A stretch of DNA of 64,000 bases, taken from NCBI GenBank assembly GCA_028698215.1, contig JAQVDY010000009.1:1-64000 (forward strand), given 5' to 3'. The position numbers and the translations under genes are program-made. The first letter of the stretch is position 1, and the number at the start of each line of letters is the position of its first letter. Of the stretch, positions 1-64,000 are shown piece after piece. The notes under the pieces were generated by a model. The model worked only from the letters and a program-made list of their open reading frames with translations, did not search any database and was not told where the DNA came from. The DNA is from Actinomycetota bacterium. Its GTDB lineage: Bacteria > Actinomycetota > Humimicrobiia > Humimicrobiales > Humimicrobiaceae.

Positions 1-1641
1 GAAGTTATTTATGATTACCATGATCCAGAGCAAGACGGCCAGAGCGGCACCCAGATCAGGTGGTACCAAGATGGGATTTGCCAGGAAGACCTTAATGACC
101 AAAGCAATGTGCCGCCAAGCCGTACTGGAAGGGGACAGCTGTGGTATGCAACCGTTACCCCATCAGATGGAGAAAACCTGGGAGAAACAGTCACTACCGG
201 TAGTGTGGAAATAGCCAATACCATACCAATGCTTTCTTCTGTTAAATTAGAGCCTCAAGCGGCCAATACCGGGGACAACCTGACCCTAAACTATATTTAT
301 AGCGATGCGGACAATGATGAGGAAACAGAAGCAGAAATTAAATGGTACAAAGAGGGCACAGAGCAAAACCAGCTTCAAAATTATAGGGAAGTCAGCAGCA
401 GCTTAACCGAAATGGGCCAGAGGTGGAAAGCGGAGGTAAGGGTAAGCGATGGTTACCAGTTCAGTGAACTATATCAAACCCAGGAGATGGAAATAATCAA
501 TAGCAGGCCCCAAGCCCGCAATGTAACCATCAGCCCTAACCAGCCCCGGCCAGAAGATGACCTGGTAGTAAATTATGAATACTGGGATGCTGATGGGCAT
601 CAGCAGGCTGATACCCATATACGGTGGTACAAGGATGGAAAGCTGGAAGATGAGTGGGAAGGCTTATCCCAAATAGAATGTGATGCTACCAGGGAAGGGG
701 AAGTATGGCAGGCCGAGATAGAGCCCTATGATGGACTGGAATACGGAATAGCGGTAAAATCAAACCTGGTAACCATTAAATCCGCTGTTACCCAGCATAT
801 GCCTGCCATTCAAACCAATACATTACAGACCAAACAGGAGCAGGACTATATTGACAATAGTGATGATAAGAAAAAAGAGGAAAAAACAGCCCCAAATTTG
901 AGGGCAATAAGATTATATGGCAGGCAGCAAGTTTCCCTGCATCAGGGAAATATAGAGCTGGAATTTAAGCAGCCCTGCAAAGATGTCCATCTATGGCTGG
1001 AGAGTAGTATCATTTCAGATAAACAGTCCTACCCCTTAGCTGATTATCTGGGTTGGGACAGTGATATCTATACCATAAAGTTTAGTAAAGGCCTCGAGCA
1101 AAGCTATAAATTGAAGATTAAAAATAACTCAGACCCTTCCCGGGCTTTATTGGCCTATTGGAGCCAGGAAGATAAAAATTGGATAATCATCAGGGATGCT
1201 GAAGCCGGCAGCGGCTATGTAGAAGCTATGGTTGGCCGGCATCAGCAGATTACTGTATGTGTGTTAAAGCTTAATACCGTAACCAGGCACTTAAACCTAA
1301 ATGGAAGCCGCCAGGCTTTTATGGGTTTGGGCCGCAATCTACTTAAGTTCCTGCTGCCTTCAGGGCTGCAAAAAGAGGTAAGCCTGGAGGTCAAGGCCAT
1401 AAGCCGGGACCAGCAGGATAAAGAGGTACTGCTATTAAGCGTGCTGGACCGCTACCATAAGCCCCTGGATAGTACCATAGATATAAAAGTTTTATACTGC
1501 AGTCCCCAGGGCCAGGCATTTGGCCTTTCTGAAGTATTGGTTAATGGAAAAAACACCTCTCTAAAGGGCAAGACAGTCGCTTGCGGGGTTACACAAACCC
1601 AGGTCCTAGCGGGCCGTTTTTTTGTGCTTAATTGCCATTGA
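1..1641 (+). CDS. Repeat-containing surface-type protein, 5' end outside the window
   Basis: The reading frame is open from base 1, so this is the last 546 residues of a longer protein; an ATG at 109 is internal. Three copies of a ~90-residue repeat are visible, each with a Y-x-D-x-D-x-x core, then an I-[RK]-W-Y-x-[DE]-G motif and a [SY]-DG near the end (for example IRWYKDG and AEIEPYDG). This is typical of PKD/Ig-like beta-sandwich repeats of extracellular proteins. After the third repeat (about codon 260) a Lys/Glu-rich linker leads to a ~250-residue C-terminal region that I do not recognise. No cell-wall anchor or C-terminal membrane segment is visible. Extracellular location is inferred from the repeats; the signal peptide would lie upstream. 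Confidence 0.8.
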   Translation, partial: EVIYDYHDPEQDGQSGTQIRWYQDGICQEDLNDQSNVPPSRTGRGQLWYATVTPSDGENLGETVTTGSVEIANTIPMLSSVKLEPQAANTGDNLTLNYIYSDADNDEETEAEIKWYKEGTEQNQLQNYREVSSSLTEMGQRWKAEVRVSDGYQFSELYQTQEMEIINSRPQARNVTISPNQPRPEDDLVVNYEYWDADGHQQADTHIRWYKDGKLEDEWEGLSQIECDATREGEVWQAEIEPYDGLEYGIAVKSNLVTIKSAVTQHMPAIQTNTLQTKQEQDYIDNSDDKKKEEKTAPNLRAIRLYGRQQVSLHQGNIELEFKQPCKDVHLWLESSIISDKQSYPLADYLGWDSDIYTIKFSKGLEQSYKLKIKNNSDPSRALLAYWSQEDKNWIIIRDAEAGSGYVEAMVGRHQQITVCVLKLNTVTRHLNLNGSRQAFMGLGRNLLKFLLPSGLQKEVSLEVKAISRDQQDKEVLLLSVLDRYHKPLDSTIDIKVLYCSPQGQAFGLSEVLVNGKNTSLKGKTVACGVTQTQVLAGRFFVLNCH

Positions 1642-1730
1642 AAGCCCGGCTTTGGTTTTCTTGACTTATTTTTTAATATTAATTAAAGTAATGTCTGGTT
1701 TTGGGTTAAATAATAGTGCTATACTTGCTT

Positions 1731-1807
<77 letters not shown>

Positions 1808-1853
1808 GTAAAGTAGTTTTAAAATTTGACAAAATAATATAATATAAGTTTGT

Positions 1854-1930
1854 GGTGAGAATAGCTCAGCTGGTAGAGCACAGGATTGTGGTTCCTGGGG
1901 CCGCGGGTTCGAATCCCGTTTCTCACCCCA
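1854..1930 (+). tRNA. tRNA-His (anticodon GTG)
   Basis: Acceptor stem GTGAGAA/TTCTCAC with the extra G at position -1 opposite C73, as expected for tRNA-His. The anticodon stem CAGGA/TCCTG encloses loop TTGTGGT (anticodon GTG). CCA is encoded. Confidence 0.96.
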
Positions 1931-1947
1931 ATTATTTTTTGAACCAA

Positions 1948-2024
1948 GCGCCTGTAGCTCAGCTGGATAGAGCGACGGACTTCGAATCCGCAGGTCGGGG
2001 GTTCGAATCCCTCCAGGCGTGCCA
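1948..2024 (+). tRNA. tRNA-Arg (anticodon TCG)
   Basis: Acceptor stem GCGCCTG/CAGGCGT, anticodon stem ACGGA/TCCGC (one mismatch) around loop CTTCGAA (anticodon TCG), discriminator G and encoded CCA. It closely resembles the tRNA-Arg(TCT) two genes upstream, which suggests local duplication followed by an anticodon change. Confidence 0.95.
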
Positions 2025-2072
2025 AATATTGTGTTTGAGCCAAGTATTTCCTATAATATACCTCTGGCAAGT

Positions 2073-2148
2073 GGGCCGTTAGCTCAGCTGGTAGAGCACC
2101 GGACTCTTAATCCGGGTGTCACAGGTTCGATCCCTGTACGGCTCACCA
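2073..2148 (+). tRNA. tRNA-Lys (anticodon CTT)
   Basis: Acceptor stem GGGCCGT/ACGGCTC (one G-U pair), anticodon stem CCGGA/TCCGG around loop CTCTTAA (anticodon CTT), T arm ACAGG/CCTGT, discriminator A and encoded CCA. Confidence 0.95.
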
Positions 2149-2156
2149 TTTTTTTT

Positions 2157-2243
2157 GCGAGAGTGGCGGAATTGGCAGACGCGCTAGACTTAGGATCTAG
2201 TGGGGTAACACCTGTAGGGGTTCAAATCCCCTCTCTCGCACCA
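2157..2243 (+). tRNA. tRNA-Leu (anticodon TAG)
   Basis: Class II tRNA of 87 nt with a long variable arm. Acceptor stem GCGAGAG/CTCTCGC, anticodon stem CTAGA/TCTAG around loop CTTAGGA (anticodon TAG), discriminator A and encoded CCA. Confidence 0.95.
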
Positions 2244-2322
2244 TTCAGTAATAATCTTAATATAAACTAGCAAATACTGAGGCTAAAATAGTAAAATGAA
2301 ATAAAATTTAACCGGCCTGACC

Positions 2323-3450
2323 ATGAAAGCTTACCAAAAAAGAATTATAGCAGCAGTAGTAGTCATAGCCTTGCTGGCGGCGGGGCTGCTGGGTATCTAT
2401 ATATTAGAGAGCAGGTTCTTTCTCCTGGGCAAAACCTTGTACCCCCTATATGTTTCCCTTAACCAAATTCACCAAAACCGGGTTAATCCTGAAGCAGAAC
2501 AGCAAGATACCATTGTGTATTGTGATTATTATACCTGGCATGACGGGCAGCATTGGGAGCGGGGTTATTCCAATCAGCCGCTATTGGGGTTTTACCATAG
2601 CCTGGATGAACAGGTTATTTCCAAACACCTGGAATGGGCCCAGAACTTTGGCATAGATGTGTTTAAGATTGAATACCTGCCCCAGTTTGACCACACCATT
2701 GCTGAAGGCATATTTGATTATGATATGGGACAGACCAAGCTTTGTTTTATGTATGATTCACGCCTGAGGTTTGAAAGCATAGGATACAAATACCCACCCT
2801 ATGATTTTGGCCAAAAGGAGATTGCCGGCACATTCCTGGAAGATCTTAATCATATAGCAGACACTTATTTTGCTTCTGAAAACTACTTTAAGATAGAAGG
2901 CAAGCCAGTATTATGGATATATGTCAGCAGGGATTTTACCGGTCCCTATCAGCAGGTTATAGCAGAAGCCAGGGAAAACCTGGCCCAAAAGGGCTACCAG
3001 GTATACCTGGTGGGGGATGCTGTTTTCTGGAATTACCGGCTGGAGCAGGTAAAGGTGTTTGATGCGGTATCCTGCTATACTGCTTATGCCGGCCGGCCTC
3101 AAAATACGGCAGAATTTGCAGAAAGGCTTAAATTCCTATATATGGTATGGAAAATAGCAGCCAGCGCAGCTGATACTGATTTTATCCCTTCTGCCATACC
3201 GGCCTATGATGACCGTTGCCTAAGCAGTGAAAGGCAAAGCGTGCCTCCCCTGGAAGGCACTGCTGACGATTTTAAATACCAGCTGGAAACCATAAAGGCT
3301 TTCCTGGACCCGGTAAATATTTCTACAGGATTGACCCAGGTATCCATTGCTACTTTCAATGAACATCAGGAAGGAAGCTCGGTAGAGCCTTCCCTGGAAT
3401 GGGGGTATGAGCGCATAGAGCAGATTCCAGCTGTATTTGGCCTTGATTAG
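2323..3450 (+). CDS. GH99-like / WbsX-type membrane-anchored protein
   Basis: 375 residues. An N-terminal hydrophobic helix (about residues 8-27) after a KKR start suggests a signal anchor, so the rest is probably outside the cell. The body begins with YYTWHDGQHWERGY, then PLLGFYHSLDE and GIDVFKIEY, a pattern found in glycoside-hydrolase-99-like (endo-mannosidase-like) domains and in the WbsX proteins of polysaccharide loci. Function is inferred from this resemblance: processing or transfer of a surface glycan. It stands alone between the tRNA cluster and the tig promoter, with no strong ribosome-binding site before the ATG. Confidence 0.6.
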   Translation: MKAYQKRIIAAVVVIALLAAGLLGIYILESRFFLLGKTLYPLYVSLNQIHQNRVNPEAEQQDTIVYCDYYTWHDGQHWERGYSNQPLLGFYHSLDEQVISKHLEWAQNFGIDVFKIEYLPQFDHTIAEGIFDYDMGQTKLCFMYDSRLRFESIGYKYPPYDFGQKEIAGTFLEDLNHIADTYFASENYFKIEGKPVLWIYVSRDFTGPYQQVIAEARENLAQKGYQVYLVGDAVFWNYRLEQVKVFDAVSCYTAYAGRPQNTAEFAERLKFLYMVWKIAASAADTDFIPSAIPAYDDRCLSSERQSVPPLEGTADDFKYQLETIKAFLDPVNISTGLTQVSIATFNEHQEGSSVEPSLEWGYERIEQIPAVFGLD

Positions 3451-3476
3451 AGGCTATCTGTGGGCTTTTCTAAGAC

Positions 3477-3524
3477 TTGACATAATAGCCCGAGGTTTGT
3501 ATTTTATTTATTTTTTATTATAAT
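3477..3524 (+). promoter_or_regulatory. Promoter region before tig
   Basis: Two overlapping sigma-A-type promoters can be read: TTGACA at 3477 with TATTTT at 3500 (17-bp spacer), and TTTGTA at 3496 with TATAAT at 3519 (17-bp spacer). They would drive the tig-clpP-clpX-valS run. Confidence 0.6.
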
Positions 3525-3570
3525 ATGTGTTTTAACGTAAATAGAATAATGAGGCAGGAGGCGCTTTTAG

Positions 3571-4971
3571 TTGGATTACAAAATATTAGATGTAAAGAAG
3601 GAAAAGGATAAGGTTACCTTAAACCTGGAGATACAGGGCAAATATTTTAACAAGGCTTTAGGAAAAGCCTATAAGAACATATCCCAGAAAGCAAATATTC
3701 CAGGGTTTAGAAAAGGCAAGGTTCCCTATCAGGTAATAGATACTAATTTTGGCAGGCAATATGTTTTAAATAAAGCGGCCAGCATATCTGTTTCCGAGCT
3801 GTATCCACAAATAATAGATAATGCCAACATTGATCCCATAGATTATCCCGGGGTAAAATTTAAAGAGATTGCTGACGGTAAACCATTGGGCGTAGAGATA
3901 ACCATACCAGTAGAGCCGGAGATAAAAGCTCCCGGCTATGATAAGCTGGAAGTTACCGCCAAGCCTGCAGAGGTAACCCAGGAAGAAATAGATAGCTATA
4001 TAGACAGGATAAGGGAGAAATATTCCTCACTGGAGCCGGTGGATGGAGATGATCCGGCAAAGGACGGGGATTATGTGACCATTGATTTTGAGGGCATGGT
4101 GGAAGGCCAGGAATTGGAAGATGGAAAATCTGAGGATTTTGTATTGGAAATAGGCTCTAAGACCCTTACCCCGGAATTTGAAAAATCAATAATAGGCATG
4201 AAAAAGGGTGAAGAAAAGACAGTTGAATTTACTTTGCCGGACAATATAAGAAGAAATGACCTGGCTGGGAAGAAAGCTGAATTTAAGGTTAAGCTAAAGG
4301 AAATAAAGAAGAAAGTAGTGCCCGAGGTAGATAAGGAGTTCTTAAAAGAAGCAGGGGACTACCAGGACAAAAAAGAATTTGAGCAGGAAATAAAAAAGGA
4401 TCTCTCCCAGCAGAAGGAACAGGCCCGGAAGGAAGAGATACTGGGGCAGGTAATAGAGCAGCTTATAGAGAGGGCGGATATTAAAGCGCCTGCTGCTATG
4501 GTTAGGAACAGAACAGAGCAGATGAAGAGTGAATTTGAAAACACCTTGAAAAACCAGAAGATTAATAAGAAGAATTACCTGCAGGCTACCGGCATGGACG
4601 AAACAGTGCTGGAGCAGCAGTTTGCCCAGAGGGCAGAAGCTGAAATAAAACAGTATTTGTTGTTTAAGGCATTAGAGAAAGCGGAAAAAGATAAAATTGA
4701 GCCTAAGGAAGAGGACGTAAAGAAAGAAGCTGACCAGATAATCGCCAATTATAGCAAGGAAGAGGAAAAGAAAAAGATTGAAGATTATCTGCAAACTCCA
4801 GAGGGTAAGGAAAACCTGCTGTCCTCTATTAGAAGAAGGAACCTTATGGATAAGCTTATAGGCAGTGCTAAAGTGGTGGATAAAAAGAAGGAGTCACCCA
4901 AGAAAGAGAAAAAAACGGAGGAAAAACAGGGCGGACAAACTAAGAAGCTCTGGACTCCAGGTCAAAAATAA
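3571..4971 (+). CDS. tig: Trigger factor, ribosome-associated chaperone and prolyl isomerase
   Basis: 466 residues. TTG start, fixed by an AGGAGG box 9 bases upstream and by alignment of the N-terminus with the family. The ribosome-docking signature GFRKGKVP is at about residues 46-53. The central FKBP-type isomerase domain starts near DGDYVTIDFEGMV, and a long helical chaperone C-domain follows. Trigger factor binds the large subunit near the peptide exit and shields nascent chains. The protein ends in a Lys/Glu-rich tail of about 30 residues (KKKESPKKEKKTEEK) beyond the usual end, probably disordered. clpP follows 13 bases later. Confidence 0.96.
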   Translation: MDYKILDVKKEKDKVTLNLEIQGKYFNKALGKAYKNISQKANIPGFRKGKVPYQVIDTNFGRQYVLNKAASISVSELYPQIIDNANIDPIDYPGVKFKEIADGKPLGVEITIPVEPEIKAPGYDKLEVTAKPAEVTQEEIDSYIDRIREKYSSLEPVDGDDPAKDGDYVTIDFEGMVEGQELEDGKSEDFVLEIGSKTLTPEFEKSIIGMKKGEEKTVEFTLPDNIRRNDLAGKKAEFKVKLKEIKKKVVPEVDKEFLKEAGDYQDKKEFEQEIKKDLSQQKEQARKEEILGQVIEQLIERADIKAPAAMVRNRTEQMKSEFENTLKNQKINKKNYLQATGMDETVLEQQFAQRAEAEIKQYLLFKALEKAEKDKIEPKEEDVKKEADQIIANYSKEEEKKKIEDYLQTPEGKENLLSSIRRRNLMDKLIGSAKVVDKKKESPKKEKKTEEKQGGQTKKLWTPGQK

Positions 4972-4984
4972 GGAAGTGTGATAT

Positions 4985-5581
4985 ATGAATATTAAAAACA
5001 ATTATCTGGTTCCCATGGTAATTGAACAGACAAACCGGGGAGAGAGATCTTTTGATATATACTCCCGGCTGCTAAAGGAAAGAATAATTTTTTTAGGAGT
5101 AGGCATAGATGATAATGTAGCTAATGTGGTAATGGCCCAGATGCTGCACCTGGAGGCCGAGGATCCTGAAAAGGATATACAGCTGTACATAAACAGTCCC
5201 GGCGGAGTGGTAACTGCAGCCCTGGCTATGTATGATACCATGCAGTTTATTAAATCGCCGGTATCTACTATTTGTATTGGGCAGGCTGCCAGTGCAGCAG
5301 CGGTACTGCTGCTGGCAGGGGATAAGGGGAAAAGATTCTCTTTGCCCAATTCCAGGGTGTTGCTGCACCAGCCTTCCGGCGGTGTTACCGGGACTACTAT
5401 GGATGTGGAGATCCATACCAGGGAAATGGTGAGGATTAGAAGCCTGTTAAATGATATAATAGCCAAACATACCGGACAGGATATAAAAAAAGTAGAAAAA
5501 GATACTGAAAGAGATTTTATACTGACTGCAGAAGAAGCAAAAAAATACGGTATTGTGGATCAGGTAATATATAAGAAATAA
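4985..5581 (+). CDS. clpP: ATP-dependent Clp protease proteolytic subunit
   Basis: 198 residues, normal length for ClpP. The catalytic triad is readable as Ser103 (IGQAASAAA), His128 (LLHQPSGG) and Asp177 (TERDFIL). The protein forms the double-heptamer proteolytic chamber fed by ClpX, whose gene lies 25 bases downstream. ATG start with AGGAAGTG upstream. The context (tig-clpP-clpX) is the standard bacterial order. Confidence 0.97.
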
Positions 5582-5606
5582 ATTTTAGAAAAGGAAGTGT
5601 TTTATA

Positions 5607-6878
5607 TTGGAAAAAAATGACAAAAGGGGTAATTTCCTAAAATGCTCGTTTTGTGGCAAACCCCAGAATCAGGTAAAGAAGCTTATTGCCGGTCCTGGGG
5701 TTTATGTTTGCGATGAATGCATAGGGCTATGTAATGAAATACTGGAAGAGGAGCTGGGAGAACAGCAGGAACTTGATTTTAAGAACCTGCCCAAGCCCAG
5801 TGAAATATATTCTATTTTAAATGATTATGTAATTGGCCAGGAAGCTGCTAAAAAGATACTTTCAGTAGCAGTTTATAATCATTACAAAAGGATTAAGCAT
5901 GGAGACAGCGCTAAAAAGGATGATGTTGAGCTCCAAAAAAGCAATATACTGCTGATGGGTCCTACCGGCTGCGGCAAGACCTTGCTGGCACAGACCCTGG
6001 CCCGCATCCTTAATGTCCCTTTCTGTATTGCAGATGCAACCGCTTTAACCGAGGCCGGTTATGTGGGGGAAGATGTGGAAAACATATTGCTCAAACTTAT
6101 ACAGGCAGCAGATTTTGATATCAAGAAAGCGGAAACGGGCATAATATATATAGATGAGATAGATAAAATCAGCAGAAAATCCGATAACCCTTCTATTACC
6201 AGGGATGTGTCCGGGGAAGGGGTACAGCAGGCATTACTGAAGATACTGGAAGGCACCGAAGCCAATGTCCCTCCCCATGGGGGCAGGAAACATCCCCAGC
6301 AGGATTTTATCCAGATTAATACCAATAATATTTTATTTATATGCGGCGGCTCTTTTGCCGGTCTGGATAAGATAATAGAGAGCAGGGTAAATAAAAAAAG
6401 CATCGGCTTTATTGCGGAAAAGATTCCAGGGAAAGCGGAAAAAATGGACTGGCTCTTCCCTCAGGCTATGCCGGAGGATTTATTAAAATTTGGGTTAATT
6501 CCGGAACTGATAGGAAGATTGCCGGTGTTAGCTACCCTTACTAGCCTCAGTGAAGCAGATTTGGTAAGAATACTGACAGAGCCTAAAAATGCACTGGTTA
6601 AACAGTATAAGAAAATATTTGAAATGGATAATGTGGAACTGGTAATTAAAGATGATGCCCTGTCTGCTATTGCCAGGCTGGCTATGACCCGGGGCACGGG
6701 AGCCAGAGGGTTGAGGTCTATTATGGAAGAGAACATGACCGATATCATGTTTACTATTCCTGATGAAAGTGATGCCAAAAAAATGGTTATTGATGCTAAG
6801 GTGATAGAAAAGAAGGCAGCTCCCCAGGTTGTCAAGCAGCCCCAGCAAGAGCTTAAAAGCAAAGAGAAGTTAGCTTAA
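5607..6878 (+). CDS. clpX: ATP-dependent Clp protease ATP-binding subunit ClpX
   Basis: 423 residues with a TTG start preceded by AAGGAAGTG. The N-terminal zinc-binding domain has Cys13, Cys16, Cys35 and Cys38. The AAA+ core carries Walker A GPTGCGKT, Walker [11 protein letters not shown] and the sensor-2 arginine in [10 protein letters not shown]. It unfolds tagged substrates and threads them into ClpP. The IGF-type loop that docks on ClpP appears here as KSIGF. Only one base separates its stop codon from the valS start. Confidence 0.97.
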
Positions 6879-6879
6879 C

Positions 6880-9537
6880 ATGTTTAGTAAAATAGAGGGC
6901 AGCTACGATCCTGCCGCATTTGAAACCAAAATTTATGATTTTTGGGAAAATAAAGGCTATTTCCATGCGGAAGTAGATTTTGACCGCAAGCCTTTCTGTA
7001 TAGTCATACCTCCCCCCAATGTTACGGGGCAACTGCATATAGGGCATGCTTTAAATAACAGCCTCCAGGATATAATTATCAGGTATAAAAGGATGTCAGG
7101 CTATAATGCCAGCTGGACTCCGGGAGTAGACCATGCAGGGATTGCTACCCAGAATGTGGTAGAAAGATACTTGGAGCAAAAAGGCACCAGCAGGCATGAG
7201 CTGGGAAGGGAAAAATTTGTAGAAGAGGTATGGAAATGGAAACAGCAATATGGTGACCGCATTATATACCAGCTAAAAAGGCTGGGATGTTCCTGTGACT
7301 GGCCCCGGCAGAGATTTACCATGGACGATGAATATGTAAAGGCGGTTACCAAAGAATTTAACACCTTATATAAGGATAACCTTATATACCGGGGCAATTA
7401 CATGGTTAACTGGTGCCCCCGGTGTGCTACTGCTGTTTCTGATATTGAAGTGGATCATGTGCAGAAAGACGGTTACCTGTGGGATATAAAATATCCTCTG
7501 GCTGACAGCCAGGGACAGCCTGTAGACGATAAGTTTATAGTGGTTTCAACCACCAGGCCGGAAACCATGCTGGGAGATACTGCAGTGGCTGTACATCCTG
7601 AGGATGATAGGTATAAGCAGTATGTGGGCCAGAAGGTTTACCTCCCCCTTACCGGAAGGGTCATTCCTATTATAGCCGATGAGTTTGTAGATCCCCAGTT
7701 TGGTACCGGAGCGGTAAAGGTTACTCCCGCCCATGACCCCAATGATTTTGAAATGGGTAACCGGCATGGGCTGGAAAAAATCAACATAATGAATGCAGAT
7801 GCTACCATTAATGAAAACGGCGCCCCTTACAGCGGTATGGACAGGTTTAAGGCCAGGGAAGCTATTTTAGGCGATCTGTCCAGGCAAGGTTTTCTGCTGC
7901 AAAAGAGGGATCACCTGTCCAGTGTGGGCAAGTGTTCGCGATGCGATACGGTAATAGAGCCCCGGATATCCATGCAGTGGTTTGTATCCATGAAAAAACT
8001 GGCGGCGCCGGCTATAGAAGCAGTAAGGGAAGGCAGAATAAAAATTATTCCCAAGAAATGGGAAAAAATTTATTTTAACTGGATGGAAAATATAAGGGAC
8101 TGGTGCATTTCCAGGCAATTATGGTGGGGACATCGTATTCCAGTATGGTACTGCAGGCAGTGTGGGCAGATGATAGTGGCAGAGGAAGAACCACGGCAGT
8201 GTACCCAGTGCGGCAGCAGCGATTTATACCAGGACGAAGATGTACTGGACACCTGGTTCAGTTCATGCCTGTGGCCTTTTACTTCTGCTGGCTGGCCCCA
8301 GGATACCCCTGAGCTTAAATATTTTTTTCCTACAAATGTACTTATCACCGGCCATGACATAATATTTTTCTGGGTAGCCAGAATGATCATGATGAGCCTG
8401 TACTTTATGAAGGACGTGCCTTTCAGGCAGGTATTTATAAATCCCTTGGTCAATGATGAATCAGGCCAGAAAATGAGCAAGTCCAAAGGCAATGTGGTAG
8501 ATCCCATGGATATTATTGGAGAGCAGGGAGCGGATGTATTGAGGTTTACCCTGTGCTCGCTAACTACTCCTGGTAAAAATCTACTATTGGGAAATGATAA
8601 GATAGAGGGAACCAAGAACTTTGCCAATAAGCTCTGGAATGCCTCCAAGTTTGTGCTTTCCAATATTGATGAAAATACGGCAGATAAAGATTTCTCCCAG
8701 CTTAGTTTAAACCTTTGGGACCAATGGATCTTAACCCGGCTGAATAAGACCATAAAAGGGGTCAACAAATATCTGGACCGTTATAATTTTTCTTTTGCCA
8801 GCAGGTTATTATACCACTTTTTCTGGAGCGATTACTGTGACTGGTATATAGAAGCCAGCAAGGTCCGTATTTACCATTCCCAGGATGAATCCGATAAGGA
8901 TACTGCTTTGTACCTGTTATGGTATATTCTGGAAAGATACTTAAGGCTTCTTCATCCTTTCATGCCCCATATTACCGAGAATATCTGGCAGAGCATCCCT
9001 CATCAGGGTGAAAGCATAATGGTCCAGGGTTATCCGGAGGAAGATGGCCATTTATTTCTAGAGGCAGAGTCCTCAGCGAATATGCTGTTTGGGGTAATCA
9101 GCGCCATAAGGAAGGTCCGTTCGGAACTAAAGATCAGTCCAGCTGTAAAAATTAAGGTAAATTTAAATGGCGGTGACAGGAAGTTCTTTGAGGACAATCA
9201 AGAATACATAAAAAGCCTGGCCAAGGTGTCAGACCTGGGTTTTGAAGCTGTACAAGAGCAAAGAGGCTTTATAAAGACTACTTACAGGAAGGTAGATATT
9301 TACATATATATACTGGATGTAGTAGACATAGACCTGGAAATTAAGAGGCTGCAGGAGGAATTTAGGAAAGTAGAGGTACTGGCTGAAAAGAGCAGCAAAA
9401 AGATGACTAACCCCCAGTTTCTAAATAAGGCGCCTGCGGAAATAGTCCAGAAGGAAAAGGATAAGCTGGACCGGTTTAAAGGGGAGCTTACCCTATTGTC
9501 AGAGCAGCTGGCCAAAATGAAAAATATTAAAAGGTAG
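6880..9537 (+). CDS. valS: Valyl-tRNA synthetase
   Basis: 885 residues, the usual length. Class I signatures are present: HIGH at residues 53-56 and KMSKS at 531-535. The editing (CP1) domain contains TTRPETMLGDTAVAVHPED, which clears mischarged Thr-tRNA. Zinc-binding Cys pairs occur in CRQCGQ and CTQCGSS. The protein ends in the family's coiled-coil tRNA-binding arm (about residues 815-880). It charges tRNA-Val with valine. It is translationally linked to clpX, and with a one-base gap there is no room for a T-box leader. Confidence 0.97.
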   Translation: MFSKIEGSYDPAAFETKIYDFWENKGYFHAEVDFDRKPFCIVIPPPNVTGQLHIGHALNNSLQDIIIRYKRMSGYNASWTPGVDHAGIATQNVVERYLEQKGTSRHELGREKFVEEVWKWKQQYGDRIIYQLKRLGCSCDWPRQRFTMDDEYVKAVTKEFNTLYKDNLIYRGNYMVNWCPRCATAVSDIEVDHVQKDGYLWDIKYPLADSQGQPVDDKFIVVSTTRPETMLGDTAVAVHPEDDRYKQYVGQKVYLPLTGRVIPIIADEFVDPQFGTGAVKVTPAHDPNDFEMGNRHGLEKINIMNADATINENGAPYSGMDRFKAREAILGDLSRQGFLLQKRDHLSSVGKCSRCDTVIEPRISMQWFVSMKKLAAPAIEAVREGRIKIIPKKWEKIYFNWMENIRDWCISRQLWWGHRIPVWYCRQCGQMIVAEEEPRQCTQCGSSDLYQDEDVLDTWFSSCLWPFTSAGWPQDTPELKYFFPTNVLITGHDIIFFWVARMIMMSLYFMKDVPFRQVFINPLVNDESGQKMSKSKGNVVDPMDIIGEQGADVLRFTLCSLTTPGKNLLLGNDKIEGTKNFANKLWNASKFVLSNIDENTADKDFSQLSLNLWDQWILTRLNKTIKGVNKYLDRYNFSFASRLLYHFFWSDYCDWYIEASKVRIYHSQDESDKDTALYLLWYILERYLRLLHPFMPHITENIWQSIPHQGESIMVQGYPEEDGHLFLEAESSANMLFGVISAIRKVRSELKISPAVKIKVNLNGGDRKFFEDNQEYIKSLAKVSDLGFEAVQEQRGFIKTTYRKVDIYIYILDVVDIDLEIKRLQEEFRKVEVLAEKSSKKMTNPQFLNKAPAEIVQKEKDKLDRFKGELTLLSEQLAKMKNIKR

Positions 9538-9543
9538 ATTAAA

Positions 9544-10833
9544 TTGGATTTTGGGTTTGCGGTCCGATACCTTGACCAATGTCTGGTGTTTGGCATAAAA
9601 CCCAGCTTGGTAAGGATTGAGAAAATTCTGAAGCTTATGGGTAATCCCCATAATGATACTGATTTTATCCATATCGTGGGCACCAACGGCAAGACTTCTA
9701 CTACCAGGATGGCTGCAGCCATATTGCAGGGGCAGGGCAAAAGATGCGGGTATCATATTTCCCCCCACATACACAGTTATACTGAAAGATTCGGTTATCA
9801 GGGCCGGGAGGTTACCAAAGAAGAGTTTGCCGGGCTGTTTAACCTGGTTTATCCTTATGTGCAGGAAGTAAATAACCTGGATATGGATGGCCCTATGACC
9901 CAGTTTGAGATAATTACCGCTATGGGTTTTTTGATGGCCAGGCAGATGGAGCTGGAAGTTATGGTGCTGGAAGCGGGGATGGGCGGCCGCTGGGATGCTA
10001 CTAACTCAGTGGGGTCAGTGGTGGTGGGCTTAACCGGGGTAAGCCTGGAGCATACCCAGATATTGGGCCGTACTGTAGAAGAAATAGCTACTGAAAAGGT
10101 ACAAGTAATCAAAAAGGGAGCCAGGGTAGCCACCATCTCAGAAGGAGCTGAAGTACGGAGGGTATTGGAAGAAAGGACAGTTTCCCAGAAAGCCCAGCTG
10201 TATGCCATTGGGGATGATTTTTGCTTTGAAGCTTGCCAGGATAAGCAATTTGGAGGCTGGCTGGTTAATATGAAGGGAATAAAAGGGGCCTATGACCAGG
10301 TAAGGCTGCCCTTAAGGGGAGAATACCAGGTAAAAAACATGGCTTTGGCAGTAGCGGTTTCAGAGCTTTACCTGGGTGGTAGGCTGGATGCAGCCAAACT
10401 GAAACATTCACTGGCCGCCATAAAGGTTAAGGGGCGTTTTGAGATAATCAGGAAAAACCCTACGGTAATAGCAGATGCTTCCCATAACCCTGAGGGCATT
10501 GGATGGTTTTGCCGGAATTTGACTGAGTATTATCCCCGGAATAAAAAAATTATTATTTTTGCGGTATTAAAAGATAAGGATTACGGTAAAATGGCAGAAC
10601 AAATTATAGGGGTGGCGGATACCTTAATCCTTACCAGCAGCCAAAATGAAAGAAGCCTGGATATCGATTTACTGGAGCACACCGTATTATCGCTGATAAA
10701 ATCCAAAAACAGGCCGCTGGAGGTATACAAGATAGACAATATAGCAAATTCCCTAAATTTTGCTTTAAAAATTTCTTGCTTAGGTGCTATTATATGCATT
10801 ACGGGCTCAATTACTAATTTGGAGCATATATAA
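9544..10833 (+). CDS. folC: Folylpolyglutamate / dihydrofolate synthase
   Basis: 429 residues, Mur-ligase superfamily. The ATP loop is VGTNGKTSTTR (about residues 45-55), then a Ser/Thr-rich region, and HNPEG near residue 320 of the C-terminal ligase domain. It adds glutamates to folates, and possibly glutamate to dihydropteroate, in the cytosol. TTG start six bases after the valS stop, so co-transcribed with it; the valS-folC pairing is common in Gram-positives. Mono- versus bifunctional activity cannot be told from the sequence. Confidence 0.93.
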   Translation: MDFGFAVRYLDQCLVFGIKPSLVRIEKILKLMGNPHNDTDFIHIVGTNGKTSTTRMAAAILQGQGKRCGYHISPHIHSYTERFGYQGREVTKEEFAGLFNLVYPYVQEVNNLDMDGPMTQFEIITAMGFLMARQMELEVMVLEAGMGGRWDATNSVGSVVVGLTGVSLEHTQILGRTVEEIATEKVQVIKKGARVATISEGAEVRRVLEERTVSQKAQLYAIGDDFCFEACQDKQFGGWLVNMKGIKGAYDQVRLPLRGEYQVKNMALAVAVSELYLGGRLDAAKLKHSLAAIKVKGRFEIIRKNPTVIADASHNPEGIGWFCRNLTEYYPRNKKIIIFAVLKDKDYGKMAEQIIGVADTLILTSSQNERSLDIDLLEHTVLSLIKSKNRPLEVYKIDNIANSLNFALKISCLGAIICITGSITNLEHI

Positions 10834-10867
10834 TAATGAATTTAAAATTCTTTTTCTGGGAGGATTT

Positions 10868-11317
10868 ATGGACTTGTTTGAATATCTCAACAATATAATT
10901 GCTTTTTTCAAGCTTCCCATTTGGGGTTACCTTATACGGGGAATCCTATTTATTGTAATCATAGTATGGCTGGCTTTTGTGTATTGGACCTACAGGGATG
11001 CCAAGCTCAGAAATACCAGCGCCATATTTTGGGCAGTGATCGTATTCCTGTTCAATTACCTGGGATTGATAATTTATTTAATCCTGAGGCCGCCTGAGTA
11101 TATCGATGATGTATTGGAAAGGGAATTGGAAATAAGGAGAATGGATAAATTGTTGAGTGCCGAGGTGCAGAAATGTCCGGCCTGCGGCAAACAGGTCAAA
11201 GATGATTACCTTATCTGTCCCTATTGCCGAAAGAAGCTTAAGAATTCATGCATAAACTGTGGCAAGCCTCTGGAACTGGACTGGAAGGTATGCCCTTACT
11301 GTAAAATATCACAATAA
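10868..11317 (+). CDS. Membrane protein with C-terminal double zinc ribbon
   Basis: 149 residues from the ATG at 10868, chosen because GGGAGG lies 5-10 bases upstream; an in-frame ATG at 10784 lies inside folC and has no such box. Two hydrophobic helices (about residues 17-40 and 52-72) joined by YWTYRDAKLR resemble the PLD-nuclease N-terminal-type membrane module. The C-terminal ~45 residues carry four Cys pairs (CPACG, CPYC, CINCG, CPYC), giving two tandem zinc ribbons on the cytoplasmic side. Function unknown; probably a membrane-tethered adaptor. Confidence 0.8.
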   Translation: MDLFEYLNNIIAFFKLPIWGYLIRGILFIVIIVWLAFVYWTYRDAKLRNTSAIFWAVIVFLFNYLGLIIYLILRPPEYIDDVLERELEIRRMDKLLSAEVQKCPACGKQVKDDYLICPYCRKKLKNSCINCGKPLELDWKVCPYCKISQ

Positions 11318-11330
11318 TTTGGAGGAATAG

Positions 11331-11780
11331 ATGTCGGATTGCGGTAATTGCAAATTTGGTTGTGGGGCGAACCAAATAAAAGAAGAAAAAACCCTAATCA
11401 TTATTAAACCTGATGCTGTGGAAAAGAAACTGGTAGGGGAGATAATATCCCGTTTTGAAAGGGAGGGTTTTACTATTGAAAGCCTAAAAATGATTGCAGT
11501 GGATAGGGAGCTGGCTTGTACCCATTATTGTGAACATGATGGCAAGCCATATTTTGACAAGTTAATTGATTATATTACCTCTGGCCATTGTGTGGCCATG
11601 GTGCTAAGCAGGATAGATGCCATTGCCAAAGCCAGGCAGCTTATGGGCTGTACTGATTCCAAGAAAGCAGAAAAGGGCACTATAAGGGGAGATTACGGGG
11701 AGGATGTAACTATAAATGTGGTTCATGGTTCTGATTCTTCGCAAAGCGCGGAAAGAGAGATACATTTATTTTTCCATTGA
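11331..11780 (+). CDS. ndk: Nucleoside diphosphate kinase with an N-terminal Cys-rich extension
   Basis: 149 residues. The core has the phosphohistidine His132 in INVVHGSDS, the KPDAV motif near residue 27 and GTIRGDYG near residue 116. It equilibrates NTP pools using ATP. The usual family N-terminus (TLIIIKPDAV) begins only at residue 21. The preceding 20 residues contain Cys4, Cys7 and Cys11 (DCGNCKFGCG), which I do not know from standard NDPKs. A GGAGG box precedes the ATG that includes this extension, so it is likely translated. Confidence 0.93.
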   Translation: MSDCGNCKFGCGANQIKEEKTLIIIKPDAVEKKLVGEIISRFEREGFTIESLKMIAVDRELACTHYCEHDGKPYFDKLIDYITSGHCVAMVLSRIDAIAKARQLMGCTDSKKAEKGTIRGDYGEDVTINVVHGSDSSQSAEREIHLFFH

Positions 11781-11815
11781 TTTTTAAAATTTAAAATATA
11801 CGGGGATACAGGTTT

Positions 11816-12067
11816 ATGAGAAAAAGAAGCGGAAAGATAGTTTTTTTAATTGTACTTGCAGGCGGGGTAATAGGGGCTATACTGGGTCATGTATTGGCAG
11901 ACACCATCCCTATTTTGGATAAAGGGTTAAAGGTGGGTACTGATGCCCTCAGCCTAAATTTATACCTTATTGACGTTAGTTTCAGCATACATGTTAATAT
12001 AACTTTAGGAGCTATAATAGGTATTTTACTGGCCTTTTTACTGGCAGATGTGGGAAGAAGAAAATAA
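11816..12067 (+). CDS. DUF4321-type small membrane protein
   Basis: 83 residues with two hydrophobic helices (about residues 8-28 and 56-78) and a basic start and end (MRKRSGK, DVGRRK). The layout and glycine-rich first helix (GGVIGAILGH) match the DUF4321 family, small membrane proteins often found beside maf in Clostridia. Its 3' end overlaps maf by 20 bases, so the two are translationally coupled. Function unknown. Confidence 0.7.
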   Translation: MRKRSGKIVFLIVLAGGVIGAILGHVLADTIPILDKGLKVGTDALSLNLYLIDVSFSIHVNITLGAIIGILLAFLLADVGRRK

Positions 12068-12650
12068 CAAATTAATACTTGCTTCTGCGTCCCCCCGAAG
12101 AAAAGCAATTCTGGAGCTAATGGGATTAAAGTTTGCTATAATAAAACCTAAAGGTTTACAGGAGAATAGCAAAGGCAATCCCTACCAGGCAGTTGAGGCC
12201 AATAGTGAGGCTAAGGCTGTCTGGGCGGCAGAGCATATAAAGTCTGGGACTGGCTTGTTTTGCGGCTTTGACACTATTGTTTATTTTAATAATAAGGTCT
12301 GGGGGAAGCCTTCCAGCCGCAGGGAGGCATTTGAGTTATTAACACAGATGAGCGGACGCAGGCACGAAGTAGTGACTGGAGTTTGTATCCTGGATAAAGC
12401 CAGCGGACACCGGCTGACCGGACATGAAATAACTGCAGTGGAGTTCAGGGAGCTGGAAGAACCAGAGATAGGCAGCTATCTAAAATCAGGGCAGGTATTA
12501 GATAAGGCAGGGGCATACAATATTGGAGGCCGGGGAGCCCTGCTGGTAAAAAGGATAGAGGGATGTTTCTATAATGTGATGGGGCTTCCGGTAGCCAGGT
12601 TTATAGAAATGTTAAAAGATATGAATTATAAAATTTTAGGTGAAAGATAG
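12048..12650 (+). CDS. maf: Maf-like nucleotide pyrophosphatase
   Basis: 200 residues. The N-terminal signature LASASPRRKAILE and the later GFDTIVYFNN and GKPSSRREAFELL motifs place it in the Maf/HAM1-fold house-cleaning NTP pyrophosphatases, which hydrolyse non-canonical or modified dTTP/UTP to monophosphates. Members are associated with septum control and often precede mreB, as here (10-base gap). The ATG lies inside the preceding membrane protein gene. Confidence 0.92.
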   Translation: MWEEENNKLILASASPRRKAILELMGLKFAIIKPKGLQENSKGNPYQAVEANSEAKAVWAAEHIKSGTGLFCGFDTIVYFNNKVWGKPSSRREAFELLTQMSGRRHEVVTGVCILDKASGHRLTGHEITAVEFRELEEPEIGSYLKSGQVLDKAGAYNIGGRGALLVKRIEGCFYNVMGLPVARFIEMLKDMNYKILGER

Positions 12651-12659
12651 GAGTTTTTA

Positions 12660-13691
12660 ATGTTTGAATTCTTTCTAAATGTTATAGGTAAGGATATGGG
12701 AATTGATTTGGGTACGGCCAATACCCTGGTATATGTAAAAGGGAAGGGAGTAGTATTGGATGAGCCCTCCATAGTGGCTATAGACAAGAATAATTCCCGT
12801 ATACTGGCAGTAGGCAAAGAAGCAAAAAGAATGGTAGGAAGAACCCCCAGCCATATAGTAGCTATAAGGCCTTTAAAAGATGGAGTAATTGCTGATTTTG
12901 AGACTACTGAAAAAATGCTTAGGTATTTTATACAGAGAGTACATAAAAATATCGGTATTGCCAGGCCCAGAATTGTAATATGCGTTCCTTCAGGTATTAC
13001 CCCGGTTGAAAAAAAGGCGGTAGTGGAAGCTACCGAGCAGGCAGGGGCCAGGGCAGCTTATATCATAGAGGAGCCCTTGGCAGCGGCCATAGGGGCAGGC
13101 CTGCCTATTGATGAGCCTACTGGAAGCATGGTAGTGGATATTGGAGGAGGAACTTCTGAGGTAGCGGTAATATCTTTGGGCGGCATAGTAGTAAGCCAGT
13201 CCCTGAGGATCGGAGGAGATGAACTGGATGAAGATATTACTTATTACCTTAAAAAAGAACATAACCTGCTGTTGGGAGAAAGGTCAGCAGAGAGGCTAAA
13301 GATTGAAATAGGCTCTGCTTTTCCTTTGGAAAATGAAGAAAAGATGGAAGTAAACGGCAGGGATTTGGTAACCGGTTTACCCAAGACCATCATAATTACC
13401 AGCCAGCAGGTTAGGAAAGCTTTGGAAAAAGCAGTTAACGATATTATAAATGCGGTTATAGAAGTATTGGACAGCACTCCCCCAGAGCTTTCTTCCGATA
13501 TCATGAAAAGAGGCATCGTTCTTACCGGCGGAGGCTCTATGCTCAAGGGTTTGACCGAAAGGATCAGCAGGGAGACCCATTGCCCTGTATACCAGGCTGA
13601 AAATCCCCTGGCTTCAGTAGCTATTGGTGCCGGTAAATGTGTTGAGGATTTTTCCAGGCTAAAGCAGTACCTTAAGTATTCAAAACAATAA
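12660..13691 (+). CDS. mreB: Rod-shape-determining actin homologue MreB
   Basis: 343 residues, full length. Actin-fold nucleotide motifs are visible: phosphate-1 DLGTANTLVYVKG (about residues 16-28), phosphate-2 DIGGGTSEVAVI (about 160-171) and the adenosine motif LTGGGSMLKGL (about 287-297). It polymerises under the membrane and guides the elongasome. First gene of the mreB-mreC-mreD-mrdA-rodA cell-elongation set, so the cell is probably rod-shaped. Confidence 0.97.
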   Translation: MFEFFLNVIGKDMGIDLGTANTLVYVKGKGVVLDEPSIVAIDKNNSRILAVGKEAKRMVGRTPSHIVAIRPLKDGVIADFETTEKMLRYFIQRVHKNIGIARPRIVICVPSGITPVEKKAVVEATEQAGARAAYIIEEPLAAAIGAGLPIDEPTGSMVVDIGGGTSEVAVISLGGIVVSQSLRIGGDELDEDITYYLKKEHNLLLGERSAERLKIEIGSAFPLENEEKMEVNGRDLVTGLPKTIIITSQQVRKALEKAVNDIINAVIEVLDSTPPELSSDIMKRGIVLTGGGSMLKGLTERISRETHCPVYQAENPLASVAIGAGKCVEDFSRLKQYLKYSKQ

Positions 13692-13708
13692 ACTTGGTGC
13701 CATGATTA

Positions 13709-14527
13709 ATGGGTTTTTTTAATAAAAGATTTAGAAATATTATTGTCCTGGGTATAATAATAGTTCTGTGCGTGATAGTGGCTACTGCTTCTTTTAAGGA
13801 TTATGCCTTTATTAATTCCGCCAAAATTAAAGTTACTGATTTTTTTAGCCCCATTCAGGAAAAAACATTTAATTTCTTTTTACCGGTAGCCCAATTCCTG
13901 GGAGGAGTCAGGGATTATATTAATTTAAGGGATAAATACCTGGCCCTGCAGGCCGAAAACCAGCAGCTTAGAAATGGCTATACCCAAAATATTAACTTAA
14001 GGATAGAAAATAATGCCTTGCGCTCTATTTTGGGTATAGAGGCGAGAGAGGACCTGGATCTGCAGGCAGGCAGGGTAATTGGTTATTACCAGAGTAAATG
14101 GCAGTCAGAGGTATTGCTGAATATTGGTAGGCAGCAGGGCGTACAAGAAGGCATGGCGGTTATTAATGACGGAGGCCTTATTGGCAGAGTGGTGCTTGCG
14201 GGGGACAGAAGCTGCCGGGTTAGGCTCATCAATGATCCCAACAGCAGCATAGGGGCCCGCATACTCACTTCCAGGAGCCTGGGGGTGGTGGAGGGCAGCG
14301 CTGATAAAACCATGGAGCTTAACTATATCCCCAAAGAGGAGTTTGTCTATAGTGGAGATATAGTAATAACTGCTGGAGCCAGCCCAGATTTTCCTGCGGA
14401 GCTCCTTATTGGAAGAATAAGCCAGGTTACCACCCAGCAAAACGATGCTTACCTGCATATAACCATAGAGCCTTATGCCAATTTAAAAAGCCTGGAATAT
14501 GTAATGGTAATTAAAGGTGGGAAATAA
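13709..14527 (+). CDS. mreC: Rod-shape-determining protein MreC
   Basis: 272 residues. One N-terminal membrane helix (about residues 11-28), then a coiled coil around LRDKYLALQAENQQLR, then the extracytoplasmic double beta-barrel with the family motifs VIGY and GMAVINDGGLIGRV. It links MreB filaments to PBP2 and RodA. The ATG is 17 bases after mreB; no strong ribosome-binding site is seen. Confidence 0.94.
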   Translation: MGFFNKRFRNIIVLGIIIVLCVIVATASFKDYAFINSAKIKVTDFFSPIQEKTFNFFLPVAQFLGGVRDYINLRDKYLALQAENQQLRNGYTQNINLRIENNALRSILGIEAREDLDLQAGRVIGYYQSKWQSEVLLNIGRQQGVQEGMAVINDGGLIGRVVLAGDRSCRVRLINDPNSSIGARILTSRSLGVVEGSADKTMELNYIPKEEFVYSGDIVITAGASPDFPAELLIGRISQVTTQQNDAYLHITIEPYANLKSLEYVMVIKGGK

Positions 14528-14529
14528 GC

Positions 14530-15048
14530 ATGAAAGCAGCAACCAAGATCCTTCACCTGGTTATGGTGGCCATGGCCTTGCTGGTTCAGCTGGCTTTTGC
14601 AGAATACCTTAAGCTGTATTCTATAAATATGGATCTGGTAATGATTTGCATTATCAGTGTAGCTATTGTGGATGGATATTATTATGGCATAATATATGGC
14701 TTTATATTGGGGCTATTGCTAGATTTTATGACAGGAAATATTATAGGAATATATGCTTTAATATATGCCCTTAACGCTTTTATAGCAGCCAGGCTGGTGG
14801 AAATGGGTATTAAGAGAAGATTCCCGGTGCTGATATTGATAGTCTTTTTTATAACTGAGATAAACCTGATAATGGAAGCCTTGATCCATTATCTGTTCAA
14901 TTATGGATTGGACCTGGCTCAATTGGGAAAGGAAATGCTTATAAAGCCATTATACAGCATAGTGCTGTTGTTATTGATTTTTCCCTTGTTTAATTTGGGA
15001 CAAAATAAGAGGTGGATTTTTGGATTCAAGAGTAAAGAAGAGGCTTAA
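14530..15048 (+). CDS. mreD: Rod-shape-determining protein MreD
   Basis: 172 residues, almost entirely hydrophobic, with about five membrane helices, typical of MreD. It starts two bases after mreC stops and overlaps the PBP2 gene by 29 bases. It works with MreC in the elongasome. Sequence conservation in this family is low, so the call rests on size, topology and position. Confidence 0.9.
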   Translation: MKAATKILHLVMVAMALLVQLAFAEYLKLYSINMDLVMICIISVAIVDGYYYGIIYGFILGLLLDFMTGNIIGIYALIYALNAFIAARLVEMGIKRRFPVLILIVFFITEINLIMEALIHYLFNYGLDLAQLGKEMLIKPLYSIVLLLLIFPLFNLGQNKRWIFGFKSKEEA

Positions 15049-16876
15049 GGTTGCAGTATACCTAGCGGCAGCGGTTACCGTAGTGCTGGTGTTAAGATTA
15101 TATTACCTGCAGGTTATGAGCGGGGAAGTTCTGGCCCAGGAAGCCCAGCAGAATATAGTAAGATCACAGACTGTGGCTGCTCCCCGGGGCAATATTTATG
15201 ACCGTAACGGGGAACTGCTGGTAAAAAGCGTGCCGGTGCAGGCTGTGGCAGTAGAACCCAGGGCTGCCCTAAACAGTGAATTCACCTTGGAGTTTTTAAG
15301 TACTAACTTGGGAATTGATTACCAGGATTTGGAGGATAAACTAAAAGGAACCAATATCTCTTACCTGGAAAGAGTTTTATTGGCCCAGGATATCGATAAG
15401 GAAACCCTGATTGTGTTTAAGGAAAACCTGGAGGATCTGTCCGGGGTAGAAATTATAGATATATTTGAAAGGGAATACAGTTATGGATACCTGGCTTCCC
15501 ATATACTGGGCTATACCGGAGAAATCGATGAAGAAAAATTAACTTCAGACCAGTATGAAAGCAGCTATGAAGGGGGCGACCAGATAGGTATTAGCGGTAT
15601 CGAACAATATTATGAGCAAATCCTTAAAGGGCTCAAGGGAAAAGTTACCTATGAGGTTGACCCTTTGGGAAGGCCGGTCAGTACTATAGAAAAAGTTGAT
15701 TATATTCCCGGAAACGATATTTATCTCACCCTGGATATCGAGCTTCAGGGTAAAGTGGAGGAGTTTCTGCATAAGGCCATTGATGAGATAAGGCAGAAAG
15801 AAGTGGAAGCTGGTTCTGAAGAGCTGTTTAAAGTAACCGGAGGGGCAGCGGTGGTGCTGGAAGCGGATACGGGGGAGGTATTGGCAATGGCCAGCTACCC
15901 CACCTATAACCCTGAGGTGTTTATAGGGGGCATATCCAGTAAGGATTGGGCTTTTCTTAATGACCCTGTGAAGGATTACCCCTTAAATAACAGGGCGGTC
16001 ATGACCTATCCTCCGGGTTCGGTATTCAAGATCGTTACTGCTTATGCCGGTTTATCGGAAGAAGTAATAAATGAAAACAGCAGGGTCAGCTGCAGCGGGA
16101 CCTGGTATGGCCTGGGCAGAAGTTTTCCTAAGCTTTGCTGGAGAAGGGGAGGACATGGGAGCCTTAATATTTTAGGGGGTATTAAGAATTCCTGTGACAG
16201 TTATTTTTATGAAGTGGGCTTAAGGCTGTTTTCCAAATTGGATAATCAGGAAGAATTGCTGCAGCAATATTCCAGGTTATTTGGTTTTGGGAAAAAGACA
16301 GGTATAGACCTGCCTTATGAGGATCCGGGAATAGTACCGGACAGGGCTTGGAAAAAAGAGTATTTTAAGAACCAGGTGGAAAAATCAGTATGGTACCCGG
16401 GAGATACGGTTAATATGTCCATAGGCCAGGGTGACCTGCTGGTATCACCTCTGCAGATAGCACAGTCTTATATGATTTTGGCCAACCGGGGCAATTATGA
16501 GCAGGTACACCTGCTAAAGGATATCAGGGATTATACCGGTGAAGCTTTCCTGCCCATAGAAGTAGGGCAGCATAATGAGCTCAACCTCAACCAGGAATAT
16601 GTAGATATTATTGAGCAAGGTTTGGGCCTGGTAGTAAGTGAAGGTACTTCTGCCTCCAGGTTTATAGGTTTTCCCTTAAGCGAAATTCCTATTGCCGGTA
16701 AAACTGGTACTGCCGAATTTGCCGGCAGGCAGGATTTTGCCTGGTTTGCCAGCTATGCCCCTATGGATGACCCTCAATATGTGGTAGTAGCCATGCTGGA
16801 GGAAGCCGGAGGAGGCTCCACCGCGGTTGCTCCCCTGGTAAGAGAAATTTATAGTTATCTATTTAACCTGGATTAA
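15020..16876 (+). CDS. mrdA: Penicillin-binding protein 2, elongation transpeptidase
   Basis: 618 residues. TTG start with GAGGTGG 5-11 bases upstream, inside the end of mreD. N-terminal membrane helix, then the dimerisation/pedestal domain with APRGNIYDRNGELL, then the transpeptidase. Active-site motifs: SxxK at Ser334-Lys337 (PPGSVFK), SCD in NSCDSYFYEVG, and KTG in IAGKTGTAEF. It cross-links lateral-wall peptidoglycan and is a beta-lactam target. Followed four bases later by its glycosyltransferase partner RodA. Confidence 0.95.
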   Translation: MDSRVKKRLKVAVYLAAAVTVVLVLRLYYLQVMSGEVLAQEAQQNIVRSQTVAAPRGNIYDRNGELLVKSVPVQAVAVEPRAALNSEFTLEFLSTNLGIDYQDLEDKLKGTNISYLERVLLAQDIDKETLIVFKENLEDLSGVEIIDIFEREYSYGYLASHILGYTGEIDEEKLTSDQYESSYEGGDQIGISGIEQYYEQILKGLKGKVTYEVDPLGRPVSTIEKVDYIPGNDIYLTLDIELQGKVEEFLHKAIDEIRQKEVEAGSEELFKVTGGAAVVLEADTGEVLAMASYPTYNPEVFIGGISSKDWAFLNDPVKDYPLNNRAVMTYPPGSVFKIVTAYAGLSEEVINENSRVSCSGTWYGLGRSFPKLCWRRGGHGSLNILGGIKNSCDSYFYEVGLRLFSKLDNQEELLQQYSRLFGFGKKTGIDLPYEDPGIVPDRAWKKEYFKNQVEKSVWYPGDTVNMSIGQGDLLVSPLQIAQSYMILANRGNYEQVHLLKDIRDYTGEAFLPIEVGQHNELNLNQEYVDIIEQGLGLVVSEGTSASRFIGFPLSEIPIAGKTGTAEFAGRQDFAWFASYAPMDDPQYVVVAMLEEAGGGSTAVAPLVREIYSYLFNLD

Positions 16877-16879
16877 GCC

Positions 16880-18064
16880 ATGATTGAATTTAGCACAAAA
16901 GAATTGAATAAGATGGATGGCAAGAGGACTTTAAGGTTTGATATTGTCCTGTTTTTAGTAGTGATAGCTTTATCCTGCTTTGGGCTGTTGATTATATATT
17001 CTGCCACCAGGTACAGCCTTCCCAATGGCATAACTGATCCTGCCTACTATTTAAAAAACCAGGGTTACCTGCTGGCTGCCGGTTTTGTGATTTTCTGGAT
17101 TTTACAGCTAATTAACTACCGGAAATACAGGACCTGGTGGTGGGTCATTTTTTTGGTCAATATAGGCATGCTGGTATCTGTTTTAGTTTTTGGCTATGAA
17201 GTGCACGGCTCTAAGAGTTGGATAGATCTTGGATTTTCATCAATCCAGCCTTCAGAGATATCAAAAGTTTTGATGGTAATTACGGTGGCAGCTGTCTTTT
17301 CCAGGAGAAAGACGGAAAAAGATAATCGTATAGGTTTTAAAAAAGTTATATTGTCTCTGGTAGTGGCCATGACCAGTATCGTACTGGTGCTGCTGCAGCA
17401 TGATTTTGGTACTGCTTTAATCTTTTTTCTGGTCTATGCCGGTATGTTGTTTATATCAGGAGCCAACCTGCTGTATCTGGTAGGTCTGTTAGGATTGGGA
17501 GGGGGAGCGGTGTTTGCAGCCATAAACAGGGGCATTATAAAGCAGTACCAGCTGGACCGCATACTGGTGTTTGTAAAACCGGATATCCATACCAGCGGGG
17601 TGGGATACAATCTTTACCAATCCAAACTGGCCATTGGTTCAGGAGAGATTTGGGGCAAGGGGCTCTTTTTGGGCAAGCAAACCAATTTAAGCTATGTCCC
17701 TGAGCACCAGACCGACTTTATATTTTCAGTAATTGGAGAAGAGGTGGGTTTTATAGGGGGCTTTTTAGTAATAGCGGCCCTGGGGCTGGTAATATGGAGA
17801 TGCCTGGTAATAGCCCAGCGTTCTACCGATCATTTTGGCCGCCTTATCGCTTCGGGCATGGCCTTTGTTTTGCTGACCCAGGTATTGATAAATATAGGTA
17901 TGACCATGGGTATTATGCCTATTATTGGCATACCTTTGCCTTTCTTAAGTTATGGAGGCAGCAGCCTGGTCAGCCTGTTTATAGGAATAGCACTGGTTGA
18001 GAATGTTTATATGAACAGGGAGCTTAGAAAATATCATCAGATAGCATATGAAGAATTTGAATAA
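16880..18064 (+). CDS. rodA: SEDS-family peptidoglycan polymerase RodA
   Basis: 394 residues with about ten membrane helices. SEDS signatures include HGSKSWIDLG, IQPSEISKV, EHQTDFIFSVIGEE and the C-terminal PLPFLSYGGSSL. RodA polymerises lipid II glycan strands and pairs with PBP2. Together with the preceding four genes it completes the elongasome core. The product could formally be FtsW or SpoVE, but the neighbourhood favours RodA. Confidence 0.94.
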   Translation: MIEFSTKELNKMDGKRTLRFDIVLFLVVIALSCFGLLIIYSATRYSLPNGITDPAYYLKNQGYLLAAGFVIFWILQLINYRKYRTWWWVIFLVNIGMLVSVLVFGYEVHGSKSWIDLGFSSIQPSEISKVLMVITVAAVFSRRKTEKDNRIGFKKVILSLVVAMTSIVLVLLQHDFGTALIFFLVYAGMLFISGANLLYLVGLLGLGGGAVFAAINRGIIKQYQLDRILVFVKPDIHTSGVGYNLYQSKLAIGSGEIWGKGLFLGKQTNLSYVPEHQTDFIFSVIGEEVGFIGGFLVIAALGLVIWRCLVIAQRSTDHFGRLIASGMAFVLLTQVLINIGMTMGIMPIIGIPLPFLSYGGSSLVSLFIGIALVENVYMNRELRKYHQIAYEEFE

Positions 18065-18066
18065 AA

Positions 18067-19863
18067 ATGGATAGATTAAAACCGGAACAAATGCAGCTTC
18101 TGCTGGAAGGGATTCAAAAACCAGGCAGGTATATTGGTGGAGAAATAGGCTGTAAAAGCAAGTCCTGGGAGCAGATTAAGTCTAATCCCCGGATGGTAAT
18201 GGCCGCTTTGGCTTTTCCTGATGTTTATGAAATCGGTATGCCTAACCTGGGTATCCATATCCTGTATCAAATCATTAACAGCCAGCCTGGTTTTAATGCA
18301 GAAAGGGTTTTTGCCCCCTGGCTGGATTTTGAGCAAAATTTAAGGCAGGCAGGGCTTAAGCTTTTTTCTTTGGAAAACAGAATATTTTTAAACGGTTTTG
18401 ACCTGATAGGTTTTAGCCTGGCCCATGAGCTGCTGTATACCAATATGCTTAATATGATAGATCTTTCCGGGCTTAAGTTAAGGTCAGGACACAGGCCAGA
18501 ACAGTTTCCCCTGATATGCGCTGGAGGCCCTGCTGCAGTCAATCCCCAGCCGGTTTCCCCTTTCCTTGATTTTTTATTTGTAGGGGAAGCAGAGGAGGCC
18601 ATAATTGAAATAATGGAGAGGGTTAAAAGCTATAAGGGCAAAAACCAGGCAAAAAGTGCCTGGCTGAAGGACCTGTCTAAGGTAGAAGGGGTTTATGTGC
18701 CTTCAAACTATAAGGTCTATTATCACCCCTGGGGCCAGATTAAGCAGATTGAACCCCAAACCAGGGTTAAGAGAAGGGTGGTTTCGGATTTAGACCAGCA
18801 TCCCCTGCTAACTGATCCGGTTATTCCCCATATTAAAGTGGTGCATGACCGTTTTGCGGTGGAAATTATGAGGGGCTGCAGCAGGGGCTGCAGGTTTTGC
18901 CAGGCAGGCATTATTTATCGTCCGGTTAGGTCCCGGGATGCCAAAACCCTGGCCCGGGAAACTATAAAGGGCTTAAAATCCACCGGTTATGACCAGGTTT
19001 CACTGCTGTCTTTGTCCAGTTCTGATTACAGGGACATGGAAAATTTGCTGCTGCCCCTTAGCCAGTATGCCCAAAACCGCAGGGTTTCTATTTCCCTTCC
19101 TTCTTTGAGGATGGACAGTTTTGGAATTAAACTGGCAGAGCTGATAAGCGAAGGTAAAAAAACCGGGCTAACTTTTGCCCCTGAAGCCGGCAGCCAGAGA
19201 ATGAGAGATATTATTGGCAAAAATATTACGGAAACAGAGCTGATGGCTGCCGCTGAACTGGCTTTCAGCAAAGGCTGGGACAGGATAAAACTCTACTTTA
19301 TGCTGGGGTTTCCCCAGGAAAGCCTGGAGGACTTAAGGGCTATCGGCTCCCTTATCCACAGATTACTGGATACAGGAAAAAGGATTCTGGGCCCCCGGAA
19401 GTACAGGAGGCTTAATTTAAATGTTTCAGTCAATGCCTTAATACCCAAACCTTTTACGCCTTTTCAATGGGCAGGCCAGGACCAGCCTGAAACCTTGGAG
19501 TACAAGATGTCCTTGATTTCCCGCCAGGTACGCTCCAAGATGGTAAAACTCAGTTGGACTGATTTTAACAAGAGCAAGCTGGAGGCGGTAATGTCCAGGG
19601 GGGATACCAGGGTATCTGCGGCCATAGAGGAGGCTTGGCGCCAAGGGGCCAGGTTTGACAATTGGACTGACCTTTTTGACTATGGGCTCTGGGAACAGGC
19701 TTTCCGCCAGGTACAGGTAGATATGGATTTTTATTCCTCCCGGCATTACGGCCTGCAGGAGATACTGCCCTGGAGCGTAATAGACATTGGAGTGCCCCGC
19801 CGGTTCCTGCTGGCCCAATACCAAAAAGCAAAAAATTATGGAAAAAACACAGATCAGGTTTAA
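18067..19863 (+). CDS. B12-binding-type radical SAM protein (TIGR03960 family)
   Basis: 598 residues. An N-terminal region with the PDVYEIGMPNLG motif is followed by the radical SAM 4Fe-4S motif CSRGCRFC (Cys271, Cys275, Cys278). This is the family commonly found directly before a TIGR03936/DUF2344 gene and RNase G, exactly as here. Its substrate is not established; the conserved link with an RNase suggests RNA or ribosome modification. It starts two bases after rodA and overlaps the next gene by 26 bases. Confidence 0.88.
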   Translation: MDRLKPEQMQLLLEGIQKPGRYIGGEIGCKSKSWEQIKSNPRMVMAALAFPDVYEIGMPNLGIHILYQIINSQPGFNAERVFAPWLDFEQNLRQAGLKLFSLENRIFLNGFDLIGFSLAHELLYTNMLNMIDLSGLKLRSGHRPEQFPLICAGGPAAVNPQPVSPFLDFLFVGEAEEAIIEIMERVKSYKGKNQAKSAWLKDLSKVEGVYVPSNYKVYYHPWGQIKQIEPQTRVKRRVVSDLDQHPLLTDPVIPHIKVVHDRFAVEIMRGCSRGCRFCQAGIIYRPVRSRDAKTLARETIKGLKSTGYDQVSLLSLSSSDYRDMENLLLPLSQYAQNRRVSISLPSLRMDSFGIKLAELISEGKKTGLTFAPEAGSQRMRDIIGKNITETELMAAAELAFSKGWDRIKLYFMLGFPQESLEDLRAIGSLIHRLLDTGKRILGPRKYRRLNLNVSVNALIPKPFTPFQWAGQDQPETLEYKMSLISRQVRSKMVKLSWTDFNKSKLEAVMSRGDTRVSAAIEEAWRQGARFDNWTDLFDYGLWEQAFRQVQVDMDFYSSRHYGLQEILPWSVIDIGVPRRFLLAQYQKAKNYGKNTDQV

Positions 19864-20509
19864 ATTTAAAAAAATCGAGGATTACCGGTACCTTTCCCAC
19901 CTGGATATGGTCCGCTTTATCATAAGGGGCCTAGGGAGGGCAGGAATGGATTTGGAGTACAGCCAGGGTTTTAACCCCAAACCCAAAATAAGTTTCAGCC
20001 ATCCTACGCCCCTGGGAGTAGAAAGCTGGGCAGAATACGGTGATGTAAACCTGGCTATGCCTTTGGCTGCAGGCGAATTTAAGTCCAGGCTTAATGCTAA
20101 GCTAAATTCCCAGCTGATGGTTACCGAAGCCAAGCCTATTGCCCATAAGGTAAAAAGCCTGATGGCAGACATAGGCATAGTGCAATACCGGTTTAGTTTG
20201 CAGGGCCTAAAAGATTTGGCCAGCACGGGAGACAGCCTTAAACAGGATATCATGGGGGCTGAAGACATAAAGTCGTCTTTATACCGGCTAAAGATAGAGC
20301 AGGGAGAAGATAATTTTTACCTATTAAATTTGTATGGGTATGTTAAAATCTTTAAAAAGAAAAATAATGCAATATTTAAATATAATTATTTTTATGATTA
20401 TTTTATAGGTATTGCTGAAAAATATAATGTAAATATTCATTCTATAGTAAAACAGGAGATGTATATTGAACAAGAGGGGGCACTTCTGTTGCCTATGGAC
20501 ATAATTTAA
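19838..20509 (+). CDS. TIGR03936 / DUF2344 protein, partner of the radical SAM protein
   Basis: 223 residues from the ATG at 19838, where the family N-terminus (RFKFKKIEDYRYLSHLDMVR) begins; an upstream in-frame ATG at 19787 would add 17 unconserved residues inside the previous gene. The motif SQGFNPKPKISFSHPTPLG is typical of DUF2344. In some genomes the two domains are fused into one protein, so they probably act as a complex. The 3' third is unusually AT-rich. Biochemical role unknown. Confidence 0.88.
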   Translation: MEKTQIRFKFKKIEDYRYLSHLDMVRFIIRGLGRAGMDLEYSQGFNPKPKISFSHPTPLGVESWAEYGDVNLAMPLAAGEFKSRLNAKLNSQLMVTEAKPIAHKVKSLMADIGIVQYRFSLQGLKDLASTGDSLKQDIMGAEDIKSSLYRLKIEQGEDNFYLLNLYGYVKIFKKKNNAIFKYNYFYDYFIGIAEKYNVNIHSIVKQEMYIEQEGALLLPMDII

Positions 20510-20529
20510 GTAAGGAGCTTGTTAAGAAA

Positions 20530-22203
20530 TTGAAGAAAGAAATGCTTGTTAGTTCTGATAAGAACGAGACCAGGGTTGCTATCCTGGAGTCAAGCCGGGT
20601 AGTCCAGCTTTATTTTGACCGTAAAATAAAGAAATCACTGGTGGGAAATATTTATATGGGCAAGGTAAAAAATGTCCTTCCCAGCCTGGATGCTGCTTTT
20701 GTGGATATTGGAGTGGACCGTAATGCCTTCCTGTATGTCAATGAAGTGGATTTTGACTTGGATTTTGATGATAAGGAAGTGAAGCCTAAAAAAATCCAGC
20801 ATGTGCTGAAACCCAACCAGAATATTATGGTACAGGTTACCAAGGACCCTATGAAGAGCAAAGGTGCCCGGTTAACTACCTATGTATCCCTGCCGGGCAG
20901 ATACCTGGTACTGGCCCCCTTTAATGATGGGGTGGGAGTATCCAGGAAACTGCCTGGTGAAGAAAGGGACCGGTTAAGGGCCATAGCTGCTGAAATCAGG
21001 CCCAAGGATTTTGGCTTGATAGTAAGGACTGCGGCCCGGGATGCTACCAATTATCAGTTAAAGAAGGACTTAAAACAGTTATTAAAGATGTGGAAGAGTA
21101 TAGAGCGAAGGGCGGCCAGGGCCAATAAACCGACCCTTCTGTCTGAAGAGCAGTTTATAGTCATTAAGCTGCTAAGGGATATTTTCAGTGATGAATTTAC
21201 TGCTATTTATGTGGACAGCAAGGTAGTAAAAAGAGAAATTCAGCGCTATATCAAAAGTATAGGCTCCAAATTTAGCGATATCATTGTCCATCAAGGCTCA
21301 GATGAATTATTCGAAACCTTTAATGTAAATGAAGTAATTGAAAGTGCCTTGGAAAGGAAAGTGTGGCTTAAATCTGGCGGCTTTATAGTGATTGATTACG
21401 GGGAAGGCCTTACTTCCATTGATGTAAATACCGGAAAGTATACTTCAGGGAAAAATTCCAACCAGACCATACTGAGAACCAACCTGGAGGCTGCCGAGGC
21501 TATTACCAGCCAGCTAAGGTTGAGGGATATAGGGGGCCTTATTGTTATAGATTTTATAGATATGTCCAATGAGAGGGATAAAAGAAAAGTATTGAACAAG
21601 TTTAACCAGTGCCTGGAAAACGACCGTACTAAAAATGAGGTATTAAATTTTTCCAAATTTGGCCTGATAGAAATGACCAGGAAAAATGTATCTGATGGAA
21701 TTCTGGGCACATTATGCAAAGTTTGTCCCCGTTGCCAGGGCATGGGTTATGTTAAAAGTGAAGAGACTTTAAGGCTGGAGATAGAAAGGAAAATCAGGAA
21801 GTTGGCTAAAGCCAGCAAGGAAAAGGCTTTTCTGGTGAGGCTGAATTCTACCATCGCTGCCCTTATTATTGGACAGGGAGGGAAAAACTTAAAGAATCTG
21901 GAGAATATCACCAAGAAATATATTGCGGTCACCGGCGACGATAATTTACCCTTGGATGCTTTCATAGTAGAAGAGGAAGGATCGGTGGACTATATACAGA
22001 AAGTGGCTAAGCCGTTTGGTATAGGGGATAGGCTGGACCTGGTAGTAGAGGAGCCTTATCTGCATAACAAGAATGATGCCTTATCCAGGGTAGAAGGATA
22101 TGTAGTCCAGATTTTGGATGGGCAAAAGCATATGGGCCAAAAAGTCAGGGTAGAGATCAAGTCCATATCCAAAACCAGTGCGGTAGCGGTAATAATAGGG
22201 TAG
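20530..22203 (+). CDS. rng: Ribonuclease E/G family endoribonuclease
   Basis: 557 residues. TTG start. N-terminal S1-type RNA-binding segment (GNIYMGKVKNVLPSLDAAFVD), then the catalytic domain with paired aspartates in SIDVNTG and GGLIVIDFIDM, and the Zn-link CKVCPRCQG. It processes rRNA precursors and decays mRNA. Beyond the usual RNase G end there are about 130 more residues: a KH-like GxxG loop (IIGQGGKNLKNLEN) and a C-terminal barrel resembling a TRAM domain (SRVEGYVVQIL onward). Last gene of the 3571-22203 run. Confidence 0.93.
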   Translation: MKKEMLVSSDKNETRVAILESSRVVQLYFDRKIKKSLVGNIYMGKVKNVLPSLDAAFVDIGVDRNAFLYVNEVDFDLDFDDKEVKPKKIQHVLKPNQNIMVQVTKDPMKSKGARLTTYVSLPGRYLVLAPFNDGVGVSRKLPGEERDRLRAIAAEIRPKDFGLIVRTAARDATNYQLKKDLKQLLKMWKSIERRAARANKPTLLSEEQFIVIKLLRDIFSDEFTAIYVDSKVVKREIQRYIKSIGSKFSDIIVHQGSDELFETFNVNEVIESALERKVWLKSGGFIVIDYGEGLTSIDVNTGKYTSGKNSNQTILRTNLEAAEAITSQLRLRDIGGLIVIDFIDMSNERDKRKVLNKFNQCLENDRTKNEVLNFSKFGLIEMTRKNVSDGILGTLCKVCPRCQGMGYVKSEETLRLEIERKIRKLAKASKEKAFLVRLNSTIAALIIGQGGKNLKNLENITKKYIAVTGDDNLPLDAFIVEEEGSVDYIQKVAKPFGIGDRLDLVVEEPYLHNKNDALSRVEGYVVQILDGQKHMGQKVRVEIKSISKTSAVAVIIG

Positions 22204-22212
22204 ATAAATACC

Positions 22213-22241
22213 TTGCTTAAAACGGATATAATATATATAAT
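22213..22241 (+). promoter_or_regulatory. Promoter before gdhA, upstream of its leader hairpins
   Basis: TTGCTT at 22213 and TATAAT at 22236 are separated by 17 bp. Transcription from here would begin near 22248 and produce a ~125-nt leader that includes two hairpins and a terminator-like structure before the gdhA start. Confidence 0.6.
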
Positions 22242-22262
22242 CTAATTCGCTTAAAAATTTAA

Positions 22263-22296
22263 GGCAAAGAAGCCTTTTATATAATGCAAAGAAGCA
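22263..22296 (+). repeat. Tandem GCAAAGAAGC mini-hairpins in the gdhA leader
   Basis: GGCAAAGAAGCC (22263-22274) and TGCAAAGAAGCA (22285-22296) share the 10-mer GCAAAGAAGC and each can form a 3-bp stem with the same AAAGAA loop. The first extends to AAGGC/GCCTT and is followed by TTT. The second overlaps the 5' arm of the terminator-like hairpin that follows. Confidence 0.55.
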
Positions 22297-22341
22297 TCTT
22301 TTGCTGAACCAATTTGGTTCAAGTGAGGGATGCTTTTTTTA
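22292..22341 (+). terminator. Terminator-like hairpin between rng and gdhA
   Basis: AAGCATC (22292-22298) pairs with GATGCTT (22329-22335). Inside it TGAACC (22305-22310) pairs with GGTTCA (22316-22321), and a run of seven or more T follows. It may simply end the rng transcript, but it lies downstream of the best gdhA promoter, so it could also attenuate gdhA. Confidence 0.7.
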
Positions 22342-22374
22342 TTTTTTAGGGATTATTTTTTTAAAGGAGTAGTT

Positions 22375-23640
22375 ATGCTGAAAACAGAAAAAAATGTGTG
22401 GACCATGACCCAGGAAAGAATTGACCAGATTATGGAATTGCTGAACTTAAAGCAGGGCATCAGAAAATATTTAAGGGAGCCCAGAAGGGTTATAGAAGTT
22501 TCAGTTAAGGTGCCCATGGATGATGGAGAGATTGATGTATTTAGGGGTTACAGGGTACAGCATAACTCCGACCGGGGTCCGACTAAGGGGGGATTGAGGT
22601 TCAGCCCGACAGTTACCCTGGATGACGTGAAAGCCCTGGCCATGCTGATGACTTTAAAGACAGCAGTAGTGGATGTGCCGTTTGGAGGAGCCAAAGGTGG
22701 GGTTACAGTTAATCCCAAACAGCTTTCCCAGAGGGAACTGGAAGCTTTGTCCAGGCAGTTTATATTGGAATTATCACCAAACATAGGGGTGGATACCGAT
22801 ATACCTGCCCCGGATGTAGGCACTAACCCCCAGATCATGGCCTGGATGGCTGATGCCTACAGCATACAGCAAGGCCACTTTGTGCCTGGTATTGTGACTG
22901 GGAAGCCTTTGGAGCTGGGAGGTTCACAGGTAAGGGATGAAGCTACTTCTGCCGGGGTTGTATTTACCATTCTTTCAGCTTTAAACCAGCTGGGTATGGA
23001 AAATGGGGGGCTGACTGTAGCTATACAGGGTTATGGTAATGCAGGCTATCATTGCGCCCGGATATTAGGGGACCTGGGCTTTAAAATTATTGCTGTAAGC
23101 GATTCTGGAGGGGCTATCTATAATCCTGATGGCCTGGACCCCCAGGAAGTACTGTCCCATAAGAATATAAACCGTACTGTTTGCGATTATGCCCACTGCG
23201 AACCGATAGATGCCGGACAGCTTCTGGAGCTGGATTGCGATATCCTTATCCCTGCAGCTTTGGAAAACCAGATAGATGAGCACAATGCTGCTAATATTAA
23301 AGCTAAAATTATTGCAGAGGCTGCTAATGCCCCTGTGACTCCTGAAGCGGATAAGATCCTCCATCAAAACGATATTCTAATCATTCCCGATATGCTCTGT
23401 AATGCGGGGGGAGTAACCGTATCATATTTTGAATGGGTACAGAACTGCCAGTCCTATTACTGGACCTACCGGGAAGTCAATGCCCGGCTTAAAAGCGTAA
23501 TGGAGAATGCCTTCAACCAGGTGTATCAATTGGCCCAGGACCGTAAGGTGGACATGAGGACTGCGGCCGGCATGCTGGCAGTAAAAAGAGTGGCAGATGC
23601 AGTAAGCCTTAAAACTACCCGCTCCCAGTGCTATATGTAA
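22375..23640 (+). CDS. gdhA: Glutamate dehydrogenase (Glu/Leu/Phe/Val family)
   Basis: 421 residues from the ATG at 22375, which has AAAGGAG 5-11 bases upstream; the in-frame ATG at 22330 sits in the terminator hairpin. The active-site motif PFGGAKGGVTVNP and the nucleotide-binding IQGYGNAGYHCARIL are clear, and the length fits the hexameric enzymes of anaerobes and archaea. It interconverts glutamate with 2-oxoglutarate and ammonia. NAD versus NADP use cannot be decided. Monocistronic, with a strong terminator after it. Confidence 0.93.
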   Translation: MLKTEKNVWTMTQERIDQIMELLNLKQGIRKYLREPRRVIEVSVKVPMDDGEIDVFRGYRVQHNSDRGPTKGGLRFSPTVTLDDVKALAMLMTLKTAVVDVPFGGAKGGVTVNPKQLSQRELEALSRQFILELSPNIGVDTDIPAPDVGTNPQIMAWMADAYSIQQGHFVPGIVTGKPLELGGSQVRDEATSAGVVFTILSALNQLGMENGGLTVAIQGYGNAGYHCARILGDLGFKIIAVSDSGGAIYNPDGLDPQEVLSHKNINRTVCDYAHCEPIDAGQLLELDCDILIPAALENQIDEHNAANIKAKIIAEAANAPVTPEADKILHQNDILIIPDMLCNAGGVTVSYFEWVQNCQSYYWTYREVNARLKSVMENAFNQVYQLAQDRKVDMRTAAGMLAVKRVADAVSLKTTRSQCYM

Positions 23641-23655
23641 ATTAAATCTGGCGGG

Positions 23656-23690
23656 GCCCCGGCAGCTTTTTCTGCCGGGGCTTTTATTTT
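23656..23690 (+). terminator. Intrinsic terminator after gdhA
   Basis: Perfect 10-bp GC-rich stem GCCCCGGCAG (23656-23665) / CTGCCGGGGC (23672-23681) with a 6-nt T-rich loop and a TTTTATTTT tail. Confidence 0.93.
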
Positions 23691-23726
23691 ATAATAAGGG
23701 AAAGGTAAATTTGGAGAAAGGCTTAA

Positions 23727-24680
23727 ATGAATATTGTTTTTTTGGATTCTGATACAATTTCCCTTAAGGGGGATGTAGACTTCTCACCCCTTAGCAGGAG
23801 GGGCAATTTCATATGCGGTCACCTAACTGCCAAAGACAACCCGGTGGACTTAGCCCGGGGAGCGGAGGTAGTGGTCACCAATAAAATAGTTTTAGATAAA
23901 AAAGCTATAAGCCAGCTGCCTGAACTAAAGCTGATATGCGTTATTGCCACCGGCTTTAATAATGTGGATGTTAAGGCAGCCGGAGCCAGTAAAAAATATG
24001 TAAGCAATGTGCCCGGTTATGCCCAGTATTCAGTAAGCCAGCATACTTTTGCCCTTATCCTTAATTTATTTACCAGCTGCCACCGGTACCTAAGGGATGT
24101 AGAGGAAGGGTTATGGTCAAAATCCAATACCTTTAACCTGCTAAACTATCCCGGCCTGGAACTTTATAAAAAGACCCTGGGTATTATAGGGTTTGGAGCC
24201 ATAGGCAGGGCGGTAGCAGACCTAGCCCTGGCTTTTGGCATGGATGTTTTGGTTTACAGCCGTAGTTTTGTGCCAGGTAAAGGTATAAACAGTACAGATC
24301 TGGAAACCTTGCTTAAAGAGTCTGATGTAGTATCCATACATTGTCCCTTAACCCAGGAAACTACCAACCTTATTTCTGCCCGGGAACTAAAATTGATGAA
24401 GAATTCATCTATACTTATCAATACAGCCAGGGGAGGTATAGTAAATGAAGCAGATTTAGCCCGGGCCTTAAAAGAAGGACAAATAGCAGGGGCAGGGCTT
24501 GATGTTTTGAGCCAGGAGCCGCCTAACCAGGACAATCCCCTTCTGGCTCCAGGCCTTAATGCGATAATTACTCCCCATTGCGCCTGGTCTACCCGGGAAG
24601 CCAGACAGAGGCTGGTAGATATAACTGGAGAAAATATACTGGCCTATCAGCAAGGCAAACCCATAAACTTGGTATCCTAA
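23727..24680 (+). CDS. D-2-hydroxyacid dehydrogenase (glycerate dehydrogenase-like)
   Basis: 317 residues. The Rossmann motif GIIGFGAIGRAVADLA, the INTARGGIVNEADLA segment with the substrate arginine, and the catalytic His in TPHCAW identify the family. An NAD-dependent oxidoreductase of 2-keto and 2-hydroxy acids; the pattern is closest to hydroxypyruvate reductase/glycerate dehydrogenases, but the substrate is an inference. GGAGAAAGG precedes the ATG. Apparently a single-gene unit. Confidence 0.88.
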   Translation: MNIVFLDSDTISLKGDVDFSPLSRRGNFICGHLTAKDNPVDLARGAEVVVTNKIVLDKKAISQLPELKLICVIATGFNNVDVKAAGASKKYVSNVPGYAQYSVSQHTFALILNLFTSCHRYLRDVEEGLWSKSNTFNLLNYPGLELYKKTLGIIGFGAIGRAVADLALAFGMDVLVYSRSFVPGKGINSTDLETLLKESDVVSIHCPLTQETTNLISARELKLMKNSSILINTARGGIVNEADLARALKEGQIAGAGLDVLSQEPPNQDNPLLAPGLNAIITPHCAWSTREARQRLVDITGENILAYQQGKPINLVS

Positions 24681-24749
24681 CCACTATTTCCTAATTTATA
24701 ATCTAAACCATCAATCCTGGGCGGAGCACGCCTAAAAAATTAATTTATC

Positions 24750-24787
24750 TATTTACATAAATACATAAATATATTATTATGTAAATA
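24750..24787. promoter_or_regulatory. Inverted repeat upstream of the Tad pilus operon
   Basis: Perfect 11-bp arms, TATTTACATAA (24750-24760) and TTATGTAAATA (24777-24787), spaced by 16 AT-rich bases and ending 17 bases before the first pilus gene. Candidate operator or leader hairpin; no T run follows, so it is not a standard terminator. Confidence 0.5.
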
Positions 24788-24804
24788 ATTAAAAGGATAA
24801 ATTA

Positions 24805-25524
24805 ATGAAAAGCAGAGCAGCCTTAATAATTAAACAAAGAATCTGGGGAATCCTGTTTATAGGAATAGCCCTGGTTATGGGATTATTGATTTTCTGGTAC
24901 ATCAATAACCTTAAACTAAAAATCCCGTCGGGGGATGAGGCCAAGCAGGTGGTAATTGCCAGCTGCGACCTGTCTGCAGGACAAACCATAGAGCAGGATA
25001 TGGTCCAGCTTCAAGATATTCCCCCCATAATCTATAGCGAAAGGGCAATTGTTGATATCCAGGAAGCAATTGGCAGGGAATGCCTGCATGATTTAAGGCA
25101 GGGAGAAATAATTTATGCTGAACATATCTGGGGTTCAGCTGAGGGAGATAACAGCAGCTATTGTTCCTACATCCCCCCTTCTAAAAGGCTTATAACTGTA
25201 CCTGTAAGCTACTGGGGACCGGCTGAACTTCTAAGGCCGGGGGAGAGGGTGGATATTGTCTCTGTATATCATCAGCCTGACCATCAGGAGATGTTTTGCC
25301 AGACCATTGTATCCTATCAGGAAATGGTAATGGTGGACCCCGGCAGCCAGGATGATTCTGGCCAGGATTTATGGCCGGAAAAAATAACCGGCGGTTATGG
25401 GAATCATTCTGTGTTTACAGTTTCTTTTTATGCTTCCCCCCAGCAGGTGGAAGACTTGTTTTTAGCCATGGAGAGGGGCACCCTGAATTTATCTATCTGC
25501 CCCCGGAAACTATTTAATTTTTAG
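24805..25524 (+). CDS. cpaB: Tad pilus assembly protein CpaB (RcpC), SAF domain
   Basis: 239 residues. N-terminal membrane helix (about residues 12-32), then a SAF-type domain opening with VVIASCDLSAGQTIEQDMVQ and the family's LITVPV segment near residue 130. CpaB acts at the cell envelope in Flp pilus export; in monoderms it is thought to act as a wall-side or periplasm-like component. First gene of the operon, with AAGGATAAATTA before the ATG. The call rests on domain pattern and position. Confidence 0.8.
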   Translation: MKSRAALIIKQRIWGILFIGIALVMGLLIFWYINNLKLKIPSGDEAKQVVIASCDLSAGQTIEQDMVQLQDIPPIIYSERAIVDIQEAIGRECLHDLRQGEIIYAEHIWGSAEGDNSSYCSYIPPSKRLITVPVSYWGPAELLRPGERVDIVSVYHQPDHQEMFCQTIVSYQEMVMVDPGSQDDSGQDLWPEKITGGYGNHSVFTVSFYASPQQVEDLFLAMERGTLNLSICPRKLFNF

Positions 25525-25537
25525 AAAGGATTTTAAT

Positions 25538-26275
25538 ATGAACAGCCAGAGCATATTGGTGACCGGCGCCAAGGGAGGCTGCGGCACCAGTTTCATAGGT
25601 TACAGCCTGGCCGCTTATTATGCGGTTAAAAAGGAAGTAAATGTATTGCTGCTGGACCTGGATTATGGCTCGGCCAGCAGCAGGGTGGTCTTTGATATAC
25701 AGGACAGCAAGCATAAGCACTGGGGGTACCTTAAGGGGAAGCCTGAAGATATTGATATTACTTTATTGAAGAACCTGGTTATAAATACTGAATACAGCCT
25801 TAACCTTATATTGCCGCCATTGGACATAAAAGAAGATGCAATTTTGAATTTAGGGCAGCTGCTGGCCAGCCTCAAGCAATATTTTCAAATAATAGTCATA
25901 GACATGCCATCCTGCCAGCTAAATTTGTATGGGGACCTTTGGCTGGAACAGGTAGAAAGGATAATAGCAGTATCCAGTCCCACCCTGATATCTGTAAAAA
26001 ACTTAAACCACATGATTTCCAGCATACAAGAGGTAAAAGGAAATCCTGATATTGAGGTAGTGATTAACCGCTATAACCAGAAGCCCTCCTTGTCGCCTAC
26101 TTTGATAAACAGCTATCTCAATTATCCCATTAATTCCTTTATACCTTATGACCGGGACATTGAGCATTTGTTTTTAAACCAGGGCCCGGCACCTATGTTT
26201 AAATACAACTTAAGGATCACCACTAGTATTATCAGCTTGGCTGATTGCTTATATGAGGAACTGGAGTATGTATAA
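25538..26275 (+). CDS. cpaE: CpaE/TadZ-like MinD-family ATPase of the Tad pilus
   Basis: 245 residues. The deviant Walker A GAKGGCGTSF near residue 8 and LLLDLDYGSASS place it among ParA/MinD ATPases, and the GTS form is typical of CpaE. TadZ/CpaE proteins localise the pilus machine to a cell site. The usual N-terminal receiver-like domain of CpaE is missing, making this a short version. It overlaps the next gene. Confidence 0.8.
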   Translation: MNSQSILVTGAKGGCGTSFIGYSLAAYYAVKKEVNVLLLDLDYGSASSRVVFDIQDSKHKHWGYLKGKPEDIDITLLKNLVINTEYSLNLILPPLDIKEDAILNLGQLLASLKQYFQIIVIDMPSCQLNLYGDLWLEQVERIIAVSSPTLISVKNLNHMISSIQEVKGNPDIEVVINRYNQKPSLSPTLINSYLNYPINSFIPYDRDIEHLFLNQGPAPMFKYNLRITTSIISLADCLYEELEYV

Positions 26276-27407
26276 CCACCTGCTGGAAAAAATAAATTTT
26301 AAGGATTTACGGCATATAAGCGGTTTGCAAAGGCAAAAAATGATAAGGAACGCTGTTAAGGAGATATCACGGAAGGAAAAACTGATAATTACAGAAAAAG
26401 AAATTGATTTGCTGGCAGAAGAAATATACCTGGACAGTTTTGAATTCGGGCCCATAAGCTGCTTGATGTCAGACCCTGAAGTCACGGAGGTAATGATCAA
26501 TGATTTTAACCAGGTGCATGTGGAAAGGAATAATGAAATTATCAAAACCGGTATTGTTTTTCGAAGCCACAGCCATTTAAAAAATATAGTAGATAAAATA
26601 TTGAGCCCCCTGGGGCTAAGGGTGGATGAGAGTTTTCCCATGGTGGATGCCAGGTTAAAAGACGGTTCCCGGATAAATGTAATCATTTCCCCGGTATCAG
26701 TAAACCCCATGGTAGTTACCATAAGGAAGTTCAGGCAAAATATACTGGGGGTAGATGATTTAATAAGATTGGGAATGTTAAATCAGGATACAGCCCAATT
26801 CTTACGGAGCCAGGTAGAAAAGAAGGCAAACATTATGATCTCAGGGGGAACTTCTACCGGCAAAACCACTTTGCTTAATATTTTGTCCAACTTTATTTCT
26901 GCACAGGAAAGGATAGTAACCATCGAAGACACATTGGAGTTAAAACTCAACCTCCCCCATGTGATAAGGCTGGAATCCAAACCGGCCAACCTGGAAGCGA
27001 AAGGGGCGGTAACCATACGCCAGCTGGTTAAGAATTCGCTGCGTATGAGGCCTGACCGGATTATTGTAGGGGAAATAAGGGGGCCGGAAGCCATAGATGT
27101 ACTGCAGGCCATGAATACGGGGCATAACGGATCCTTGTCTACCCTTCATGCTAATTCCTGCCCAGATATGTTGTCCAGGCTGGAAACTCTGCTGCTGGTA
27201 AACAATTTTAACCTGACTGATGCCTCGGTTAAGAGAATTATTGCCTCTGCCTTGGATCTGGTGATCCATCTGGAAAAAAGAAAGGGGAAAAAAGTGGTGG
27301 ATAATATTAGTAAAATAATTTTTTCTCCCGCCAAGAATAAGCTGCATACCGTTCCGGTTTACCACCGGGAAAACATCGATGGGCAGGGAGGTTTGCAGAC
27401 TCAATGA
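26268..27407 (+). CDS. cpaF: Tad pilus secretion ATPase CpaF (TadA)
   Basis: 379 residues from the ATG at 26268, chosen because GAGG lies ten bases upstream; an ATG at 26253 is the alternative. Type II/IV secretion ATPase motifs: Walker A GGTSTGKTTLLN, the Asp box VTIEDTLEL, Walker B RMRPDRIIVGEIRG and the His box SLSTLHAN. It powers pilus extension and, in Tad systems, also retraction. It overlaps cpaE by 8 bases and the TadB-like gene by 4. Confidence 0.94.
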   Translation: MYNHLLEKINFKDLRHISGLQRQKMIRNAVKEISRKEKLIITEKEIDLLAEEIYLDSFEFGPISCLMSDPEVTEVMINDFNQVHVERNNEIIKTGIVFRSHSHLKNIVDKILSPLGLRVDESFPMVDARLKDGSRINVIISPVSVNPMVVTIRKFRQNILGVDDLIRLGMLNQDTAQFLRSQVEKKANIMISGGTSTGKTTLLNILSNFISAQERIVTIEDTLELKLNLPHVIRLESKPANLEAKGAVTIRQLVKNSLRMRPDRIIVGEIRGPEAIDVLQAMNTGHNGSLSTLHANSCPDMLSRLETLLLVNNFNLTDASVKRIIASALDLVIHLEKRKGKKVVDNISKIIFSPAKNKLHTVPVYHRENIDGQGGLQTQ

Positions 27408-28276
27408 TTGCCTGGTTAAACAAAACAGGTCCCCTGTTTATTTCTGGACTGGCAGTAATGTTAGGGGCATTGCTGTATGCTGCTTTAAAAAATTTTAAAA
27501 TGGCACAAAAATTGAAGGCTGGCTCCAACCAGCCGTACAGGCTGCCCCAAAAATTTAACCTGATGGCCGCAGTAGAAGCTTTTAGCCGCCATAAAAAGAT
27601 TTATATGGCTGTCTTGGCCCTGTCTTTTATGCTGTTATTTTATACAGTATTCGGCCATTGGGTATTTTCTGCCATACTGGCTGTCTGCCTGTCGGTAGCG
27701 GTTAATGAGTTCATGGCTAATATAAGGAGAAAAAACCACCATGCACTGCATGAGCAGGCTATCAGCTTCATAAGCTATATGATACTTATGCTTAGGGCTA
27801 AAAAGACTATCAGGCAAATATTTAAAAGTTACCTGGACCATTCACAAAAACCATTGAAAACCTATTTGGAGATTATGGTTAATGAGCTGGAATTTAATTT
27901 ATCTTTAAACCAAGCGCTGGATAATTTCAGCAACCGCTGCTGTACCAGGGAAATAAGGCTTCTGTCCAGTGCATTAAAAATAAATGACCGCATCGGGGGG
28001 AATTTGATATTTGTGCTGGAAAATATAAGCGACTCCTTAAAGCAGAGCCTGCAGGTTAAATCCAGGGCTGATACCTTGACCTTCCAGAGCAGGTTTTCTG
28101 CCATCATTATTTCACTGTTTCCCATTGCTGCTTTAGCCGGCCTGTACTTTTTTATGGGAAGCACAGTAAAAGACTTTTTTGAACTGCAAGTATCCAACAT
28201 AGTACTGATAGTGGGAGGATTGCTGGAAATAGCTGGAATCATAACCATAAAGAAGATACTGGGGGCAAGTCAATAA
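27404..28276 (+). CDS. tadB: Tad pilus inner-membrane platform protein, TadB-like
   Basis: 290 residues. N-terminal and C-terminal hydrophobic helices flank a cytoplasmic type II secretion F domain (around SFISYMILMLRAKKTIRQIF to SDSLKQSLQ). It forms part of the membrane platform that the ATPase turns or pushes. Start overlaps cpaF (ATGA). TadB is assigned by position before a second such protein. Confidence 0.85.
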   Translation: MIAWLNKTGPLFISGLAVMLGALLYAALKNFKMAQKLKAGSNQPYRLPQKFNLMAAVEAFSRHKKIYMAVLALSFMLLFYTVFGHWVFSAILAVCLSVAVNEFMANIRRKNHHALHEQAISFISYMILMLRAKKTIRQIFKSYLDHSQKPLKTYLEIMVNELEFNLSLNQALDNFSNRCCTREIRLLSSALKINDRIGGNLIFVLENISDSLKQSLQVKSRADTLTFQSRFSAIIISLFPIAALAGLYFFMGSTVKDFFELQVSNIVLIVGGLLEIAGIITIKKILGASQ

Positions 28277-29121
28277 TGGCAATGGTGGTAATGCTGTATG
28301 CGGCTTTTTGTGTCTCTTTGGGTGCTGCATTCCTGGCCTTTTTTAAAAAAAAGCCGCAAGCCGGCAACAGGCAAAAATCAGTTACCTGGAAGGGCTGGAA
28401 CCGGTTTATGTCCTGGCTGGGTAGAAAAAGCAAAATCAAGTTCGATGCCCCGCCGCAACAAAAGCTTAATGCCATGCTGCTAAAAACCAGAGGGATGACA
28501 GCGGCATCTTTTAGGGGCTACCAGGTATTTCTGGCAGTAATGATGTCAGCGGCTGCCCTTATAATGGTAAAAGGTTATGCTGCCAAGATAGGGTTGATGA
28601 TGGCAGGTTTTTGGGCTGGTTTTGCCCTCCCCGCTATAGTGCTAAGGCAGAACATCCAGGCCATAAACCGGGATATTTTACTGGATCTTCCCTATATACT
28701 GGATCTTTTGTACATAGCTACCCTGGCCGGCCAGAATATCTATAGGGCGGTAAATATCATGACCCAGAACTACGAAGGCCGCATAAGTGAAGAATTTAGG
28801 GGTTTTATCCAGGATATCGACTTGGGCCGGGGTAAAGAGGCTGCTTATCAAAACTTAATAGGCAGTCCCAACCCCCAGCAGTTTAAACATACCCTGGTGC
28901 TGCTTAATGTGGCAGAAGACTGCGGCAGCAATATTTCAGAAATACTGGCACAAAAGTCCAAACAGTTAAAGTTTGAAATATCCCAGCAGGCAGAAAGAAA
29001 ATCAAGAAGGGCTTCCCTCCTTATATTATTCCCCCTGGCTTTTCTGATACTCCCATCCTTTATGTTGATGGTGGGCGGCCCCCTGCTTTTTTCGCTGGGT
29101 GGAGAATTTATCAAGTTCTAA
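28276..29121 (+). CDS. tadC: Tad pilus inner-membrane platform protein, TadC-like
   Basis: 281 residues with about four membrane helices and a T2SF domain (LPYILDLLYIATLAGQNIYR onward). Its stop-start junction with tadB is TAATG. It pairs with TadB as the platform heterodimer. Confidence 0.85.
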   Translation: MAMVVMLYAAFCVSLGAAFLAFFKKKPQAGNRQKSVTWKGWNRFMSWLGRKSKIKFDAPPQQKLNAMLLKTRGMTAASFRGYQVFLAVMMSAAALIMVKGYAAKIGLMMAGFWAGFALPAIVLRQNIQAINRDILLDLPYILDLLYIATLAGQNIYRAVNIMTQNYEGRISEEFRGFIQDIDLGRGKEAAYQNLIGSPNPQQFKHTLVLLNVAEDCGSNISEILAQKSKQLKFEISQQAERKSRRASLLILFPLAFLILPSFMLMVGGPLLFSLGGEFIKF

Positions 29122-29173
29122 TTTGGAAAGGAGGTGAGGCAAGCTGGATAAAACAGTTAGAAAGGAGGTGAAA

Positions 29174-29341
29174 ATGATAACCAAGGCAAAGCTTATTTGC
29201 CAGAAAGGACAGTCAACATTGGAATATGCCCTGGTGGTGGTAATTGCAGGCATAATCAGTGCCGTGCTGGTTTCAGTGGGCAAACCAATGGTTATTGAAA
29301 TTATTTCCAATGTATTTGGAAAGATAGCAGAGATGGTATAA
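29174..29341 (+). CDS. flp: Flp-type pilin (short prepilin)
   Basis: 55 residues. A short charged leader ends in KG at residues 11-12, followed by QSTLEYALVVVIAG: a prepilin cleavage site with Glu at +5 and Tyr at +6, the hallmark of Flp pilins, then a hydrophobic helix. The mature subunit would be 43 residues. AAAGGAGG precedes the ATG. A second AAAGGAGG at 29127 precedes an in-frame CTG at 29144 that would add ten residues. Position right after the platform genes fits the major pilin. Confidence 0.9.
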   Translation: MITKAKLICQKGQSTLEYALVVVIAGIISAVLVSVGKPMVIEIISNVFGKIAEMV

Positions 29342-29361
29342 GGAAAGGAGTGACAGCTAAA

Positions 29362-29778
29362 ATGTTTAGGAGAAATAGGGAGGGACAAGCCAGCCTAGAA
29401 ATGGTACTGGTAATGCCCCTGCTGTTTACCATCATTTTAGCTGTCACCCAGGTCGGCCATATGGTTTATGTACAGAATACTATAGAACAGGCCAGCCGGG
29501 AAGCGGTCCGGGTTGCAGCTACCCAAAACAATATGGACCGGGCCCGGCAAACTGCTGCTGCCATCTGCCAATCTCTGGGTGATGGCAGGTTAAAAGTGGA
29601 TATAACCCATTCCGGTAATGGTATGCCCGGTATAGGGGATATGGTTACGGTAACAGTAATTTACAGCTATGGGGGCATAGCTAATATTATTAGGAATTTA
29701 TGGCAAAGATCATTAAATATAGAAGCCAGCAGCATGATGAGGATAGAATGCGAACGGAAAGAGGAAATATATCACTGA
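29362..29778 (+). CDS. tadE: TadE-like minor pseudopilin
   Basis: 138 residues from the ATG at 29362 (AAAGGAG 11 bases upstream; a GTG at 29350 is possible). The N-terminus REGQASLEMVLVMPLL carries a prepilin-like cleavage site followed by a hydrophobic helix, then EQASREAVRVAAT, typical of TadE. Probably processed by the same peptidase as the pilin and used as a minor pilus component. Its 3' end overlaps the next gene by 31 bases. Confidence 0.85.
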   Translation: MFRRNREGQASLEMVLVMPLLFTIILAVTQVGHMVYVQNTIEQASREAVRVAATQNNMDRARQTAAAICQSLGDGRLKVDITHSGNGMPGIGDMVTVTVIYSYGGIANIIRNLWQRSLNIEASSMMRIECERKEEIYH

Positions 29779-30167
29779 TATTCCTATCAGCAGCAGTAGT
29801 GGTGTTGATAGTTTTGATGCTGCTTTTTGACTTGTGCCGGGTATTTGCAGCCCGGGAAAGGACCAAGAATGCTTCAGATGCGGTGGTATTGGCCGTAGCC
29901 CAGGATTTGATTTATTTTAACCAGCAAGAACGCTGGGCATTAGCGGAAGAAGTAGTATGTTTTTACGGCTGCAGCCTGGTCTCCCTTTCTGTTGGCTATG
30001 ATGGGGTGGAGGCTGAAGTAAAAAGAGAGGTAAACCTGGTCCTGGTAGATAGAATTATTCCAGGCACGGGCACGGTGTACTCCAAGTCCAGGTCAGAGGT
30101 GGTTTATCCCTGGGACATTAGGTTTAACTATTGCGATTATTATAAATTTGATTATAGGGAGGACTAA
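29748..30167 (+). CDS. TadG/TadF-like pseudopilin, second TadE-family protein
   Basis: 139 residues from the ATG at 29748, with AGGA six bases upstream; an in-frame ATG at 29700 gives a longer hydrophilic start. The N-terminus ERGNISLIFLSAAVVVLIVL has one membrane helix, followed by RERTKNASDAVVLAVAQ, the pattern of the TadE-like proteins paired with TadE in actinobacterial Flp clusters. Last recognised pilus gene of the operon; its stop overlaps the start of the SSB-like gene. Confidence 0.75.
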   Translation: MRTERGNISLIFLSAAVVVLIVLMLLFDLCRVFAARERTKNASDAVVLAVAQDLIYFNQQERWALAEEVVCFYGCSLVSLSVGYDGVEAEVKREVNLVLVDRIIPGTGTVYSKSRSEVVYPWDIRFNYCDYYKFDYRED

Positions 30168-30523
30168 TGGACGATTTAAACCGTATATTTGTATTAGGTA
30201 ATCTTACCAAGGATCCTGAGCTTTGCTATACCCAGGAGGAGAAGCCTTATGCGGAGCTTACTATCGCTACTAACCAGTATTGGAAGGATTCCAGCGGGCA
30301 GGACAGGGATTCGGTAGAATTTATAAGGGTGACCTGCTGGAACAGGTTAGCTGAAAACTGCGCCAGCAGCCTGCATAAGGGAGAAAGGATTATGGCGGCA
30401 GGCCATATAAGGTTCAGGAGCAAAAAAGAGGAAGAGAATCAGAAAGGAGGAATATTTTTAATAGCAGATGCGGTAGCGGCCAGCCTGGAGTTTAACCGGC
30501 TGGTGGTGGCTTCCAACCAGTAA
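30167..30523 (+). CDS. Short single-stranded DNA-binding (SSB-like) protein
   Basis: 118 residues. The OB-fold of SSB is clear: NRIFVLGNLTKDPEL, then VEFIRVTCWNRLAENC and GERIMAAGHIRFRS. It lacks the long acidic tail with the DDDIPF-type tip that recruits partners, so it is either a secondary SSB or a DNA-uptake-related paralogue. It is coupled to the pilus operon by a TAATG junction, which may hint at DNA uptake through the pilus; this is inference. Confidence 0.85.
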   Translation: MDDLNRIFVLGNLTKDPELCYTQEEKPYAELTIATNQYWKDSSGQDRDSVEFIRVTCWNRLAENCASSLHKGERIMAAGHIRFRSKKEEENQKGGIFLIADAVAASLEFNRLVVASNQ

Positions 30524-30556
30524 GGCTGGGTTTTGCTGGCAGATAAAGAAAAATAA

Positions 30557-30757
30557 GGGTGGAATACCGGCCAAATTTTTCTTGGAAAACCCAAATCCGC
30601 TGTAAAGGGCAGTGCCAGGGCAAGATATTGTTCTCTAGCTCCTGGGAAAGCAAGATTCATGGCGGCGGAAGGGCTAGCAGCGGGGAAAGAGCTTTATGGC
30701 CCGGGCACGGTGCAGGCCTGCATCAAGGTAATAGAAGGTAAAATATTTATATTCTAA
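30557..30757 (+). other. Open stretch of 66 codons after the SSB-like gene, possible gene remnant or short gene
   Basis: This lies in the same frame as the SSB-like gene, after two in-frame TAA codons (30521 and 30554), and reads openly to a TAA at 30755. Codon choice resembles neighbouring genes. The C-terminal half reads MAAEGLAAGKELYGPG and continues with TVQACIKVIEGK. The only ATG is at 30659 (32 residues). No strong start exists for the whole stretch. I do not recognise it. It may be decayed, or start at a rare codon. It occupies most of the 333-base gap before the ychF gene. Confidence 0.3.
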
Positions 30758-30795
30758 GCCAGGCCCTATAAGTTGCTGGTCCCTGATGGGTTTAA

Positions 30796-30824
30796 TTGAC
30801 AACCCCTATTAAACTTACTATTAT
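30796..30824 (+). promoter_or_regulatory. Consensus promoter before ychF
   Basis: TTGACA at 30796 and TATTAT at 30819 with an optimal 17-bp spacer, 33 bases before the ychF start codon. Confidence 0.8.
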
Positions 30825-30856
30825 GGGACTGGTTTAGAATTAACTATTAGAATGAT

Positions 30857-31927
30857 ATGCAGGTGGGAATCATAGGGTTGCCCAATGTGGGCAAGTCTAC
30901 TATTTTTAATGTTATTACCAAGGCCAATGCGGTGGTTGCCAACTATCCTTTCTGTACCATAGAACCCAATACCGGGGTAATAAGTGTGGCAGACAACATG
31001 CTGGAAGGGTTATCCAAAATAGGGGAATCGGCCAAATTGACTTTTGCTTCCATACAATTTATGGATATAGCGGGATTAGTACAAGGAGCCAGCAGGGGAG
31101 AAGGGCTGGGAAATAAATTTTTATCCCATATAAGGGAAGCAGACATAGTGGTGCATGTGGTAAGATGTTTTACTGATAACAATATTGCCAGCCAGGGCCC
31201 GGTAGACCCGGTGGCAGATGCCCAAACCGTGAATGCTGAGTTATTACTAGCTGACCTGGAAACACTGCAAAGGGCCCGGGAAAAGCTCAAATCAGCAGCC
31301 AGGACCGGCGATAAACAGGCGGCAAAATACCTGGATTATTCGCAGGAATTGGCTGACAGGTTAAACCAGGAAGAAAAAGCTGATACTGCCAGCTGGCCCC
31401 AGGATGCAGCAGATTGGTTAAGCCAGCTTAACCTGTTGAGCCTAAAACCGGTAATATATGTGGCCAATATGGATGAGACAGATCAAAGCAGGCAGTACTT
31501 TGAAAAACTGGCAGTATGGGCAGGGCTGGAAAATACAGTCAAATTCTATGCACAGCTGGAGTGGGAGCTGGCGGATGTAGATGCGGAAGAAAGGCAGCAG
31601 TATGTACAGGAGCTGGGCATCGAAGGCGGGCCTGAACTGCTGGTTAACCGCTGTTACCGCTTGTTGGATTTGATTACTTTTTATACCATAAATAAGAATG
31701 AAGCCAGGGCCTGGCCCTTAAAGAAGCAAAGCAAGGCTATCCAGGCCGCAGGCAAGATACATACGGATATGCAAAAGGGTTTTATAAGGGCGGAAGTAAT
31801 TTCAGCAGAGGAGCTGCTAAAACTGGGTTCTTTTACCAAGGCCAGGGAAACAGGAAAGCTCCGGCTGGAAGGCCGGGATTATATAGTAAAAGACAGGGAT
31901 GTAATACAGGTAAGGTTCGCAGTATAG
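30857..31927 (+). CDS. ychF: YchF/OLA1-family P-loop ATPase/GTPase
   Basis: 356 residues, family length. G1 GLPNVGKSTIFNVI at residues 7-20, then NYPFCTIEPN (switch region) and DIAGLVQGASRGEGLGNKFL (G3), and a C-terminal TGS domain ending in the family's KDRDVIQVRF. YchF proteins prefer ATP, bind ribosomes and are linked to oxidative stress. The gene has its own promoter and no clear Shine-Dalgarno. Confidence 0.95.
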   Translation: MQVGIIGLPNVGKSTIFNVITKANAVVANYPFCTIEPNTGVISVADNMLEGLSKIGESAKLTFASIQFMDIAGLVQGASRGEGLGNKFLSHIREADIVVHVVRCFTDNNIASQGPVDPVADAQTVNAELLLADLETLQRAREKLKSAARTGDKQAAKYLDYSQELADRLNQEEKADTASWPQDAADWLSQLNLLSLKPVIYVANMDETDQSRQYFEKLAVWAGLENTVKFYAQLEWELADVDAEERQQYVQELGIEGGPELLVNRCYRLLDLITFYTINKNEARAWPLKKQSKAIQAAGKIHTDMQKGFIRAEVISAEELLKLGSFTKARETGKLRLEGRDYIVKDRDVIQVRFAV

Positions 31928-31945
31928 GCAGAAGGGGAGGGCAAT

Positions 31946-32866
31946 TTGACCATTAGGCGTTCTGATTATGAAAATTATGATTACCGTGAATTCTGGAGCG
32001 GACAAAAAAGGCTGTATGAAGATACTTCTGAAAAGCTGGCTTTAAAAAAAATGATGACCAAAGACAGCCCCAATAATTCTGTTTTCGCTGATGTGGGATG
32101 CGGTTATGGAAGGCTGTTTAGCCTGTATGAGAATTTTTCTACCATTATATTGATCGACTATTCCTTAAAGAATCTGCATATTGCTAAAAACAATATTGCC
32201 AAATATCTTAACTATAATCCCGGGCGGTTGGCTTCCATTCATTTTATAGCAGCTGATGCGTCCAGGCTTCCCTTAAGGGAGGCAACGGTTGATACCCTTC
32301 TTTCAGTGAGGCTGGTGCACCATCTCCCCCAGCCTGAACTGTATTTCAAGCAGGCAGCAAGGGTGCTTAAACCGGAGGGAACCTATATTTTGGAATTTGC
32401 CAATAAAAGAAACAGCAAGAATATCATAAGGGCTATGCTGGGCAAAATGGATACTTCTCCCTTTAGTTTGACCCCATCCAGAATAGGGGAAACCATACAG
32501 AATTATCACCCCCGCTACATTAAGGATATTCTTAACCGGAACGGTTTTAAGATAATCAGGCGCCTGAGCGTGTCCAATTTCAGGCTGCAGGCCATAAAAA
32601 GGGTTGTTCCCTTGAAATTGCTGATGTTTTTAGAGGATATATATCAAAATGCCTTCTCTTTTATAAACCTGGGGCCCAGTATTTTCCTAAAATCAGTATT
32701 AGAGAAGCCCCGGAATATGGAACACGGCAACCAATGGCCCCAAATGCTGGCCTGTCCCCATTGCGGAAACCCTGGTTTGGATTTTTACCCCCAGCAGGTA
32801 AAGTGCCGGGGCTGTAAAAAAATTTACCCGGTAGAAGAAGGCATCTATAATTTTAGGGTGGGCTAA
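31946..32866 (+). CDS. Class I SAM-dependent methyltransferase with C-terminal zinc ribbon
   Basis: 306 residues. TTG start with GGGGAGG six bases upstream. The SAM motif I is FADVGCGYGRLF, with IILIDYS as motif II and a UbiE/Methyltransf_11-like core (LSVRLVHHLPQPELYF). A C-terminal Trm112-like zinc ribbon has CPHC and CRGC pairs (about residues 272-292). The substrate is unknown; the Trm112-like tail is seen on methyltransferases acting on RNA, protein or lipids. Confidence 0.85.
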   Translation: MTIRRSDYENYDYREFWSGQKRLYEDTSEKLALKKMMTKDSPNNSVFADVGCGYGRLFSLYENFSTIILIDYSLKNLHIAKNNIAKYLNYNPGRLASIHFIAADASRLPLREATVDTLLSVRLVHHLPQPELYFKQAARVLKPEGTYILEFANKRNSKNIIRAMLGKMDTSPFSLTPSRIGETIQNYHPRYIKDILNRNGFKIIRRLSVSNFRLQAIKRVVPLKLLMFLEDIYQNAFSFINLGPSIFLKSVLEKPRNMEHGNQWPQMLACPHCGNPGLDFYPQQVKCRGCKKIYPVEEGIYNFRVG

Positions 32867-32889
32867 TGTATTGCCAAAATCAAATTAAT

Positions 32890-32917
32890 TTGTTACAATT
32901 GTGCTACAAACTATAAT
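32890..32917 (+). promoter_or_regulatory. rex promoter with TTGT/ACAA palindromes
   Basis: TTGTTA at 32890 and TATAAT at 32912 (16-bp spacer). The spacer contains two adjacent palindromes, TTGTTACAA (32890-32898) and TTGTGCTACAA (32899-32909), which resemble half-sites of Rex operators (TTGTGAA...TTCACAA). This would allow Rex to repress its own gene. The -10 box is only 15 bases before the ATG, so the mRNA would be almost leaderless. Confidence 0.6.
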
Positions 32918-32931
32918 TAAAGCTTTTAACC

Positions 32932-33582
32932 ATGAATGACATCATAGAACAGAAGGTTTATTCGGAAGGGGTTATTTCCCGCCTTTCACAATACTTAAAA
33001 TGCATTGTCCAGCTAAAAGAGCAGGGCAAGAGAACGGTGACCAGCAAAGAGATTAGCCGAAGCACCAAGATAAACAGTGCCGAGGTGAGAAGGGATTTAA
33101 TCTATTTCGGCATTAAGGGCAAAAGAGGGGTAGGGTTTAACATTGATGAACTGATTACTGCCTTTAACCGTATATTGGGTTATGACAAAGTAGTCAGGTT
33201 AGTGTTGATTGGCGCTGGAAATTTAGGAAAGGCAATCCTTAACTATGAGATTCTTAACCGGTTTGGATTCAGGGTAGAAAATGTATTTGACAATGATAAG
33301 CGGGTAATAGGCACTACTATTTCTGGTCATGAAGTGCTGGATATATATAAGATAAAGGAAATCATAACCGGGAAAGGCATAGAGATTGCTATCTTAGCAG
33401 TTCCTCCCCATTCAGCCCAGAAAGTTACTGACATGCTGGTGGAGTCTGGTATAAAAGTAATAATAAACTATACCTCGGTGCCGGTAAAAGCGCCTCCCCA
33501 TATAAATATACAAACTACAGACCCTATTGAAAAATTACTCCATACTCTGTATTATTTATCCCATATCGGTTACGCCAAGTAA
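32932..33582 (+). CDS. rex: Redox-sensing transcriptional repressor Rex
   Basis: 216 residues. N-terminal winged helix with TSKEISRSTKINSAEVRRDLIYFG, then an NAD(H)-binding Rossmann fold (VLIGAGNLGKAILNY) with the family FDNDKRVIG, AILAVPP and YTSVP motifs. Rex senses the NADH/NAD+ ratio and represses fermentative or respiratory genes when NADH is low. Its presence suits an anaerobic or facultative life style. Confidence 0.95.
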   Translation: MNDIIEQKVYSEGVISRLSQYLKCIVQLKEQGKRTVTSKEISRSTKINSAEVRRDLIYFGIKGKRGVGFNIDELITAFNRILGYDKVVRLVLIGAGNLGKAILNYEILNRFGFRVENVFDNDKRVIGTTISGHEVLDIYKIKEIITGKGIEIAILAVPPHSAQKVTDMLVESGIKVIINYTSVPVKAPPHINIQTTDPIEKLLHTLYYLSHIGYAK

Positions 33583-33599
33583 TAGACTAAAGAAATTCT

Positions 33600-34457
33600 A
33601 TGAGAAAAATTAGAGGTTGCTTCATAACCTTAATCATAATTATTTTCCTGGCTGCTTTGGTATTGCTGCTGGTATGGGCGTCGGATGGAAGAGAAAGCGG
33701 AACCCAGGATGCCGGTTTTCTTTCCCCTTCCAGGAATTTACTTTTTTTGGGGGTGGATGAGAGGGAAGGAAACAGCGAGTTCCAGGGCAGGACAGATACC
33801 ATACTGGTTTTTCATATCGGCGGATGGGGACAGCCCGACAGTTTGATATCCATACCCAGGGATACCAGGGTAGAGCTGGAAGGCCATGGATATGCCAAGA
33901 TTAATGCTGCTTATGTTTATGGGGGACAGGATATGGTCAAACAGGAAATTAGGGAACTTACCGGTATGGGTATAGATAATGTGATGCTGGTAAACTTTGA
34001 TGCTTTTAAAAGCATTATTGACTTGCTGGGAGGAGTAACCATAGAGGTCACCGAATCCCTACATGATCCCTTATCCGGGGCAGCTTTTGATCCGGGGACC
34101 TATAATATGGACGGGGAGCAGGCTCTTGCCTATGCAAGATGCAGGGCTACAGCCAGGGCAGACCTGGACCGGGTAGACAGGCAGCAGCAGTTGTTAAATG
34201 AACTGATCAAGCAAAAAGTAAATTTTAATACGGTAATCAAGTCCCCCCAGATTATAAGTGTATTAAATAAGGAAGCAGTTAGTGATTTTACCCTGGCGGA
34301 TTATATGGCTATAGGGTTGGTAATGTTTTCTTCCCAAGAGATAAACCGGCTCACCATACCTACCCAGGGAGCAAACATAGACGGCATCAGCTACCTGATT
34401 GCAGATCCTGCAGAAGTCAGGGCTTATTTGGGGCAATATATTAAGCTGGATTATTAA
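33600..34457 (+). CDS. LytR-CpsA-Psr (LCP) family wall-polymer ligase
   Basis: 285 residues. N-terminal membrane helix (about residues 7-26), then the LCP domain: LFLGVDEREG, GRTDTILVFHI, SLISIPRDTRVE, YAKINAAYVYGG and ALAYARCRATARADLDRVDRQQ. The conserved arginines and aspartates for the pyrophosphate-lipid substrate are present. LCP enzymes attach teichoic acids or capsule to peptidoglycan, supporting a monoderm wall. 17 bases after rex. Confidence 0.92.
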   Translation: MRKIRGCFITLIIIIFLAALVLLLVWASDGRESGTQDAGFLSPSRNLLFLGVDEREGNSEFQGRTDTILVFHIGGWGQPDSLISIPRDTRVELEGHGYAKINAAYVYGGQDMVKQEIRELTGMGIDNVMLVNFDAFKSIIDLLGGVTIEVTESLHDPLSGAAFDPGTYNMDGEQALAYARCRATARADLDRVDRQQQLLNELIKQKVNFNTVIKSPQIISVLNKEAVSDFTLADYMAIGLVMFSSQEINRLTIPTQGANIDGISYLIADPAEVRAYLGQYIKLDY

Positions 34458-34531
34458 TACCCATTAAAATTTTACCTTCCTTTATGATAATATGATTAAT
34501 AAATTAAAAAAGACAAGTGAAGGTGGTGAAA

Positions 34532-34846
34532 GTGGCTGAAAATGCACCGATAAGTATAGCTAACTTATCCTTGTTAAGTGAAAATGATAATTTCCTAATT
34601 CAGGTGTCCAAAAAATCCAGGAATTTGGAAACCTTCTTAAAAAAGGACATTCCTTCCCGGGATAAAGCCTGGATACCTGATCTTAAGAGCTGGGAGATAA
34701 ATAAGAAGTGGCTGCTAAAAGTAAGCGATATCTGCCGGGAGGAATTTGACCAGGTATTCTTCGACTTTAATGAAGATCTGTTCGATTTAAATGATCCCGA
34801 TAATTACCAGCAGTTCAGGGAAAAAATCATAGAAGATATGATGTAG
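34532..34846 (+). CDS. Small orphan protein with HARP-like pattern
   Basis: 104 residues from the GTG at 34532 (AAGGTGG about six bases upstream); a GTG at 34517 would add five. The middle reads IPSRDKAWIPDLKSWEI, which resembles the [RK]-x-W-x-P-x-x-K-x-W-x-[IV] signature of the HARP-type nucleic-acid-binding module. The C-terminus is acidic (DFNEDLFDLNDPD). I do not recognise the family with certainty. It sits alone between an LCP gene and purB. Confidence 0.6.
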   Translation: MAENAPISIANLSLLSENDNFLIQVSKKSRNLETFLKKDIPSRDKAWIPDLKSWEINKKWLLKVSDICREEFDQVFFDFNEDLFDLNDPDNYQQFREKIIEDMM

Positions 34847-34902
34847 CCAGATACAGGGTTGGTTAAAATTCTTAATTCATTTAATGTAGGCAGGGGTAAA
34901 AT

Positions 34903-36204
34903 ATGATTCCAAGATATACGTTGAAAGATATGGGAGCTGTTTGGGAGGATGAAAATAAGTTTTCCAAGTGGCTCCAGGTAGAAACGGCAGTAGCCAAAGC
35001 GCAGGCAGAAATGGGAATAATACCGGCAGTAGCTGCCCAAGACATAGCAAGCCGGGGAAAATTTGAGATAGCAGAAATAGACCGTATTGAATCCCAGACC
35101 CATCATGATGTAATTGCTTTTCTGACCAATGTATCTTCTAATATAGGAGATTCAGCCAAATACCTTCATTACGGGCTTACCTCTTCGGATGTAGGCGATA
35201 CTGCATTATCCCTGCAAATTCTGGATGCTATAGGCATAATAGAGGAAAAGCAAAAAAAGCTAATTTTCCTTCTCGTAAATAAAGCCAGGCAATATTCCCA
35301 CCGGGTCATGGTAGGCAGAACCCATGGCATACATGCTGAACCAATTACCTTGGGGTTAAAATTTGGCTTGTATGCTTTTGAAATGGAGCGTAATTACCAG
35401 CGGCTCCAGCAGGCCAGGCAGGTAATAGGGGTAGGCAAGATATCAGGAGCAGTGGGTACCTATGCCAATACTTCGCCCCAGCTGGAAGAAAGGGTATGCC
35501 AGATACTGGGCCTGGAGCATGCTCCTATTTCTACCCAGGTTCTCCAGAGAGACAGGCATGCCCAGCTGATTAGCATCCTGGCCATCGCTGCTGCCACCCT
35601 GGAAAAGATAGCCCTGGAGATAAGGCATTTACAGAGGACTGATGTCAGGGAGGCAGAAGAGCCTTTTGCCAAGGGGCAGAAAGGTTCTTCGGCTATGCCC
35701 CATAAGAAGAATCCCATTCTATGTGAAAGGATATGCGGGTTGGCCCGCATACTGAGATCCAATATGGTAACCGCTGTGGAAAACATTGCCTTGTGGCATG
35801 AGAGGGATATTTCCCATTCTTCTGCTGAAAGGGTAATTATACCGGACAGTTTTATACTCCTGGACTATTTGCTGGAAAAAACCTATTTTGTAGTGGAAGG
35901 GCTGAAGGTATATGAAAGCAATATGGAGCAAAACCTGATGAAATACGGCGGCATAATATTTTCCCAGAGGGTACTTTTGGCCTTGATTGAAAAGGGGCTT
36001 TCCCGGGAAGAGGCTTATGCCTTGGTTCAGAAGGAAGCTATGGATGCCTGGGAAAGCCAGGGCAGCTTTAAGGAAAATATATTGAATAACTCTACCCTAT
36101 TAAAACATATGGGCTTAGAAGAAATAGAAAAAATATTTGATGTAAATTATCATCTGCGATATATTGATAAAGTTTTAAAAAGGCTAGACCATATAAAGAT
36201 ATAG
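34903..36204 (+). CDS. purB: Adenylosuccinate lyase
   Basis: 433 residues. The fumarase-superfamily signature SSAMPHKKNPI is present, as are THHDVIAF and RTHGIHAEPITLG with the catalytic histidines. It acts twice in purine synthesis (SAICAR to AICAR, adenylosuccinate to AMP), releasing fumarate. First gene of the purine operon; no purine or ZTP riboswitch is visible in the 56 bases before it. Confidence 0.96.
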   Translation: MIPRYTLKDMGAVWEDENKFSKWLQVETAVAKAQAEMGIIPAVAAQDIASRGKFEIAEIDRIESQTHHDVIAFLTNVSSNIGDSAKYLHYGLTSSDVGDTALSLQILDAIGIIEEKQKKLIFLLVNKARQYSHRVMVGRTHGIHAEPITLGLKFGLYAFEMERNYQRLQQARQVIGVGKISGAVGTYANTSPQLEERVCQILGLEHAPISTQVLQRDRHAQLISILAIAAATLEKIALEIRHLQRTDVREAEEPFAKGQKGSSAMPHKKNPILCERICGLARILRSNMVTAVENIALWHERDISHSSAERVIIPDSFILLDYLLEKTYFVVEGLKVYESNMEQNLMKYGGIIFSQRVLLALIEKGLSREEAYALVQKEAMDAWESQGSFKENILNNSTLLKHMGLEEIEKIFDVNYHLRYIDKVLKRLDHIKI

Positions 36205-36211
36205 GAATATT

Positions 36212-36469
36212 ATGATAAAGGCAGATGTTTATATTACCTTAAAAAAAGAAATTCTAGACACCCAAGGTTTGGTAATCCAAAAAGCCATACCCCAGATTGG
36301 CTACCATAATGTCAGCCAGGTAAGGTTTGGTAAATATATCCAGCTTAATATAGACGATAGCGGTAAATCCGAACAGGAAATAAGGCAGGAAATAGAGTAC
36401 TTGAGCCATAAGCTGCTATCCAACCCCATTATTGAAGATTTCAGGTACGAGATTAGCAGAGATGAATAG
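36212..36469 (+). CDS. purS: FGAM synthase subunit PurS
   Basis: 85 residues, normal length. KADVYITLKKEILDTQG and VSQVRFGKYIQL are the family patterns. It bridges PurQ and PurL in the three-part FGAM synthase of Gram-positives and archaea. Overlaps purQ by 8 bases. Confidence 0.94.
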   Translation: MIKADVYITLKKEILDTQGLVIQKAIPQIGYHNVSQVRFGKYIQLNIDDSGKSEQEIRQEIEYLSHKLLSNPIIEDFRYEISRDE

Positions 36470-37184
36470 CAATAAGGTTAAATTTGCCATAGTGGTTTTT
36501 CCCGGTACCAATTGTGAGCAAGACTGCTATTATGCCTTAACCAATATACTGGGAGCTGCATGCCGCTATGTCTGGCATCAGGACACGGAATTGGGAGATT
36601 GTGATGCGGTTATACTTCCCGGGGGTTTTTCTTACGGGGATTATCTGAGAAGTGGAGCTGTGGCCAAGTTTTCCCCCATAATGTCTGCAGTTAGAGATTT
36701 TGCTGATAGGGGAGGGCTGGTGATCGGTATCTGCAACGGCTTTCAGATTCTATTGGAGGAAGGGATGCTGCCGGGAGCTATGCTTCAGAACAGCAGCCTG
36801 CAATTTATATGCAGGTATGTATGGTTGAAAGTAACCAATAATAATACTCCTTTCAGTTCCCAATACCGGGCACAGCAAACTGTTTGTATGCCTATCCGGC
36901 ACAATGAGGGCAATTATTATATAGACGGTAAGGGATACAGGAAGCTTCTGGAAAACAACCAGGTAATTCTACGTTATTGCGGGCCTAAAGGCAGCACCTC
37001 GGACAAATACAACCCCAATGGTTCCATTGGTAATATAGCGGGTATATGCAATGAGGGCTTCAATGTGTTTGGACTGATGCCTCATCCGGAAGCATGCTGT
37101 GAGAAAATTTTAGGTTCTGATAGCGGCAAGTACCTGTTTTTATCCATGATAAAACATATAACCAGTTTAAAGGCCGGGGTATGA
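36462..37184 (+). CDS. purQ: FGAM synthase glutaminase subunit PurQ
   Basis: 240 residues from the ATG at 36462; a more upstream ATG at 36432 is less likely because conserved sequence starts at KFAIVVFPGTNCEQD. Class I glutamine amidotransferase with nucleophile Cys91 in IGICNGFQILLE and the His-Glu pair in MPHPE. It supplies ammonia to PurL. Confidence 0.95.
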   Translation: MNSNKVKFAIVVFPGTNCEQDCYYALTNILGAACRYVWHQDTELGDCDAVILPGGFSYGDYLRSGAVAKFSPIMSAVRDFADRGGLVIGICNGFQILLEEGMLPGAMLQNSSLQFICRYVWLKVTNNNTPFSSQYRAQQTVCMPIRHNEGNYYIDGKGYRKLLENNQVILRYCGPKGSTSDKYNPNGSIGNIAGICNEGFNVFGLMPHPEACCEKILGSDSGKYLFLSMIKHITSLKAGV

Positions 37185-37185
37185 T

Positions 37186-39402
37186 ATGACTATGAAGCTA
37201 GATAAGGGATACATGGATCTGGGCTTAAAAGATGAGGAATATGAAAAAATTGTAGAATTTTTAGGCAGGAAGCCTAATTACCTGGAGCTTAGCATATATG
37301 CGGTCATGTGGTCGGAGCACTGCAGCTATAAAAGTTCCCGGGCCTGGTTGAAAAAACTTAAAACCGATGGCAGGTTTGTGCTGCAGGGACCGGGCGAAAA
37401 TGCAGGAGTTTTAGATATTGGGGATGGGCAGGCACTGGTGATGAAGATTGAGTCCCATAATCATCCCTCGGCAGTGGAGCCCTATCAGGGAGCAGCTACC
37501 GGTATTGGAGGTATTATCAGGGATGTTTTTGCCATGGGGGCCCGTCCCATATGCAACCTTAATTCCTTACGTTTTGGCCGGCTTGACTGTCCAGGCCGGG
37601 CTAAATACCTTTTTGAAAATGTAGTAAAAGGCATTGGCGATTATGGAAACTGCATGGGCATCCCCACCGTGGGGGGAGAAGTTTACTTTGACTCTACCTA
37701 TGAAGGCAACCCTTTGGTTAATGCTATGAGCGTAGGGCTGGTAGACAAGAAGAAGATTATTAAATCCAAGGCTTTCGGCCAGGGAAACTATATAGTATTG
37801 ATAGGTTCGTCTACGGGAAGAGACGGCATTCACGGGGCTACCTTTGCTTCTGACCAGCTGGATGATGATTCTGAATCCAGGAGACCTTCGGTGCAGGTAG
37901 GAGACCCTTTTATGGAGAAAGTGGTAATGGAGGTTTGCCTGGAGCTGTTGGATAAGAACCTCATACTGGGCCTTCAGGACATGGGGGCTGCCGGCATAAC
38001 CAGTTCTACGGTAGAGATGGCCAGCAAAGGAAAAGTGGGACTGGATATCGATGTAAGCCAGGTACCTTTAAGGGAGCCCAGCATGCAGCCCTATGAGATC
38101 ATGATTTCTGAATCACAGGAAAGAATGGCAGCCCTGGTGCACCCATCCCAGTTTGACCAGGTTAAACAAGTATGCCAGCGATGGAATATAAATTGCGGCC
38201 GGATAGGGACGGTAACCGGTACCGGGCTGTACCGTATCTTTAACGGGGACAAGCTGGAAGGACAGATACCGGTAGAGACCCTGACTGAAAAAGCTCCCCT
38301 ATATTTCCATCAATACAGCCGGCCCAAATATTTGGATAATTTGGAGCCCAGCCCCAGCCAGGAGCAGTATAGGGACTTGGCCAGGGAGCGGGGCCTGGAG
38401 GAAATATTTATAGAAATGATCAAGTCTCCCAATATCTGTTCTAAAAAATGGGTATGGGAGCAATATGACCATATGGTCCAGACCAATACGGTGGTGCTGC
38501 CGGGAAAAGATAGTGCGGTAATAAGGATAAAAGACAAGGACAAGGCAGTTGCTTTTACCACCGATGGCAATGGCAGGTACTGTTATTTGGATGCTTACCA
38601 GGGGAGCATGATTGCTGTAGCTGAAGCTGCCCGTAATTTGGTATGCAGCGGAGCAGTGCCCATGGGCATCACCGACTGCCTGAATTTTGGAACCCCGGAA
38701 AAGCCGGGCATATTCTGGCAGTTTAAAAACTGCATAGAGGGCATGTCGGAGGCCTGCCACGTACTGGACATACCGGTAATAAGCGGCAATGTAAGTTTTT
38801 ATAATGAAAGCTACTTTAAAGCCATACACCCTACCCCGGTGATAGCTATGGCCGGCCTGGTAGAAGATATAAATAATATAGTTACCATGGACTTTAAGCA
38901 TCAAGGGGATATAATCATGCTATTGGGGGAAAATGGAAATGACATGGGGGGCAGTGAATTTGAAGAGGTGTTCTGGAAATTGGTTACTGGAAAATGCCCC
39001 TGCCTGGATATTCAGTTTGAAAAAAAACTTCAGCAATTTTGTCTAAAAGTTGCTAGGGAAGGGCTTATTAAATCAGCCCATGACTGTGCACTAGGGGGAT
39101 TGGCGGTTGCACTGGCTAAATGTTCTTTAGGCGGCAGTATCGGAGCTAAAATTAATATAGACAAGCCGGATGGCCATGGACTTAAAACCCTGTTTAATGA
39201 AAGCCAATCCAGAATTATAATAAGTATCAAGGATTCGGACCTGGACCGGGTTAAGAAAAGATGCCGGCAGGCAGGCATACCCTATCAGCTGATGGGTACG
39301 GTGGGGGGATCCAAATTTAAGATTAATGAAGATATAGATATGGAAGTGGGGGAGATAAAAGCCTTATATCAGGAGGCTATAGCTTCTATTATGGCTAAAT
39401 AA
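37186..39402 (+). CDS. purL: FGAM synthase large subunit PurL
   Basis: 738 residues, the small-type PurL. Motifs include VMWSEHCSYKSSR, KIESHNHPSAVEPYQGAATG and GLQDMGAAGI. It converts FGAR to FGAM using ATP and PurQ-derived ammonia. Directly after purQ (one-base gap) and followed two bases later by purF. Confidence 0.96.
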   Translation: MTMKLDKGYMDLGLKDEEYEKIVEFLGRKPNYLELSIYAVMWSEHCSYKSSRAWLKKLKTDGRFVLQGPGENAGVLDIGDGQALVMKIESHNHPSAVEPYQGAATGIGGIIRDVFAMGARPICNLNSLRFGRLDCPGRAKYLFENVVKGIGDYGNCMGIPTVGGEVYFDSTYEGNPLVNAMSVGLVDKKKIIKSKAFGQGNYIVLIGSSTGRDGIHGATFASDQLDDDSESRRPSVQVGDPFMEKVVMEVCLELLDKNLILGLQDMGAAGITSSTVEMASKGKVGLDIDVSQVPLREPSMQPYEIMISESQERMAALVHPSQFDQVKQVCQRWNINCGRIGTVTGTGLYRIFNGDKLEGQIPVETLTEKAPLYFHQYSRPKYLDNLEPSPSQEQYRDLARERGLEEIFIEMIKSPNICSKKWVWEQYDHMVQTNTVVLPGKDSAVIRIKDKDKAVAFTTDGNGRYCYLDAYQGSMIAVAEAARNLVCSGAVPMGITDCLNFGTPEKPGIFWQFKNCIEGMSEACHVLDIPVISGNVSFYNESYFKAIHPTPVIAMAGLVEDINNIVTMDFKHQGDIIMLLGENGNDMGGSEFEEVFWKLVTGKCPCLDIQFEKKLQQFCLKVAREGLIKSAHDCALGGLAVALAKCSLGGSIGAKINIDKPDGHGLKTLFNESQSRIIISIKDSDLDRVKKRCRQAGIPYQLMGTVGGSKFKINEDIDMEVGEIKALYQEAIASIMAK

Positions 39403-39404
39403 CC

Positions 39405-40835
39405 ATGTTAATACTAGACCATAAAATCAAGGAAGAATGCGGAGTATTTGGGATATATGCTCCGGGCAAGAACATTGCGGAAATCATATTTTATGGACTC
39501 CAGGCCTTGCAGCACCGGGGACAGGAAAGCGCAGGTATTGCGGTTTCGGACCAGGAAAATATATTGATCTTTAAGGACCTGGGGCTGGTATCACAGGTGT
39601 TCAATGAAAAAAACCTGGTGCCTTTGCAGGGACATCTGGGCATAGGGCATACCCGTTACAGCACCAAGGGGAAGAATATTTGGAAAAATTCCCAGCCCCT
39701 TTACAGGATGTTTAAGAAAGATAGTTTTGCCATTGCCCATAACGGCAACCTTATTAATTCCGAGCAGCTGCGCCAGCAGCTTTTAGCCAAGGGAGCCCGT
39801 TTTGAGACTTCCAGTGACACCGAAGTTATAGCTTCCCTTATCGAGCACTCAGAAAAAGATAGTATTGATGAAGCCATAAGGGAGACTACGGAAAAGATAA
39901 GGGGCTCCTATTGCCTGGTAATACTGACCAAAGACAAGGTTATAGGCATCCGGGATCCCTTTGGGTTCAGGCCTATGGTGCTGGGAGACATGGAAGGCCA
40001 TTACGTACTGGCCTCTGAGACCTGCGCCCTGGACATAATTGGGGCAAAGTTTATAAGGGAAGTGGATCCGGGAGAGATTATTACTATTGATTCTAACGGC
40101 CTCCGCTCGCAGATGCTTCTTCCAGTGGACCGTAAATCCATGTGTGTATTTGAACTAATATATTTTGCCCGGCCGGACAGCTATATAAATGGGCAGAACA
40201 TGTTTGAGGTCCGGCACCGGATGGGACAGGAGCTGGCCAAGGAATCGCCGGCAGAAGCAGATATTGTAATATCTGTTCCTGATTCCGGGACTCCGGCAGC
40301 CATCGGCTATTCGGCATATTCCAAGATTCCTTTTGCTGAAGGCTTTATCAAGAACCGCTATATCGGCCGAACTTTCATACAGCCCAGCGAAAAGATTAGG
40401 GAAACCGGGGTGAGATTAAAATTAAATCCCTTGAAAGACATTATCAGGGGGAAAAGGCTGGTAGTGGTAGATGATTCCATAGTCAGGGGCAATACCTCCA
40501 AACAGATAGTCAAGATGCTCTATAATGCAGGGGCCAAGCAGATACATATGAGGATTAGCTCCCCTCCCTTACTTTATCCCTGCTATTATGGAATAGACAT
40601 GGCTACCAAGAAAGAATTTATTGCTGACCATAAAACAGTAGAAGATATCAGGAAGTTTCTAAAGGTGGACAGTTTAAGCTATTTATCCCTAAAGGGGCTG
40701 ATGAGGGCTATAGGAGAATCAGAGCATAGCTTCTGCCTGGCCTGCTTTGACGGCAAGTATCCGGTGGAGCTGCCCCGTAATTTCAAATATGATAAAAATT
40801 CAATGGAGACAAAAAAGGTGGGTTCCAATGCCTGA
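39405..40835 (+). CDS. purF: Amidophosphoribosyltransferase
   Basis: 476 residues. The mature N-terminal nucleophile is Cys12 (EECGVFGIY) after an 11-residue propeptide, as in the B. subtilis-type enzyme. The PRPP loop is VVVDDSIVRGNTS. Cys residues near the C-terminus (YPCYYGIDM, FCLACFDG) fit the 4Fe-4S-bearing class. It catalyses the first committed step of purine synthesis. The end overlaps purM by 8 bases. Confidence 0.96.
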   Translation: MLILDHKIKEECGVFGIYAPGKNIAEIIFYGLQALQHRGQESAGIAVSDQENILIFKDLGLVSQVFNEKNLVPLQGHLGIGHTRYSTKGKNIWKNSQPLYRMFKKDSFAIAHNGNLINSEQLRQQLLAKGARFETSSDTEVIASLIEHSEKDSIDEAIRETTEKIRGSYCLVILTKDKVIGIRDPFGFRPMVLGDMEGHYVLASETCALDIIGAKFIREVDPGEIITIDSNGLRSQMLLPVDRKSMCVFELIYFARPDSYINGQNMFEVRHRMGQELAKESPAEADIVISVPDSGTPAAIGYSAYSKIPFAEGFIKNRYIGRTFIQPSEKIRETGVRLKLNPLKDIIRGKRLVVVDDSIVRGNTSKQIVKMLYNAGAKQIHMRISSPPLLYPCYYGIDMATKKEFIADHKTVEDIRKFLKVDSLSYLSLKGLMRAIGESEHSFCLACFDGKYPVELPRNFKYDKNSMETKKVGSNA

Positions 40836-41883
40836 GAAAAAACAATCCTATCAGCAGGCAGGAGTAGATATAGAGAAGGCGGCCCAAGTCCTGGATGCGG
40901 CCAAAAAATCAATTACTTCTACCTTTTCGGGACAAGTGCTAAATGACCTTTCTGCTTTTGCCGGTATGTTTAAGTTAAATCCTGGCCAACTCTCTAATCC
41001 GGTGTTGGTTTCTTCCACTGATGGAGTGGGCACCAAACTGCTGCTGGCCCAGAAGCTCAATGATTACCGTAAAGTAGGCCAGGACTTGGTGGGCATGTGT
41101 GTAAATGATATTATATGCTGCGGAGCCAGGCCCCTGTTTTTTTTGGATTACATAGCTTGCGGCAAAATAGATAAGAACGTAATAACCACGGTAATAAAAT
41201 CAATTTCTGACAGCTGTATTACCTGTGAAGCTTCCCTGATAGGCGGAGAGACTGCTGAAATGCCGGGCATGTATGGACCTAATGACATTGATTTGGCCGG
41301 CTTTGCAGTAGGCATAGTCCAGCAGCCGGATATCATTAAGCCGGATTTGGTCCAGGCCGATGACGTAATTATAGGGGTAAGCTCTTCAGGGCTGCACAGT
41401 AACGGTTTTTCTTTGGTCAGAAAAATAATAGAAGAAAGCAAGCTGGACCTAGACCAGGAATTTTTGCCGAACCGGAGCCTGGCCCAGGAAGTATTGGAGC
41501 CAACCAGGCTGTATTGGCCTTTTGTAAAAGAGGTAATATATAACCATAAAATACCGGTGCACGGCATAGCCCATATAACCGGGGGCGGTTTTTATGACAA
41601 TATTAACCGCATAATACCGCCAAACCTGGATGCTGTCATCCAAGAGGGTAGGTGGCCGGTTAAACCTATATTTAAATATTTGATGGAAAAGGGAAATATT
41701 GATAAAAAAGAGATGTATCATGTATTTAATATGGGCATTGGCCTGGTACTAATAACCGGCAGCCAATATTTGGAAAAAATAAGAAGCATTACTGATGGTA
41801 CCGAAAATCAAGTTTATCATATCGGGTCCTTAAACCCGGGAAAAGGCAAGGTAGGGGTAGAATTTGAGTCACAAACCACTTAA
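40828..41883 (+). CDS. purM: AIR synthetase
   Basis: 351 residues from the ATG at 40828; an in-frame ATG at 40747 lies deep in purF. Motifs: YQQAGVDIEKA, STDGVGTKLLLA, CVNDIICCGARPLFFLDY and GGETAEMPGMY. It closes the imidazole ring (FGAM to AIR). Overlaps purN by 20 bases. Confidence 0.96.
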   Translation: MPEKKQSYQQAGVDIEKAAQVLDAAKKSITSTFSGQVLNDLSAFAGMFKLNPGQLSNPVLVSSTDGVGTKLLLAQKLNDYRKVGQDLVGMCVNDIICCGARPLFFLDYIACGKIDKNVITTVIKSISDSCITCEASLIGGETAEMPGMYGPNDIDLAGFAVGIVQQPDIIKPDLVQADDVIIGVSSSGLHSNGFSLVRKIIEESKLDLDQEFLPNRSLAQEVLEPTRLYWPFVKEVIYNHKIPVHGIAHITGGGFYDNINRIIPPNLDAVIQEGRWPVKPIFKYLMEKGNIDKKEMYHVFNMGIGLVLITGSQYLEKIRSITDGTENQVYHIGSLNPGKGKVGVEFESQTT

Positions 41884-42496
41884 AAGGCTGGCTGTTTTTG
41901 CTTCCGGTTTCGGATCCAATTTGGGAGCCATTATAGATTATATGGAAAAAAACTCAGTTAACGGCAGCCTGGTGCTGGTGTTCAGCAATAATCCCAAAGC
42001 CCCTGCGCTAAATAGGGCTGTCCAGCATAATATCAAAACCTGTGTGCTGGAGCCCCGGGACTATGGCAGCAGGGAAGAATATGACCGCCAGATTGCTGCT
42101 GTGGTGCAGGAAAATAAGATAGACCTTATAATTTTAGCCGGCTATATGCTACTGTTAAGCAGCTGGTTTGTAGAAAAATATAAAAACCGTATTATGAACA
42201 TACATCCATCCCTGCTGCCTGCTTTTAAGGGCATGCACGGGATAAAGGACGCTTTTGACTGGGGAGTTAAGATAACCGGGGTAACGGTCCATTTTGTAGA
42301 CGGTAAATTAGATCATGGCCCTATAATTTTACAGAAAGAGGTTCCGGTTAGCCAGTCAGATACCCTAAGCAGCCTGGAGGAAAAGATACATAAAGTAGAG
42401 CATGTACTTTACCCGGAAGCTATAGGTTATTACTGCCAGGACAGGCTGCGCATAAAGAAACGAAAAGTAATTATAACAGGCATAGAAAAGGAGTAA
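41864..42496 (+). CDS. purN: Glycinamide ribonucleotide formyltransferase
   Basis: 210 residues with a TTG start inside purM. AVFASGFGSNLGAIID is the nucleotide loop; the catalytic Asn-His-Asp set is seen in MNIHPSLLPAFKG, GVTVHFVD and LDHGPII. It formylates GAR with 10-formyl-THF, linking to the folate gene folC elsewhere in the window. Confidence 0.94.
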   Translation: MSHKPLKRLAVFASGFGSNLGAIIDYMEKNSVNGSLVLVFSNNPKAPALNRAVQHNIKTCVLEPRDYGSREEYDRQIAAVVQENKIDLIILAGYMLLLSSWFVEKYKNRIMNIHPSLLPAFKGMHGIKDAFDWGVKITGVTVHFVDGKLDHGPIILQKEVPVSQSDTLSSLEEKIHKVEHVLYPEAIGYYCQDRLRIKKRKVIITGIEKE

Positions 42497-42499
42497 GTC

Positions 42500-44104
42500 A
42501 TGTCAGCAAAGATAAACCGGGCGCTGGTAAGCGTATCCAATAAACAGGGGCTGGCAGATTTCGCCGCCAATCTAAGAAAGCATGGAGTGGAAATCTACTC
42601 TACAGGGGGGACCTATAAATATTTGGCGGAAAACGGTATAGAAGTAAAAAAGGTGGAAGATATTACCGGTTTTCCAGAGATGCTGGAGGGCAGGGTTAAG
42701 ACTCTGCACCCTTATATCCACGGTGCCTTGCTTGCCGATCGAAGCAACCCTGCCCATATGGAGCAGGTACAGGAAAAAAATTTAAAGCTCATAGATATGG
42801 TGGTGGTAAATCTGTATCCTTTCGGGGAGACTATTTCCAAACCGGGGGTAACCCTGGCCCAGGCGGTAGAAAATATTGATATCGGCGGACCAACCATGAT
42901 AAGGAGCGCAGCTAAAAATTATAAGAATGTAGCAGTGGTAGTAAACCCTGAAGACTACCCTAATATTATAGCTGAGATGGATGCCAAAGATGGCTCAATC
43001 AGCCAGGAGGTATTATTTGAGCTGTGTGTTAAAGCTTTTAAGCATACCCATGAATATGATGGGGTAATCTATAATTATTTCAGCAGCCTGGGTGAAAAGC
43101 AGGCAGATCTATTCCGGGACCCATCTGGCCGTTTTTCAGATAGTATAAGCATAGGGGCAATCAAGATACAGGATTTAAGATACGGTGAAAATCCTCATCA
43201 GAAAGCAGCTTATTACCGTTTTAAAGACAGCAGGCCGGACAGCCTGGTACAAGCCAGGCAGCTGCAGGGCAAAGAACTTTCCTATAATAATATACTGGAT
43301 GGTAATGCTGCCCTGGCCATAGTAAAAGAGTTCTCTCCTGTATGCGTATCTGTAATCAAGCATAACAATCCCTGTGGGGCAGCCATTGGGACTTCGGTAA
43401 ACGAAGCTTACCAAAGGGCTTACAGCACCGATCCGATGTCAGCTTTCGGCAGCGTGGTGGCTTCCAATAGGACCTGGACCTTGGAAGCAGCCCGGTTTAT
43501 GGTGGATAAATATGTAGAGGTACTGATAGCTCCCGGATATGAACCTGAAGCTTTAGAGCTGCTTAAGCAGAAAGAGAATTTGAGGATAATGGAAATTGAT
43601 TTTGACTTGGATAAATACCTAAAGGATTTAGGCCAGAAAAAGATTAATCCGGTAGATATCAAAAGTATGGACGGGGGATTGCTTCTGCAGGACCTGGATA
43701 TAGGGGCAGATGATCGGGCAGAGATGAAAGTGGTTACCGAAGCCCAGCCTACTGCCAAGCAATGGGAGGATTTATTATTTGGCTGGCAGATCATTAAAAG
43801 CGTTAAATCCAATGCCATCGTCCTGACCTTGGAAGGCAGGACGGTAGGTATAGGGGCAGGGCAGATGAGCAGGGTGGATTCAGTTAGGATAGCGGTGGAT
43901 AAGTCATTGGGCAAGGCCGCAGGTACCTGCCTGTCCTCAGATGCCTACTTCCCCTTTGCTGATGGAGTCAACCTGGCTGCCCAGGAGGGCATAAAAGCCA
44001 TCATACAGCCTGGAGGCTCAGTCCGGGACCAGGAAGTAATTGACGCCTGCAATGACCATGGGATACCTATGGTATTTACAGGAAAAAGACATTTCAGGCA
44101 TTAA
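42500..44104 (+). CDS. purH: Bifunctional AICAR formyltransferase / IMP cyclohydrolase
   Basis: 534 residues. IMP cyclohydrolase domain first (ALVSVSNKQGLADFA, STGGTYKYL, GGPTMIRSAAKN), then AICAR transformylase (RYGENPHQKAAYY, VIKHNNPCGAA, QPGGSVRDQEVIDACNDHG). It performs the last two steps to IMP. Last gene of the operon; purC, purD, purE and purK are not in it. Confidence 0.96.
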   Translation: MSAKINRALVSVSNKQGLADFAANLRKHGVEIYSTGGTYKYLAENGIEVKKVEDITGFPEMLEGRVKTLHPYIHGALLADRSNPAHMEQVQEKNLKLIDMVVVNLYPFGETISKPGVTLAQAVENIDIGGPTMIRSAAKNYKNVAVVVNPEDYPNIIAEMDAKDGSISQEVLFELCVKAFKHTHEYDGVIYNYFSSLGEKQADLFRDPSGRFSDSISIGAIKIQDLRYGENPHQKAAYYRFKDSRPDSLVQARQLQGKELSYNNILDGNAALAIVKEFSPVCVSVIKHNNPCGAAIGTSVNEAYQRAYSTDPMSAFGSVVASNRTWTLEAARFMVDKYVEVLIAPGYEPEALELLKQKENLRIMEIDFDLDKYLKDLGQKKINPVDIKSMDGGLLLQDLDIGADDRAEMKVVTEAQPTAKQWEDLLFGWQIIKSVKSNAIVLTLEGRTVGIGAGQMSRVDSVRIAVDKSLGKAAGTCLSSDAYFPFADGVNLAAQEGIKAIIQPGGSVRDQEVIDACNDHGIPMVFTGKRHFRH

Positions 44105-44107
44105 TAA

Positions 44108-44140
44108 AATAGAGCCCCTGTGTTTAGCAGGGGCTCTATT
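44108..44140. terminator. Bidirectional terminator between purH and lon
   Basis: Perfect 13-bp stem, 44108-44120 with 44128-44140 (core GAGCCCCTG/CAGGGGCTC), 7-nt loop, flanked by AATAAA on the left, which gives a T-rich tail on the lon strand. It separates two convergent genes. Confidence 0.9.
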
Positions 44141-44144
44141 AGGT

Positions 44145-46508
44145 TTAACATACGCTTACCACAAAAGGATCAGACTGAAGGGTATTCTTTACCACATCAT
44201 CAATATTGTCCACAAAAACCAGCTCCAGGTCCTTTAGCACGCTGGCCGGGACCTCTTCTAGGTCCTTCTTATTTTTAGCAGGCAGTACTACTGTTTTCAA
44301 GCCAGCCCTTTTGGCTGCCAGCAGTTTTTCCTTCAATCCTCCTATGGGCAGCACCCTGCCTCTTAGTGTTATTTCTCCGGTCATTCCTACATCCCTTCTT
44401 ACCGGTATGCCGGTAAAGGCAGATACCAGTGAAGAAGTGATAGATACTCCAGCCGAGGGGCCATCTTTAGGTATGGCGCCTGCCGGTACATGTATATGTA
44501 TATCAGATTTAGAGAATATATCATCATCTATGCCAAAATCATTAGCCCTGGACCTTAAGTAGCTTCGGGCAGCTTTGGCTGATTCCTGCATTACATCTCC
44601 CAGTTTACCGGTAAGGATAAGCTCACCCTTGCCGCTGTAATAGGTAGATTCAATCAATATTATGTCCCCGCCTACCGGAGTATAAGCTAGCCCGGTAGCT
44701 ACTCCTACCTTATTCTCTTCTTCAATTTCAGAAGGCTGGACCTTGGATACACCCAGGTAATCCCTAACTTTTTTAACCGTTATATGTTTGGGATATTTTT
44801 TCCCTTCCACAATTTCCCGGGCCACTTTCTTGCATATATTGGATATCTCGCGCTCCAGGTTTCTTACGCCTGCTTCCCGTGTGTATTCTTCAATTATCAG
44901 CAGTATTGCCTCTTTTTTGAATTTGATATCATATTTTTCCAGGCCCTGCTCCTTAAGCTGTTTGGGTACCAGGAATTTTTCTGCTATGAATATTTTTTCC
45001 TCTGAGCTGTAACCGGGGATCTCTATTATCTCCATCCTGTCCCTTAATGCCGGATGGATGGTATCCAGTATATTGGCTGTGGTTATGAACATAACATTGG
45101 ATAAGTCGAAGTTCACTTCCAGGTAATGGTCCCGGAAAGAATTGTTCTGCTCGGGATCCAGCACTTCCAGCAGGGCTGAAGAAGGGTCACCCCTGAAATC
45201 AGCTCCTACCTTGTCAATCTCATCCAGCATAAACAAGGGATTGTTGGTACCAGCTTGAACCAAGCCCTGTATTATTCTACCAGGCAGGGCTCCCACATAA
45301 GTTCTCCGGTGTCCCCTTATTTCGGCTTCATCCCTTACGCCTCCGATAGACATCCTTATAAACTTACGGCCCATGGCTTTGGCAATGGATTGGCCCAGCG
45401 AAGTTTTACCTACTCCCGGGGGCCCTACAAAACAGAGTATGGGTCCTTTGGTGTTTTTGCCTTTCAGTTTTTTGACCGCTAAATAATCCAGTATATGTTC
45501 CTTTACCTTTTCCAAATCATAATGGTCGCCATCCAGTATTTTCTTGGCTTGTTCCAGGTCCAATACGTCTTTTGTTTTTTCAGACCAGGGAACATCCAGC
45601 ATCGTATCTATATAGGTACGGACATAAGAGTATTCAGGAGACATGCTGGAAATAGTTTCCAGCCTCTTTATTTCCTTCTCTATTTTTTCCTGGGCATCTT
45701 TAGGCAATTTCTTCTTTTTAAGCTTATTCCTGTATTCCTGTATTAAAGCTTCACTTTCATCTGATTCTCCCAGTTCGTTCTGGATAGCCTTTAACTGCTG
45801 CCTCAAATAATACTCTCTCTGTGTTTTACCCACTTCCTTCTGTACTTTGTCCCTTATCTGTGACTGTACTTCAAACCTCTTCAGTTCTTCGGATAAAAAA
45901 TCAGTCAATTTTTTAAGCCTGGCTTTAATATTAAGCTCTTCCAGGATAGCCTGCTTTTGGTCGGTACCGGCCAGAAGATAAGAGGCAAAAAGGTCAGCCT
46001 GAACCTCTGGCTTGGATATATTGGTAGCAGCCACTACAAAAGCGGTGGGCAGGGGTATGCCCAGCTGTATAAATTTTTCTACCTGCATCCTTATGGTGGT
46101 ATTAAGATTATCCAGCTCATCATCCTGCTGGTAAGGTTCATCTTCCAGCACTTCAATGGATGCCCTAAAATACTTATCGGTCTGGGTATAGTATTTGATT
46201 CTTACCCTGGCTATTCCTTCTACCATGCATTTAATTTCATTTTCAGAACTCTCTACCACCTGCTTTAAGACGCATGCGGTTCCTATATCATAAAGATCTT
46301 CTTTGTCTACCTCTTCCTGGTTTTCTTCCTTTTGGGCTACCACTACAATTATCTTATGTTCCTTGGAAGCGTTTCTTATTGCTTCCAATGACTTTGGCCG
46401 CCCGACTATCAGGGGAGTAGACAGGTAAGGAAATACCACACTATTTTTTAAGCTCAGCAATGGGAGCTCTTGCGGTATCTTTACTTTTTCTTTGGTTTCT
46501 TCGGCCAT
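44145..46508 (-). CDS. lon: ATP-dependent protease Lon
   Basis: 787 residues. N-terminal LON substrate domain (LPLLSLKNSVVFPYLSTPL), coiled coil, AAA+ module with Walker A GPPGVGKTS (Lys368), and the protease domain with catalytic Ser685 in PKDGPSAGVS and the downstream Lys in KLLAAKRAGL. It degrades misfolded and regulatory proteins. Transcribed against its neighbours, with a long AT-rich region upstream. An AGGAG box is 13 bases from the ATG. Confidence 0.97.
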   Translation of the reverse strand: MAEETKEKVKIPQELPLLSLKNSVVFPYLSTPLIVGRPKSLEAIRNASKEHKIIVVVAQKEENQEEVDKEDLYDIGTACVLKQVVESSENEIKCMVEGIARVRIKYYTQTDKYFRASIEVLEDEPYQQDDELDNLNTTIRMQVEKFIQLGIPLPTAFVVAATNISKPEVQADLFASYLLAGTDQKQAILEELNIKARLKKLTDFLSEELKRFEVQSQIRDKVQKEVGKTQREYYLRQQLKAIQNELGESDESEALIQEYRNKLKKKKLPKDAQEKIEKEIKRLETISSMSPEYSYVRTYIDTMLDVPWSEKTKDVLDLEQAKKILDGDHYDLEKVKEHILDYLAVKKLKGKNTKGPILCFVGPPGVGKTSLGQSIAKAMGRKFIRMSIGGVRDEAEIRGHRRTYVGALPGRIIQGLVQAGTNNPLFMLDEIDKVGADFRGDPSSALLEVLDPEQNNSFRDHYLEVNFDLSNVMFITTANILDTIHPALRDRMEIIEIPGYSSEEKIFIAEKFLVPKQLKEQGLEKYDIKFKKEAILLIIEEYTREAGVRNLEREISNICKKVAREIVEGKKYPKHITVKKVRDYLGVSKVQPSEIEEENKVGVATGLAYTPVGGDIILIESTYYSGKGELILTGKLGDVMQESAKAARSYLRSRANDFGIDDDIFSKSDIHIHVPAGAIPKDGPSAGVSITSSLVSAFTGIPVRRDVGMTGEITLRGRVLPIGGLKEKLLAAKRAGLKTVVLPAKNKKDLEEVPASVLKDLELVFVDNIDDVVKNTLQSDPFVVSVC

Positions 46509-46669
46509 AATTTATATCAACTCCTAATTTTTATTCTATACATATTTATCATATTTCACTAACTTAAAAGAATTAAATCCCTATTGCAAACATAAAAATA
46601 TTTTGCATTATTATTATAACAGAAATTACTGTTAAACACTAAACAAATTTCTTTTATTAGTAAAAATAT

Positions 46670-46688
46670 TTTTCACTTAAAGTGAAAA
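46670..46688. promoter_or_regulatory. Palindromic operator candidate between lon and the DUF89 gene
   Basis: Perfect inverted repeat TTTTCACTT (46670-46678) / AAGTGAAAA (46680-46688) with a one-base centre, in the AT-rich 262-base region between divergent genes. A TATAAT box lies at 46734 on the plus strand. The symmetry suits a dimeric repressor. Confidence 0.5.
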
Positions 46689-46770
46689 CTTTAGGAATTA
46701 TATTAATTATATTCAATAATGTCAAATGTATAGTATAATGAAGCATTCATATTTAACTGATGGGAAAGGT

Positions 46771-47658
46771 TTGAAAACACATATTGAATGCATACCCTGC
46801 AATATTGAACAATGCATAAACACCCTTAATATTTCCGGGGTAAGTGAAAAGCTTAAGAGAAAGACGGTAGCGGTGCTGCTGGACAGGCTCAAGGACATGG
46901 ACTACAGCCTGCCCCCCGCCTATAATTCAGATGTGGCCTACCGGGTATGCCGGGAGGTTACCGGTATTGAAGACCCCTATCTTAAACTTAAACAGGAATG
47001 CAACCAGAGGGCTCTGGATATCTATCCCCAGTTAAGGGAGATAGTAGACCAGTACCAGGATCCCCTGTACATGGCAGTCCGGGTGGCGGTAGAAGGCAAT
47101 ATCATAGACCTGGGCATAAACGTTAATAAAGGCCAGAAAGTAGATTTTGGCCAGATACTGGAAGATATAAGGAATGTGCCCCTGGCAGCAGATCATTACC
47201 CTGCTTTTAAGGCCGAGCTGGCGCGGGCCAACCATATACTTTATCTGGGGGATAATGCGGGGGAAATAGTGTTTGACCGGGTTCTTATCAGGGAATTGGT
47301 AAAATGCCAGAAACATATAGTATATTCAGTAAAATCGGGGCCTATTATCAATGATGCTACCATGGAGGATGCCCGGCAGGCCGGTATCCACCACCTGGTT
47401 AAGGTAATAGAAACCGGTTCAGACCGCCCTGGAATAAATTTTGATTATGTCTCTAAAGAATTCCTGCATGAATTTAAAAAAGCAGACCTAATTATAAGTA
47501 AGGGCCAGGCTAATTTTGAATGCTTGGACGAAGTGGATAAAAATATATTTTTCATACTTAAGGCCAAGTGCGGCCTGGTAGCTAAGAGGCTGGGTGTAAA
47601 TTACCTGGATGTAGTTTTAATAAAAAGGAAACCTTCCTGGGGCAAAAAGGAAGTTTAA
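46771..47658 (+). CDS. DUF89 (ARMT1-like) metal-dependent phosphatase
   Basis: 295 residues from the TTG at 46771, where the family N-terminus (MKTHIECIPCNIEQCI) begins and which lies downstream of a TATAAT at 46734; ATGs at 46726 and 46738 are upstream alternatives that overlap this box. Signature segments: LYLGDNAGEIVFDRVLI with the metal-binding Asp/Asn, and SKGQANFECLDE. DUF89 proteins are damage-control sugar-phosphate phosphatases using Mn, Ni or Co. Natural substrate unknown here. Confidence 0.85.
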   Translation: MKTHIECIPCNIEQCINTLNISGVSEKLKRKTVAVLLDRLKDMDYSLPPAYNSDVAYRVCREVTGIEDPYLKLKQECNQRALDIYPQLREIVDQYQDPLYMAVRVAVEGNIIDLGINVNKGQKVDFGQILEDIRNVPLAADHYPAFKAELARANHILYLGDNAGEIVFDRVLIRELVKCQKHIVYSVKSGPIINDATMEDARQAGIHHLVKVIETGSDRPGINFDYVSKEFLHEFKKADLIISKGQANFECLDEVDKNIFFILKAKCGLVAKRLGVNYLDVVLIKRKPSWGKKEV

Positions 47659-47993
47659 TAACCCAGCTCTTTTAATTTTTGGTCATCCAGGCCAAAATAA
47701 TGACCAATTTCATGCAGTATTACCCTCCTGATATTTTTTTTCAGGCTTTGCTGGTTGGGGCTTACGGCTTCAATGGCCTGTTTGAAGATGGTTATCTTAT
47801 CCGGCATCATATGGCGGCTGCCTGCCTTCCGGGTGGCGGGGACGCCCTGGTATAGACCCAATATGAGCTTATCTTCAGCATCCTGGCCCGAATCATCGAT
47901 TACCAGGCCTATATTTTTAATTTTTTCCTGGAAGTGTGGGGGTAAATTTTCTATTACCTCTAACACTTCTGCCTCAAATTGCTCTAAATCCAT
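47655..47993 (-). CDS. Minimal zinc metallopeptidase-like protein (DUF1025-type)
   Basis: 112 residues. The zincin motif HEIGHYFGLDD (His94, Glu95, His98, Asp after the third turn) and the MDLEQFEAEVLEVIENLPPHF start are typical of the small metallopeptidase family common in Actinobacteria. Proteolysis has rarely been shown for this family. It converges on DUF89 with a 4-base overlap of the two 3' ends. Confidence 0.85.
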   Translation of the reverse strand: MDLEQFEAEVLEVIENLPPHFQEKIKNIGLVIDDSGQDAEDKLILGLYQGVPATRKAGSRHMMPDKITIFKQAIEAVSPNQQSLKKNIRRVILHEIGHYFGLDDQKLKELGY

Positions 47994-48109
47994 GAACCCA
48001 TTGTATTATTTTAGCTGCTAAATTCAAATATCTTCAGGATATTTATATATTTGATAAAAAGTATTAAGCACTTTAATATAGTTTTAAAAGTTAGAAATGG
48101 AGAAAAGCG

Positions 48110-49111
48110 GTGCCTGTAATTAGACAGGATTTATCCACCAGGGAGTGGACTATATTTTCAGTAGAAAGGGCTAAAAGGCCCAAAGACTTTATACAGCGGC
48201 AGGGGCAGGTAAATGATGTAGAGTATATGCCGGATTGCCCTTTTTGCAGGGGCAATGAGCATATGACCCCGGCCGGAACCTATAGTATAGGAAAAGGAAA
48301 GAAATGGGAAGTGAGGGTAATACCCAATAAATTTCCAGCCTTGATTCCTTCCCCAAGCAGGGGCTATAAAGTAAACCGGCATATTGATGGGCCTTATCTA
48401 AGCATTGACGGTATAGGAAGCCATGAGGTTATAATTGAGTCTCCCCGGCATAACTATAATTTGGCTAACAGGGATTATGGGCATATTGAAAAAGTGCTGC
48501 ACGCCTACCGGCAAAGGTTTGTTGAGCTTAGCCGGAATGAAAATTACCAGCTAATCATTATCTTTAAAAACCATGGCCCAAGGGCCGGGACTTCCCTGGA
48601 ACACCCTCACTCACAGCTAATTGCTACCCCCTTTGTTCCCAGTTATGTGAGAAACAAGCTTTATGAGGCCCAGAGGTATTTTGATGATTTCGGCCGCTGC
48701 GTATATTGTAATATGCTGGATCATGAATCAAGGGCCAGGGATAGGGTAGTGGCTGAAAATGAGGAATTTATAGCTTTTGCCCCTTATGCTTCAATGGTTC
48801 CCTATCATCTGATTATATTGCCCAAACGCCACCAGTCATGCTTTATCCAGGCAGAAAGCAGCCAAATGAGCCTTCTGGCCCATATTTTAGGCCAGGTGCT
48901 GGGCCGGTTATATGACAAGCTTAATAATCCTGATTACAACTATGTGCTGGACAGCTCCCCGGCAGATAAAGCAGGAGAGAAACATTATCACTGGCATCTG
49001 GAAATTTTACCCAGGCTCAGTACCAGGGCAGGGTTTGAAATAGGGTCAGGAATGCATATTAATAGCATTCTTCCGGAAGATTGCGCCAAGTTTTTGTCCG
49101 GAAACGGATAA
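48110..49111 (+). CDS. galT: Galactose-1-phosphate uridylyltransferase-like protein
   Basis: 333 residues, GTG start with GGAGA upstream. HIT superfamily. Zinc-type Cys pair in CPFCRGNEHMTP, active-site HPH in SLEHPHSQLIATP, second half with HYHWHLEILPR. It would move UMP between UDP-sugars and hexose-1-phosphates. Some relatives use other nucleotidyl donors, so galactose is not certain; no galK or galE is nearby. Confidence 0.85.
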   Translation: MPVIRQDLSTREWTIFSVERAKRPKDFIQRQGQVNDVEYMPDCPFCRGNEHMTPAGTYSIGKGKKWEVRVIPNKFPALIPSPSRGYKVNRHIDGPYLSIDGIGSHEVIIESPRHNYNLANRDYGHIEKVLHAYRQRFVELSRNENYQLIIIFKNHGPRAGTSLEHPHSQLIATPFVPSYVRNKLYEAQRYFDDFGRCVYCNMLDHESRARDRVVAENEEFIAFAPYASMVPYHLIILPKRHQSCFIQAESSQMSLLAHILGQVLGRLYDKLNNPDYNYVLDSSPADKAGEKHYHWHLEILPRLSTRAGFEIGSGMHINSILPEDCAKFLSGNG

Positions 49112-49137
49112 TTAAAATAAATCAGACAGGAGGATAT

Positions 49138-50262
49138 ATGTTTAAGTCTTCTATAAAAATTTTTACTATATTCGGCATAGAGATAAGGCTGGATTACAGC
49201 TGGTTTATAATCTTTGCCTTGTTTGCCTATTATTTCGGCTTTCAGTATTTCCCCCAGGTTTTACCTGGCTTAAATCCCGGCCTGATGGCCTTGGTGACCT
49301 TAATTACAGTTATCTTGTTTTTCTTTTCAGTACTTTTTCATGAGATGAGCCATTCCCTGGTAGCCAGGAAACAGGGGATACCGGTAAACCGGATATCCCT
49401 GTTTATATTCGGGGGGATGGCCCAGATAGAAAAAGAAGCTGATAATCCGGGAAGTGAATTTGTAATGGCAGTGGCGGGGCCGCTGGCTTCATTTTTCCTG
49501 GCCCTGGTGTTTGGGATGGGATGGCTGGCTGCCAGGGGGACAGCAGTGGCGGTAGAGCCTTTAAGGTATCTTACCATTATAAATATAATGCTGGGAGCGT
49601 TTAACCTCCTGCCGGGATTTCCCCTGGATGGGGGCCGGGTGCTGAGGTCCATTATATGGAAAACTACCGGGAATCTTAACCGGGCTACCTATATTGCCAT
49701 GATATCGGGAAGGGTTATAGGGTTTTTGATGGTGGCAGTAGGTATACTGTTTATCTTTATAGGTAATTTTTTAGGGGGAGTGTGGCTGGCTTTCATAGGC
49801 TGGTTTCTGCAGTCCTCTGCTTATAATAGTTATCGCCAGACAGTGTTTGAATCAGCGGCCAAGGGAGTTAAAGTGGCAGATGTGATGAATGAAAACATAA
49901 TAACTGTACCCCGGACTATTACTTTAGAAGAGCTAATTGACAATTATTTTATGAAATACAACTATGGCCGGTTTCCGGTGGTAGAAGGAAAAAGAAACCA
50001 TAGGTTCATAGGAGTGATATCCCTGCATGATGTCAAAAGCTTTTCCCAAGAAGAAAGAATTAGCACCATGGTAGGTGAAGTGGTCAAAACCTTCAGCCCC
50101 CAAGAAGTGATAAACCCTGATATGGAAATAAGTGAAGCCATAAAACTAATGTCATCCCATGACCTGGGCCACCTGGTAATAATGGATGGCGAAAAGGTTA
50201 AAGGCATAATTACCAGAAGCGATGTTATGAGATTTATCAAACTACAGAGCGAGCTGCACTGA
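49138..50262 (+). CDS. Site-2 protease-type (M50) membrane peptidase with CBS pair
   Basis: 374 residues from the ATG at 49138 (CAGGAGG upstream); an in-frame start at 49081 lies within galT. Intramembrane protease with HEMSH (His68, Glu69, His72) and the downstream NLLPGFPLDGGRVLRS. About six membrane helices, then two C-terminal CBS domains (MNENIITVPRTITLEEL and the second near MEISEAIKLMSSHDLGHL). The CBS pair probably senses a nucleotide and gates cleavage. Substrate unknown. Confidence 0.92.
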   Translation: MFKSSIKIFTIFGIEIRLDYSWFIIFALFAYYFGFQYFPQVLPGLNPGLMALVTLITVILFFFSVLFHEMSHSLVARKQGIPVNRISLFIFGGMAQIEKEADNPGSEFVMAVAGPLASFFLALVFGMGWLAARGTAVAVEPLRYLTIINIMLGAFNLLPGFPLDGGRVLRSIIWKTTGNLNRATYIAMISGRVIGFLMVAVGILFIFIGNFLGGVWLAFIGWFLQSSAYNSYRQTVFESAAKGVKVADVMNENIITVPRTITLEELIDNYFMKYNYGRFPVVEGKRNHRFIGVISLHDVKSFSQEERISTMVGEVVKTFSPQEVINPDMEISEAIKLMSSHDLGHLVIMDGEKVKGIITRSDVMRFIKLQSELH

Positions 50263-50291
50263 TAAGCCAGTGGGCCCAAAAAGGAAAAGCA

Positions 50292-51200
50292 TTGGTTTTA
50301 AGGCTGCTGAAAAACCGTAACTTCATATTTTTGCTGGCACTGGTTCTGGGCCTGGCCTTAGGGGATAAGGCCAGCTGGGCCAGGCATATCACAGTACCAG
50401 CCCTGGGACTGGTGATGACAGTATCCATGGTCCAGCTTCCCTTAAGCTCCATGGTTCCCCTAAAGCAGGTAATTAAACCGGTGCTGTGGACCATAATACT
50501 AAATTATGTAGTATTCGGGGCCCTTACGCTGGTCTTAGCTAAATATTTAGCTCCCAATGAACAGATCTGGTACGGGTTTGTGGTGCTGGCTTCAGCTCCA
50601 CCAGGAGTAGCCATTGCTCCTTTTACCGGTATTTTAAAGGGAAATGTAAAATTCTCCTTAATGGGGGTAATAGGAGCCTATCTGGCTTCCCTGGTAATAA
50701 TACCCCTGGCGGGATGGTGGTTTGTAGGCAGCAGTTTTCTGGATCCGGTAAAACTGGTGCTGGTGCTGGTGGAACTTATCATCGCCCCTTTTATAATAGC
50801 CCAGGTTCTTATCAAGTTAAAGGTTTCCTCCTATATTAATAAATGGCGGGGCCCATTGGTAAACTGGGGCTTGTTCCTGATTATTTTTGCAGTCATCGCT
50901 TTAAACCGGGATGCGCTGTTTAGCCAGCCTTCCATCTTGCTGTATACCCTGCTGATAGTGGGCATTCCCCTGTTTGGCCTGGGATTTTTAATAGAATTTA
51001 TTGTATTTAAGTTAAAGGTAAAGCCCCGAAACCGGAGCAGTTTGGTACTTCTTTCCAATATAAAGAACGGCGGTTTTGCTGCTGCTACAGCCCTGGCCCT
51101 GTTTGGCGACGAAGCTTCTTTGCCGGGAGCGGTGGCCAGTGTGCTTATCATCATATACCTGGTTATACTCACTCTCAGAGTTAAAAAATACTCCCAATAG
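50292..51200 (+). CDS. Bile acid:sodium symporter (BASS)-family transporter
   Basis: 302 residues, TTG start. About nine hydrophobic helices; the segment VVLASAPPGVAIAPFTGILKGNVKFS matches the conserved crossover region of BASS-type carriers. Substrate unknown; family members carry organic acids, sulfonates or bile acids with sodium. No terminator is obvious after it. Confidence 0.75.
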   Translation: MVLRLLKNRNFIFLLALVLGLALGDKASWARHITVPALGLVMTVSMVQLPLSSMVPLKQVIKPVLWTIILNYVVFGALTLVLAKYLAPNEQIWYGFVVLASAPPGVAIAPFTGILKGNVKFSLMGVIGAYLASLVIIPLAGWWFVGSSFLDPVKLVLVLVELIIAPFIIAQVLIKLKVSSYINKWRGPLVNWGLFLIIFAVIALNRDALFSQPSILLYTLLIVGIPLFGLGFLIEFIVFKLKVKPRNRSSLVLLSNIKNGGFAAATALALFGDEASLPGAVASVLIIIYLVILTLRVKKYSQ

Positions 51201-51249
51201 TTATAAAAGTATTATAACTTTAATAATAACATATATATTTAAATATATC

Positions 51250-51278
51250 TTGACATATATTTTTTATTATATTATTAT
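51250..51278 (+). promoter_or_regulatory. Promoter of the riboswitch transcript
   Basis: TTGACA at 51250 and TATTAT at 51273, 17-bp spacer. Transcription would start near 51285, about 45 bases before the aptamer. Confidence 0.75.
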
Positions 51279-51330
51279 TTAAATTGTTATTAGTGTTAAT
51301 AGTTTAATTGAAAATTAAATAAGTCAACTT

Positions 51331-51411
51331 TAGTAATAGAGGCTAAGACCTGCAATTCGCAATTTGGGCACCTAGAATTGCAGGGAGCCAGTGGTGCAAC
51401 CGGCTATTACT
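51331..51411 (+). ncRNA. c-di-GMP-II riboswitch aptamer
   Basis: P1 is an 8-bp perfect helix (51332-51339 with 51404-51411). Within it GGCT (51341-51344) pairs with AGCC (51386-51389) and a 10-bp perfect helix joins 51349-51358 with 51375-51384. The loop GCACC (51368-51372) forms a pseudoknot with GGTGC (51393-51397). The conserved strings TTTGGGCAC and GTGCAACCGG match the class II cyclic di-GMP aptamer as I remember it from Clostridium. The ligand is assigned from this match. Confidence 0.87.
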
Positions 51412-51440
51412 CTTTTTCTTTCTAATATAAAAAGATAATT

Positions 51441-51472
51441 GCCATTTAGCCTCTAGCTGAATGGCTTTTTTT
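51441..51472 (+). terminator. Riboswitch expression platform: intrinsic terminator
   Basis: GCCATTTAGC (51441-51450) pairs with GCTGAATGGC (51456-51465) and is followed by seven T. Bases 51446-51455 (TTAGCCTCTA) are perfectly complementary to aptamer bases 51337-51346 (TAGAGGCTAA), so an antiterminator competes with both the aptamer and this terminator. Ligand binding should favour termination. Confidence 0.88.
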
Positions 51473-51488
51473 ATAGGGAAAGAAAATA

Positions 51489-52235
51489 ATGAAAACTAAA
51501 TTTAATAAAAAACTAAGTGCAGTAATAGTAATGATAGCAGTGGCGGTTTTGTTTGCATCGTCGTTTGCCATTACCAGTTTTACTGATAAAGCAAAGGTTA
51601 ATAACCTGGCCCAGGACAGCAGCACTTATGTGGCAGGCTTAAGCCAGGGCCAGCAGGTACAGGCCTTAAGAGCTGAATATGTTAATGATGGGCAAAGCCA
51701 GGCTGAAACTATTATGGCTAATTTGGGCCAGAATATTGATCAATATGCAGTTAAGGCCAAACAGCAGGATGCCAATGTAAAGGGCAGCAGCGAAGGCACC
51801 AGCTTGCCTGCTGCGGTTCAAAACACTGTGCAGCCGGCTAACCTGAATTCCTATGAGCAGCAAGTGCTGGATTCGATAAATAATATAAGGGCAGCCAATG
51901 GTTTAGGGCCCCTTGCTGCATCCCAGACTTTAACCAATATAGCCAGGTCCAGGAGTGCAGACATGCTGTCCAGGGGATACTTTTCCCATTATACTCCGGA
52001 AGGCTTGAACATATTTAACATACTTAAGAGTAATGGTATTTCTTACCGAAATGCAGGGGAAAACCTGGCTCATTCCCAACCCGCCTCTGCCGGCACACCC
52101 CAGGCCTTTGCTGATGCCTGGATGAACAGCCCTACACATAGGGCCAATATATTAAGGGGAGAATATGGCCAAATAGGTATCGGGCTGGCTGAAAATGGGG
52201 GAAGAAGAGTAGTTACCACTGTATTTATGAATTAA
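51489..52235 (+). CDS. Secreted CAP-domain (SCP/PR1-like) protein under riboswitch control
   Basis: 248 residues. Signal peptide: KKL, then a hydrophobic stretch (about residues 11-30). A low-complexity Gln/Ala/Ser-rich spacer is followed by a CAP domain from about residue 125 (EQQVLDSINNIRAANGL), with MLSRGYFSHYTPEG, the GENLAHS motif and SPTHRANILRGEYGQIGIG carrying the cavity histidines. Family roles range from wall and matrix binding to lipid binding. Under the riboswitch it is probably expressed when c-di-GMP is low, that is in motile rather than sessile cells. Confidence 0.92.
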   Translation: MKTKFNKKLSAVIVMIAVAVLFASSFAITSFTDKAKVNNLAQDSSTYVAGLSQGQQVQALRAEYVNDGQSQAETIMANLGQNIDQYAVKAKQQDANVKGSSEGTSLPAAVQNTVQPANLNSYEQQVLDSINNIRAANGLGPLAASQTLTNIARSRSADMLSRGYFSHYTPEGLNIFNILKSNGISYRNAGENLAHSQPASAGTPQAFADAWMNSPTHRANILRGEYGQIGIGLAENGGRRVVTTVFMN

Positions 52236-52271
52236 TTTTATATAGATTTCTTACTGTAAAAGGAGAAGAAG

Positions 52272-52535
52272 ATGGACGCCACAAAAATGGTCTTTGGAAT
52301 AGATATTCTGGATTATGACCATATGGATATTAAGGATAGCCACAAATGGCTAATAGAAACCAGGTTTTCGACCCAAGAACTGGATGAGATAGCCAGTGAT
52401 CTTATTAATAAAAAGGGAAAGTTCGCCAAAGTTTCTGCAGCTTCCCTGGCTTCAGAAATGGAACATATGAACTGTATCAGGATATTAGAAGATTTAACCG
52501 GCATAATCCAGCATACTTCAGAGTATGAGCTATAA
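52272..52535 (+). CDS. Small orphan protein co-transcribed with the CAP gene
   Basis: 87 residues, AAAAGGAG upstream of the ATG, 36 bases after the CAP gene and before a strong terminator, so it shares the riboswitch. Soluble, with the pattern DILDYDHMDIKDSHKW and a helical remainder. No known family recognised. Confidence 0.75.
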   Translation: MDATKMVFGIDILDYDHMDIKDSHKWLIETRFSTQELDEIASDLINKKGKFAKVSAASLASEMEHMNCIRILEDLTGIIQHTSEYEL

Positions 52536-52550
52536 CTAAAGATACAATCT

Positions 52551-52597
52551 AAATTAAGAGGCTTCTGCCGGTTAGCGGTAGGGGCCTCTTAATTTTA
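52551..52597. terminator. Terminator of the riboswitch-controlled unit
   Basis: 12-bp perfect outer stem (52551-52562 with 52584-52595, core AAGAGGC/GCCTCTT) plus an inner stem CTGCCG/CGGTAG, ending in TTTT. A-rich on the left, so it can also act on the other strand. Confidence 0.85.
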
Positions 52598-52725
52598 TAA
52601 ATTGCTGTCATCCTGGCTCTTGCCACAAATAGTCTGTTAAGTGCCCAGCAGAGGTTATATAATTATCTTTACAAAATTATTCTCTTTTTTATATTATGCT
52701 GATAACATGATTAAAGGTTGATATT

Positions 52726-54540
52726 ATGGAAAGCCTTCACTCAATTTTAAATTTACTGGGCTATGCTTTTGCCAAACAGAAGGATTACCAGCAGGCCGAA
52801 AAGCACTTTGCTCAAAGTGTAGCCAAGTCTTCTGGTTTTGCTTACGGATATTATAATCTAGGCCTATCTGAGCTGAGACAGCAAAAATATGCAGAAGCTA
52901 AAGCTGCATTTGAACAAGCCCTAAAACTGGATAATGATTTGGCTAAAGCCAGGTATAACCTGGGGGTAACTGAAGGAAAACTGGGCAACTTCAAACAGGC
53001 CGAGGAAATATTTAAACAGCCCATAGAGGTTAACAGTGATTTTATGGCGCCACGTCTTTCCGGCTTGAAGCTAAACGTAAAAGACTATAAGGATACAGGC
53101 CAAATCACGGAAGCCCATAGGCAGGAGTGGAGGCAGTTTATTTTGGATATAAGGCTTACCAAACAGTTTGAAGAGGATGAAAAACAGCTAAAGCAAGCGG
53201 CTCAAGATGATTTGGATTTAAGTAAAAGATGGCATGAATTTGGCTTAAGTGTTTACCACCGCCAAAAATTTGAGGAGGCAGAAAAGGTATTTAAAAAAAG
53301 CATGGCCATAGAAGCCGAATACATAAATATATTTTATTCCTACTCAGTTAACAAGCTTAGGGAAAATGATTACTTGCAGGGCAGGCAAGCCTTAACCAAA
53401 ATCCTGGATTTGATGGAGAACTACCGGCAAGCTTCCCTGGTATTGGGGGCTGCCTTGGGGCAGCTTGACAAATACCAGCAGTCCCAACAGGTATTTGAGG
53501 ATCTAGTAGACCTGTTCGGCCAGGACATAGATGTATTAGACGGCTTGGCGGTAGCTTTAACCAAGCAAAAAAAATTACCGCAGGCAGAGCTTACATACCA
53601 GACCATGCTGGATATGGACCCCAGCAATGCTGATATAAGGTTCCGGTATGCCCAGGTCCTGTACAGGCAAAAAAAGCTGCAGCCGGCAGCTGAATATTTT
53701 AAGCAGGCGGTAGGTTTAAAGCCTGATCATACCCAGGCTAAAATAAAATTGGGTTACTGTCATTTAGGTTTACAGCAGTACGAGGAAGCAGAAAAAGTAT
53801 TTGGGAAACTGGTGGCAGACGGGGACCGGGGCATAGAAGTAGTGGAAAAATATGCAGAAAGCTTGTATAAGCAGCAAAAATATGGGCAGCTTTTAAAATT
53901 TAGCGAACAAATGAAAAGCCAGGCTACTGATGCACTAGTGGAGATGGAAGCAGAAAGCAGCTTAAGGTCAGGCTTATGGGAAAGGGCGGAAAAAGCTTTC
54001 AACCAGCTTCTGGCCAAAGAAAATAAGCAAGAATATTTACTGGGCTTGGGCCAGGTTTACCTAAAACAAAAAAAATATGTTCAGGTGCAGCAGGTATTGG
54101 AGCAGGTTATATCCCAAAGCCCCCAGAATCAGCAGGCTTATTATTTTTCAGGGTTAGCTCACAGTGGCCAGGGAGAGCTTAATAAGGCTCTGCGGGCCTT
54201 TGAAAAGGTTATCCAGCTTAGCCCTGAGCATGTCTTAGGGTGGTATGTATTAGGAATTACCAGGGGGGATCTCAAACAGTATGACCAGGCCATGGAAGCC
54301 TTCAGGAAGGTTTTAACCTTAAAGCCAGATCACAAGGAAGCTTTAAATAACTTGGGGGTATGTGCTTACAAATTACGGGATTATGAGCAGGCAGAACAAT
54401 ATTTTAAAAAAGCGTTAGAGATTGACCAAAATTATGGGGAAGCCTGGTATAATCTGGGCATTTGCCTGGGCAGCCAAAATAAGGTTTCAGAATCGATGCA
54501 GGCCATTGCCAGATCCAAACAGGTTACCAGCGGACAGTAG
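52726..54540 (+). CDS. TPR-repeat protein
   Basis: 604 residues made almost wholly of tetratricopeptide repeats, about 14, with typical YYNLGLSELRQQKYAEAKAAFEQAL and GWYVLGITRGDLKQYDQAMEAF patterns. No signal peptide or membrane helix, so a cytoplasmic scaffold. A region near residues 110-180 departs from the repeat. Partner unknown; no clear operon partner. Confidence 0.88.
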   Translation: MESLHSILNLLGYAFAKQKDYQQAEKHFAQSVAKSSGFAYGYYNLGLSELRQQKYAEAKAAFEQALKLDNDLAKARYNLGVTEGKLGNFKQAEEIFKQPIEVNSDFMAPRLSGLKLNVKDYKDTGQITEAHRQEWRQFILDIRLTKQFEEDEKQLKQAAQDDLDLSKRWHEFGLSVYHRQKFEEAEKVFKKSMAIEAEYINIFYSYSVNKLRENDYLQGRQALTKILDLMENYRQASLVLGAALGQLDKYQQSQQVFEDLVDLFGQDIDVLDGLAVALTKQKKLPQAELTYQTMLDMDPSNADIRFRYAQVLYRQKKLQPAAEYFKQAVGLKPDHTQAKIKLGYCHLGLQQYEEAEKVFGKLVADGDRGIEVVEKYAESLYKQQKYGQLLKFSEQMKSQATDALVEMEAESSLRSGLWERAEKAFNQLLAKENKQEYLLGLGQVYLKQKKYVQVQQVLEQVISQSPQNQQAYYFSGLAHSGQGELNKALRAFEKVIQLSPEHVLGWYVLGITRGDLKQYDQAMEAFRKVLTLKPDHKEALNNLGVCAYKLRDYEQAEQYFKKALEIDQNYGEAWYNLGICLGSQNKVSESMQAIARSKQVTSGQ

Positions 54541-54721
54541 AGGTAGGCCCTATCCTGCAAACCATGCTTACAATTATCCTAAACAGTTTTACCAATATCA
54601 ATATAATCACCTTGGCTAGTAGAAACTAATTTGCGGTAATGCTACAGATAGGTCTATATTATTGCTGCCATTGCGGTAATTATACAACTATTATAGTTAT
54701 GTTACAAAATAATTTTATTTA

Positions 54722-56203
54722 TCAGGCAAAAACTGACCTGAAGTGTATGCCGGTAAGGGAAAATCCAATAGCATAAGCCAATTTATTAGGATGTTTAAAT
54801 AAGCTCCACGCCATTAGGTTCCAGAAGTGCCTTCTTCCTGCATCTTTTACTCCCAGCAGCCATATTGAGGCAAAAAAGGCTTTAATATGGTAGAGTCGAA
54901 GCTTTTGCAGGCCTCTTTTAGGAGGCTTGTAATTAATTATAAAGGTCTTTATCCTTTCATAATACTGTTTAGGGGCATATATATTGTCCACTATCTTTTT
55001 ATAACCATCCAGAAGGGCTTGCTTGCCCATCTTGGGTATAAAGTTTAAGGATATGGCATTGGTATTATTGGCAGCAGTATCACCTAAAAGCCTTTTGGTT
55101 TCTTGAAGCCTCTGGTACAGCCTGGTTTTAGGCAGGGCAGTCAACACTCCTACCATGGCGGTTACTATTCCGCTTTTTTGTATAAAATCAATTTGTGACT
55201 GGAATATGCTGGGGGTGTCACTGTCAAATCCTACTATAAATCCCCCTTGTACCTCAAAACCTTCTTTCTGAAGCGTTTTTACTGAATCAATAAGATCCCG
55301 GTTCTGGTTTTGGTATTTACTGCATTCTTCCAGGCCGGCCGGATCCGGGGTTTCAATGCCTACAAATACGGCAGTAAAACCAGCTTCAGCCATAAGCTTC
55401 ATCAGTTCCTGGTCATCGGCCAGGTTGATGGAAACCTGGGTGTTGAAGGAGAAGGGGAAATTTTTTTTCTTCTGCCAGTTTATCATGGCTGGCAGATGTT
55501 CCTTTTTCAGTTTTCCCTTATTTCCGATAAAGTTATCATCCACAAAAAATATCCCGCCCCTGTATCCCAGATTGTATATGGTTTCCAGCTCGTCTAATAC
55601 CTGCTGGCTGGTCTTGGTTCGGGGAACCCTGCCGTTTAACTTGACTATGTCGCAGAATTCACAGTTGAAGGGACATCCCCGGGAAAACTGTATGCACAGG
55701 GAATTGTATTTGGTTATATCTATCTGGGTCCAGTCAGGTATGGGAGAGGTGGTAATATCTGGAAAAGACTGACATTCATACCTGGGTTTTAATGTACCTT
55801 TTTCAACATCATTTACAAATTGGCCCAGGGTCTCTTCAGATTCTCCTATAAACAGGTGATCCACATGAGTGTAATGTTCCCATCCGGTGGTAAACAGGGG
55901 TCCTCCTGCTACCACTGGTTTACCCAGCTGCTGAACCATTTGTATTACCTGGTCTGAAGATTTCTTCTGAACTATCATGGCACTTACAAATACATAATCA
56001 GCCCATAGTATGTCCTGGTCGGTAAGCTGTTGAAAATTAAGGTCCAGTATCTTCTTTTCCCATTCCGGGGGCAGCATAGCAGATACGGTAAGCAGTCCCA
56101 GGGGGGGAAAGGCAGATTTTTTATTTATAATATTTAAAACCTTCTTAAAACTCCAGAAAGTTTCGTCATATTGCGGATAAACCATAAGTATTTTTTTATT
56201 CAT
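54722..56203 (-). CDS. B12-binding-domain radical SAM protein with DUF4070
   Basis: 493 residues. N-terminal cobalamin-binding-like fold (KKILMVYPQYDETFWSF, VVAGGPLFT), then radical SAM with CPFNCEFC (Cys177, Cys181, Cys184), then a DUF4070-like C-terminal region with basic, partly amphipathic helices. Relatives include the hopanoid methylase HpnR and many uncharacterised enzymes. It probably methylates or rearranges an unactivated carbon of a lipid or other hydrophobic substrate. It stands alone, and no hopanoid genes are in the window. Confidence 0.88.
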   Translation of the reverse strand: MNKKILMVYPQYDETFWSFKKVLNIINKKSAFPPLGLLTVSAMLPPEWEKKILDLNFQQLTDQDILWADYVFVSAMIVQKKSSDQVIQMVQQLGKPVVAGGPLFTTGWEHYTHVDHLFIGESEETLGQFVNDVEKGTLKPRYECQSFPDITTSPIPDWTQIDITKYNSLCIQFSRGCPFNCEFCDIVKLNGRVPRTKTSQQVLDELETIYNLGYRGGIFFVDDNFIGNKGKLKKEHLPAMINWQKKKNFPFSFNTQVSINLADDQELMKLMAEAGFTAVFVGIETPDPAGLEECSKYQNQNRDLIDSVKTLQKEGFEVQGGFIVGFDSDTPSIFQSQIDFIQKSGIVTAMVGVLTALPKTRLYQRLQETKRLLGDTAANNTNAISLNFIPKMGKQALLDGYKKIVDNIYAPKQYYERIKTFIINYKPPKRGLQKLRLYHIKAFFASIWLLGVKDAGRRHFWNLMAWSLFKHPNKLAYAIGFSLTGIHFRSVFA

Positions 56204-56431
56204 AATCTAATTATTCCTCCATTTAAAATTCAAATTCAATTCTTACAAATATTACCTTTAAAGTAAAGGCAGCCAATAATAGCTTACCTTAATAGACAGT
56301 ATTGAGGCTGAAAAGTTTTAAATACTTAATGCTTTTTAAAATAAACAGGCTTAAGGGCAACATTTGCATTGCTGTAATTTCTTATCTGGGCTTATAATAA
56401 GTGTATGGCAATTTAGACCTAAGGGGCAATA

Positions 56432-56779
56432 ATGGCAGAACCAAGCCAGAAACTGGTGATTATATGGTCCAGCGCAGACCGTGAAGTAGCCAAGGAAATG
56501 GTGTTTATGTATGGCTATAATTCTAAGAAAAACGGGTGGTGGGAGGATATCACCCTTATTGTATGGGGCCCTGCTACCGATTTATTGAGCCAGGACTATG
56601 AGCTGCAGGAGTACATATTTAAGATTAAGGAAGCTGGAATTAAGCTGGAAGCCTGCAAAACCTGTGCGGATGACTATGGGGTAGCATCCAGGCTTAATTC
56701 GCTGGGTATTGAGGTTAAATACATGGGGGAGCCCTTAACCCAGTATCTTAAGGAAGGCAGAAAGATACTAACTTTTTAG
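56432..56779 (+). CDS. DsrE-like family protein
   Basis: 115 residues. KLVIIWSSADREVAKEMVFMYG and ITLIVWGPATDLL followed by YIFKIKEAGIKLEACKTCADDYGV match the DsrE/DsrF-like fold. Cys residues in EACKTCADD are where sulfur-carrying members keep their cysteine. Possible sulfur-transfer protein; the next gene on the same strand is a disulfide-reductase-like flavoprotein, but 355 bases separate them. Confidence 0.8.
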   Translation: MAEPSQKLVIIWSSADREVAKEMVFMYGYNSKKNGWWEDITLIVWGPATDLLSQDYELQEYIFKIKEAGIKLEACKTCADDYGVASRLNSLGIEVKYMGEPLTQYLKEGRKILTF

Positions 56780-57134
56780 TATTAATACAGGGATAGAAAC
56801 CATTAAGCCGGGGGAATGCCAGGAGCAATATCCATGTTTTTTGGCAGTTGGTTTTCTTTTTCTGTAGACGGCCCGTAGCTAGCTTTTTTTATTTGCCGCC
56901 TATAACGGTTAGGGAATAGGTTATACAGTTTACGAACATAATCTAGGAACAAAGATAACCCCAGCTCCTTTAGTGCATGCACGCTATTCTATTTACTTTT
57001 TATCAGGTCAATTGACTATTAGGGCAAGTTACACTGGTTTTTGCTATTAATACTAATCTCGTTTTACTTTTTTTAGCTACTATAATATACTAATTTAGTT
57101 TTGGGCAAATGTTAATAACTAAGGAGAAGCAATA
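56780..57134. other. 355-base gap with no recognised gene
   Basis: AT-rich with several T runs. A TATAAT at 57081 may be the -10 of the next gene, without a good -35. TGCCA at 56818 and TGGCA at 56843 could pair around a T-rich stretch. No ORF, tRNA or known riboswitch was recognised. Confidence 0.4.
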
Positions 57135-58478
57135 ATGGAGCAAAAAGAAATAGTTGTAGTGGGGGGAAGTGCTGCCGGGCTTACCGCAGCCATTACTGCC
57201 CGGAGGTTTTATCCCCATAAAAGCATACTGATGATAAGGAAGGAGGAAAAAGTCCTTATACCTTGCGGAATACCCTATATCTACGGCACGGTAGGCACCC
57301 CGGATAAAAATCTTATACCGGATGCAGCTTTAGAGAAAAATAATATTGAACTGCTGCTGGATGAGGTTAAGGATATAGATAAGGGCCAAAAAACTATACA
57401 TTTGGCCTCCGGGGACCAGGTAGGTTATGAAAAACTTATTTTAGCTACCGGGTCTGAACCTGTAGTACCCCCTATTGCTGGAGTAGACAAGGAAAATGTG
57501 TTTGCTGTCTGGAAGGATGTCTCTTATTTGAATAATTTGCTGGATAAGGTAAACCAAGCCCGTAATATTGTGATTATTGGCGGAGGTTTTATTGGTATGG
57601 AATTTGCTGATGAATGCAGAAAAAATAGGGAGGTAAACATAACGGTGGTAGAAATGCTTCCCCATTGCCTGATGCTGGTATTTGAGCAGGAACTGTGCCG
57701 GAAGGCAGAAGAGATAGTCAGGTCTAGCGGAGTAAAGGTTTTAACTGGAGAAAAGGTAGAGGCTATTACGGGACAGGATAGGGCTGAAGGTGTAAAGTTA
57801 GCCAGCGGCCAGGTAATTGATGCTGATATGGTTTTAATAGGCATAGGGGCTAAAGCTAACGTAGGGCTGGCCCAAAAAGCGGGTATTAAAATAAGTGCTG
57901 CTGGAACTATTGAAGTAGACAGGTATATGCAGACCAAGACCAGTGATATATTTGCCGCGGGAGACTGCTGCCAGAAATTGTCTTTCTTTACCCAGAAGCC
58001 TTCCAATTTGATGCTGGCTTCAGTGGCTACCTATGAAGCCAGGATAGCAGGGGCAAACCTATATAAAAAGCATAGGGTAAACCAGGGAGTTATCGGAGCA
58101 TTTTCCACGGTAATAGGGGATACTGCTTTTGCCAGGGCTGGTTTATCAGTTAAGGAAGCGGAAGAAAATGGCTATGAAGTAGTGGTTGGATCTGCCGAGG
58201 GGCCTAACCGGCATCCAGGCTGTATGCCCGGGGGCAGCAACCTTCAGGTTAACCTGGTATTTGAAAAAGGAACACGGAAAATAATTGGAGGCCAGGTAAA
58301 TGGGGCCAAATCAGGGGGAGAGCTGATTAATTTGGTTAGTGCTTGTATCTCTACTGGTATGATTGCCGATGATATCAGTACTTTCCAGATGGGTACACAT
58401 CCTGCTCTTACTGCTTCCCCGGTAGCTTACCAGATGAGTAATGCTGCTGAAATGGCTGTAAAACAGCTTAATTTATAA
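57135..58478 (+). CDS. CoA-disulfide reductase / NADH oxidase-type flavoprotein
   Basis: 447 residues. FAD-binding VVVGGSAAGLTAAI at the N-terminus, a single redox Cys44 in LIPCGIPY, the NAD(P)H fold VIIGGGFIGMEFA, and the second FAD motif IFAAGDCCQ. The single-cysteine layout fits CoA-disulfide, polysulfide or peroxide-reducing members rather than two-cysteine disulfide reductases. AAGGAG precedes the ATG. Substrate undecided; sulfur or oxygen detoxification is plausible in an anaerobe. Confidence 0.88.
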   Translation: MEQKEIVVVGGSAAGLTAAITARRFYPHKSILMIRKEEKVLIPCGIPYIYGTVGTPDKNLIPDAALEKNNIELLLDEVKDIDKGQKTIHLASGDQVGYEKLILATGSEPVVPPIAGVDKENVFAVWKDVSYLNNLLDKVNQARNIVIIGGGFIGMEFADECRKNREVNITVVEMLPHCLMLVFEQELCRKAEEIVRSSGVKVLTGEKVEAITGQDRAEGVKLASGQVIDADMVLIGIGAKANVGLAQKAGIKISAAGTIEVDRYMQTKTSDIFAAGDCCQKLSFFTQKPSNLMLASVATYEARIAGANLYKKHRVNQGVIGAFSTVIGDTAFARAGLSVKEAEENGYEVVVGSAEGPNRHPGCMPGGSNLQVNLVFEKGTRKIIGGQVNGAKSGGELINLVSACISTGMIADDISTFQMGTHPALTASPVAYQMSNAAEMAVKQLNL

Positions 58479-58494
58479 GTACCATAATTCTATG

Positions 58495-58524
58495 GGGCTG
58501 CGGCTTTGGCTGCAGCCCTGTTTA
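58495..58524 (+). terminator. Terminator after the flavoprotein gene
   Basis: GGGCTGC (58495-58501) pairs with GCAGCCC (58512-58518), with inner GC/GC pairing, then TGTTTATT. Confidence 0.75.
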
Positions 58525-58609
58525 TTATGAATCCTTAATATAATAAATATTGTGATAATAAGCCGGTAGTGCTATAAACAGAACTAACATAAAAATTAAG
58601 GGGGGCAGG

Positions 58610-59059
58610 ATGCTAAAGGAATTAAAGGAATTTATATTGAGGGGAAGCGTGATGGACCTGGCAGTGGGTATAGTAATCGGGGCTGCTTTTACTGCCATTG
58701 TCAATTCCCTGGTAAATGATATATTGATGCCTTTTATAGGCTGGCTGCTGGGTGGAAGGGATTTTAGCAACTTGTTTGCAGTGCTGAGACAGGGAAGTAG
58801 CCCTGGACCTTATGGTACGCTGGCTGAGGCTGCAGAAGCAGGTGCAATAACTATCAATTATGGTTTGTTTATAAACAGCATCATCATATTCATAATTGTA
58901 GCCGTAACCTTGTTTTTTATCATAAAGGGTATAAACAGCTTAAGGCGAAAGGAAGAAAAAGAACCCAGCCAGGAAACCAGCAAGAAATGCCCTTATTGCC
59001 AGAGCGTTATAAATATTGAAGCGGTTAGATGTCCTAACTGTACTTCAGACCTGTCATAA
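58610..59059 (+). CDS. mscL: Large-conductance mechanosensitive channel with C-terminal zinc ribbon
   Basis: 149 residues. MscL core: LKEFILRGSVMDLAVGIVIGAAFTAIV (first pore helix) and IIIFIIVAVTLFFIIKGIN (second). The cytoplasmic bundle is replaced or extended by a zinc ribbon with CPYC and CPNC (residues 127-143). It opens under membrane tension to release solutes on osmotic downshock. It is followed by a small coiled-coil protein and the heliorhodopsin on the same strand. Zinc-ribbon MscL variants are known in monoderms; the ribbon's role is not. Confidence 0.93.
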   Translation: MLKELKEFILRGSVMDLAVGIVIGAAFTAIVNSLVNDILMPFIGWLLGGRDFSNLFAVLRQGSSPGPYGTLAEAAEAGAITINYGLFINSIIIFIIVAVTLFFIIKGINSLRRKEEKEPSQETSKKCPYCQSVINIEAVRCPNCTSDLS

Positions 59060-59131
59060 AATTTGGAAATGTTACCCTGTTTTGAGATATAATATAGGAA
59101 ATTTAAGCTTTATTTAGGTTAAAGGAAAAGG

Positions 59132-59341
59132 ATGAATAAAGATAATAATAACTTGGAGCTGCTGCAGGAACATGTATACGAATGGGAAGAAGAAGTAGAC
59201 TCGCTTAAAGAGGAATTAAATAGTTCAGAGGACGAGCTGAGGAAAAAGTTTAGCAAGCGCATAAAAGAACTGGAAAGTAAGATAAAGAACGCTAGAAAAA
59301 AGATTTCAAGCCAGGAAAAAAAAGAAAGCCGCCAGCAATAA
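59132..59341 (+). CDS. Small charged coiled-coil protein
   Basis: 69 residues, GAAAAGG before the ATG. Almost every residue is charged or polar; heptads run from about residue 15 to 60 (YEWEEEVDSLKEELNSSEDE, then FSKRIKELESKIKNARKKIS). Acidic first half, basic second half. No membrane helix or known domain. Located 72 bases after mscL and 84 before the heliorhodopsin gene. Confidence 0.75.
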   Translation: MNKDNNNLELLQEHVYEWEEEVDSLKEELNSSEDELRKKFSKRIKELESKIKNARKKISSQEKKESRQQ

Positions 59342-59425
59342 TAACCTATTTTTCTTGCATATTTCCAAAAAATTGTATTTAAATTAATATAGTAAAATAA
59401 TAATAACTAATTAGGGAGGGGAAAT

Positions 59426-60220
59426 ATGCAGAATCCAGCTTCCAAAATCACCTTTAGGTATCTCCGCGGTTTTAACGGGGCCATGGCTGCCCTGCATTTT
59501 ATTCAGGCAGTATTGATGCTGGTAATGGGGCTAACTATTACCAATATCAAGGATTTCAAGCTTCCCTTTACTGTATCCTTTCTTACTTATGACACCAATA
59601 TGGGCAGGCTGGTTTCCGATACCAATAACATAGGTAATATTCCCATAGGGGCTATGGTTTCCATCTTTTTATTTATGTCGGCTATTGCTCATTTTCTGGT
59701 GGTGCTTCCCAAGATCAACATTTCCTATAACCGTAACCTGGAGAGGGGAATAAATTATTTCAGATGGTTTGAGTATGCTTTAAGTTCTTCAGTTATGATT
59801 GTAATTATTGCTATGCTGTTCGGGGTGTATGATGTGGGAAGCATTATATTAATCATTGGGCTTAATGCCACTATGAACTTGTGCGGCCTAATGATGGAGA
59901 TACATAATCAAACTACGGCCAAAACCAATTGGACCGGCTTTATAGTGGGCAGCTTTGCTGGAGTTTTCCCCTGGATTATAATCCTGATGTACTTTTTAGG
60001 AGGTGGCAATTACAGCCAGATACCATGGTTTGTATATGCCATATTTGGCTCCTATTTTGTATTCTTTAACCTGTTTCCCATTAATATGGTGCTGCAGTAC
60101 AAGAAGGTAGGAAAGTGGAAGGACTATCTTTACGGGGAACGGGGCTATATCATATTGAGCCTGGTGGCTAAAACCCTACTGGCCTGGCTGGTTTTTGCCG
60201 GAACCATGCAGCCGCAATAA
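59426..60220 (+). CDS. Heliorhodopsin
   Basis: 264 residues, seven membrane helices. The family is recognised from FRWFEYALSSSVMI (counterion Glu116 in the third helix), GLNATMNLCGLMME, the QIPWFVYAIFGSYF stretch, NMVLQYKKVGKWKDYLYGER and LSLVAKTLLAWLVFAGT, with the Schiff-base lysine Lys249. His24 and His89 match the conserved cytoplasmic-side histidines. Heliorhodopsins are inverted, bind all-trans retinal and do not usually pump ions; a sensory or enzyme-regulating role is proposed. No retinal or carotenoid gene is in the window. AGGGAGGGG precedes the ATG. Confidence 0.95.
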   Translation: MQNPASKITFRYLRGFNGAMAALHFIQAVLMLVMGLTITNIKDFKLPFTVSFLTYDTNMGRLVSDTNNIGNIPIGAMVSIFLFMSAIAHFLVVLPKINISYNRNLERGINYFRWFEYALSSSVMIVIIAMLFGVYDVGSIILIIGLNATMNLCGLMMEIHNQTTAKTNWTGFIVGSFAGVFPWIIILMYFLGGGNYSQIPWFVYAIFGSYFVFFNLFPINMVLQYKKVGKWKDYLYGERGYIILSLVAKTLLAWLVFAGTMQPQ

Positions 60221-60248
60221 CCTGCCTGGGGAAGCGGCTGGTTTCTGG

Positions 60249-60276
60249 TTGCCATTGATTTTGATAAGTATATAAT
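60249..60276 (+). promoter_or_regulatory. Promoter before the ABC exporter genes
   Basis: TTGCCA at 60249 and TATAAT at 60271 with a 16-bp spacer, 43 bases before the ATPase start. The exporter can therefore be transcribed independently of the heliorhodopsin gene. Confidence 0.65.
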
Positions 60277-60318
60277 CTTATACCAAGTATTTATTTTAAC
60301 TGGTACCGGCGACGGATC

Positions 60319-61305
60319 ATGTCTGAAAATATTATTGAAGTAGAAGGTTTATCTAAAAGCTTTGGGAAGATAAAAGCGGTAGACAATATTTCCTTTGAGG
60401 TTAAAAAAGGGGAAATATTTGGTTTTTTGGGTCCCAATGGAGCGGGCAAAACTACTACCATAAACATCATCTGTACCCTGCTTAATAAAAGCCAGGGCAA
60501 GGTTACTCTTTGCGGCCTGGATGTAGATAAACACCGCAATAAGATAAGGGGCTGCATAGGGCTGGTTTTTCAGGATCCCAGCCTGGATGACCGGTTAACT
60601 GCTACCGAAAACCTTTATTTTCATGCCCTGCTCTATAATGTAGCCCGGAAGGAGATCAGGGAAAGGATGGACCAGGTGTTGGAGATGGTTAATTTAAGCA
60701 GCCGCAGAAATGATCTGGTAAGGACTTTTTCCGGGGGTATGAGAAGAAGGCTGGAGATAGCACGGGGCTTGATGCATTACCCTAAAGTCCTGTTTTTAGA
60801 TGAGCCTACTTTGGGTTTGGACCCCCAGACCAGAAACCGGATATGGGACTACATTATTGATTTAAAAAAGAAAACGGATATAACTATTTTCCTAACCACC
60901 CATTATATGGATGAGACTGAGATATGTGACCGCATAGCCATTATAGATTATGGGAAAATTATTGCCTTAGATACCCCTGAACATTTAAAAAACAGCATAG
61001 GAGGGGATATTATAAGTGTAAGCTCTGCCCATAATGAAAGGCTGGCTGAATTTATAAAAACAGAACTGGGCCAGGATATTGAGTTTGGAGCTGAAGGCCA
61101 GATAAAGTTTGAAGTAAAGGAAAGCTCCAGTTTTGTACCTGATTTTATAAAAAGCAGCCCGGTAGAAATCCTATCTATCAGCGCCCGCAAACCTACCTTA
61201 AATGATGTTTTTTTGCATTTGACCGGGAGGGAGATAAGGGAAGAGACCTTAAGCAGCAAAGATGAATTTAGGTTAAGGGCCAGAAACAGGATGAGACATC
61301 GGTAA
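60319..61305 (+). CDS. ABC exporter ATP-binding protein (DrrA-like)
   Basis: 328 residues. Walker A GPNGAGKTTT, Q-loop, signature FSGGMRRRLEIA, Walker B VLFLDEPTLGLD and switch His in LTTHYMDE. The ~90-residue C-terminal extension fits the DrrA/NodI-type drug or lipid exporters. It pairs with the permease 12 bases downstream. Substrate unknown. Confidence 0.92.
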   Translation: MSENIIEVEGLSKSFGKIKAVDNISFEVKKGEIFGFLGPNGAGKTTTINIICTLLNKSQGKVTLCGLDVDKHRNKIRGCIGLVFQDPSLDDRLTATENLYFHALLYNVARKEIRERMDQVLEMVNLSSRRNDLVRTFSGGMRRRLEIARGLMHYPKVLFLDEPTLGLDPQTRNRIWDYIIDLKKKTDITIFLTTHYMDETEICDRIAIIDYGKIIALDTPEHLKNSIGGDIISVSSAHNERLAEFIKTELGQDIEFGAEGQIKFEVKESSSFVPDFIKSSPVEILSISARKPTLNDVFLHLTGREIREETLSSKDEFRLRARNRMRHR

Positions 61306-61317
61306 AGGGATTTGTTT

Positions 61318-62088
61318 ATGAAAAAAGAGCTGGCAGGAATTTACACTATTTGGCTAAGGGATATTAAAAGATACTACCGGGATAAACCCCGTATTATTGG
61401 ATCTTTTGCCCAGCCCATACTGTTTTTGGTGGTCCTGGGAAGTGGTTTGGCCAGCTCCTTTGCTTTCTTTGGCAGCAGCCGGGGCGGGGACTACCTTGAT
61501 TTTATGTTTCCCGGAATAGTCGGAATGACGGTGCTGTTTACTTCTTTTTTTGGGACCATGTCCATAGTATGGGACCGGGAATTTGGGTTTTTGAAGGAAA
61601 TGCTGGTATCGCCGGTGTCCCGGGTATCTATTGTAATCGGCAAAATCCTAGGCAGCTCCACCATCGCCTTAATACAGGGGGCTATCATATTGTTGTTTTC
61701 CCCCTTGCTTAGCCGCAGCCTTACTGTATTGTCGGTAGTCAAGTCCTTTGGCCTTATGTTTCTGGTCGCAGTCGCCATTTCTTCCATGGGCATACTTTTG
61801 GCTTCTGTAGTGAAAACCATGCAGGGTTTCCAGGTCATTACCAACTTTTTATTGATGCCCATGTTCTTTTTATCCGGAGCCATATTCCCCCTAATTGAAG
61901 CTCCCCAGTGGATGATTTTTTTATCCAGGATAAATCCCTTAACTTATGGCATTGATGCCATAAGGTATGTGATGCTCCAGGATATATCCATGCAGGTATT
62001 TCCATTATGGATAAATATTGTAGTGCTTCTTTCCCTTACTGCTGCCGCCAGTGTATCCGGTGCTTTTCTGTTTAACCGCCAGCAGTAG
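61318..62088 (+). CDS. ABC-2 type exporter permease
   Basis: 256 residues from the ATG at 61318 (AAAGGGA seven bases upstream; a TTG at 61312 is possible). Six membrane helices and the ABC-2 motif NFLLMPMFFLSGAIFPL with INPLTYGIDAIRY, typical of DrrB-like permeases. Works with the ATPase upstream. Confidence 0.92.
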   Translation: MKKELAGIYTIWLRDIKRYYRDKPRIIGSFAQPILFLVVLGSGLASSFAFFGSSRGGDYLDFMFPGIVGMTVLFTSFFGTMSIVWDREFGFLKEMLVSPVSRVSIVIGKILGSSTIALIQGAIILLFSPLLSRSLTVLSVVKSFGLMFLVAVAISSMGILLASVVKTMQGFQVITNFLLMPMFFLSGAIFPLIEAPQWMIFLSRINPLTYGIDAIRYVMLQDISMQVFPLWINIVVLLSLTAAASVSGAFLFNRQQ

Positions 62089-62241
62089 CAAAAGGCAGGG
62101 CAAAAAAGACAATTAAGATGGATAAAATAGGAAGAGCTGGAAAAATTTGTCCATTAAAAGCATACAGCAATTATGATATTATTTAGGCTAGAGGGCCAAG
62201 GGCCCTTACAGATAAAAATGTAAAAATTAGATGGGGGAGAG

Positions 62242-63216
62242 ATGCGTTATATCAATTTAGGCAAAACAGATATCAAGGTTTCAGTGATAGGTTTTGGGGC
62301 CTGGGCCATAGGGGGATGGATGTGGGGTGGTACCGACCACCAGCAGTCAGTAAGGGCAGTAGAGGCAGCCATTGATGCCGGCATCAACCTAATTGATACT
62401 GCTCCTGCTTATGGGCAGGGGCTTTCTGAGCAGATAGTAGGGCAGGCCATAAAAGGCAAGAGGGACCAGGTAATTATTGCTACCAAATGCGGCCTGGTAT
62501 GGAATGTAGAGAGAGGGGAGCACTTTTTTGATTATCAATCAGGCCAGCAGGTTTATAAATATTTAGGGCCGGAGTCTATCCGGTATGAAATTGACTTAAG
62601 CTTAAAGCGGCTGGGTATAGACCATATTGACTTATACCAGACTCACTGGCAGGATACGAGCACTCCCATTGAAGAAACCATGGGTACATTAATGGAGCTA
62701 AAGAAAGAGGGTAAAATCAGGGCTATTGGGGCCAGTAATGCTACCTTAGATCAGCTAAAACAGTATGACCAATATGGCCAGCTGGATGTAGACCAGGAAA
62801 AGTACAGCTTGATTGATACTGCGGTAGAAGAAGAAGTCCTGCCCTGGTGCCAGGAAAATAAGGTTACTATGCTGGCTTACAGCCCCATAGGACAGGGACT
62901 GCTTACTGGGAAACTGGATCCGGACCGTGAATTTGAAGGTGATGATTTGAGAAAAGGCAACCCCAGGTTCAGTGCTAAAAATAGGAAGATGATGCAGGAT
63001 ATACTGAACCTTTATTTTAAGCCTATTGCTGATAAATACGGCCTGTCGCTTACCCAGCTTTCAGTAGCAACTCTGGTTTCCCAAGAAAATGTTATAGCTT
63101 TGTGCGGGGCCAGAAGCCAGCAGCAGGTAGAGGAAAATGCCCGGGCAGGAGAGCCGGTAATTGAACCGGAAGATATTGCTGCTGTCAGGCAGGCTTTATC
63201 TGATGTGGATATTTAA
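62242..63216 (+). CDS. Aldo/keto reductase
   Basis: 324 residues. Catalytic Asp and Tyr in NLIDTAPAYGQGLSE, Lys in IIATKCGL and His in LYQTHWQD; NADP-binding tail with ALCGARSQQQVEENA. (beta/alpha)8 barrel, similar to the YajO/general-stress-protein-69-like group. Acts on an unknown aldehyde or ketone. GGGGGAGAG precedes the ATG. Confidence 0.92.
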   Translation: MRYINLGKTDIKVSVIGFGAWAIGGWMWGGTDHQQSVRAVEAAIDAGINLIDTAPAYGQGLSEQIVGQAIKGKRDQVIIATKCGLVWNVERGEHFFDYQSGQQVYKYLGPESIRYEIDLSLKRLGIDHIDLYQTHWQDTSTPIEETMGTLMELKKEGKIRAIGASNATLDQLKQYDQYGQLDVDQEKYSLIDTAVEEEVLPWCQENKVTMLAYSPIGQGLLTGKLDPDREFEGDDLRKGNPRFSAKNRKMMQDILNLYFKPIADKYGLSLTQLSVATLVSQENVIALCGARSQQQVEENARAGEPVIEPEDIAAVRQALSDVDI

Positions 63217-63246
63217 CTGGAGGGATAGCATTATAATAGGCCAGGT

Positions 63247-64000
63247 TTAGCTGCCGCTGCCCAAGCTTTGGTGCAGCCTTTGCTTCATCTGGTCTATCAA
63301 GTTCCGGGAAGAGGGGTCTACCCCGTTTAGTACGGCCAGGTAAATAGAAATCCAGTCAGCCAGGTAAATCCCATAGAAGGCTTTTAAGGCTTTGCTTTCT
63401 CCCTTTAAGGTGATTTCTTCAAAATTCAGCCTTTTTTCAAAAAGCATGCCTTTAAATATTTCAATTCTCTTCCTTATTTCTTTTCTTTCTTCATTATCTG
63501 ATATAAATAGGATAAAGAATTTATCCCTTAGCAGGCTTCTCATTTCCCAGGCGGCTATTTCATCATGGTCCAGTTCTGGTATGGAATAAAAGTGGGCAAA
63601 GTTTTTGCTGTTTACACATAACTGGCTTTTAAGCCGGCAGCAGATGGCATTGGTTACGGGAGTCCCCCCATATATTACCGGTATATGCTGGTACAGGTTT
63701 AAGGCAGTCCTTTTAGCCAGATTCTTATATATCTTTACATCGGGGCTGAATTCCCGGATGCATTCAAACAGCGCATTTTCAATTTCGTCCCAATCTATGC
63801 CCAGCACGCACACTTCATTGGTGATGCAGATATCCAGGGCATTGGTCCGGTTTAAGGTGTTAACCAGCAATGCATACATATAGCCTATGGCCATCCTGGA
63901 TTTGATACTGGTCTGGTATTCAATTAGAAGCATATCCTGCCTGCCGCTGGCCAGCTGTTTTAGCTGTCCCCCGGCAGTGATGGCGATTATCCTGATCCCT
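63247..64000 (-). CDS. Bifunctional phosphoglucose/phosphomannose isomerase, N-terminal part outside the window
   Basis: The frame stays open to base 64000, so the N-terminus lies beyond the right edge; the internal ATG at 63933 is not the start. The visible 250 residues start within a SIS domain (IIAITAGGQLKQLASG) and contain IPVIYGGTPVTNAICCRLKSQ, ELDHDEIAAWE and a C-terminal SSRNLIDQMKQRL, the pattern of archaeal-type PGI/PMI enzymes. It interconverts fructose-6-phosphate with glucose- and mannose-6-phosphate. Confidence 0.85.
   Translation of the reverse strand, partial: GIRIIAITAGGQLKQLASGRQDMLLIEYQTSIKSRMAIGYMYALLVNTLNRTNALDICITNEVCVLGIDWDEIENALFECIREFSPDVKIYKNLAKRTALNLYQHIPVIYGGTPVTNAICCRLKSQLCVNSKNFAHFYSIPELDHDEIAAWEMRSLLRDKFFILFISDNEERKEIRKRIEIFKGMLFEKRLNFEEITLKGESKALKAFYGIYLADWISIYLAVLNGVDPSSRNLIDQMKQRLHQSLGSGS

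Follow-up and report, generated by a model that had tools for sequence, protein, structure and literature searches.

What does a heliorhodopsin (HeR) do in a bacterium that looks anaerobic, from where would it obtain its retinal, and with which proteins would it act? Known heliorhodopsins bind retinal, and to our knowledge the function of most of them is still not known. These questions are raised by a gene near the end of the window, the 64,000-nucleotide stretch of Actinomycetota DNA analysed here, for which a heliorhodopsin had been proposed beside genes for the channel MscL and an ABC exporter.

Heliorhodopsin identity and distribution

The open reading frame (59426..60220, + strand, 264 aa) starts with ATG, preceded by GGGAGGGG, and its coordinates agree with those of the original prediction. 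Family models place the protein firmly among the heliorhodopsins (Pfam PF18761, 327.1 bits against a cut-off of 26.7, E 7e-98; NCBIfam NF038020, 318 bits against a cut-off of 100), and among solved structures TaHeR is the best sequence match (6is6, E 1.6e-69). The predicted fold agrees: the AlphaFold model (pLDDT 88.5) has ten PDB matches below 1e-12, every one a heliorhodopsin, with TM scores of 0.86-0.94 for these ten best matches when normalised by target. Other rhodopsins follow only at about 3e-3, and no unrelated seven-helix family provides a better match.

The nearest solved heliorhodopsins stand at TM 0.93-0.94, and this range includes TaHeR from Thermoplasmatales (PDB 6is6/7u55), which is 48-49% identical in structural alignment and shares the residues of the retinal site, but comes from an archaeal host and lacks six additional residues found here at the end of helix 1. 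The retinal lysine K249 lies in SLVAK, the SxxxK motif of helix 7 (S245-LVA-K249), and the counterion E116 and the histidines H24 and H89 align with TaHeR; all four residues, named correctly in the original prediction, are invariant in two alignments of 14 and 28 sequences. The seven helices of the model span residues 10-37, 74-93, 111-131, 137-163, 170-192, 201-225, and 234-260. In a charge count made on the sequence with helix boundaries taken from the model, the N-terminus and loops 2-3, 4-5, and 6-7 carry a net charge of about +9 and the opposite side about -1, so that the positive-inside rule predicts an inverted topology with the N-terminus inside. Furthermore, dN/dS against the nearest (sister) species is 0.053, resembling the 0.04-0.11 of the adjoining genes, which indicates that the protein is under purifying selection. 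The locus is thus confirmed, from sequence and model, as a genuine heliorhodopsin gene with an intact retinal site.

In a tree of 112 heliorhodopsins, those of the host's family form one clade (support 98), which joins Lokiarchaeota (95) inside a mainly Bacillota/Mycoplasmatota clade (99) and lies away from the remaining heliorhodopsins sampled in Actinomycetota. The gene is patchily distributed, being present in 15 of the 35 family genomes, and as its tree mostly groups the sequences by genus, it has probably been lost within the family. A mis-binned contig is an unlikely source of the gene, as two same-genus genomes share its neighbourhood and the tree keeps the family together. In the same tree, three heliorhodopsins labelled Spirochaetota (L094, L096, L097) form one clade (100), and that of Sphaerochaeta sp. 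UBA6084 (L096:8001-8753) sits on a contig of 229,760 bases; with labels taken as deposited, these sequences conflict with the published view that only monoderms carry heliorhodopsins.

Gene neighbours and class II photolyase as candidate partners

Upstream of the heliorhodopsin gene lie genes for MscL with a C-terminal zinc-ribbon, CPYC-x10-CPNC (58610..59059, +; PF01741, 140 bits), and for a 69-aa coiled-coil protein (59132..59341, +), which is 59% identical in the related genome G002 and weakly resembles the sll1863 stress-response family (NF052504, 25.8 bits, E 9e-6, below the cut-off of 35). Downstream, a DrrA-type ABC ATPase (60319..61305, +; TIGR01188, 335.9 bits, cut-off 312) and a DrrB-type ABC-2 permease (61312..62088, +; TIGR01247, 239 bits, cut-off 223), both above their NCBIfam cut-offs, are followed by an aldo-keto reductase (AKR; 62242..63216, +; PF00248) that adjoins the exporter in the host genome (G000), G001, and G002. 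Farther upstream are a DsrE-like protein (56432..56779, +; PF02635, 27.3 bits) and an FAD/NAD disulfide reductase of the CoA-disulfide reductase/NADH oxidase kind (57135..58478, +; PF07992; TIGR03385, 252 bits, below the cut-off of 579). Elsewhere in the window, a c-di-GMP-II riboswitch (51329-51414, +, 75 bits) precedes a gene for a CAP/SCP-like protein of 248 aa (51489-52235).

The neighbours are therefore present as originally described, but the membrane-state or export role that their tandem order had been taken to suggest finds weak backing. The full order of reductase, MscL, coiled-coil protein, HeR, DrrA, DrrB, and AKR is common to G000 and G002 only, the sole two genomes in which HeR has MscL and the coiled-coil gene beside it, whereas the neighbours differ in G003 and in other genera. 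The stretch from MscL to the exporter was accordingly rejected as a functional operon, being weakly conserved. In G001, HeR and the exporter are on separate contigs. A 115-base segment of the HeR 3' flank recurs at the end of the contig with the exporter and there leads into the exporter, while the HeR contig itself runs on into an integrase-bearing element. Read together, these contig ends indicate that the two were probably adjacent in G001, 425 bp apart. The element (L024:3483-3933, L157:6306-6420) carries three integrase-like genes just downstream of HeR, the first of them a Phage_integrase in Pfam, and suggests a strain-variable insertion, the flank also existing joined directly to the exporter.

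We regard it as unlikely that HeR regulates the adjoining DrrAB-type exporter in response to light, on the model of OcHeR and OmrDE (PMC11109279). The exporter lies on the same strand after a gap of 98 bp, the order HeR, exporter, AKR is kept in G002 and apparently also in G001, and a Bacillota locus (L086) likewise has HeR followed by a DrrA/ABC-2 pair. However, OmrDE, although its genes also adjoin a heliorhodopsin gene, is a type I half-exporter pair located upstream, whereas DrrAB is an ABC-2 exporter located downstream. Within the family, moreover, exporter orthologues (at least 59% identity) occur in 14 of 35 genomes, equally often with HeR (6/15) and without it (8/20; odds ratio 1.0), and in G013, G017, and G018 HeR and exporter are on different contigs. 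Between HeR and the exporter lies the top-scoring promoter-like site of the region, TTGCCA-16-TATAAT (60249..60276, +; score 11/12), in a region where promoter-like and terminator-like counts are close to chance; its TATAAT recurs at a similar place upstream of the exporter in three species (G000, G001, G002), so the exporter is probably transcribed separately.

It is similarly improbable that HeR signals through unlinked or nearby sensory proteins of the PAS or histidine kinase type, a mode of action that has been suggested for heliorhodopsins at large. Two-component genes are over-represented near heliorhodopsins (PMC8612252), and a PAS_10 protein is encoded divergently from HeR in G001, with a similar open reading frame nearby in G002; yet no PAS or kinase gene adjoins HeR in the window, and among the wider collection of HeR loci nothing matches the G001 PAS gene. 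A joint role with MscL and the coiled-coil protein in membrane or osmotic stress is highly unlikely, for although their order is kept in two species and the coiled-coil protein faintly recalls a stress-protein family, MscL lies within 8 kb of HeR in only one of 80 other loci (at 5 kb), and gaps of 72-98 bp with separate -10-like elements shared with G002 disfavour a single transcript.

A different partner emerges from gene co-occurrence. DNA photolyase, taken as an indicator of a light-exposed life, was searched for in the 35 family genomes and found in nine, all of which carry HeR (9/15 with HeR vs 0/20 without; Fisher p 7e-5). Among the most complete genomes the counts are 6/7 and 0/8 (p 0.0014). 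As the genomes are not independent, the fair values are those by genus, with photolyase in 5/8 genera with HeR and 0/7 without (p 0.019, or 0.051 without the G017 fragment), and support at this level is modest. Genus g13 includes two species with both genes and a third, 98% complete, with neither. Six HeR-bearing genomes yielded no photolyase match; five of these are 67-88% complete or 6% contaminated, and the sixth, G026, is 94% complete. The host's own photolyase is an intact class II CPD enzyme (TIGR00591, 556 bits, cut-off 550) on contig C5 of G000. In all eight family genomes examined, including the host, HeR and photolyase are on different contigs, and no shared operon was found among these eight.

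Beyond the family, nine of 80 related public loci (954 kb in all) have a class II photolyase no more than 8 kb from HeR, where a density of one copy per 2 Mb would give about 0.5 (P 2e-9), and in six of the nine it lies within 200 bp, one pair overlapping. Five of the nine loci are from Acholeplasmataceae, leaving about five independent cases, and one is from Lokiarchaeota, whose photolyase groups with those of the family (support 100/100) in a tree that, outside the family, sampled HeR-linked photolyases only. In a Bacilli MAG (L117:1055-3159), the genes for heliorhodopsin and class II photolyase run in the same direction with an overlap of about 33 bp and form a candidate translationally coupled pair.

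The association of photolyase with HeR is thus much stronger than that of the neighbouring genes. It also has a biochemical precedent: TfHeR of Trichococcus flocculiformis binds class II CPD photolyase, raises repair about threefold, and extends it to green light (Shim et al., PMC9769723). The host resembles that system in having both genes in one genome, but differs from it in that its photolyase is unlinked and a candidate partner. Taken together, co-occurrence, co-localisation, and this precedent rank photolyase above the adjacent exporter as the partner of HeR. The main caveat is that exposure to light could by itself account for the co-occurrence, with no contact between the proteins. The new element here is the co-occurrence of HeR and class II photolyase, together with their shared grouping with Lokiarchaeota.

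A probably anaerobic host and the source of retinal

The host belongs to the Ca. Calidifonticultor/Humimicrobiia group of Actinomycetota; NCBI taxonomy places the genus Ca. Calidifonticultor within Ca. Humimicrobiia. Its genome, 98% complete, consists of 63 contigs totalling 1.78 Mb. Single-family searches, on which all gene absences reported for this genome are based, found neither haem-copper oxidase (COX1) nor cytochrome bd oxidase in it or in 14 HeR-bearing relatives, whereas control genomes matched. The host therefore looks anaerobic, judged by its missing oxidases, and the anaerobic lifestyle first suggested from the window now has genome-wide backing. The accompanying view that a light sensor is unexpected in an anaerobe did not hold, because many Clostridia are among the heliorhodopsin-bearing matches and published precedents exist in Bathyarchaeota (PMC7110647) and in strict anaerobes (Bulzu 2021, PMC8612252). 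The latter include the MORN-heliorhodopsins of strictly anaerobic Bacillota, from which the present protein differs in having neither MORN repeats nor any fused domain.

The original prediction had also pointed out that the window holds no gene for retinal synthesis, and a search of the whole genome for blh/brp and carotenoid genes extends this statement to every known route. No phytoene synthase was found in the host or in 17 other HeR genomes (seven controls positive), and no BCD/Blh for beta-carotene cleavage in the host, in a search validated over 397 Actinomycetota genomes with 25 matches. An alternative route via a carotenoid-cleavage oxygenase of the RPE65/CCO family was dropped, as no match was found in the host genome (two controls positive). 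Known retinal synthesis requires oxygen and carotenoids, and the question of its source is sharp in a host that shows neither oxygen use nor carotenoids.

The host is not exceptional in this respect. BCD occurs in only 11 of 110 HeR-bearing Actinomycetota genomes, and its lack is the rule among them. Phytoene synthase is missing in 11 of 15 related genomes tested, six of them belonging to named strains in culture, all from anaerobic genera (Clostridium frigoris, C. lacusfryxellense, [Clostridium] fimetarium, Parasporobacterium, Anaerobium, and Fusibacter); matches were obtained in Alkalibacterium, Halolactibacillus, and Proteiniclasticum. Heliorhodopsins in retinal-auxotrophic hosts have already been published: the host of TaHeR likewise cannot make retinal, and an outside source has been proposed for it (PMC9385722). 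Aurantimicrobium is a known case of retinal made endogenously in the absence of blh (PMC7734400). Given the missing oxidases, phytoene synthase, and carotenoid and beta-carotene oxygenases, the host is best read as an anaerobe that scavenges retinal, which would be the simplest explanation.

As a side observation, at four loci (L026, L029, L031, and L037 in G027, G024, G017, and G016, respectively) a family-2 glycosyltransferase gene lies 13-118 bp downstream of the heliorhodopsin gene, joined at three of them by one for a CrtO-like (PF18927) glycosyl-diaponeurosporenoate acyltransferase; these four genomes, from three genera, have no phytoene synthase. In one of them (L029:526-1329, G024), the heliorhodopsin frame is broken by a single TAA, possibly marking a pseudogene or an assembly error.

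Two alternatives to scavenging deserve mention. The first keeps the unlinked photolyase as partner in a strict anaerobe, but supposes an oxygen-independent route to retinal or another chromophore and a transfer of the pair between Humimicrobiia and Lokiarchaeota; we consider it improbable. The second, that HeR works without retinal, as an apoprotein or with another chromophore, starts from the argument that a carotenoid-less anaerobe would seldom meet retinal, and accords with the missing synthesis genes in the host and the frequent lack of phytoene synthase in its relatives. It is nevertheless quite improbable, because known heliorhodopsins bind retinal and, if this one did not, there would be no easy explanation for the invariance of its retinal lysine, counterion, and pocket histidines.

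A proposed light sensor in a light-damage package

We therefore favour, at a probability of roughly 0.5, a functional heliorhodopsin that uses scavenged retinal and forms part of a light-damage package, its likeliest partner being class II CPD photolyase. HeR would be inserted with its N-terminus inside and, in a cell with no known synthesis route, would bind retinal from outside. Absorption of light may then alter the activity of cytoplasmic partners through direct contact, the likeliest being the photolyase encoded elsewhere in the genome; we infer the scavenging, the light response, and the physical contact alike. Since closely related anaerobes with and without HeR are at hand in this family, partners can be tested by co-occurrence and not by neighbourhood alone, and this test favours class II photolyase and disfavours the adjacent exporter. 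The pair would thus represent a light-damage package retained by the light-exposed members of an anaerobic Actinomycetota family.
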